29,946 bases of DNA from a virus. Shown piece by piece: positions 1 to 29,946 of this stretch; positions within the stretch are counted from its first letter, which is position 1, and each line of letters starts with the position of its first letter. The DNA lies in IMG/VR virus record IMGVR_UViG_3300034104_004079, positions 1-29,946 of that record; one strand, given 5' to 3'. The notes beneath the pieces were generated by a model that did not search any database, was not told where the DNA came from, and saw nothing but the letters and a program-made list of their open reading frames with translations. The position numbers were made by a program, and so were the translations under genes.

Positions 1-55
1 ATTACAAGCAAACAACAGCTCTGAAGAAGATAAGAGCTCTGAAGAAACGAATTAA
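1..55 (+). CDS. 3' end of metallopeptidase gene (duplicate of its end at 29874)
   Basis: These bases are the last 18 codons and stop (TAA at 53-55) of the HExxH protein gene described at 29455-29874, present here only because the circular sequence is duplicated at its ends. It is not a separate gene. Confidence 0.9.
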   Translation, partial: LQANNSSEEDKSSEETN

Positions 56-1184
56 GGTTATACAAGGAGGATCGAGTGCAGGTAAGACAATAGCAATTCT
101 AATCTTACTTATAGACCGTTGTATCAAGACCCCAAACTTAGAAGTATCCGTTGTATCAGAGTCAATACCGCATCTCCGTAGGGGATGTGTTAAGGATTTT
201 CTAAAGATCATGAAGGATACAGGTAGGTTCATCCCCCAAAACTATAATAAAACCCTTCTACGATACGAATTTACCAATGGATCCTATATTGAATTCTTCT
301 CTGCTGATTCCCAAGAAAAGCTTCGCGGGGGAAGAAGACGAATATTGTATTTAAACGAAGCCAATTCAGTAGATTATGAATCATATCTACAGTTAGCAAT
401 TCGTACATCAGGAGACATTTATATTGATTACAACCCCTCATCAAAGTTTTGGGCTCACACAGAAGTTGTAAATCAACCTGATACAGATTTTATCATACTC
501 AATTACAAAGATAATGAGGGACTTCCAATTGAGATTGTGGCAATGTTGGAGTCAAATAGAGATAAAGCTAAAACCTCATCATATTGGGAGAACTGGTGTA
601 AGGTATATCTTGATGGTGAGGTAGGTCAAGTTGAAGGTACGATCTATACAGATTTTGAAGTCATTGATAAGATCCCTGAAGAAGCAAGATTACTTGGTTA
701 TGGATTAGACTTTGGATTTAGTCAAGATCCCGCAGCTTTAATTGCGATCTATAAATACAACGAGGATATTGTAGTAGATGAGCTCGTTTATGAGACAGGA
801 TTACTGAACTCTGAACTAGCAAGTCGAATGAAACAATTTGAGATTACCTTAGATGTATACTGTGACTCTGCTGAACCCAAATCCATTCAAGAGTTAAGAA
901 GATACGGATTAAAGGTAAAACCTGTTGAGAAGGGAAAAGACAGTATCAATTATGGTATACAGATTCTTCAACAAAAACATATGTTAGTAACAAGACGATC
1001 AACTAATGTCTTAGATGAATTTTCAAAGTATATGTGGAAAAAGAACAGAGATGGAGGATATGATACCACTCCTATAGACTCAAATAACCACGCCTGTGAT
1101 GCTTTAAGATACGCAGCTATGATGTTACTTGGAGTGAGAAAAGAAAATAGGGCTACAATGCCATTTAGAATAATGAGTGCTTAA
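3..1184 (+). CDS. terL: Terminase large subunit (5' end lies at 29816, across the circular join)
   Basis: ATP-driven DNA-packaging motor and nuclease that docks on the portal. The frame is open from base 3. Its start codon ATG is at 29816-29818, so the whole protein has 395 residues. Residues below are numbered from that start. Walker A is GGSSAGKT (24-31), the Walker B-like stretch is ILYLNEAN with the catalytic Glu near 121, and the C-terminal RNase H-like nuclease carries three expected aspartates: GLDFGFS (D238), YCDSAEP (D290) and NHACDALRYA (D368). This order and length fit the Terminase_3/Terminase_3C family. An internal ATG at 210 (residue 72) would lose Walker A and is not the real start. 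The gene begins inside the preceding metallopeptidase gene (59-base overlap) and is followed by an HNH gene. Confidence 0.96.
   Translation, partial: YKQTTALKKIRALKKRIKVIQGGSSAGKTIAILILLIDRCIKTPNLEVSVVSESIPHLRRGCVKDFLKIMKDTGRFIPQNYNKTLLRYEFTNGSYIEFFSADSQEKLRGGRRRILYLNEANSVDYESYLQLAIRTSGDIYIDYNPSSKFWAHTEVVNQPDTDFIILNYKDNEGLPIEIVAMLESNRDKAKTSSYWENWCKVYLDGEVGQVEGTIYTDFEVIDKIPEEARLLGYGLDFGFSQDPAALIAIYKYNEDIVVDELVYETGLLNSELASRMKQFEITLDVYCDSAEPKSIQELRRYGLKVKPVEKGKDSINYGIQILQQKHMLVTRRSTNVLDEFSKYMWKKNRDGGYDTTPIDSNNHACDALRYAAMMLLGVRKENRATMPFRIMSA
17..46 (+). repeat. 12-bp direct repeat with 18-bp period in the gene overlap
   Basis: AGCTCTGAAGAA occurs at 17-28 and again at 35-46 (also at 29836-29847 and 29854-29865 in the duplicated end). 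It lies where two genes overlap in different frames, giving SSEE..SSEE in the metallopeptidase tail and ALKK..ALKK at the terminase N-terminus. The repeat is directly visible. A role as a packaging-recognition site is only a guess from its position next to the terminase genes. Confidence 0.6.
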
Positions 1185-1195
1185 AATTAAGAATT

Positions 1196-1657
1196 ATGAC
1201 GAGATTAGAAAAATGTGAAAGATTAAAAGAACTTGGATACACCTATGATATGAATACAGGTGAGATCTTTGGAAAGAGAAATAAATTGATTAGAAGAAAT
1301 CGAGATGGTTATATTCAAATCAACATGGGAAAAGAGTATGGATATTTAGCAGGACACCACTTCGCATATTGGTGGGTATATGGTACTGTAGATTTTGAAC
1401 AACTCGATCATATCAATAGAAATAGATCTGACAATAGGATTTCAAATCTAAGAACTGTAACAAACCAACAGAATCAATTTAACAAAGATCCAAAGGGATA
1501 TTATTGGCATAAAATACAAAAGGTATTTAGAGCAGTAATTCGTTATAACGGTAAGTTAATTGATCTTGGTAGTTTTCATACCAAAGAGGAGGCAAAGAAG
1601 GCTTATCTTCAAGCAAAATCCAAATATCATGTCATAGAAAAACATTCCCCATTATAA
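1196..1657 (+). CDS. HNH homing-type endonuclease with C-terminal AP2 domain
   Basis: 153 residues. The N-terminal half ends in an HNH core: HH at 54-55, then LDHINRNRSDNRISNLR (70-86), giving the D-H...N...N pattern of the HNH_3 family. The C-terminal third (about 100-145: GYYWHK, FRAVIRYNGK, LGSFHTKEEAKKAYL) is an AP2-type DNA-binding domain. HNH-AP2 proteins are typical free-standing phage homing nucleases. The gene sits between the large terminase and the tail chaperone, 11 bases after the terminase stop. An HNH protein beside TerL can help packaging in HK97-like phages, but the AP2 domain makes a selfish homing role more likely. The start follows an A-rich leader. Confidence 0.88.
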   Translation: MTRLEKCERLKELGYTYDMNTGEIFGKRNKLIRRNRDGYIQINMGKEYGYLAGHHFAYWWVYGTVDFEQLDHINRNRSDNRISNLRTVTNQQNQFNKDPKGYYWHKIQKVFRAVIRYNGKLIDLGSFHTKEEAKKAYLQAKSKYHVIEKHSPL

Positions 1658-1705
1658 TATATTTATTAAAAATGAAACAAAAGAATAAACAAAAAACCCT
1701 GAAGA

Positions 1706-2290
1706 ATGATTGAAATAAACATTGAATTAGATGATGAGGTAAAACAATACCAATTCCCTACAAGTTGGTCTGAAGTAACAATAGACCAATTTGGTAAATT
1801 GTATTCGATTGATAAAGAAATACACAAAGGAGCTTTCTACACCTTTGAGTTGTTACATCAATTGACAGGTATTGATAGAGAAGTTATTGAACAAATTGAT
1901 TATGACAGTTTTACTGAGTTGGTTAAAAACTTGGCATTTGTCTATCAACCAATTGAAGAGAAAAAGAACCAATCCGTTATTGTGGATGGGGAGGAATATT
2001 TCTTGTACACTGAGTTCAATAAATACACAGCAGGTGAGATCATCTCTATTGAGACAATACTTCAATCATCAAACAACGACATAATGAAGGTTATGCCCCA
2101 ACTTCTATGTATCTTTTTAAGAAAGAAAAAAGAGAATGGAAATTTGGAGAAATACAAAACCACATTTATGCAACGAACAGAGAAATTTAAAACTATCAAG
2201 GTGGATGAGATTAATCACATCTTTAGTTTTTTTTTAACTGGAAGAGATTTATCAGCCAACAATACAGTGGTCTCTTCCGAAGCCAATTAA
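1706..2290 (+). CDS. Tail assembly chaperone, short frame (G-like)
   Basis: 194 residues, acidic, with no transmembrane segment. I do not recognise the family by a signature motif. The call rests on architecture: a run of nine T near the 3' end contains a TTTTTTA slippery heptamer in the correct phase (2230-2236), and a second frame overlaps and continues to 2502. Tail assembly chaperones of long-tailed phages (lambda G/GT type) are made this way and bind the tape measure protein. Without a slip, translation continues 18 codons past the site and stops at 2288-2290. It lies at the head of the tail gene block, whereas the tape measure is 13 kb downstream, which is further than usual. Confidence 0.65.
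   Translation: MIEINIELDDEVKQYQFPTSWSEVTIDQFGKLYSIDKEIHKGAFYTFELLHQLTGIDREVIEQIDYDSFTELVKNLAFVYQPIEEKKNQSVIVDGEEYFLYTEFNKYTAGEIISIETILQSSNNDIMKVMPQLLCIFLRKKKENGNLEKYKTTFMQRTEKFKTIKVDEINHIFSFFLTGRDLSANNTVVSSEAN
2230..2236 (+). promoter_or_regulatory. Probable -1 ribosomal frameshift site TTTTTTA
   Basis: In the frame of the upstream gene the bases read T TTT TTA, the X XXY YYZ pattern for -1 slippage and the same heptamer as the HIV-1 gag-pol site. After slipping back one base, reading continues in an open frame of 88 codons to TAA at 2500-2502. I found only weak pairing downstream (for example a 5-bp stem with one G-U pair starting near 2275), so a stimulatory structure is not established. 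Confidence 0.75.
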
Positions 2291-2502
2291 GTAAGCCCCC
2301 ACCGGAGAATGAACGATTCTCTAAAAAACTAAGGGAGAAGAAATTGGATGAAAGATATGTATGGTTGGATTTTGTATATAAATTGATGAAAGAACTCAAT
2401 AAGACGGATGAAGATGTTTATAAGATGAATTATGTGTCTTGTCTGAATTGGTTGGGGTACTTCAAAAATAAAGAAGAATTAAAAGATAAAAATAGCGTAT
2501 AA
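2236..2502 (+). CDS. Frameshifted extension of the tail assembly chaperone (T-like)
   Basis: Open frame of 88 codons with no suitable start of its own, entered by -1 slippage at 2236. The fused product would be 177 residues from the upstream frame plus 88 from this one, 265 in all. The extension is hydrophilic and rich in Lys, Asp and Glu, with aromatic patches (ERYVWLDFVYKL, then SCLNWLGYF), and ends in a Lys/Glu-rich tail. It exactly fills the stretch 2291-2501 that otherwise looks empty, and its stop overlaps the next start codon as TAATG. This tight fit argues for a real coding sequence. A one-base homopolymer error in the nine-T run is the main alternative and would make the two frames a single gene. 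Confidence 0.75.
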   Translation, partial: NWKRFISQQYSGLFRSQLSKPPPENERFSKKLREKKLDERYVWLDFVYKLMKELNKTDEDVYKMNYVSCLNWLGYFKNKEELKDKNSV

Positions 2503-4178
2503 TGCCAATAACTAGCATAGTATCATTAAATCAATTGATTAATTGGTTTCAGAATTTCCAAGAGAATCATTACTTCCTAAAGGATTTTGGTTTTGGTGAA
2601 CCTTATGACATTGGAACATCAAGACAAATGACATTTCCCTACATGTGGGTGACAATGAATGAAGATAGTTCAATTGCCACAGCATCAAATGTTAAATCAG
2701 CAATTCCTGATATTTCATTTTCTGTTATGTTCATGGATAAGATCAATAATCAACCGAATTATTTGGATACCAATGGTTTTGCTTCTGACAATTCACAAGA
2801 GATTCTATCTGATACTCTACAATGTGCACAGGATTTAATTGTACATATCCAACAAGATTGGCAACAGTATGGGGTTTTAATTTCACAGGATGTATCTTTT
2901 TATCCTGCTGTAGATGAAACAACTGATAAAGCTACAGGAATTGTAGCAAGATTTGTTTTAAGAATCAGACAAGTCAACTGTGTATTACCTGAGAATCCTC
3001 AGACAATCATCGTTCAACCCCAACAAGCAACTATAGCAACCCTACTTACATGTGAGACATTACAAGATTGTCCTACATTTCAAACTTATGCTTATACAGG
3101 TGGAACATTCTCAAACCAAACATTAACAATTAACTCAATCAACGGTAATTCATTTAGTGTAACAGGATTTACAGGTGGTGGAGGTGGAGGATCTAATGGA
3201 ACTAGTGGTTCATCAGGTCAAAATGGAACCTCAGGTAGTTCAGGTGTAAGTGGAAGTAGTGGAACATCAGGAACTCGAGGTAGTTCAGGCTCATCAGGTG
3301 TTAGTGGTATATCAGGAACAAGTGGTAGTTCAGGACAAAATGGTACTAATGGAAGCTCAGGTTCAAGTGGAGCAAATGGATCATCAGGTAGTAGTGGACA
3401 GAACGGGGTCAATGGATCATCAGGATCAAGTGGAGCCAATGGAACTAACGGTACTTCAGGTTCAAGTGGCGCTAATGGTACTTCAGGTTCATCAGGGCAG
3501 ACAGGAACGAGTGGTAGTAGTGGACAGAATGGAACATCAGGAACAAGTGGTGCCAATGGAACTAACGGAACATCAGGTAGTAGTGGTGCTAATGGTGGAA
3601 CAGGAACATCAGGAACAAGTGGTAGTAGTGGAGCTAATGGAGTTAATGGGACTTCAGGATCAAGTGGTAGTTCAGGTTCGTCAGGATCTTCAGGTGTGTC
3701 ATTTATTTGGGAAGGAACTTGGAATATTTCATCGGCATATACAATAAATGATGTTGTTGGATGGAAAGGTTCATCATATATCAATATCACAGGTAATAAT
3801 GGACCTGGTGATCCAAGTTTTGATACTACTAATTGGTCTATAGTATCATCAGGACAAGAATGGGTTGGAATTTGGGATGGAAATAACGGATATTATAAAG
3901 GTCAAATTGTAGAGTATAATGGTTCAAGTTATATCTGTATTCAAACATTACCATCTGATTTTACACCACCATCTTCTAATCCAACATATTTTTCTTTATT
4001 AGCTCAAGCAGGATCAAGTGGTGTTAGTGGGACTTCAGGAACATCAGGAACATCCCCATTAAATCAAATTGCTCAAGATCCAGCAAGTCCCAATTCAATA
4101 GTTTATTTATGGTCAGGATCACAAGCTCAGTATAACGCATTAACACCGAATTCTAATACGATCTATTTTATAGTATAA
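2502..4178 (+). CDS. Collagen-like fibre protein with globular N-terminal tail domain
   Basis: 558 residues. Residues 1 to about 190 form a globular domain with no repeats, possibly a tail-terminator or completion type (inferred only from its place after the chaperone). About 229-400 is a Gly-X-Y collagen-like stalk built of GTSGSSG and GANG units. About 405-510 holds two similar W-rich modules (IWEGTW...GSSYINI and EWVGIW...GSSYICI) resembling small carbohydrate-binding modules of the chitin-binding type. A short second GTSG stretch follows, and the C-terminus has LWSGSQAQYNAL...NTIYFIV, a pattern common at the ends of phage fibre proteins. The likely role is virion attachment to surface polysaccharide. 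Its start overlaps the frameshift product's stop (TAATG), and its own stop overlaps the next start in the same way. Confidence 0.75.
   Translation: MPITSIVSLNQLINWFQNFQENHYFLKDFGFGEPYDIGTSRQMTFPYMWVTMNEDSSIATASNVKSAIPDISFSVMFMDKINNQPNYLDTNGFASDNSQEILSDTLQCAQDLIVHIQQDWQQYGVLISQDVSFYPAVDETTDKATGIVARFVLRIRQVNCVLPENPQTIIVQPQQATIATLLTCETLQDCPTFQTYAYTGGTFSNQTLTINSINGNSFSVTGFTGGGGGGSNGTSGSSGQNGTSGSSGVSGSSGTSGTRGSSGSSGVSGISGTSGSSGQNGTNGSSGSSGANGSSGSSGQNGVNGSSGSSGANGTNGTSGSSGANGTSGSSGQTGTSGSSGQNGTSGTSGANGTNGTSGSSGANGGTGTSGTSGSSGANGVNGTSGSSGSSGSSGSSGVSFIWEGTWNISSAYTINDVVGWKGSSYINITGNNGPGDPSFDTTNWSIVSSGQEWVGIWDGNNGYYKGQIVEYNGSSYICIQTLPSDFTPPSSNPTYFSLLAQAGSSGVSGTSGTSGTSPLNQIAQDPASPNSIVYLWSGSQAQYNALTPNSNTIYFIV
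3187..3699 (+). repeat. Collagen-like triplet repeat DNA in fibre gene
   Basis: Degenerate 9-to-18-base units coding Gly-X-Ser/Asn triplets, such as ggtagtagtgga and aatggaacatca. The reading frame is kept throughout. Long open frames in other phases here are by-products of the repeat. The same unit types recur at 12201-12460 in another fibre gene. Confidence 0.85.
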
Positions 4179-5068
4179 TGGGGAATATCTACTCAGCATT
4201 AAGAGAATTACAAGCCCTAAAAGCAGGGACATCCAATGTAACAGGAGTTTATGTTGGAACAAATCTTATATGGCCATTGATCACCCCAACACCAACCATA
4301 ACTCCAACAAGTACTTTTACTCCAACACCGACTAGTACTCCAACTGTAACTCCGACTAATACTCAAACTCCTACAACAACTTCTACAAATACACCAACTA
4401 ATACCCCTACACAAACAGTAACCCCAACACCAAGTGGAGTTGTTCCAACGATTACTTACATAACTAATTTAACTAGTGATGTAAACTTGATAAGTTATAC
4501 ATTTAGTAATGTAAATTGGGGATCAGCAGGATTTATTGTTGTTGCAGCAGCAGGTAGACAATCTTCAGCCGCTAGTGTTACGAGTGTGACAATAGGTGGT
4601 ATTTCAGCAACTCTTTTAGTAGGTAGAGAAGGTACAAATAATCGTATAGCACTTTATGGTGCAACTATGACAGGTACTAGTGGTAATATAGTTATAACAT
4701 TTTCACAAGGACAAGTAACAGCAGGTATTGGTGTTTGGAGATTGAATAATTTAAAATCAACAACACCTGTAAGTACAAATTCAAACACAAGTAATTTTGT
4801 TGCAACTATATCAATGAATCTTACAGCAAATACAGGAACAAATGTTATTATCTGTGCACAAAGTATGGGTAGTGGAAGTAATGCAACAATTAGTTCTTCA
4901 ACAACAACCAGAAACTATACAGCAACATCTGAAATTGTTTATGCACAAGCAGGATTTAGTGACATAACTACAACTTCAGGAACATATACATTTACATCAA
5001 ATTGGGTTAATACAGGATCCCCATCAAATCCTGGAAGCCCAACAATAGTAGGAGTAATATTCCAATAA
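4178..5068 (+). CDS. Putative tail fibre/adhesin with Thr-Pro linker
   Basis: 296 residues in three parts: a short N-terminal segment (1-35, probably the virion anchor), a low-complexity Thr-Pro linker (about 36-87, TPTPTSTPT type units), and a Ser/Thr-rich beta-type domain (about 88-296) with regular alternating hydrophobic strands and no cysteine pattern except one Cys. No enzyme motif is seen. The lack of a classical signal peptide, and its place between two other tail/fibre genes, make a virion-attached receptor-binding or decoration protein more likely than a secreted one. The same kind of linker occurs in the fibre at 13580-15007. The start overlaps the previous stop (TAATG). Confidence 0.6.
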   Translation: MGNIYSALRELQALKAGTSNVTGVYVGTNLIWPLITPTPTITPTSTFTPTPTSTPTVTPTNTQTPTTTSTNTPTNTPTQTVTPTPSGVVPTITYITNLTSDVNLISYTFSNVNWGSAGFIVVAAAGRQSSAASVTSVTIGGISATLLVGREGTNNRIALYGATMTGTSGNIVITFSQGQVTAGIGVWRLNNLKSTTPVSTNSNTSNFVATISMNLTANTGTNVIICAQSMGSGSNATISSSTTTRNYTATSEIVYAQAGFSDITTTSGTYTFTSNWVNTGSPSNPGSPTIVGVIFQ

Positions 5069-5087
5069 ATAAATAAAATTAAACGAC

Positions 5088-5267
5088 ATGGGAATACAAG
5101 TAATAAAAGATGGTCAAGTTATTAGAGATGATAACAAACCACAAAAAACAGAAGTAGAACTTCTAAAACAAACGATTGATCGTCAAGACAAATACATTGA
5201 TGATCTTCAAAATCAAATTAAAGATTTGAAAGCAGATCTAAGATTTTATAAAATACATGGTAAATAA
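5088..5267 (+). CDS. Small coiled-coil protein, 59 residues
   Basis: ATG at 5088, stop TAA at 5265-5267, whose last base is the first base of the next start codon. The protein begins MGIQVIKDGQVIRDDN and from about residue 22 is a charged heptad-like helix (VELLKQTIDRQDKYIDDL and onwards) expected to form a coiled coil. The stop-start overlap, the A-rich leader and the exact filling of the gap between two genes support it. Its place after a fibre gene, like the small genes at 13347 and 15009, suggests a fibre accessory protein or chaperone. Function is unknown. Confidence 0.7.
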   Translation: MGIQVIKDGQVIRDDNKPQKTEVELLKQTIDRQDKYIDDLQNQIKDLKADLRFYKIHGK

Positions 5268-5968
5268 TGGCAACAGCAAGACCTTTCGCATATAATACAG
5301 GTTCTACAATTAATGGAACAATCCAAGTTGGAGATTTAGCAGTTGGAACTCCAACAGCAGGATTCGATGCTACGGGATTGGTTTGGTGGAATGGACCAGA
5401 TGAGGACTTAGGTTATGTTATAGCAGGTTCTGTACCCTCTAATACTCAACCAACACCAATCACAGGTGTAACCGCTTCCGTTCAATTTTGGAGATCATCA
5501 GTATTAACAGAATCAAGTTTTATTGAAATTGCTGATTATATTACCGGTCAGTCATTTACAGGAGGATCCCAAGCAAGTAATTATTTAACAACAAATGGTT
5601 ATTGGGATTCTTGGATGTCAGAATATGATTTTATTTTGTTAGGAACAGGATCTACTACACCAACTTCAGGTACTGTTGTAATGAATAATATTAATGTTTG
5701 TTTCGTTCCACAATCATCAAGTATTAAAATTTCATATGTTGATAAATATGGAATTAATGTTGAAAATCAAGTCAAATCTTTAACTGGAGCAACATCAGCT
5801 TCTTCATTAGGTATTGTAGAAATAACTGGTGGATCAGTATTGACTAATGTTACATCTTTCACTGATTATGGAACATATTTAGAATTGAATTACGCTAATG
5901 GTAATAGAAATTGTGGTTCAGGATATTGGACTATAGGATCAACGATTCGACTTATAAGATTTAATTAA
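5267..5968 (+). CDS. Virion-associated protein with WWNGPDEDLGYVI motif
   Basis: 233 residues. The N-terminus (MATARPFAYNTGSTINGTIQ, then VGDLAVGTPTAGF and WWNGPDEDLGYVIA) resembles an opening module I associate with many uncultured Bacteroidetes-phage tail proteins. The WWNGPDEDLGY stretch is the most distinctive part. The remainder is Gly/Ser/Thr-rich and looks all-beta. No catalytic motif is apparent. It lies between fibre genes and the tail-completion gene, so a virion surface or receptor-binding role is likely but not shown. It is translationally coupled to the 59-residue gene upstream by TAATG. Confidence 0.55.
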   Translation: MATARPFAYNTGSTINGTIQVGDLAVGTPTAGFDATGLVWWNGPDEDLGYVIAGSVPSNTQPTPITGVTASVQFWRSSVLTESSFIEIADYITGQSFTGGSQASNYLTTNGYWDSWMSEYDFILLGTGSTTPTSGTVVMNNINVCFVPQSSSIKISYVDKYGINVENQVKSLTGATSASSLGIVEITGGSVLTNVTSFTDYGTYLELNYANGNRNCGSGYWTIGSTIRLIRFN

Positions 5969-5972
5969 AGTT

Positions 5973-6458
5973 ATGGCAAATAAAATAATTGATAACAAAT
6001 TGGCTAATGAATTCGGCAAGGACTATGTAAAGGTCCTTGTTGATTTATTGAAGAATAATAAACCCTATCCAAAAGTGGCATCAGGGTCATTAATCAATTC
6101 AATCAATTATAGACTTCAAGATACAGCATATGGAGTCAATTTAATTTTACTTGCAAACGATTATTTAACTTGGGTTGATAGAGGAAGAAGGCCAGGTACA
6201 TATCCACCCATTAGAGCAATTCAAAAGTGGGTTACAATCAAAGGAATTCCAAAAGAAGCTGCTTGGGCTATTAGACAAAATATCTATAAATTTGGAATCA
6301 AACCAACAAGGGTATTGGCTAAGACAAGATTTACAATTGAGACAAATAGAAAATATATTGACAAGTATGAGAAATCGATTGTCGATACTCTTACAAAACA
6401 AATTGAAAAAGATTGGATTATTGTGGATCAGTCCCTAAGATTAAATAAAAACATTTAA
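5973..6458 (+). CDS. HK97 gp10-like tail completion / neck protein
   Basis: 161 residues. The pattern SGSLINSINYRL near residue 37, then WVDRGRRPGTYPPIRAIQKW (about 68-87), KGIP..AAWAIRQNIYKFGIKP, and a helical C-terminus is that of HK97-gp10/neck-type proteins, where the GR.PG..PP...I..W segment is the hallmark. These proteins help complete the head-tail joint or tail end before joining. It has an A/T-rich leader with no Shine-Dalgarno sequence. Here it sits in the tail block, away from the connectors near 24.5-25.7 kb. Confidence 0.7.
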   Translation: MANKIIDNKLANEFGKDYVKVLVDLLKNNKPYPKVASGSLINSINYRLQDTAYGVNLILLANDYLTWVDRGRRPGTYPPIRAIQKWVTIKGIPKEAAWAIRQNIYKFGIKPTRVLAKTRFTIETNRKYIDKYEKSIVDTLTKQIEKDWIIVDQSLRLNKNI

Positions 6459-6484
6459 TTACAATCAATATTTAATTAAAAACA

Positions 6485-8434
6485 ATGGGTTATTCAGCAA
6501 TTACTTTACCTAATCAATACATGGCAGCTTACTCGGCTGTTCCATTGAAATTATTTGATACTCAATTCGATCAAGTTCAACAATATAAATACATTGTTAA
6601 CGCAGTTTATGATACCGTGTTTGCTACTTCAGCTACCACAGCATCATATAATGGACAGGTTTATACCTTACTTGTTACATCAACACCTCACGGATACTCT
6701 GTTGGGGATACAATCATTTTGAATGACGCACCAAATAATAATCTTCAAACAGGTTATTACAACATTTTGGCAATCCCACAGTCAGATCAACTAATAATTG
6801 ATCTATTCCCTACTGTATTATTTGTAACATTCCCTATTCGTTTATCTAAGTTCTACAAGTGGAAACTTACTCCTGACTTAAATGGTTATGGAAAATTGGA
6901 TATGAGTAATGTAATGAAAGATTTGGTATCTCAAAACTTAACAGGACAAACAGTGGACTACGCTCTAACTTATGATGGTCCTGATACAAAAAAATGTTTT
7001 GGACTTCTTTGTGGATATGAATCTCAGTATGTGTTTGAATTTGAGGATAACATTTTTACAACAGGTGGAACAGTAGGATTTCAAAACTCTACAATTACTT
7101 CTCTTACTGGAACACCATTTCAAGTAGGACAAATTATTCAAATACAACAAAACCCTGTGACTTGGGCTTATACAGGAATTACATCTACGGTTAACGGACC
7201 AAGATATTCTTCAAATCAAACTCACTCGTTTTTAGCTGGTCAGCAAATTCAAGTTCAAGGTCAAACTACTTTGACTTCATATAATGGATTTACAACAGTA
7301 TTTAATCCTGTTGGATCAAATTTTTTAACAAGTCCACAAACATTTGTAGGGGCTTCAACAACACCTGGTTATATCTATGGTATACCAAGACCAAGTTATA
7401 ACACCACAGCAACAATTACAGGGTTATATATTGATCCTACTTATGGATTGGTTGTTCAAACAAATATTACTTGGGCAGGATCCTCAGTTCCAATCTCAGG
7501 TCAGATTACATATCCAGGAAATCAATTAACAACAGTTATAAATGAATTCACAAATTATGACGCATTTTGTGTGTATAACGCTCATGTAAATAGAGCTGAT
7601 TACACAGTGAGCTTCTTTAATAAGTTTGTAGTTCAAAACAGAGCATTTTCAGGAAACAATATTTCAACAATTTTAAATACAGATACATGTTATAGAATTG
7701 AACCAAATACAATTGGTTTCTTATTGGTACATTCATCTACAGCATCTCTTAGTGATGGGATGTTCTATCAATTCTTAAATTCTGCAGGATCCACATTGGG
7801 AACTGTTAGAATCGCTAAGTCTGTATCAACTCAGACTGATTTCTACGCTCCAATCGGACTTCAACAAATCGCAGGATCAAACTATGTAAATGTATCAGGA
7901 ACATTTGCTTCATATTCAGGTCAAGTTGATACCTATGTGTGTTATGTCTATGATATTCCAATTTCAAGTATTACTCAAAGAACAAACGATGTGTGTTTTA
8001 AATTGAATGGTGATTGTTCAATGTATGAGATCTATCATTTAATGTGGAAAGATCAATATGGTTCATTTATTTCATATCCTTTCATTTATATGTCTCGTGA
8101 GTATATTGAAAGTGATAAGAAAACATACTACCAACAAGAAGGAACTTGGGAATATAATACATTTGGTTATGATGACTATGGTGTAGGTGAGAAGACATTC
8201 TACCAAAGATCAAGAGAATCATTCACACTTAATTCAGGATGGTTATACGAATGGGAGAGAGACTTAATCAAGGATTTAATGCAATCCCCTTCTGTTTATT
8301 TACAAACTCCTGACAATAGATTATTTAACTGTCATTTGGATGAATCTAAAGTGGAGTTATTCAAGAACATTAACGAGCAGTTGTTCTCATACACATTCAA
8401 TGTGAGAACATCAAATAATGAATTTAGATTCTAA
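6485..8434 (+). CDS. Large tail structural protein, distal tail/baseplate candidate
   Basis: 649 residues, with no enzyme motif and no transmembrane segment. The N-terminal 160 residues include a beta segment with HGYSVGDTIIL, and the middle is Gly/Thr/Ser-rich. The C-terminal 150 residues are richer in aromatic and charged residues (YEIYHLMWKDQYGSFISYPF, EGTWEYNTFGYDDYG) and look like a folded tail-tip domain. It is followed after three bases by the even larger tail-tip protein at 8438, and such pairs are typical of the distal tail plus hub arrangement. The call is from size, order and composition rather than a family signature. Confidence 0.55.
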   Translation: MGYSAITLPNQYMAAYSAVPLKLFDTQFDQVQQYKYIVNAVYDTVFATSATTASYNGQVYTLLVTSTPHGYSVGDTIILNDAPNNNLQTGYYNILAIPQSDQLIIDLFPTVLFVTFPIRLSKFYKWKLTPDLNGYGKLDMSNVMKDLVSQNLTGQTVDYALTYDGPDTKKCFGLLCGYESQYVFEFEDNIFTTGGTVGFQNSTITSLTGTPFQVGQIIQIQQNPVTWAYTGITSTVNGPRYSSNQTHSFLAGQQIQVQGQTTLTSYNGFTTVFNPVGSNFLTSPQTFVGASTTPGYIYGIPRPSYNTTATITGLYIDPTYGLVVQTNITWAGSSVPISGQITYPGNQLTTVINEFTNYDAFCVYNAHVNRADYTVSFFNKFVVQNRAFSGNNISTILNTDTCYRIEPNTIGFLLVHSSTASLSDGMFYQFLNSAGSTLGTVRIAKSVSTQTDFYAPIGLQQIAGSNYVNVSGTFASYSGQVDTYVCYVYDIPISSITQRTNDVCFKLNGDCSMYEIYHLMWKDQYGSFISYPFIYMSREYIESDKKTYYQQEGTWEYNTFGYDDYGVGEKTFYQRSRESFTLNSGWLYEWERDLIKDLMQSPSVYLQTPDNRLFNCHLDESKVELFKNINEQLFSYTFNVRTSNNEFRF

Positions 8435-8437
8435 TAT

Positions 8438-11400
8438 ATGAGTGCTATTAATCAATTTAAAATTGTATCATTAGGTCAGACTCTTGATACATACGATGAC
8501 ATAAACATTTCATTAACTTATCAGATTGATGACATTGAAGATATTACTGTCAAAAAATCATCATTTTCTAAAACCATTATTTTACCTGGTACCCCAACAA
8601 ATAATGAATACTTCAAAAATATCTTTGATGTTAATATCGATATTTCTGAAACTTCCTACAACCCAAAGAAAGCATTACCTGTTCAAGTTCTAATTGGAGA
8701 TGAATTGGTCTTTCAAGGTAACCTACAACTTTTAAATATTATTACAAATCAAAAACAAGTTGATTATGAGGTTGTAATTACGGGGGTATTTAAAAACATT
8801 ATTATTGCTTTTGCTGACTACTACTTAAACCAACTTAACTTGGATGAGTATGATCACTATAGAAATACAGGAACGATTGTTAATACATGGGATAATTACA
8901 TCTCAATCAACAATCCATTATCTTCAATTCTAACTCAACCTGGTGATGGGTATATATACCCAATTATTGTTAATGGGCAGAATCCTGTTACAGCAACCAA
9001 TGGAGCAATTAAGTTCAATTCATTTGATTTGAACCCTGCTGTGTACGCAAAAACTCTAATTGACAAGATGTTTGAGTTTGCAGGATACACATATTCTTCT
9101 AATTTTTTTAATTCAGAATATTTCAGATCACTTGTTATACCAACTGACACCCCACAATATTCAAGTGAGGATATTGACGATAAAACAGTTAGAGTTACTT
9201 GGGATTCTCCTACACCATTTGTTATACCATCAGGTGTAACTCAAACTAATAGCTTTCTTTTTAGTCCTGCAAGTACTTTAAGTGGAACTGTAGCTCTTAG
9301 TCCAATGTTACAAAAATCATCATCATATTGGTCAAACTTTACCAATGGATCTTGGTGGTTCCCTCTAACAGTTGAAACGGGTCAATACGGTAACATTCAA
9401 ATGCAAGATCCAAATGGAGAATGGAGTTCAACAGGAAATGTTTGGAGATATACTTGTCAAACCTCAGGATTCTATTCAATTGATTTAGATAATTCTTTTT
9501 ACATGTTCTACAAACATAGAACAGGAGCTAGTTTCAAATATCTTTCTGGTTCATTATCCTATGTTGCAAGAATCTATAAGGTAGCAACAAATGGTCAAAC
9601 AACACTATTACAAGGGACAAACACATTAACTATTACACCGCCTGTTGGAGGTAATGTGGGTATTTATAGTGGATCAGCATATACAATACCTGGCTCAGGA
9701 GTTATTCCTTCAGGATTTTTAGCGACAGGTAATCCATTTTTAATGAACTTTAATATTCCATCAGTATGGTTAAATGCTGGTGAACAAATTAGAATTAATT
9801 TTCAAATATTATATCCACCAACTGTTAGTTGGCAATCAGTATCTGATCAAGTACTTGTTGGGGCTATTACTCAAAGAACGATAAGTGGAACGGTAAATCG
9901 TTTGGAGATTAAACCTGCGGTTACAACAAATTATTCTGTAAACAATGTAATTAAATTAAACACATATCTTCCAAACATGAAGATGAAGGATTTCTTCATC
10001 AACATAATTAAGATGTTTAATTTGATGGTTAGTGAAAATCCAAACTTGGATAATGATTTAATTATTGAACCAAGAGACGACTTCTTTAATTCTAAGAGGA
10101 AAGTTAGGGATTGGACTTTAAAACTTGATTACGATCAAGATGTCAAACAAACCCCAATGTCAGAATTGGATACGAAAACATATAAGTTTACTTATAGCAA
10201 AGATCAAGATTATTACAATGAGTTATATGAACAACAATCAAGTAGAGTGTATGGTGATTATACCGTAGATTTTTTAAATGACTTTTCAACAGCCGAAAAG
10301 AAACTTGAATTAGACTTTGCTCCAACTCCTGTGAGTGATAATATCATTACTCCAAGAATTGCTCCTTTCTTCTGTGACATAGATACTAACAATGCTTTTA
10401 AACCAATTAAGGTTAAACCTCGTATATTGTTCACAAAATTACTTCAAACACCAAACAAGTTTTTTACAATAACAGATAACCCAAATCAAGCTGGAACAAC
10501 TTACTCAGAGTATTTGTATGCAGGGATGTACGATGATCCATTAGACCCAACCTATTCACTTGAATTTGGTAATTCAAATGTATTATACTACAATACAAGT
10601 TTATGTTGTCCTAATAATAACCTCATCAATCAGTTCTATCTTTCAACATTGAATGATATTACGGATGTGAATGCTAAGTTATTGGAAGCGTATTTTCATC
10701 TAACACCAAGTGATATAAATCAGTTTGATTTTAGAGATGTAATTTTAATTGATAACTCATATTGGAGGGTAAATACAATTGTTGATTACAATCCAAATGC
10801 GATTGATAAAACCACAAAGGTAATTCTCTATAAATTAAATTACTTAGATATTTTTTATGGTAATAATAAGGAAGTTGCTTTATCGGAGACAGATTGTCCT
10901 GATGATATTGTGGCTAAAAAACTTAAACCTTATGGGTATGTCTATGTGTCACTTTCAAATCAAGTCATAACTCCTGACTGTTGTGCTTACTATGGTGGTA
11001 TTTTAACTAATGGATTCTGTGTGGCAACACAAACTACAGTTAATAACCCTAATGGATCTCCAAATGCTAATCCAACAGTTACTCCAATACAACCTGAAAA
11101 TCAAGTTAGATCAGGTTCAATATTTCTTGAAAGACCATTTGAGATGTTAAAAAACTTAAATGTAATAAACTCAGATACCGTACTTGTAAAAGGTGAGAAT
11201 AACTTTGTTGAACAAGGAGCTTCAAATGCTATGATCATTGGGACAAACAACTCAATTCCAGCAGGTGTAACAAACGCTTTGGTTATTGGTGATGGGATAT
11301 CATTCCCAACATCAAATAGTTTAATTGTAGGGGACATAAAAATCTCTTCAGATGGAATAGGTTATTACTATGTTTATAAAATAGATGGAGGATTTGAAAC

Positions 11401-11527
11401 TGTAATGGATGAAGGTAAAACAAATTTAATTGACATTATCGATGGAACATTTGAATCAGTAAGAAATTATGGTGGAGATTCCAAACTAAGACCAATCATT
11501 TCAGGGGCAGATTCTGAAATTGAATAA
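8438..11527 (+). CDS. Tail tip / baseplate hub-like protein
   Basis: 1029 residues. The N-terminal region has VKKSSFSKTIILPGTPTNNE and then YFKNIFDVNIDIS (about 37-70), a segment I associate with tail-hub-like proteins of Bacteroidetes phages. It is followed by a long mixed region including a helix-rich part near 520-640. The C-terminal 110 residues hold short repeats such as ASNAMIIGTNNSIPAGVTNA and LVIGDGISF, the left-handed beta-roll pattern of trimeric adhesin (YadA-type) heads, also seen in the fibre downstream. It is the largest gene and lies between the distal-tail candidate and the collagen-like fibre, so a hub that carries fibres is the most economical reading. Confidence 0.6.
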   Translation: MSAINQFKIVSLGQTLDTYDDINISLTYQIDDIEDITVKKSSFSKTIILPGTPTNNEYFKNIFDVNIDISETSYNPKKALPVQVLIGDELVFQGNLQLLNIITNQKQVDYEVVITGVFKNIIIAFADYYLNQLNLDEYDHYRNTGTIVNTWDNYISINNPLSSILTQPGDGYIYPIIVNGQNPVTATNGAIKFNSFDLNPAVYAKTLIDKMFEFAGYTYSSNFFNSEYFRSLVIPTDTPQYSSEDIDDKTVRVTWDSPTPFVIPSGVTQTNSFLFSPASTLSGTVALSPMLQKSSSYWSNFTNGSWWFPLTVETGQYGNIQMQDPNGEWSSTGNVWRYTCQTSGFYSIDLDNSFYMFYKHRTGASFKYLSGSLSYVARIYKVATNGQTTLLQGTNTLTITPPVGGNVGIYSGSAYTIPGSGVIPSGFLATGNPFLMNFNIPSVWLNAGEQIRINFQILYPPTVSWQSVSDQVLVGAITQRTISGTVNRLEIKPAVTTNYSVNNVIKLNTYLPNMKMKDFFINIIKMFNLMVSENPNLDNDLIIEPRDDFFNSKRKVRDWTLKLDYDQDVKQTPMSELDTKTYKFTYSKDQDYYNELYEQQSSRVYGDYTVDFLNDFSTAEKKLELDFAPTPVSDNIITPRIAPFFCDIDTNNAFKPIKVKPRILFTKLLQTPNKFFTITDNPNQAGTTYSEYLYAGMYDDPLDPTYSLEFGNSNVLYYNTSLCCPNNNLINQFYLSTLNDITDVNAKLLEAYFHLTPSDINQFDFRDVILIDNSYWRVNTIVDYNPNAIDKTTKVILYKLNYLDIFYGNNKEVALSETDCPDDIVAKKLKPYGYVYVSLSNQVITPDCCAYYGGILTNGFCVATQTTVNNPNGSPNANPTVTPIQPENQVRSGSIFLERPFEMLKNLNVINSDTVLVKGENNFVEQGASNAMIIGTNNSIPAGVTNALVIGDGISFPTSNSLIVGDIKISSDGIGYYYVYKIDGGFETVMDEGKTNLIDIIDGTFESVRNYGGDSKLRPIISGADSEIE

Positions 11528-11563
11528 AAACGAATTTATAATTAAAATATTTAGAAGAAAACA

Positions 11564-13345
11564 ATGGCAGATAAGATTGAATATTCAAGGATGTTGGTTA
11601 AAAGAACAGCTCAAACAGGAGAGGTTCCAACAGTTCCGCCAATAACAGCAGTAACATTAAATCAATTTATCCCAACAGATATATTTGTTGGTGAATTCTT
11701 TTTAAATGAAGCCGATGATCTATTATGGATCAGAACAGACAATGGTATTTTACCTATTTCTTTATCAGGTTCAACAGGAACAACAACAACTCCAAATTTA
11801 ACACAAGTATTATTTGAGGGTAATGCAACCAATGGTTATAATATTGAAGTGTCTGCCGGTGATACAGTAGTATTTAGTGGATTATCATCAGGAGTAACTT
11901 CACAATTCTTAGGTATAGATGCTAGTGGAAACACTATAGTTTCTACAGTTACACCAGGAACCCCTGATTTAGAAGATGTTTTAACTGTTGGAAATACAAC
12001 AGGAGCAAATGATATTTCAGTAAATATTGGATATAAAGTAGAAGGTCAATCAGGAGGTAATTGGGTTCGACCTGAAACCTCTGATGGTCACTTAGAATTA
12101 AATACTGATAATGAATTAACAATCGTTGGTATCTCAAGTGGTGTTACCAATGTGTTCTTATCTTATGATCCTGACACAAAATTTGTTAGATATCAAGCAG
12201 GTGGAACAGGAAGTTCAGGATCAAATGGTACTTCAGGTAGTAGTGGTGTTAATGGTAGTTCTGGATCAACAGGTGCCTCAGGTAGTTCAGGATCATCAGG
12301 TAGTAGTGGAGTAGATGGTAGCAGAGGTGAGTCAGGTTCTTCAGGAACATCAGGAACTAGTGGTTTATCAGGTGTTAATGGGACTGCAGGAACTTCAGGA
12401 TCTGATGGTAGTGCTGGTGCTACAGGTGCTTCGGGAACTAATGGAACAAGTGGGACATCTTCAACAGGGACAACATCATCTGTGTTTACATCAGGATCAG
12501 GATTAAATAGTGTTATCTCAACTTATTTAACTTCAACAAATGCACCTGGCCCATATTCATTGAACATACAGGGAACAGGTAATACAATTACTAATACACA
12601 AAGATTTACAGGATGTGTTGGTGGATCAGGTAACTCTATATCTGGTACTCAAGAAAAAGTTTATATTATAAACTCAGAAAATAGTACAATAAGTGGGCCT
12701 AGTAGGTATTCAGCAATTATTAATGGATATGCTTCTTCAATAACATCAGGAGATGGGAATACAGCAATTGGTAGAAATAATGTAATTGCTGGATCTAATG
12801 ATAATGCTTTAATTGGTGGTCATCAAAACACAATTACAAGTTCAGGAGAAGGTTTAATTGGTGGTGGATATGCACAATCAATGTCAAATGCTAATGATAG
12901 TGGTATATATGCTGGTAGAGGTAATAGTATTAATGGTGGTGGATGTTGTGGTGGAAATATTATTTTAGCAGGTGAAAGTAATAGTATTAATAACTCACCA
13001 GGTAGATATAATGGTATTCTTCAAGGTAATACTAATAATATTAGAAGTTCAGCTAACTATTCAACAATTATTAATGGAATCACAAATACAATAAGTTCTT
13101 CACAACCTTATAATAATATTATTGGATCCCAAAGTTCTACAGTTACAGGAACTACATCAGGAGCAACAATGATTGGAACTGTTAATAGATCAGCAGATAG
13201 AAATAACTGTGTTTTTGTTGAGAACTTGAAGTTATTCAATTATCCTTCTTTAGATTTTGCTAATGACTCAGATGCTGCAGCAGGTGGTGTTGTTTTAGGT
13301 CAAGTATATCATACATCAGGAACATTAAAAATTAGAATAACATAA
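11564..13345 (+). CDS. Trimeric collagen-like tail fibre with YadA-like head
   Basis: 593 residues. The N-terminus includes FVGEFFLNEADDLLWIRT (about 41-58), a small beta motif common in phage fibre N-termini. About 213-300 is a Gly-X-Y collagen-like stalk (GSSGTSG units). About 345-545 holds many degenerate repeats of the form N-x-I-x-G-x-x-N-x-I (IGRNNVIAGSNDNALIGGHQ), the beta-roll of YadA-type adhesin heads. The last part, GGVVLGQVYHTSGTLKIRIT, is a typical fibre C-terminus. The protein is expected to be a trimer and to contact the receptor. It is preceded by a 36-base gap with an A-rich leader. Confidence 0.78.
   Translation: MADKIEYSRMLVKRTAQTGEVPTVPPITAVTLNQFIPTDIFVGEFFLNEADDLLWIRTDNGILPISLSGSTGTTTTPNLTQVLFEGNATNGYNIEVSAGDTVVFSGLSSGVTSQFLGIDASGNTIVSTVTPGTPDLEDVLTVGNTTGANDISVNIGYKVEGQSGGNWVRPETSDGHLELNTDNELTIVGISSGVTNVFLSYDPDTKFVRYQAGGTGSSGSNGTSGSSGVNGSSGSTGASGSSGSSGSSGVDGSRGESGSSGTSGTSGLSGVNGTAGTSGSDGSAGATGASGTNGTSGTSSTGTTSSVFTSGSGLNSVISTYLTSTNAPGPYSLNIQGTGNTITNTQRFTGCVGGSGNSISGTQEKVYIINSENSTISGPSRYSAIINGYASSITSGDGNTAIGRNNVIAGSNDNALIGGHQNTITSSGEGLIGGGYAQSMSNANDSGIYAGRGNSINGGGCCGGNIILAGESNSINNSPGRYNGILQGNTNNIRSSANYSTIINGITNTISSSQPYNNIIGSQSSTVTGTTSGATMIGTVNRSADRNNCVFVENLKLFNYPSLDFANDSDAAAGGVVLGQVYHTSGTLKIRIT
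12201..12460 (+). repeat. Collagen-like triplet repeat DNA in second fibre gene
   Basis: Degenerate units coding Gly-X-Y triplets (ggtagtagtgg, ggaacatca). They are closely related in sequence to the array at 3187-3699, which gives two patches of near-homology about 9 kb apart. Confidence 0.8.
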
Positions 13346-13346
13346 C

Positions 13347-13577
13347 ATGGGATTAAGAGTATTAAACAAAGAACAAGCACTTCAAATTGTTGGAGAATCA
13401 TACGATGATAAACAAAACTATTTTGTAGAGTATGATGATGATACATTGTCATATAAAGGATATGGTGTAACAGTTGAAAGACAGGTAAATGAAGATAAAA
13501 CTTCAGGTAGAGATGTTATTCAAATGGATCGTACTCCAAGAGAAATAGACATTAAAACACTTTTTAACTTAAATTAA
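13347..13577 (+). CDS. Small protein after fibre, paralogue of 15009-15224
   Basis: 76 residues, soluble and acidic. The start LRVLNKEQALQIV followed by ES-YDDKQNYFVEYDDDTL aligns by eye with ARVITQEQADSLFEVAYNSQDTRFWV...DGTL in the gene at 15009: both have R-V-[LI]-x-[KQ]-E-Q-A, then about ten residues later an aromatic-rich strand and an acidic turn. Both follow directly after a fibre gene. A fibre assembly chaperone or capping protein is a reasonable guess. No known family is recognised. The ATG begins two bases after the fibre stop. Confidence 0.6.
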   Translation: MGLRVLNKEQALQIVGESYDDKQNYFVEYDDDTLSYKGYGVTVERQVNEDKTSGRDVIQMDRTPREIDIKTLFNLN

Positions 13578-13579
13578 AC

Positions 13580-15007
13580 ATGGCAATAAATTTATCTACC
13601 TTTTGGGCTGGTTGGGATGTTGTAAGTGGTAACACTTCGGCAACTAACCAATACGAATTTTGGAAGGGAATGGTGATGTCTAACGGACAAATCCTTAATA
13701 ACCAATATGATTTCTTCACATACCACAATACAACTCGTTACGAGTGGTTTAAAAACCTTCAAGAGACATATCCTGAGGTTTATGATGAATACACATTCTA
13801 CAAAAACACCAATAATCCAAATATTTACGATATGAGGACTTTCTATGAGTTTGGAGCACAGTATTTAGTACCATCAGTTACACCAACACCAACTCCAAGT
13901 GTAACAAATACTTTAACTCCTACCCCAACTCCAACTTCAGTATATTATTATTATAATATTGAACCTTGTAGTGGTGGAACGGGAGAATATAATAAGATTA
14001 GATCACAAACACCAATAACTATTGGTTCATCTGTAACTCTTTCTACTTTACCAACTTGTTATGAAGTAGTATCTGTATCTGATTCATCTGGAATTTGGAT
14101 ATCTAATTTTAATACATTTTTAAATTGTGCAGCTTGTTTAGGAATAACACAAACACCAACTAATACAATGACACCTACCCCAACTCCAACACCAACTGCT
14201 AGTCCAACAGGTGATCCTGATGCTCAAGCTTACTTAGCTGCAGTAGTTGCAACAGGAGGAACTGTGACTAGTGACATTACAACAGCTGTAGAAACATTAT
14301 TTACGAGTTTGAAATCAGCAGGAATATATTCAAAATTAGATGTATTGATGCCGATGGTTGGAGGAACAAAAGGTTCATGTTTGATCAATGCGATTACACC
14401 AACCAATGATTTATATAAATGGACTGAATTTGGAACAACATTAACCTATAATGCTAGTGGTATAACAGGTAACAGAAATGGAGTTCTTCAATCTAATTTT
14501 GTTGTTAGTGATTTAACAAATGTAGATATAACTAATTCACATTTCTCAATGTATTTGAGTAAATTAAATACTAATGCTGGTGATGCTTATCTTAATGGTT
14601 ATTTGAATACTCAACAAATACCATATATGGCATTCAACTGTGCAACTTACAATAATAATATTTATGGTGGATTGTACGGTGATAAAGCTGATGGAGGTTC
14701 AATGACAGCTGAAACTGGTATGTGGTTACGAAATAGAGAATCAAATACAGGATATACTCAATATATTTCTAATGTATTAAAACAATCAGTATCATTTACC
14801 GCAACAACATTTGAAACTGAACCATCTATGAATATAGCTTTATTCACATTATATTGGAGATTCTTTGGATCTAATAACTTATATAATGGTGAGATTGGAG
14901 ATATGACTTATAGTACAGTTACAATTGGTGGTGGATTAAATTCAAGTGAAAGAACAGATTTAAATAATATAATAACAACATTTAACACAACATTAGGAAG
15001 ACCGTAA
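13580..15007 (+). CDS. Modular tail fibre with Thr-Pro linkers and lectin-like C-terminus
   Basis: 475 residues. Residues 1-95 form an aromatic-rich N-terminal domain (NQYEFWKGMV, YDFFTYHNTTRYEWFKNL), probably the virion anchor. A Thr-Pro linker follows (about 98-119), then a small Cys-containing domain (about 120-190, with EPCSGG, PTCYEV and NCAAC), a second Thr-Pro linker (about 191-212), and a C-terminal domain of about 260 residues opening DPDAQAYLAAVVATGG and containing LKSAGIYSKLDVLMPMVGGT. That opening is a module I associate with putative lectin-like domains at the end of Bacteroidetes-phage fibres. The linker-separated modules indicate assembly by domain exchange. Confidence 0.65.
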   Translation: MAINLSTFWAGWDVVSGNTSATNQYEFWKGMVMSNGQILNNQYDFFTYHNTTRYEWFKNLQETYPEVYDEYTFYKNTNNPNIYDMRTFYEFGAQYLVPSVTPTPTPSVTNTLTPTPTPTSVYYYYNIEPCSGGTGEYNKIRSQTPITIGSSVTLSTLPTCYEVVSVSDSSGIWISNFNTFLNCAACLGITQTPTNTMTPTPTPTPTASPTGDPDAQAYLAAVVATGGTVTSDITTAVETLFTSLKSAGIYSKLDVLMPMVGGTKGSCLINAITPTNDLYKWTEFGTTLTYNASGITGNRNGVLQSNFVVSDLTNVDITNSHFSMYLSKLNTNAGDAYLNGYLNTQQIPYMAFNCATYNNNIYGGLYGDKADGGSMTAETGMWLRNRESNTGYTQYISNVLKQSVSFTATTFETEPSMNIALFTLYWRFFGSNNLYNGEIGDMTYSTVTIGGGLNSSERTDLNNIITTFNTTLGRP

Positions 15008-15008
15008 T

Positions 15009-15224
15009 ATGAAAGCAAGAGTAATAACACAAGAACAAGCTGATTCATTATTTGAAGTGGCGTATAACTCACAAGATACAAGATTTTGGGTTAGAGAACA
15101 TGAAGATGGAACATTATGTATAACTGAAGATTGTGTTCAGTTATGTGAATTTCCACAACACCAATGGTTGAAAGAATGTCCATTGATTGACTTTGTTCCT
15201 AAAACTTATCAATTACCAATCTAA
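15009..15224 (+). CDS. Small protein after fibre, paralogue of 13347-13577
   Basis: 71 residues. It opens MKARVITQEQADSLFEVAYN, matching the pattern of the 13347 gene. The second half differs, with three Cys (LCITEDCVQLCEF) and a Pro-rich end. It lies one base after a fibre stop, and its own stop overlaps the next start (TAATG). It is likely an accessory of the preceding fibre. Function is unknown. Confidence 0.6.
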   Translation: MKARVITQEQADSLFEVAYNSQDTRFWVREHEDGTLCITEDCVQLCEFPQHQWLKECPLIDFVPKTYQLPI

Positions 15225-15787
15225 TGCCAGTTAAAGAGTGTCAAGATAGTGGTAAACCAGGTCTTAAGTGGGGAGATCAAGGTAAGTGTTATACCTATAC
15301 TCCAAACAATGAAGGATCTCGTCGTAAAGCAAAAAAATCAGCTATTACACAAGGTATAGCAATTGGTGATTTTGCTGAGATTGGTGAAAGAGGTGGAATC
15401 AAAGAATCAAAGAAAGCCCCGAAGTCTGATACTCCAAATCGTGATCCAAAAGGTGTAGGAACTGCCAAGGGAGACGCATCATCACAAAGAGGAGCAGAAG
15501 TAACAAAAGAAGTTGAAGAATCATTACAAAAGAAATCTGACGCTTTTAATGATAGATACAAAGACAAACTTGGATATGGTGTAAATGTAGGAATGTTAAA
15601 ATCTGTATATCAAAGAGGAATTGGGGCTTACAATGTTTCACATTCCCCTGAAGTAAAATCACCTGGTCAATGGGCTCAAGCTAGAGTTAACGCATTTTTG
15701 TATTTAGTTAGAACAGGAAGACCTGAAAATAGGAAATACACTGGTGACAACGATCTTCTTCCAAAGGGACACCCTAAAAACAAGTAA
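15224..15787 (+). CDS. DUF5824-like phage protein with Cys-Gly-Lys-Pro N-terminal motif
   Basis: 187 residues. The N-terminal 45 residues carry CQDSGKPGLKWGDQGKCYTY and then SRRKAKKSAITQGIAIG, a short module I associate with phage head and protease proteins. The middle (about 46-105) is charged and low in complexity. The C-terminal 80 residues (FNDRYKDKLGYGVNVGMLKS, YQRGIGAYNVSHSPEVKSPG, then RVNAFLYLVRTGRPENRKYT and DNDLLPKGHP) match my memory of the DUF5824 family found in phages and large viruses. Its biochemical role is unknown. It is translationally coupled to the gene before it and lies just before the tape measure. Confidence 0.6.
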   Translation: MPVKECQDSGKPGLKWGDQGKCYTYTPNNEGSRRKAKKSAITQGIAIGDFAEIGERGGIKESKKAPKSDTPNRDPKGVGTAKGDASSQRGAEVTKEVEESLQKKSDAFNDRYKDKLGYGVNVGMLKSVYQRGIGAYNVSHSPEVKSPGQWAQARVNAFLYLVRTGRPENRKYTGDNDLLPKGHPKNK

Positions 15788-15800
15788 TAAAACCCAATAT

Positions 15801-15815
15801 TTACTTAAAAAGTAA
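15801..15815 (+). repeat. Short inverted repeat before the tape measure start
   Basis: TTACTT-AAA-AAGTAA, six-base arms with a three-base loop, ending two bases before the tape measure ATG. It could form a weak hairpin over the ribosome-binding region, or it may be chance in A/T-rich DNA. Confidence 0.3.
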
Positions 15816-15817
15816 TT

Positions 15818-18676
15818 ATGGCTCAAACGGCTCAGATCAATATAAATGTTAATTCCAAATCAGCACAAGAAAGTGTTGATAAATTATCCAAATCAATTAG
15901 TGGTGCTGGTGGTACTGCGGCTTCTTTAAGAGCTGAGTTAAGGCAAGTAACTGTTGAACTTCAACAATTGGAACCTGGTAGTAAAAGATTCCAAGAATTA
16001 TCAGCAAGAGCAGGTCAATTAAGAGATCAAATCCAAGATACAAACGCAGTCATCAATGCGACTGCAGGTAATGTTACTGAGAACTTTGGTAAAGCATTAG
16101 GATCAGCTGTTCAAATTGGGGTTGCAGGATTCCAAGGATTGATGGCAGTTCAAACTTTATTTGGAACAGAGAATGAAGAGTTAAATAAAACACTACTTAA
16201 AATGACAGCTCTTTTAAATTTCTCACAAGCAATAAGTTCTTTGGGAGGATTAAAAGATTCATTTACACAAATTAAGGCAGGACTTACTCCAATATTAACT
16301 TCATTAGGATTAATAGCAACAGAACAAACTGCTGTTGCGACATCAACCGCCGCTGCTGATGCTGCCTTAGTTGGGGAAGCAGTTGCTGCAGAAGGAGCGA
16401 CAGTTGCAACAGGAGGATTAGCAGTTGCTTTAAATTCAATTCCATTTGTGGCAATCGCAACAGCTGTAGGTCTTTTAGTTGCAGGTCTAATCGCATATTC
16501 AGCATCATCAGATGAAGCGGCTAAAAAAGAAAAAGAAGCGGCAAAACAAAGAAAAATACTTGAGGAACGAACTAAAGCTTTAGAAAAAGCACAAGATGAA
16601 GAAAGACAAAAAGTTGCGGAATCAAGTGTTGAATACTTTAATTTGATACAAAAGTTAAGAGATACAAATGCTGGTTCAAAAGAAAGACAAAGATTAATCA
16701 ATCAAATTAATGGTCAATATGGGACAACCTTAAAAAATATTAAGGATGAAAATGCGTTCCAATCACAATTAAACTTATCTGTTAAAGAATATATTGCGTT
16801 ACAAGTTTTAAGAGTAAGACAAGAATCTAAGAAAAAAGAAGAAGAAAAAGCAATTAAAAACTTAGTCGCAGCTCAAGACAATCTCACTAAATTTGCTAGA
16901 GAATATGGTGGAACTATTGATAAAAATGGTAAGTTACAAACCAAATGGACAGAAAAACAAATTAGTGATTATGACCTAGCAACTTATGGGGTATCAACTT
17001 TTAGAGATACTCAAGTTAAGTTAAATATGGAATTGGATGATGCTAATAAAAAGGCTCAAGCATACGCAATTACCAATAATAAATTACAAGAGGAAATAGA
17101 TAAATTAAATATCAAATTTCCTAAGACAGTAGAGGGTTATAAAGAAACTACAATTTCAACTAAAGATGCCACTGATGCTAATGAAAAATATGCGGATCTT
17201 TTAGATGAAGTTAAAAACAAACTTGAAAGAGAAATTGCTGTTCAACAAACAACTGAAAAATTAAGACAAGATAGATTAACAGGAATTGATAAGGAAATCA
17301 ATTCAATTGAGAAGTTGTACGGGGACGAAAGACAGTCAATTATAGATAGAGCTATCCAAAGAGAATTAACTCTATTAGACGAAAGATTTAAAAAAGAAGG
17401 TAAGAGTGAGGCTGATTACTTGAAAGCTTCTGAAGAGATTAGAAATAACTATGGCAAATATCTTCTTGATAGTGAAGCTGAGTTGTTACAATCTTTAGAT
17501 GCGTACAGACAACAAGATATTGAAGAGACTCAAAAAGCTTATACTGCAAAAGAACAAATAGTTTTAGAGACTACCAAAAATATTCAAACTCAAACTCAAA
17601 TGTTACAATTACAATTTGAGAAAAATGAGGCCATTAGAATTATTGAAGAGTCAAAGAAAACAGAAGAAGAGAAAAATCAGGCAAAACTTGAAGTAAGAAA
17701 AAAATATGCTCAACAAGAAATTGACCTTTTAAATAAAAATCTTGATGAACAAAAGAAATTAATCGAACTTCAATTACAAGAGATTTTAAAAGATGAAGAT
17801 AAAACAGCAGCAGAAAAAGAACAAGCTACTGAGGATGCTAATCAGAAAATTATAAAGGCAACTCAAGATACTGCTGATAAGATTAATGAAATTAATGCTG
17901 GTGTAAAAGCACCAATAGATGAAGATAAACTTGAGAAGAGTCTTGAAAAAATTAATGAGTATGTAGAAGCGGTTACAACAGCATTCAATGCTTTAGCAAA
18001 CACTATAACACTTATAAATGACACAAGATTTGCCGAGGAAGAAAGACAAATCAATGGTCGATATGAATTTGAGAAACAAGCTTTAGATAACCAATTGGCG
18101 GAAGGAATAATCGCAAGAGAACAATATGACAATTCAATTAAAGAACTTGATCAACAAAGAGAACAAGAAGCACTTCAATTGAAGAAAAAAGAGTTTGACG
18201 CTAATAAGAGATTGAATATGGCAAATGCGATAATCAATGGAGCTCAAGGTGTTTTACAAGCCTTAGCTTCATCAGCCCCTCCAATCAACTTTATCTTAGC
18301 AGGTATTGTGGCAGCCGCAAGTGCTGTTCAATTTGGTGTAATTTCATCTCAAGAATTTACAGCAGCAGGTGGTGGTATCGTTCCTGGCATTGGATCAGGA
18401 ATGGTTGATACAGTTCCTGCAAGACTCGCACCTGGTGAGACTGTTATCAATGCTCAGTCATCACAAATGTATCCTGAACTATTGAATTCAATCAATATGG
18501 CAGGTGGGGGAATCTCATTGAAACCTGATTTACCAGCAACAAACAGAGTTGATGCTGATGTTAAATTCTTTGGTGATAATAAATCAGATAAACCAATTAG
18601 AGCTTATGTTGTAGAAACTGATGTGAGTGATACACAAAAAAGAATAAATAGAATCAAACAGAGTTCAGAATTTTAA
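15818..18676 (+). CDS. Tail tape measure protein
   Basis: 952 residues. The N-terminus (SAQESVDKLSKSISGAGGTA, LRAELRQVTVELQQLEPGSK) is a typical tape-measure helical start. A hydrophobic segment follows at about 205-230 (FVAIATAVGLLVAGLIAYSA), then long Lys/Glu/Gln-rich coiled coil (about 231-790) and a second hydrophobic segment (about 815-850). The Gly/Pro-containing tail SGMVDTVPARLAPGETVINA is frequent at tape-measure C-termini. At about 0.15 nm per residue the tail would be near 140 nm long. I see no contractile sheath gene in the window, so a siphovirus-type tail is most likely. Tape-measure hydrophobic segments are thought to act in DNA passage through the host envelope. Confidence 0.93.
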   Translation: MAQTAQININVNSKSAQESVDKLSKSISGAGGTAASLRAELRQVTVELQQLEPGSKRFQELSARAGQLRDQIQDTNAVINATAGNVTENFGKALGSAVQIGVAGFQGLMAVQTLFGTENEELNKTLLKMTALLNFSQAISSLGGLKDSFTQIKAGLTPILTSLGLIATEQTAVATSTAAADAALVGEAVAAEGATVATGGLAVALNSIPFVAIATAVGLLVAGLIAYSASSDEAAKKEKEAAKQRKILEERTKALEKAQDEERQKVAESSVEYFNLIQKLRDTNAGSKERQRLINQINGQYGTTLKNIKDENAFQSQLNLSVKEYIALQVLRVRQESKKKEEEKAIKNLVAAQDNLTKFAREYGGTIDKNGKLQTKWTEKQISDYDLATYGVSTFRDTQVKLNMELDDANKKAQAYAITNNKLQEEIDKLNIKFPKTVEGYKETTISTKDATDANEKYADLLDEVKNKLEREIAVQQTTEKLRQDRLTGIDKEINSIEKLYGDERQSIIDRAIQRELTLLDERFKKEGKSEADYLKASEEIRNNYGKYLLDSEAELLQSLDAYRQQDIEETQKAYTAKEQIVLETTKNIQTQTQMLQLQFEKNEAIRIIEESKKTEEEKNQAKLEVRKKYAQQEIDLLNKNLDEQKKLIELQLQEILKDEDKTAAEKEQATEDANQKIIKATQDTADKINEINAGVKAPIDEDKLEKSLEKINEYVEAVTTAFNALANTITLINDTRFAEEERQINGRYEFEKQALDNQLAEGIIAREQYDNSIKELDQQREQEALQLKKKEFDANKRLNMANAIINGAQGVLQALASSAPPINFILAGIVAAASAVQFGVISSQEFTAAGGGIVPGIGSGMVDTVPARLAPGETVINAQSSQMYPELLNSINMAGGGISLKPDLPATNRVDADVKFFGDNKSDKPIRAYVVETDVSDTQKRINRIKQSSEF

Positions 18677-18685
18677 TTCAACAAA

Positions 18686-19681
18686 ATGGATAAAAAGATA
18701 TATAATATTATGATGACAAAATTTAACTTCAAAACTGAAGAACCAATTTTATACTTGGATTTTGATGAGGACTCAATGCTAGAAGGAATGGATGCGGTTT
18801 CATTCGTTGATAAACCAGCAACTGAGATCGAATGGAAGATGTTCGCTAAACTTGAGGATTCATATGATGATTACCCAAATTCAGCATCAGCAAACGCATG
18901 TAGAGCAATCAAATACAAAGAAAATAATAGAAATTTAGATTGTGGAACTCAGGTAGGTTGGACAAGAGCAGCTCAACTTTGTAACAGAAGAAGAATTTCA
19001 GTTGAGACGATCGCTAGAATGGCTTCATTTAAAAGACATCAACAAAACAAAGATGTTCCCTATGACAAAGGTTGTGGAGGAATTATGTGGGATGCTTGGG
19101 GTGGAACTGAAGGAGTTGAATGGGCTATTCGTAAAATGGAGAGAATCAACAACGAACTTAGAATGACCCCATTTTCAAAACAAGAATTTCAAGATATAGA
19201 TTACGAGAAAAGAATTGTAACAGCACCTGTAATGGTTGCTGAGACTCCAATTCTAAGATATAACCCTGATTTGGGTAAGTATTGGGTTAAGTTCAAACCT
19301 GAGACCATCGAGAAGATGATGAAAAAATATTTCAAAGAAAATAAGATTCATAAGGTTAATACAAACCACGATCCAAGATCTAGTAAAAATGGAGTATACA
19401 TGATGGAATCTTATATTGTTGGGGACAGAAACACTTCAAAATTATTCCCTGATCTTCCTGAAGGATCATGGGTTGCTACATTCTATGTTGACAACGATGA
19501 GGTTTGGGAAGCAATCAAGAAAGGTGAATACAATGGATTCTCATTGGAAGGTTACTTCATTGAAAAATATGAAGATGATATGGTTGACAAATTATTGATG
19601 GAGATTGAATCTACATTAAAATCTTATGTTGACGAGGATCTAATCAAAAAAAGAATAAAAGAATTATTAAATATAAAATGA
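18686..19681 (+). CDS. XkdF-like prohead protease with inserted Cys-containing domain
   Basis: 331 residues. The ends of the protein form an XkdF-type serine protease: SFVDKPATEIEWKMF (39-53), TAPVMVAETPILRYNP (179-194), VNTNHDP with the candidate catalytic His at 228, ESYIVGD (241-247), and GSWVATFYV...EYNGFSLEGYF with the candidate catalytic Ser at 286. These enzymes cut scaffold and capsid proteins during head maturation. Between about residues 58 and 155 there is an extra domain (YPNSASANACRAIKYKE, CGTQVGWTRAAQLCNRRRIS, RMASFKRHQQNK, GCGGIMWDAWGG), a module I recall in other phage head proteins but of unknown role. The gene overlaps the next by four bases (ATGA). Confidence 0.82.
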   Translation: MDKKIYNIMMTKFNFKTEEPILYLDFDEDSMLEGMDAVSFVDKPATEIEWKMFAKLEDSYDDYPNSASANACRAIKYKENNRNLDCGTQVGWTRAAQLCNRRRISVETIARMASFKRHQQNKDVPYDKGCGGIMWDAWGGTEGVEWAIRKMERINNELRMTPFSKQEFQDIDYEKRIVTAPVMVAETPILRYNPDLGKYWVKFKPETIEKMMKKYFKENKIHKVNTNHDPRSSKNGVYMMESYIVGDRNTSKLFPDLPEGSWVATFYVDNDEVWEAIKKGEYNGFSLEGYFIEKYEDDMVDKLLMEIESTLKSYVDEDLIKKRIKELLNIK

Positions 19682-20097
19682 AACAATTTTTATTAGTCTT
19701 TTTAGCATTTATCAGTCCCCTATTACCCTTAGCACTTCTTGTGACATTTGCTTCAGTGATCGACACATTTGTTGGTCGTTGGTATGCAAGAAAGAAAAAA
19801 GAAGAAGTTACTTCAAGATTGACAAGATTGGGACTTATGAGAAAATTAATAATCTATTTCACAGCATTAGTGTTTTCATTTTTGGTGGATAAATTTATGA
19901 TAAATGAGATAGCAAGAAATTACATTTGGTTTGATTGGGCTTTCACCAAGTTTGTAGCCTCTCTTTTAATTTGGATCGAGTATACATCGGTAGATGAGAA
20001 GATTAAATGGATAAAAGGAAAAGGAATTACAGATAGAATTATTGAGTTTGGAAGATCTATTAAGTCGTTGGTAAAATTCAAGGATGAGGTCAAATAA
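19678..20097 (+). CDS. Holin-like small membrane protein
   Basis: 139 residues with three likely membrane segments: about 4-32 (FLLVFLAFISPLLPLALLVT), 56-75 (KLIIYFTALVFSFLVDKF) and 88-104. A Lys/Arg-rich loop lies between the first two (RWYARKKKEEVTSRLTRLG) and there is a charged C-terminus. The order 'D-x-hydrophobic-x-G then basic loop then S..L' resembles the Bacteroidetes phage holin_4-like families, which form membrane holes at lysis. The place is odd for a holin, overlapping the protease gene by four bases inside the head block and with no lysin nearby. A membrane protein with an assembly role is the alternative. Confidence 0.55.
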   Translation: MKQFLLVFLAFISPLLPLALLVTFASVIDTFVGRWYARKKKEEVTSRLTRLGLMRKLIIYFTALVFSFLVDKFMINEIARNYIWFDWAFTKFVASLLIWIEYTSVDEKIKWIKGKGITDRIIEFGRSIKSLVKFKDEVK

Positions 20098-20143
20098 CCC
20101 GATGTATTAAACAAAAAATAAACAAATATAATTAAATGTGATT

Positions 20144-20953
20144 ATGAACAAAAAAACAAGTCTTATAGGAAAAATTAGAGAGCTCTTCGAAAGAGAAGAG
20201 TTTGCAACTGATTATACCGCTGCGACTGGTGAGATTATTCGTTGTTTAGGTGATCGTTTGGCTGTTGGAGAAAAAGTGGTTAATATCGCTGCTGAAAAAG
20301 AAGCTCCACTTCCTGATGGTGATTACCTTTTAAATAATGGTAAAACAATCACTGTAGCTGCAGGTGAGATCAAAGCAATAAACGAGTATAAAGCTGAACA
20401 ACAACCAGCTAATACAAACCGAGAAGAAATGGCAGATTACACAACAAAAGAACAAAAAGACACAGGTGCAATCGTTGAAAAACCAGGTGGTGAGAAAGAC
20501 AAAATGGCTGACTACGCAAACAAAATCGAATCCAAACTTGCTGACGGTACTGAAGTAATGATCCTTTCTAAGGGTGATGCTTTGTCTGTAGGTGATGAGG
20601 TGATGGTTAAGAATGCTGAAGGTAACTTTGTTAAAGCACCAGCAGGAAAACACGAATTGGAAGGTGGATTGGTTATCTATACTGATGATAATGGATTTAT
20701 TAATGAATTAGAGACCAAAGAAACTGAAGAGAGAGATGAAATGAAAAACATGTTCGAAGCAGTTTCAAAATTAACAGATTTAATTGGTGAATTGAAATCA
20801 GAAATTGATTCAATCAAAAATTCAAATACTGAATTAAACGAGAAATTCTCAAAATTTGCTGCTGAACCATCAGCGGAATCAATCACTAAGAAACAACACT
20901 TCACTAAGACTTCAGGGAAATTAGAGAAGATGAAGTTTTTCGGTGGAAAATAA
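20144..20953 (+). CDS. Probable scaffold/head-assembly protein with a duplicated domain
   Basis: 269 residues from ATG 20144. A GTG at 20138 in the same frame would add two residues, but the ATG has the better A/T-rich leader. Two related beta-type units are visible: about 28-86 (GDRLAVGEKVVNIAA, APLPDGDYLLNNGKTITVAA) and about 128-192 (GDALSVGDEVMVKNAEGNFV, APAGKHELEGGLVIYTDDNG). About 196-240 is a coiled coil (ERDEMKNMFEAVSKLTDLIG, ELKSEIDSIKNSNTELNEKF), and the C-terminus is basic. Its place directly before the capsid gene and after the protease, its acidity and its coiled coil all suit a scaffold. The duplicated units are of a type I associate with phage capsid-assembly proteins. Confidence 0.6.
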   Translation: MNKKTSLIGKIRELFEREEFATDYTAATGEIIRCLGDRLAVGEKVVNIAAEKEAPLPDGDYLLNNGKTITVAAGEIKAINEYKAEQQPANTNREEMADYTTKEQKDTGAIVEKPGGEKDKMADYANKIESKLADGTEVMILSKGDALSVGDEVMVKNAEGNFVKAPAGKHELEGGLVIYTDDNGFINELETKETEERDEMKNMFEAVSKLTDLIGELKSEIDSIKNSNTELNEKFSKFAAEPSAESITKKQHFTKTSGKLEKMKFFGGK

Positions 20954-20983
20954 ACATAAACCTAATATAAAAACAATTTAAAA

Positions 20984-21913
20984 ATGAGTTTAAATGTAGC
21001 AGGCTTAACGGCGTATGTAGATCAAGAGCGTATGGCGTTAATCAAAAAAATGATTTTAGGTGGTAGATCAACAAGATTTTTAACAGTTCAACCTGATATT
21101 AAATCAGCAGCATCCATCAACCTATTGTCTTCAAACTTGATAGCAGCTCCAGGTGGTTGTGGATTTACAAACACAGGTACTACTATCTTAACACAACAAA
21201 CATTGAATGTATGTCCTCTAAAAGTTAATGAATCCATTTGTCTAAACACACTTGAAGAGTACTATACGCAAGCAATGATGAACCCAGGTTCATATAACAC
21301 AGAAATTCCTTTCGAGCAATTATATGCTGAGGAGAAAGTATCTCAAATTTCTTCTTTGATCGATAGCTTAATCTGGCAAGGTAACACAGTATCAGGTTCA
21401 GGAAACTTGGCTCTTTGTGATGGTTTCATCTACTTAGCTAACACTACTTACTCAGCTTCTACAGTTGACGGTAATGTTTCTAACGCAACAGCTATTACAG
21501 CTTCTAACATCATCGGATTAGTTGACGACGCTGTGAATGTAATTCCAGCTAACATCATCGATATGGATGACTTGTATTGTTATGTAGGATACGATTTCTA
21601 TAGAACTTACGCAACAGCTTTAAGAAATGCTAACTTGTTCGCATATACAGGAGCTGAAGATCAAGGTGAGTCTTTCTCTCAAATGGTACCTGGTACTAAT
21701 GTAAGATTGATCGCTGTTAAAGGTCTTAACGGAACTAACAAATTCTTCATCTCTTCTAAGTCTAACATGTACTTCGGTACTGACTTATTGAATGACTACG
21801 AAAACTTCGAATTATGGTATTCACTTGATAACCAAGAAGTTAGAATGGCGTCAAAATGGAAGCAAGGTGTGAACGCAGCGTTCTGGGATTATGTAGTATA
21901 CTTCAAACTGTAA
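20984..21913 (+). CDS. Major capsid protein
   Basis: 309 residues. The call rests on position (directly after the protease and probable scaffold), length, and composition typical of capsid proteins: no low-complexity stretch, evenly spread Asn/Thr/Ala, conserved-looking segments SICLNTLEEYYTQAMMNPGS, QISSLIDSLIWQGN, and a final QGVNAAFWDYVVYFKL. An HK97-type fold is assumed from the family context of TerL, portal and XkdF-like protease, not shown by a motif. In this and the tail tube gene, codons appear shifted towards C- and G-ending forms (gac, aac, ttc, atc) more than in the fibre genes, as expected for a highly expressed protein. A hairpin at 21935 follows the stop. Confidence 0.82.
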   Translation: MSLNVAGLTAYVDQERMALIKKMILGGRSTRFLTVQPDIKSAASINLLSSNLIAAPGGCGFTNTGTTILTQQTLNVCPLKVNESICLNTLEEYYTQAMMNPGSYNTEIPFEQLYAEEKVSQISSLIDSLIWQGNTVSGSGNLALCDGFIYLANTTYSASTVDGNVSNATAITASNIIGLVDDAVNVIPANIIDMDDLYCYVGYDFYRTYATALRNANLFAYTGAEDQGESFSQMVPGTNVRLIAVKGLNGTNKFFISSKSNMYFGTDLLNDYENFELWYSLDNQEVRMASKWKQGVNAAFWDYVVYFKL

Positions 21914-21934
21914 TCGACAACACTAAAAAAACTT

Positions 21935-21955
21935 AAGGGGTGAAAGTCCCCTTTA
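21935..21955 (+). terminator. Weak hairpin after the capsid gene
   Basis: AAGGGG (21935-21940) pairs with CCCCTT (21948-21953) across a seven-base loop, but only three T follow before an A-rich stretch. It may be an attenuator or mRNA-stabilising hairpin that sets capsid and tube expression apart from the rest. Confidence 0.5.
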
Positions 21956-21987
21956 TAAAAATAAACTAAAAACAAAAACAATATAAT

Positions 21988-22509
21988 ATGGCTTTTACAT
22001 GTAATTTAACAGATGGTTATGTATTGGGTTGTTCATCTATAGGTGGTGTTGAGAAAGTTTGGATCGGTGAATGGGTTGATAATGTACAAGTAGCTCAAGA
22101 CTCTTGTGGTATTATCACAGGTATCACAACTACAGGTTTAACTGTATATTCATTCGAACAAGATATCGAACACGCTGGTTTGACACAAGCAGGTAACTAC
22201 TCAAGAGAAAACGGTACTGTATTCTATGAATCAACTTTATCAATCAAATTGATAACTCTTGATTGTAATGTAAGAAACAGAATGGTTGAACTTGGTAGGG
22301 CTCCACTTTTCGCAGTAGTTAAATCTAACGCTGGTGACTACTACTACTTAGGTTTAGAGTCTTCAGGTAGGGCTTCGGCGGGACAAGCGGATTTAGGCGT
22401 TTTGCTTGGTGACATGAACGGATTATCCCAATCAATTTCTTGGAAATCTGCAAACGGTGCATTCTTAATCAACGGAAACTTAATCGGAACTACAATCACT
22501 GTACTTTAA
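21988..22509 (+). CDS. Probable major tail tube protein
   Basis: 173 residues, predicted largely beta, with five Cys in the first two-thirds. The segment YSFEQDIEHAGLTQAGNYSR followed by ENGTVFYESTLSIKL resembles tail-tube proteins of Bacteroidetes phages in my memory, and the C-terminal half (GLSQSISWKSANGAFLINGN) fits a beta-sandwich. Codons look optimised as in the capsid gene, and it stands alone between two hairpins, both consistent with a very abundant virion protein. A head decoration protein is the main alternative. It is separated from the tape measure by the protease, holin-like, scaffold and capsid genes. Confidence 0.5.
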   Translation: MAFTCNLTDGYVLGCSSIGGVEKVWIGEWVDNVQVAQDSCGIITGITTTGLTVYSFEQDIEHAGLTQAGNYSRENGTVFYESTLSIKLITLDCNVRNRMVELGRAPLFAVVKSNAGDYYYLGLESSGRASAGQADLGVLLGDMNGLSQSISWKSANGAFLINGNLIGTTITVL

Positions 22510-22543
22510 GATTTCTTCAGGGTCTTCTGACCTTTATTCAAAG

Positions 22544-22571
22544 CCCTCTGATGGATTTCAGAGGGTTTTTT
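22544..22571 (+). terminator. Intrinsic terminator after the tail tube gene
   Basis: CCCTCTGA (22544-22551) and TCAGAGGG (22558-22565) form a perfect eight-base stem with a six-base loop, followed directly by six T (22566-22571). A smaller imperfect hairpin (AGGGTC/GACCTT around 22519-22534) lies just upstream. The T tract overlaps the stop codon of the reverse-strand gene. The reverse strand has no T tract after the stem, so termination is mainly of forward transcripts. Confidence 0.88.
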
Positions 22572-22836
22572 ATTTTATACCCATTCTTTTCATCTCATTA
22601 ATAACCTCATCTACGCTATTATAAAATTCATCATTAAAAATATAGACATACTTACCGTTCTTCAATTTCTTATAATTAAAAGTAATTTCAAATTGACATT
22701 TACTCATTACACAAGGATCTAGTTCAATTACAGTTCTTGTTAGAAGATAATTTAGTTTGTAATCACCTTTGTAAATTCTAGATACATACCAACCCCAATC
22801 TATTAAATCCTTTAGGTAATCAATTATTTTATTCAT
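22570..22836 (-). CDS. Small reverse-strand gene of unknown function (moron-like)
   Basis: 88 residues, mixed charge and aromatic-rich (IDWGWYVSRIYKGDYKLNYL, NGKYVYIFNDEFYNSVDEVI), with no signal peptide or membrane segment. It is the only reverse-strand gene inside the structural region. It has its own promoter box at 22841-22848 and is closed off by the forward terminator at its 3' end. An independently transcribed small gene inserted between virion genes is the usual picture of a moron, often serving host takeover or superinfection control, but nothing in the sequence shows which. Confidence 0.65.
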   Translation of the reverse strand: MNKIIDYLKDLIDWGWYVSRIYKGDYKLNYLLTRTVIELDPCVMSKCQFEITFNYKKLKNGKYVYIFNDEFYNSVDEVINEMKRMGIK

Positions 22837-22840
22837 AAAA

Positions 22841-22848
22841 CAAATATA
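22841..22848 (-). promoter_or_regulatory. Bacteroidetes-type -7 promoter box TATATTTG
   Basis: On the reverse strand the bases read TATATTTG, a perfect match to the TAnnTTTG box used by the main Bacteroidetes sigma factor. It lies four bases before the ATG of the reverse-strand gene, so its transcript would be leaderless or nearly so. I see no clear TTTG-type -33 box, only T-rich DNA upstream. Confidence 0.5.
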
Positions 22849-22874
22849 CTCAAAAAATATTTAATAAAAAAAGC

Positions 22875-23255
22875 ATGATTAGTATTGCGAATTATCAAAC
22901 TACTTTGACTCCGTTTACCTTATTGGAGAAAACAACATTTCCATTAAGTGCGACTACATATATACTTCAATTAAACGGTAAGGAATTACATGATGAGACT
23001 TTGTTATTTTTGACAGGAGACACTTCAAATAATATTAATAGGTATAACTACTTCCCTATTAATTTGACTCCTTTAAATTTAACGCCAGGTCAATATGATT
23101 ATACCGTATGGCAGAATACAGGAAATACACTTTCCACTTCAGCTTTAACAATAAACGATGTGGTTGAAACAGGATTTGCAACAATCTATGGAACAACTCC
23201 AACACCTGATCCAGTATATGTACCAACGGGTCAAACACAATATGTATTTATTTAA
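22875..23255 (+). CDS. Small beta-rich virion protein candidate before portal
   Basis: 126 residues, Thr/Leu/Asn-rich, with alternating hydrophobic strands (TTYILQLNGKELHDETLLFL, PGQYDYTVWQN) and a Thr-Pro segment near the end (YGTTPTPDPVYVPTGQ). No recognised family. The ATG follows an A-rich leader, and the stop is only two bases before the portal start, so it is in the portal operon. An Ig-like or decoration-type structural role is a guess from composition and place. Confidence 0.55.
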   Translation: MISIANYQTTLTPFTLLEKTTFPLSATTYILQLNGKELHDETLLFLTGDTSNNINRYNYFPINLTPLNLTPGQYDYTVWQNTGNTLSTSALTINDVVETGFATIYGTTPTPDPVYVPTGQTQYVFI

Positions 23256-23257
23256 TT

Positions 23258-24466
23258 ATGAATGTAGAAAAAAACATAGAAACACCAAACAAAGAAAAAG
23301 GTCTACCTGTTAGAATATTCCAATTTAACGAGGCTTATGCCCCACCAATTTACAATTTTGTAAAAAAAGGAGAGTACCATTTTATTTCATTTGGTCAAGA
23401 TAACTTGTACCCTGTATTTCTTTTAGAATTATACAATAACTTTGGATCACCATTGAATAAAGCGATCATCAATAAGAAAGTTAAAATGTCCACAGGATTT
23501 GGATATAAACCATTGATGGATCCAAAACTTAAAGAGTGGGCTCGTGTAAATAACCTTGAAAGATTATTCTTGTACATTTCAAAAGACTTTGAAATCTATA
23601 ATGGTTTCTGTATGGAAGTAATTTGGAACAATGGTGGTACATCATTTGAATTGAACTATGTTCCAATCCATACTGTTAGAATTGGAATCAAAGAAGAAGA
23701 GTCTGAAGCTGATTATTTTTGGTATTCAAAAGATTGGGCTAATATCAAGAAGGAAGAGAATACTCCTGAGTATATCAAGAAATTTGATCCTAACGATAGA
23801 AAAGGTCGTCAGTTGATATATTACATCGAACCTAACCCTGCGATGACTCATATGTATCCAATTGCTAACTATTCTACAGCAATTAACTACATTGACTTGG
23901 ATTATCAAATTGGTAAGTTCCACATCAACCAAGTTAGACAAGGTTTTGCTCCTTCATTTATTTTGAACTTTGGAACTGGCGTTCCGACGCAGGATGAGCA
24001 AAATCAATTCTATAGAGAATTCCAAAGAAACTACAAAGGATCTGATGGAGCTGGTAAGATAATTTTAACCTACTCAAATGGAGGTGATGAAAAACCTGAA
24101 CTTATTCCTATAAATTTGAATAATTCGGATGAACGCTTCATTATGTTACAAGACATGGTTGAGAAAAACATCACACAGGCTCACGAAATGCCACTTCAGT
24201 TGGTATCATTCCAACCAGGTAAATTGGGTTCATCAGATGAGAGAAAAGAACTAATGGCGGAGTTTCAAACATACTACATCGCAATTAGACAAAACCAACT
24301 AGAAGAAAGTATCAATGGATTACTTGAAACAATAGGATTTACAGAAAAAATTATATTAAAGAATTATGTAAGTGCTGATCAATCAGGTGTTCTTAGTCAA
24401 AATCCTGAGGAGCCTATCCAACAAGTGGATTCACAAGTAGAAAATAAAACATTAGAAAACCAATAA
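23258..24466 (+). CDS. Portal protein
   Basis: 402 residues. It forms the dodecameric ring at the head vertex that binds terminase and the connectors. Supporting features are the N-terminal extended region with SFGQDNLYPVFLLELYNNFG, alternating alpha/beta wing regions (YNGFCMEVIWNNGG, YVPIHTVRIG), the segment IYYIEPNPAMTHMYPIANYS, a central helix region (AINYIDLDYQIGKFHINQVR), a region ending HEMPLQLVSFQPGKLGSSDE, typical of phage portals where the late helices begin, and a polar Gln-rich C-terminus. Slightly short for the class, but complete. It lies downstream of the capsid gene, the reverse of the common portal-protease-capsid order. Confidence 0.85.
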   Translation: MNVEKNIETPNKEKGLPVRIFQFNEAYAPPIYNFVKKGEYHFISFGQDNLYPVFLLELYNNFGSPLNKAIINKKVKMSTGFGYKPLMDPKLKEWARVNNLERLFLYISKDFEIYNGFCMEVIWNNGGTSFELNYVPIHTVRIGIKEEESEADYFWYSKDWANIKKEENTPEYIKKFDPNDRKGRQLIYYIEPNPAMTHMYPIANYSTAINYIDLDYQIGKFHINQVRQGFAPSFILNFGTGVPTQDEQNQFYREFQRNYKGSDGAGKIILTYSNGGDEKPELIPINLNNSDERFIMLQDMVEKNITQAHEMPLQLVSFQPGKLGSSDERKELMAEFQTYYIAIRQNQLEESINGLLETIGFTEKIILKNYVSADQSGVLSQNPEEPIQQVDSQVENKTLENQ

Positions 24467-24467
24467 A

Positions 24468-25094
24468 ATGTCATATACACCAGTAGTCTATTTTATATCA
24501 ACAGAGTACTTGAGAGCTCAAACTCCAATTGAAGATAATGTTGATGACACAAAACTAACACCGTACATCATTCAGGCTCAAGATACATACCTTCAAGAAG
24601 GGATTGGAGAGACTTTCTATGATAGATTGAAGGATGGTGTTAAGTTCAACAATTTAAATACGGATGAAGCAAATTTCATGAGAAACTTTGTCCAGCCGCA
24701 AATTGCGCAGTATGCTTTTTATTTAGCAATGCCATTCATCGCATTTAAAGCAACCAATAAGTCTGTATCAAAAGAATCAAGTGAGTACTCAGCACCTGCT
24801 GAACTTAGTGAATTGAAATTCTTAAGAAGTAATGTATTGGATATAGCTGAATTCTATAAGAGAAGAATGATCAAATATTTGTTGGATCACCCAAGTATGT
24901 TCCCTCAATATAACAATCCAAACTCTAAGGATAACATGCCGAAATCTATTCAGTCTTACTTTGGAGGGTTATATATGCCTTACGGATACACTAGAGGACT
25001 TGCACCGAATTATCTTGAACCTTATGGTACCATAACACCTTGTTGGGGATGTGGTGGTTATGTAGGAGGTTATAATGGAACAAACCCTTATTAA
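24468..25094 (+). CDS. Head-tail connector (adaptor) candidate
   Basis: 208 residues. The N-terminal two-thirds are helical (TKLTPYIIQAQDTYLQEGIG, MRNFVQPQIAQYAFYLAMPF), a layout like the adaptor proteins that sit under the portal and like the DUF6712-type proteins of Bacteroidetes phages. The C-terminal third is a Gly/Tyr/Pro-rich tail (WGCGGYVGGYNGTNPY). It follows the portal by one base, the standard place for a connector. No enzyme motif is present. Confidence 0.6.
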   Translation: MSYTPVVYFISTEYLRAQTPIEDNVDDTKLTPYIIQAQDTYLQEGIGETFYDRLKDGVKFNNLNTDEANFMRNFVQPQIAQYAFYLAMPFIAFKATNKSVSKESSEYSAPAELSELKFLRSNVLDIAEFYKRRMIKYLLDHPSMFPQYNNPNSKDNMPKSIQSYFGGLYMPYGYTRGLAPNYLEPYGTITPCWGCGGYVGGYNGTNPY

Positions 25095-25096
25095 TT

Positions 25097-25720
25097 ATGT
25101 GTGAGAATTTATATACATTTGAAGAATTATTGTATCATCCTAAATTGAGTGATGACTACAAAGTTCAATACTTTGAAGAGATGGTAAATGAAGATGTATT
25201 TTGTGACTGGTTTGAGTCATTAAATAATCTTGGTATTTCAATTTCTAACTTGGGAATTGATATTGCTGATTTAAACTCATTAGATTACATATGGGACATT
25301 AACGATGAAGATAAGGGTATTCCATCACAGACAACACAATTTGGCTCTCAGGAGCAATTTAGAGTGATCAATCTATATCGTTATATCTCAAGAGAATATG
25401 GACCTTCTTTTATTGGGCCAAATACAAGAAGATTTTGTAGAATGGTAGTATCAAGAACAAATAATTCTCTAATGAGATATGAAGATATAGTAAGATTGAA
25501 TTCACAAAACCCTGGTTTGGGTAAAGGTGGTTCAAACAGTTACTCAGTATTTGAATGGAGAGGTGGAGCAAACTGTAAACATATTTGGGTAAAATACAAG
25601 TATGATACAGAATCAAGAAGATTAATTGAAGCACCTGTTACAGAACAACCACGAAATGTTCAAGTAGATGGAATGGTACCATACGCAAATGGAACAAATA
25701 CTCCACCACCAAGAAACTAA
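25097..25720 (+). CDS. Minor head protein candidate with GGANCKHIW motif
   Basis: 207 residues. The first half is acidic (ISNLGIDIADLNSLDYIWDI), and the second half has PSFIGPNTRRFCRMVVSRTN and then YSVFEWRGGANCKHIWVKYK. The C-x-H-x-W motif with upstream GG resembles the C-terminal stretch of phage minor head proteins, where a GG-x-x-C-x-H-x-W pattern recurs. It is the last gene of the structural block and ends 12 bases before the hairpin of the strong terminator. Its place after portal and adaptor fits a head-closure or minor capsid role. Confidence 0.5.
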   Translation: MCENLYTFEELLYHPKLSDDYKVQYFEEMVNEDVFCDWFESLNNLGISISNLGIDIADLNSLDYIWDINDEDKGIPSQTTQFGSQEQFRVINLYRYISREYGPSFIGPNTRRFCRMVVSRTNNSLMRYEDIVRLNSQNPGLGKGGSNSYSVFEWRGGANCKHIWVKYKYDTESRRLIEAPVTEQPRNVQVDGMVPYANGTNTPPPRN

Positions 25721-25725
25721 AAGTT

Positions 25726-25760
25726 AAAAAAAAAAGGGACCGAATGGTCCCTTTATTGTT
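25726..25760. terminator. Bidirectional intrinsic terminator
   Basis: AAAGGGACC (25733-25741) and GGTCCCTTT (25746-25754) form a perfect nine-base stem with a GAAT loop. Forward transcripts meet TTTATTGTTT, and reverse transcripts meet a run of ten U from the A tract at 25726-25735. It separates the converging structural operon and sigma-like gene. Confidence 0.9.
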
Positions 25761-25829
25761 TCCCCCTCAATGATTTGAATTTGAGTGATATGACGAAGAG
25801 GGGAATAACCATGCCTGATATAAATATAC

Positions 25830-25904
25830 TTATTCTTCTTCATCTTGTAAAGTATCCTCATCAGCACAAGTCAAAATCATCCATAATAATTCTAATCTAT
25901 CCAT
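25830..25904 (-). CDS. Possible 24-residue protein overlapping the sigma-like gene end
   Basis: On the reverse strand, ATG (25904-25902) begins a frame MDRLELLWMILTCADEDTLQ ending in DEEE and TAA at 25832-25830. It overlaps the stop of the sigma-like gene by eight bases (ATGGATAG) and has an A-rich leader, so coupled translation is possible. It is amphipathic with an acidic end. Being so short, it may be a chance frame. Confidence 0.3.
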   Translation of the reverse strand: MDRLELLWMILTCADEDTLQDEEE

Positions 25905-26586
25905 TTTTCTTTTTTCTTTGAATTTTATGTAGTATCTCAACATAATAACCATCTGTTGACATTAACCCATCGTAGATGATTGAAGCAACTTGTCTTTTGG
26001 TGTGGTTATGTAGAAAAGCTTTCACATCTGAACTGGTATAACATGGGACTTGAATCCATTCTTTGTCTCTATGTTTAATTAAATATTTGACTTTTCTTCT
26101 TAAATCACCTTTCAATCTCATCACAATACCTTGTCTGATTCTCTTATATTGATCTGATGTTAATCCTAATTCTTCAATTACCTCATCTCTTTTGGTATTG
26201 GATAAGGTCAAAGCAATTAATTTCTTCTCAAGTTCATTATATTTCACAGCTTGAATTTTCTTCTCTACAACACTTTTAAGTTCGTTCTTATACTCCTCAT
26301 CATTTTTATAAGAAAGATCGTCCTCAATGTCCCATTTCATTTCTAATACTCTATTTTTTTCCTTATCTCTCTGGTAAGCTAAACAGTAATTTCTTAAAAT
26401 TTGGAAGGTATAACCTTTGATTTGACTGAAGTCATCGACAATAACTCCTTCATTTAATTTTTGTATTATCTTAACCCAAGTATCTTGTACTATATCTTGT
26501 CTTGAATTTGGTTCAATGAAATTACATTCCCTTATTCCTTGAACTAAACCATTTAATTGTTTTCTAACTTCTTCTAAAGATTCCAT
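25897..26586 (-). CDS. Phage-encoded RNA polymerase sigma-like factor
   Basis: 229 residues. About 28-80 resembles sigma-70 region 2: RQDIVQDTWVKIIQKLNEG followed by DDFSQIKGYTFQILRNYCLA matches the D/E-D-I-V-Q-D-T...L...I-K-G-Y...R-N pattern of ECF-type factors. About 105-165 resembles region 4, with a helix-turn-helix KRDEVIEELGLTSDQYKRIR. A further 60 residues (about 166-229: KEWIQVPCYTSSDVKAFLHN, KRQVASIIYDGLMSTDGYYV) are not part of an ordinary ECF factor and could be a second DNA-binding domain. It probably redirects host polymerase to phage promoters. It is transcribed away from the forward early genes, from a 307-bp shared control region, and ends before a bidirectional terminator. 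Confidence 0.72.
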   Translation of the reverse strand: MESLEEVRKQLNGLVQGIRECNFIEPNSRQDIVQDTWVKIIQKLNEGVIVDDFSQIKGYTFQILRNYCLAYQRDKEKNRVLEMKWDIEDDLSYKNDEEYKNELKSVVEKKIQAVKYNELEKKLIALTLSNTKRDEVIEELGLTSDQYKRIRQGIVMRLKGDLRRKVKYLIKHRDKEWIQVPCYTSSDVKAFLHNHTKRQVASIIYDGLMSTDGYYVEILHKIQRKKKNG

Positions 26587-26637
26587 AGATTAAGTATAAG
26601 CTAGTAATTTAAATTTTCTATTTTTAGGTCAGATAAG

Positions 26638-26676
26638 TTAAGTCACCCCCCTACCCCCTATAGAGAAATGACTTAA
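26638..26676. repeat. Inverted repeat TTAAGTCA / TGACTTAA, operator candidate
   Basis: Perfect eight-base arms at 26638-26645 and 26669-26676, 31 bases apart (start to start), about three helical turns. The spacer includes the C-rich block CCCCCCTACCCCC. It lies 52 bases upstream of the sigma-like gene's start, a suitable place for a repressor or autoregulatory site. It could also form an RNA hairpin. Confidence 0.55.
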
Positions 26677-26821
26677 ACCTAACCTTCTATTTTCGAGGCT
26701 GATTGTTGTTATAAGTCGTAGAAGAACAGAGCAATCATTTAACAGGATTTTGTAAGGTTATATCCCTCCTTTACATGCAATTGCCCTCTCAAATTCTTTT
26801 AATAAATACAAACAATTTTTC

Positions 26822-26853
26822 AAAAGTTCAAGTGATTTTAAAAAAAAGTTCAA
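26822..26853. repeat. Direct repeat AAAAGTTCAA, two copies 22 bp apart
   Basis: Copies at 26822-26831 and 26844-26853. A start-to-start distance of 22 bp is two helical turns, which would put two bound protomers on the same face of the DNA. It lies 40-72 bases upstream of the first forward early gene. Candidate activator or sigma-linked site; function is inferred from spacing only. Confidence 0.45.
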
Positions 26854-26880
26854 ACAATACAAAATTTTTAACTATAGAGT

Positions 26881-26888
26881 TATATTTA
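26881..26888 (+). promoter_or_regulatory. TATATTTA, possible -7 promoter element
   Basis: One mismatch from the Bacteroidetes TAnnTTTG box, five bases before the ATG at 26894. The same octamer occurs at 28247-28254 and 1658-1665, all in gaps before genes. In DNA this A/T-rich it could be chance. Confidence 0.25.
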
Positions 26889-26893
26889 TAATT

Positions 26894-27163
26894 ATGGAAC
26901 ATGAAATCATAGACCAAATTGTTCAATCATTAGAGACTTGGAATGAGAACCCAGAATCAGTTGGAGAAGAAGTCAGAGCAATGAGAGAATCGATCTATGA
27001 GAAATCCTTAGATGATGACGACGAACTCCTATACTCAATCTATCATATTATAGAATTGTATTCAGACGACTATGAATTGGGAAGGGCCATTAGAAGGATT
27101 TATATACCGTTAAAAGTAATGCTTAATGATAAGGGATCTCCTGAAGGAAATAACAACGCCTAA
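26894..27163 (+). CDS. Acidic small protein, first gene of the forward control operon
   Basis: 89 residues, strongly acidic and helical (IVQSLETWNENPESVGEEVR, SLDDDDELLYSIYHIIELYS), with a basic patch near 64-74 (GRAIRRIYIPLKVML). No known family recognised. It overlaps the following sigma-like gene by 38 bases in another frame, so translation of the two is probably coupled. As the first gene after the divergent control region and so likely early, an anti-host or sigma-partner role is conceivable but unsupported by motif. Confidence 0.6.
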   Translation: MEHEIIDQIVQSLETWNENPESVGEEVRAMRESIYEKSLDDDDELLYSIYHIIELYSDDYELGRAIRRIYIPLKVMLNDKGSPEGNNNA

Positions 27164-27653
27164 CTCAATATTTGACGAAATAATCGATAATATTATTCGA
27201 CCAAACTTTCATCTTAAACCAGAGTTGATTAGTGAAATAGCAATTTCATTTTTGGAGAATGAGAAAAAAGTTGATGAGGTAATCAAACAGGGATACTTTT
27301 TATATTACTTCATCAGAACAGTTAAAAACAATGTCCACTCCAACACCAGTCCATTTTATAAGAATACCGTCATTAGAGATCATATCTACTACGATAATTT
27401 AGAAATAATAGATGAAGATGAGATTGACTACAAAAGTGAACGAGAGGTCAAGTATTTGCAAATAGACAAAGCCTACACCAAGATCCCCAAAACATATTTT
27501 CAAGAGTTCGTCTGGCAAGAGTATTATTCAAAGGGGAAAACATACAGACAAATAGCAAAAGAAAATGACAATGTATTCTCACATTGTTTGGTATTCCACG
27601 AGGTATCAAAAATCAAAAAAATATTAATCCAATCATTAGACAAATCAAAATAA
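27126..27653 (+). CDS. Second sigma-like protein (divergent)
   Basis: 175 residues. About 30-80 resembles sigma region 2: LKPELISEIAISFLENEKKV, then GYFLYYFIRTVKNNVHSNTS and PFYKN, a pattern I know from sigma-like proteins of Bacteroidetes phages and mobile elements where a K-N-x-x-H/R-S-x-T-S-P-F-Y/H-K segment follows region 2. About 125-168 is a region 4-like helix-turn-helix, GKTYRQIAKENDNVFSHCLV. The acidic link between them (IIDEDEIDYKSE) is short. It differs from the sigma-like protein on the other strand, so the phage carries two transcription-initiation candidates. The start lies within the preceding gene. Confidence 0.6.
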   Translation: MIRDLLKEITTPNSIFDEIIDNIIRPNFHLKPELISEIAISFLENEKKVDEVIKQGYFLYYFIRTVKNNVHSNTSPFYKNTVIRDHIYYDNLEIIDEDEIDYKSEREVKYLQIDKAYTKIPKTYFQEFVWQEYYSKGKTYRQIAKENDNVFSHCLVFHEVSKIKKILIQSLDKSK

Positions 27654-27661
27654 AATCTCTA

Positions 27662-27681
27662 TAATTGTAGTATAACAATTA
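27662..27681. repeat. Perfect inverted repeat TAATTGT / ACAATTA
   Basis: Seven-base arms (27662-27668 and 27675-27681) around AGTATA, in the 39-base gap between the second sigma-like gene and the next gene, ending 11 bases before its ATG. Candidate operator or short RNA hairpin. Confidence 0.4.
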
Positions 27682-27692
27682 ATACGAGTGAT

Positions 27693-27929
27693 ATGTGTTT
27701 AGTAGACAACTTTTATGAAGATTTATTCTTGGATCTTGAATATCAAGAATGGTTAAGAGACAACCAACAAAGAGCAAAAGCTGAATGGGATTATGAATAC
27801 CAAATGCAGCAAGAAGCTTATAACATAATGGCTAAACAACACTTCCAAGACTTGGAGAAGTTTGAAACAGCTATGTTAGAAAAAGAATATAGAACCATTG
27901 AAGAATGGGAAGATTTACAAACAGCTTAA
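27693..27929 (+). CDS. Small helical protein of unknown function
   Basis: 78 residues, rich in Glu, Gln, Trp and Tyr, and almost entirely helical (YQEWLRDNQQRAKAEWDYEY, FETAMLEKEYRTIEEWEDL). No family recognised. It has no membrane segment. It follows the palindromic gap and precedes another small gene by 12 bases with an A/T-rich leader, so it belongs to the forward control operon. Confidence 0.6.
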   Translation: MCLVDNFYEDLFLDLEYQEWLRDNQQRAKAEWDYEYQMQQEAYNIMAKQHFQDLEKFETAMLEKEYRTIEEWEDLQTA

Positions 27930-27941
27930 AATATAATAATT

Positions 27942-28154
27942 ATGCCACAGACAACACAACAACAAATCGCAACACAGTCAAATCTTAAACTTGTAGTAGA
28001 GTATATGAACTCTTGTAACAAATGTTTGAGTTTAGTAGAAGTAATCCAAATCACAACAGTCTTAAATGACTTTGTTGAAAATGGATATTCAAAATCTTTA
28101 TCAGATCGTTTTGATAAAATTGATCAAATCATTTTTGATAGAAAGCCAGAGTAA
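27942..28154 (+). CDS. Small protein of unknown function with a single CxxC
   Basis: 70 residues. Gln/Thr-rich start (MPQTTQQQIATQ), then a helical body with one CNKC pair and a C-terminal SDRFDKIDQIIFDRKPE. One CxxC alone is not enough for a zinc site unless it dimerises. Its leader AATATAATAATT is typical for this genome. It is the last gene before the G6/C6 hairpin. Confidence 0.55.
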   Translation: MPQTTQQQIATQSNLKLVVEYMNSCNKCLSLVEVIQITTVLNDFVENGYSKSLSDRFDKIDQIIFDRKPE

Positions 28155-28167
28155 TTTTTAATGATAG

Positions 28168-28213
28168 ATGGGGGGAGTTCTTTTTTTTATTTTCCGTACT
28201 ATATTCCCCCCAT
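28168..28213 (+). other. Long-loop hairpin with G6/C6 stem
   Basis: ATGGGGGGA (28168-28176) and TCCCCCCAT (28205-28213) are perfect nine-base arms with six G-C pairs in a very A/T-rich genome, separated by a 28-base T-rich loop. No T tract follows the second arm, so it is not an ordinary terminator. It may be an mRNA processing or stabilising element, an antiterminator/attenuator, a protein-binding site or a replication-related structure. It lies in the 117-base gap between two small genes. G/C homopolymer blocks of similar type occur at 26646-26658. Confidence 0.55.
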
Positions 28214-28246
28214 TCTTTACATCTTCACAACAAATTCAATGTATCG

Positions 28247-28254
28247 TATATTTA
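28247..28254 (+). promoter_or_regulatory. TATATTTA, possible -7 promoter element
   Basis: Same octamer as at 26881-26888, here 17 bases before the ATG at 28272 and downstream of the G6/C6 hairpin. It could start a separate transcript for the packaging genes. No clear -33 box is seen. Confidence 0.3.
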
Positions 28255-28271
28255 TTTAAAAAACACAATAT

Positions 28272-28604
28272 ATGATAACACAAGCATATTACGACAAAAT
28301 GAATTATTTTGTCAATTTAAGAAGATTTACACCAGATGATGCAAAAGAGATGGAAGCAGCAATTAGAATGACTTTCAATCCAACATTTACGGTATGTACA
28401 CATTGTAGAGCAGCACTCCAACATGCTCAGTTAATGATCAAGAACTGGTTGTCAACACAAGAAATTATCGAGAACATAAAACCAATGGTAGAGACTGAAG
28501 AGCCTCTATTTGACATGCCAATCCCTGAGACAGATGTTGATGTTGAAGAAGCAACAAAACAGGGATGTTCAAAATGTCGTAAGAGAAAACAAAACAAAGG
28601 ATAA
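28272..28604 (+). CDS. Four-cysteine (zinc-binding) protein of unknown function
   Basis: 110 residues. The N-terminal half is helical (FTPDDAKEMEAAIRMTFNPT) and leads into VCTHCRAALQHAQLM with Cys 42 and 45. The C-terminus has GCSKCRKRKQNKG with Cys 99 and 102. Two CxxC pairs about 54 residues apart could bind one zinc ion. A Pro/Glu-rich linker lies between (ETEEPLFDMPIPETDVDVEE). The basic end suggests nucleic-acid contact. No known family recognised. The stop overlaps the next start (TAATG), so it is coupled to the GIY-YIG gene and is the first gene of the packaging block. Confidence 0.6.
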   Translation: MITQAYYDKMNYFVNLRRFTPDDAKEMEAAIRMTFNPTFTVCTHCRAALQHAQLMIKNWLSTQEIIENIKPMVETEEPLFDMPIPETDVDVEEATKQGCSKCRKRKQNKG

Positions 28605-29101
28605 TGAAAAAACCAAATTGGGATATTATTTTTACACCTGAAGAAGCAAAAAGAAGATATGACTTATGTTTGATTGCTATTGAGAAGTTATTAGGTCTAA
28701 ATGAACCTAATGTCAAAGATATGTTGGCAATCGCTTCTAAAAGGACTTGGGATGAATATGTCTATACGGTTAATTTAATTGAATCCGCAAAATACTATCT
28801 AAAGTTTTTTCAAAAAAATGATTTAGATTTTCTATACTTACTATATTCAAAAGATTTGGATTTATACAAAATAGGAATTACAAACGATATTGAAGTAAGG
28901 ATTAAATCAATTAAAACTGAAATGAAGATAAAACATTTAGATGTTATATTTCTTATACCTGAATTATCACACTACGAAAAAATCTTACATAATAAATTCA
29001 ATCATTTAAATGTGCCAGTAAAAAGAAAAAGAAATCATAGAGAATGGTTTAATTATAGTGATGAAATCATAAAAGAATTTAAACAATTACAAAATGGCTA
29101 A
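28604..29101 (+). CDS. GIY-YIG superfamily (T5orf172/Mug113-like) protein
   Basis: 165 residues. About 76-150 carries the GIY-YIG pattern in its T5orf172 form: FLYLLYS (77-82), then LYKIGIT (87-93), Arg 99 in EVRIKSI, a metal-binding Glu at 125 (HYEKILHNKF) and REWF (146-149). These are the residues expected of an active nuclease core. The first 70 residues form a separate helical domain (TPEEAKRRYDLCLIAIEKLL) not belonging to that family, perhaps for DNA or partner binding. It overlaps the small terminase gene by eight bases. It could be a free-standing homing-type nuclease, or a nuclease used in genome processing or packaging; the overlaps favour an integrated role. Confidence 0.75.
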   Translation: MKKPNWDIIFTPEEAKRRYDLCLIAIEKLLGLNEPNVKDMLAIASKRTWDEYVYTVNLIESAKYYLKFFQKNDLDFLYLLYSKDLDLYKIGITNDIEVRIKSIKTEMKIKHLDVIFLIPELSHYEKILHNKFNHLNVPVKRKRNHREWFNYSDEIIKEFKQLQNG

Positions 29102-29468
29102 GAAAAAGAATCCTGGTGGAAGACCAGTAATTTGGACTGAAGAAAAAGTCCTACAACTTGGGGAAGAACTAATTGAATGGTTAAAAGCTAGTGAGGATAA
29201 TGTTTGGTTTGAGAGGTTTTTATATGAGGTTAAAGATCTATATCCTCAATTTATTTCAGAAATGAAAGATAAATACCCAAAGTTTGCCGAACTTATAAAA
29301 AGAGCTAAGAAAATCCAAGAGAGTAAAATTGTTGATGGGACATTCAAACACAATATAAATGCTACAATGGCAATATTCGTATTGAAAAATCACTATCAAT
29401 ATACCGATAAACAACAAACTGAAATAACAATATCAGAACAACCATTATTACCCGATGACGAAATTTGA
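29094..29468 (+). CDS. terS: Terminase small subunit
   Basis: 124 residues. The start KKKNPGGRPVIWTEEKVLQL is a typical small-terminase or DNA-packaging protein opening (G-R-P then helix-turn-helix). It is followed by long helices (WFERFLYEVKDLYPQFISEM, YPKFAELIKRAKKIQESKIV), then NINATMAIFVLKNHYQYTDK, the segment found near the end of many TerS proteins where N-x-x-M-x-I-F-x-L-K-N leads to a W/Y-x-D motif. TerS recognises the packaging site and hands DNA to TerL. It is separated from terL only by the metallopeptidase gene, which it overlaps by 14 bases, and ends with TGA. Confidence 0.85.
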   Translation: MAKKKNPGGRPVIWTEEKVLQLGEELIEWLKASEDNVWFERFLYEVKDLYPQFISEMKDKYPKFAELIKRAKKIQESKIVDGTFKHNINATMAIFVLKNHYQYTDKQQTEITISEQPLLPDDEI

Positions 29469-29874
29469 ATTTGATAGCTACCACTTATTATTGAGTGATG
29501 ACCCATGTAGTATATTTGAATACTACGAAGAAGCTAAACTATGTGGTTTGGATTATCACGATTGTATCTTTAGAGAGAACACACCTGAGGATAGTTATCT
29601 TGCAGGATTATGTAATATGATACCATATTCAAAAGATAAACAATTCGTTTTCATTAACACCTTGAAATGTACTGATGATTTATCTACAATTCTTTTGATC
29701 AACCATGAACTAATGCATCACTCGTTGTATCTACATACCTACAATTTACACAGAGAAGAAGAGATCATTAGTTGGGCAGAACAAGAGACAAGAAAAGTAT
29801 ACGAGATAATTAAAAATGAATTACAAGCAAACAACAGCTCTGAAGAAGATAAGAGCTCTGAAGAAACGAATTAA
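29455..29874 (+). CDS. Putative HExxH zinc metallopeptidase between the terminase genes
   Basis: 139 residues. INHELMHHS gives a full zinc-peptidase HExxH site (H84, E85, H88). Glu residues at 101-103 (REEEIISWAEQ), 13-15 residues further on, could supply the third ligand in the gluzincin style, as in small M78/IrrE-like or SprT-like proteins. The first 60 residues are not a recognised domain. The C-terminus (NSSEEDKSSEETN) is acidic and disordered and is encoded in the part that overlaps the terL start by 59 bases. No signal peptide is present, so it acts in the cytoplasm. Substrate unknown: possibly a host regulator, a terminase partner or a scaffold-like protein. Confidence 0.7.
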   Translation: MTKFEFDSYHLLLSDDPCSIFEYYEEAKLCGLDYHDCIFRENTPEDSYLAGLCNMIPYSKDKQFVFINTLKCTDDLSTILLINHELMHHSLYLHTYNLHREEEIISWAEQETRKVYEIIKNELQANNSSEEDKSSEETN

Positions 29875-29946
29875 GGTTATACAAGGAGGATCGAGTGCAG
29901 GTAAGACAATAGCAATTCTAATCTTACTTATAGACCGTTGTATCAA
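29816..29946 (+). CDS. terL: 5' end of terminase large subunit gene (continues at base 3 of the window)
   Basis: ATG at 29816 opens the frame MNYKQTTALKKIRALKKR, then IKVIQGGSSAGKT with the Walker A loop. The window ends inside the gene at residue 43, and because base 29820 equals base 1 it continues without a break as the 3-1184 reading frame. The start lies inside the metallopeptidase gene. The preceding TTAAAA is the usual A/T-rich leader of this genome. This fragment and 3-1184 are one gene. Confidence 0.92.
   Translation, partial: MNYKQTTALKKIRALKKRIKVIQGGSSAGKTIAILILLIDRCI
29820..29946. repeat. Terminal direct repeat, right copy (circular join)
   Basis: Exact second copy of bases 1-127. 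The terminase reading frame enters this copy from a start codon at 29816 and continues without a break at base 3 of the window, which supports true adjacency of the two ends. Confidence 0.93.

Follow-up and report, generated by a model that had tools for sequence, protein, structure and literature searches.

Between positions 1706 and 2502 of the viral sequence analyzed here (29,946 nt, IMG/VR record IMGVR_UViG_3300034104_004079, hereafter the window), two reading frames overlap at a run of nine Ts. This raises the question of whether they are decoded as one gene with two products, by what mechanism, and for what function. The overlap was confirmed from the sequence (Table 1). Frame 0 reads ...TTT AGT TTT TTT TTA ACT GGA... 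across the run (2227–2235). The −1 frame is closed by TAG at 2224–2226 and, as initially annotated, stays open for 88 codons (2236–2499) up to a TAA (2500–2502) whose last A begins the ATG of the next gene at 2502. Two heptamers in X_XXY_YYZ phase overlap within the run, T_TTT_TTT (2227–2233) and T_TTT_TTA (2230–2236), and a slip at either would give a 265-residue product, with a one-residue difference between them (SFFFNWK or SFFLNWK). The first start-type codon of the −1 frame is codon 39 counted from the start of the heptamer. At 33% GC the genome is expected to contain about three A/T runs of at least nine, and two were seen; a T9 run alone is therefore not improbable, and the evidence rests on conservation.

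Table 1 Coordinates of the features discussed, on the window unless a locus is named.
Feature	Coordinates	Strand	Remarks
Terminase large subunit (terL)	3..1184	+	truncated at its 5' end by the window; immediately precedes frameshift gene in relatives
Zero-frame gene ("G-like"), 194 aa	1706..2290	+	stop TAA 2288–2290; residues 1–176 conserved
Slippery heptamer T_TTT_TTT (U_UUU_UUU)	2227..2233	+	phase kept in all relatives reaching the site
Overlapping heptamer T_TTT_TTA, possible second slip register	2230..2236	+	unconserved
−1 frame extension ("T-like"), 89 codons + stop	2233..2502	+	predicted helical
Putative stimulatory hairpin	2240..2278	+	GGAAGAGA 2240–2247 pairs with TCTCTTCC 2271–2278
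Next gene	2502..4178	+	N-terminal domain of ~165 aa conserved; collagen-like and carbohydrate-binding fibre parts behind it; comes after frameshift gene in relatives
Tape-measure protein	15818..18676	+	phrog_9483, E 6e-9; 13 kb downstream of frameshift gene
T10 clade loci	L187:2001-2783, L188:1598-2380, L189:2001-2786, L190:2001-2774		

We searched IMG/VR with the zero-frame protein (20 loci) and with an alignment limited to residues 1–173 (73 loci), leaving the extension out of the queries. In this first round 53 loci reached the slip site, 34 of them at ≤97% identity. Three further searches returned 83 loci. Beyond the first round there were 58 more distinct loci, with identities down to ~22–31%, and Foldseek pointed to the isolate P12024S. 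Each of the 53 first-round loci had T_TTT_TTT in X_XXY_YYZ phase, as did every later one reaching the site. The codon that follows it (equivalent to 2234–2236) was TTA in 34 of the 53 loci, TCA in 12, TTG in three, TCT in two, and ATA and TTT in one each, with TAT, TAG, and TTC also found in more distant relatives. Because this codon varies while the upstream heptamer is constant, T_TTT_TTT is the conserved element. The initial annotation had placed the slip at an HIV-like TTTTTTA in an undescribed family. The libraries searched do contain no description of the family, and TTTTTTA does lie in phase at 2230–2236, but we rejected it as the conserved site since its last codon varies freely among relatives; the conserved heptamer lies one codon upstream.

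Run length was less constrained than phase. The 53 first-round loci comprised 46 with T9, four with T8, two with T10, and one with T7, and across the family the run spanned 7–10 Ts in constant phase. T7 or T8 occurred at six scattered tips of a 37-tip tree, so that a run of at least nine Ts is not maintained, and the lineages with short runs kept the extension (T7 in L091; T8 in L054, L074, L077, L100, and L059). We therefore rejected the T9 length as a conserved feature. The usual T9 probably reflects the heptamer plus an overlapping −1 frame Phe codon. Codon choice at the site was strict: the slip-site Phe codons were TTT in 76/76 cases (38 representatives) compared with 292 TTT and 119 TTC elsewhere in frame 0 (71% TTT), and a conserved Phe lying two codons ahead of the slip pair was TTC in 19 sequences vs TTT in 14. 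The codon preceding the two slip Phe codons always ended in T and encoded S, N, L, G, V, T, I, or A. Naive probabilities, which ignore relatedness, were 5e-12 for the slip Phe codons all being TTT and 1e-15 for the preceding codon ending in T.

Nearly all relatives with the site continued into a homologous −1 extension of 80–100 residues. First-round extensions had 87–94 residues and terminated at the start codon of the following gene or close to it, except in loci cut by a contig end and in L095, whose extension end appears chimeric. In the loci of the three further searches that reached the site, one clade (L187–L190) aside, they had about 80–95 residues. Mean column identity was 60% (40 sequences), with W3, Y11, F29, Y67, L71, N72, and W73 invariant. 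Differences in the overlap fell mostly at −1 frame third positions, which are frame 0 second positions, indicating that conservation lies in the −1 frame. In relatives a −1 stop precedes the heptamer, for the most part by no more than 15 codons, and almost all sequences lack a −1 start codon until about codon 28–60 of the extension, the first 15 residues of which were among the best conserved. A conserved part without a preceding start must be made as a fusion, here 265 aa beside 194 aa. The zero-frame tail, 18 codons past the slip site in the window, was not conserved in length, with 6–35 codons in near relatives and none in L105, where TAG directly follows the slip codons. Heptamer and extension were also kept in the distant relatives L105 (31% identity), L059 (25%), and L106 (24%). 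In the L106 clade frame 0 extends to 258 codons, and the extension is nonetheless encoded in the −1 frame (...QYAGLF...WLDLVNNLA...). The homologue alignment suggested with the initial annotation thus found the phased heptamer and the extension conserved across ~110 loci. Searches of genome contigs with the extension alignment, and of a phage collection with the window protein, found no relative. In L060 (1692–2411) a TGA cuts the extension after 26 residues and the rest lies in another frame, through either a broken gene or an assembly error. One 34-kb contig (IMGVR_UViG_3300028571_000063) holds two differing copies of the frameshift gene ~28 kb apart, L079 and L087.

The family also has cultured members. 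Protein gp38 of the Nonlabens (Persicivirga) phages P12024S and P12024L is homologous to the window protein (profile comparison over residues 13–176, Foldseek E 3e-8), with 17% identity in a structural alignment. It has the same place after terL, the same heptamer, and an extension overlapping gp39, although the two were annotated as hypothetical proteins with no frameshift. In P12024S (L107, NC_018271, 23136–23830) gp38 directly follows terL, the site reads CTT TTT TTT TAT, and the −1 frame encodes ...LYPELY...W.W...LYWLAY, with annotated gp39 as its end. Judged from these frames, gp39 is no separate gene but the last part of the gp38 extension, and the same arrangement is likely in P12024L. 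The P12024S family member is phrog_32199, a group whose function is given as unknown in its annotation.

The phased heptamer, the conserved extension, and the want of a usable start make programmed −1 frameshifting, as initially annotated, a well-supported source of a predicted short product and a 265-residue fusion. The majority of ribosomes would stay in frame 0 and make the 194-residue protein. Some, at the moment when tRNA-Phe fills both their P and A sites at UUU UUU (2228–2233), would slip back by one base. U_UUU_UUU allows full re-pairing of tRNA-Phe in both sites, so both tRNAs would again pair fully on UUU UUU, and the slipped ribosomes would proceed in the −1 frame to the end of the fusion. 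Slippage is probably mainly ribosomal. Constructs tested in E. coli shifted far more readily on A_AAA_AAG than on U_UUU_UUU (PMC5009743), a point against this reading that would nevertheless agree with a product made at a low level.

RNA folding downstream of the slip site, proposed as a check with the initial annotation, gave a hairpin in the window clade that is not universal. In the window it starts 6 nt after T_TTT_TTT and 3 nt after TTTTTTA, with a predicted −13.1 kcal/mol in the lowest 0.7% of the contig's 45-nt windows; across the window clade the energies fell in the lowest 0–1.3% per contig. Pairing was kept in 93% of cells (12 distinct sequences), almost without informative variation. 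The L074–L090 clade had a longer-loop stem at the same distance in GGCGGG/CCCGCC, GGAGGG/CCCTCC, and GGCGGAA/TTCCGCC versions, with seven double-change cells vs 3.0 in shuffles and a covariation score reached by 0/500 shuffles and by none of the slid controls. Unusually stable stems were seen in two clades, the window's included. L018, L050, L075, L092, L114, and L187 had no stable downstream structure, so we rejected a universal hairpin; it looks like an aid and not a requirement, one that would assist slippage in the window clade.

Other origins of the two frames were weighed against ribosomal slippage. RNA polymerase could add one U at T9, giving a U10 mRNA and the same fusion. T runs above 8 are known sites of such transcriptional slippage (PMC3711429), which T9 is long enough to join, and exactly nine Ts in 46/53 first-round loci as well as the clades without a stable hairpin would agree with it. 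Against this, the T7 and T8 lineages keep the extension without a longer run, the constant feature is the phased heptamer, with the extra Ts following from the −1 Phe codon after it, and the stems at a fixed distance of 5–6 nt, with their compensatory changes, fit ribosomal slippage. A run of 7–10 Ts in constant phase favors the ribosomal mechanism, and we regard programmed transcriptional slippage as an unlikely explanation in its stead; a contribution from both is possible. The annotation of gp39 in P12024S as a gene would agree with an extension that is a separate, translationally coupled gene with its own start. The −1 stop upstream of the heptamer, start codons only from about codon 28–60, and well-conserved residues 1–15 speak against it, and we rejected an independent T gene for want of start codons, leaving this reading a very small probability. 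Smaller still is the chance of a homopolymer sequencing error or a decayed gene. The frames do break at the T run, as such an error would have it, but the same phased break recurs in independent metagenomes and sequenced isolates and both parts are under protein-level selection across very large divergence. For the family as a whole, the conserved break refutes this reading and with it the homopolymer error named in the initial annotation as a possible refutation.

That annotation had also named a different T count fusing the frames as evidence against frameshifting. One clade, L187–L190, has this arrangement, with CTT TTT TTT TTC GAA TGG (T10) placing both parts in one frame of 257–261 residues, but its slip site is kept in phase and the other ~110 loci are unaffected. 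A −1 slip there would terminate after nine codons; with the heptamer kept despite fusion, slippage in this clade would yield the short form. It is conceivable, and we propose it only tentatively, that the U-run acts as an evolutionary switch, with the long form made by slippage in most of the family and the short form by slippage in L187–L190, the default being inverted. If so, both products would have been kept even though the default form changed. E. coli dnaX offers a parallel in that slippage, with a hairpin downstream, makes its shorter form, but it is a cellular gene with an A_AAA_AAG site and an unrelated product. It is not unusual for a random frame to close within ten codons, so the inverted use in this clade is suggestive only; the fused clade was the least expected part of our findings.

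Gene order around the frameshift gene was kept in relatives as terL, frameshift gene, 2502-type, 5973-type, 6485, and 8438, the neighbors being syntenic tail/neck-like genes. The neighbors 2502 and 5973 brought no useful match when searched against solved-structure sequences. Between terL and the frameshift gene, the window has a homing-endonuclease-like gene (1196–1657; HNH_3 and a weak AP2 match) that is absent here in most relatives, with kin elsewhere in L009, L075, and L098 and after the extension in L059. Long collagen-like Gly-Ser-Ser/Gly-Thr-Ser repeats occur at 3180–3710 and 12200–12500 in the fibre genes 2502–4178 and 11564–13345. The order in 15818–25720 is unusual: the tape-measure gene is followed by protease (Peptidase_S78_2), scaffold-like, capsid-like, small structural, and portal genes, which thus lie downstream of the tail genes. 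Gut Bacteroidales phages have a compact order of terL, a ~200-aa protein, two genes that appear, without a library match, to be terminator-like and gp10-like, two further genes, and the tape measure. Their ~200-aa protein has the same place, a single frame of 195–200 residues, and a vaguely similar end (hhalign P 0.2, a weak match).

An AlphaFold2 model of residues 1–176 (mean pLDDT 90.8) had two N-terminal strands, helices, two strands near 90–100, and more helices; the extension was modeled as helical (mean pLDDT 72). The protein gave no match in Pfam or PDB sequences and no strong match among PDB folds, and neither profile comparison nor the library and solved-structure searches matched it significantly to any named family of chaperones. 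Foldseek in BFVD returned 39 matches below 1e-3, nearly all uncharacterized phage proteins, and, weakly, a protein named tail assembly chaperone at E 1.7e-3. The top VIA-align match, for residues 1–81, was the HK97 chaperone (PDB 2ob9; Z 2.5, rmsd 4.1, 64 residues), a weak match of partial coverage and within noise; no other chaperone in that list had Z ≥2, which we did not count as evidence. Matches of 13 members to phrog_166 "tail protein" were weak, fell on different parts of the profile, and were not used. The tail chaperone annotated in Flavobacterium phage FPSV-S2 showed no sequence match. Protein R9VW65 of Flavobacterium phage 6H (Foldseek E 3e-6, TM 0.37) was not counted; a TAG interrupts its −1 frame immediately behind the FF site.

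The protein probably assists in tail assembly, and from its architecture, size, and place a G/GT-type chaperone appears, with reasonable confidence, to be its most likely function. Like lambda G/GT, whose −1 frameshift mechanism has been described (PMC5009743), the window gene has a predicted short and a predicted −1 extended form of similar sizes in a structural module of a long-tailed phage. It differs in its T_TTT_TTT heptamer, in having no demonstrable homology to lambda G/GT, and in its place after terL and not directly before the tape measure; the G/GT position between major tail and tape-measure genes was not found. Because terL immediately precedes the gene and the tape-measure gene is 13 kb away, we infer rather than assign a G/GT-type function. 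The tail chaperone reading of the initial annotation thus keeps its two-form architecture, sizes, tail-gene neighborhood, and weak fold hints, but without a place adjoining the tape-measure gene or demonstrated homology. The same two facts, the position in syntenic relatives and the absence of significant chaperone homology, would suit a recoded protein of which two forms are made for head completion, the neck, or packaging, a reading that we give a minor though real share of probability. In long-tailed phages, however, a −1 frameshift gene of this size with two products is typically G/GT (PMC5009743), no other such overlapping pair was seen beside the window's tape-measure gene, and the weak fold hints and the compact terL-to-tape-measure block of gut Bacteroidales phages also point to a chaperone. 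Taken as a whole, ribosomal −1 slippage at 1706–2502 yielding 194- and 265-aa products that act like lambda gpG/gpGT is the reading we consider rather probable. As for gpG/gpGT, many short and few long chaperones would bind the tape-measure protein, and the extension would recruit the tail-tube protein.

Frameshifted tail chaperones are already known (PMC5009743); in the papers open to search no mention was found of this family, its slip site, or its presence in P12024S/L. The hosts of the family are most probably Bacteroidota. These results provide a two-product mechanism and a likely function for a widespread, unnamed environmental phage family, probably of Bacteroidota, and correct the annotation of two cultured phages. 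The family also offers a natural series, with runs from T7 to T10, hairpins present or absent, and a fused clade, for testing the decoding of U-runs in its hosts.
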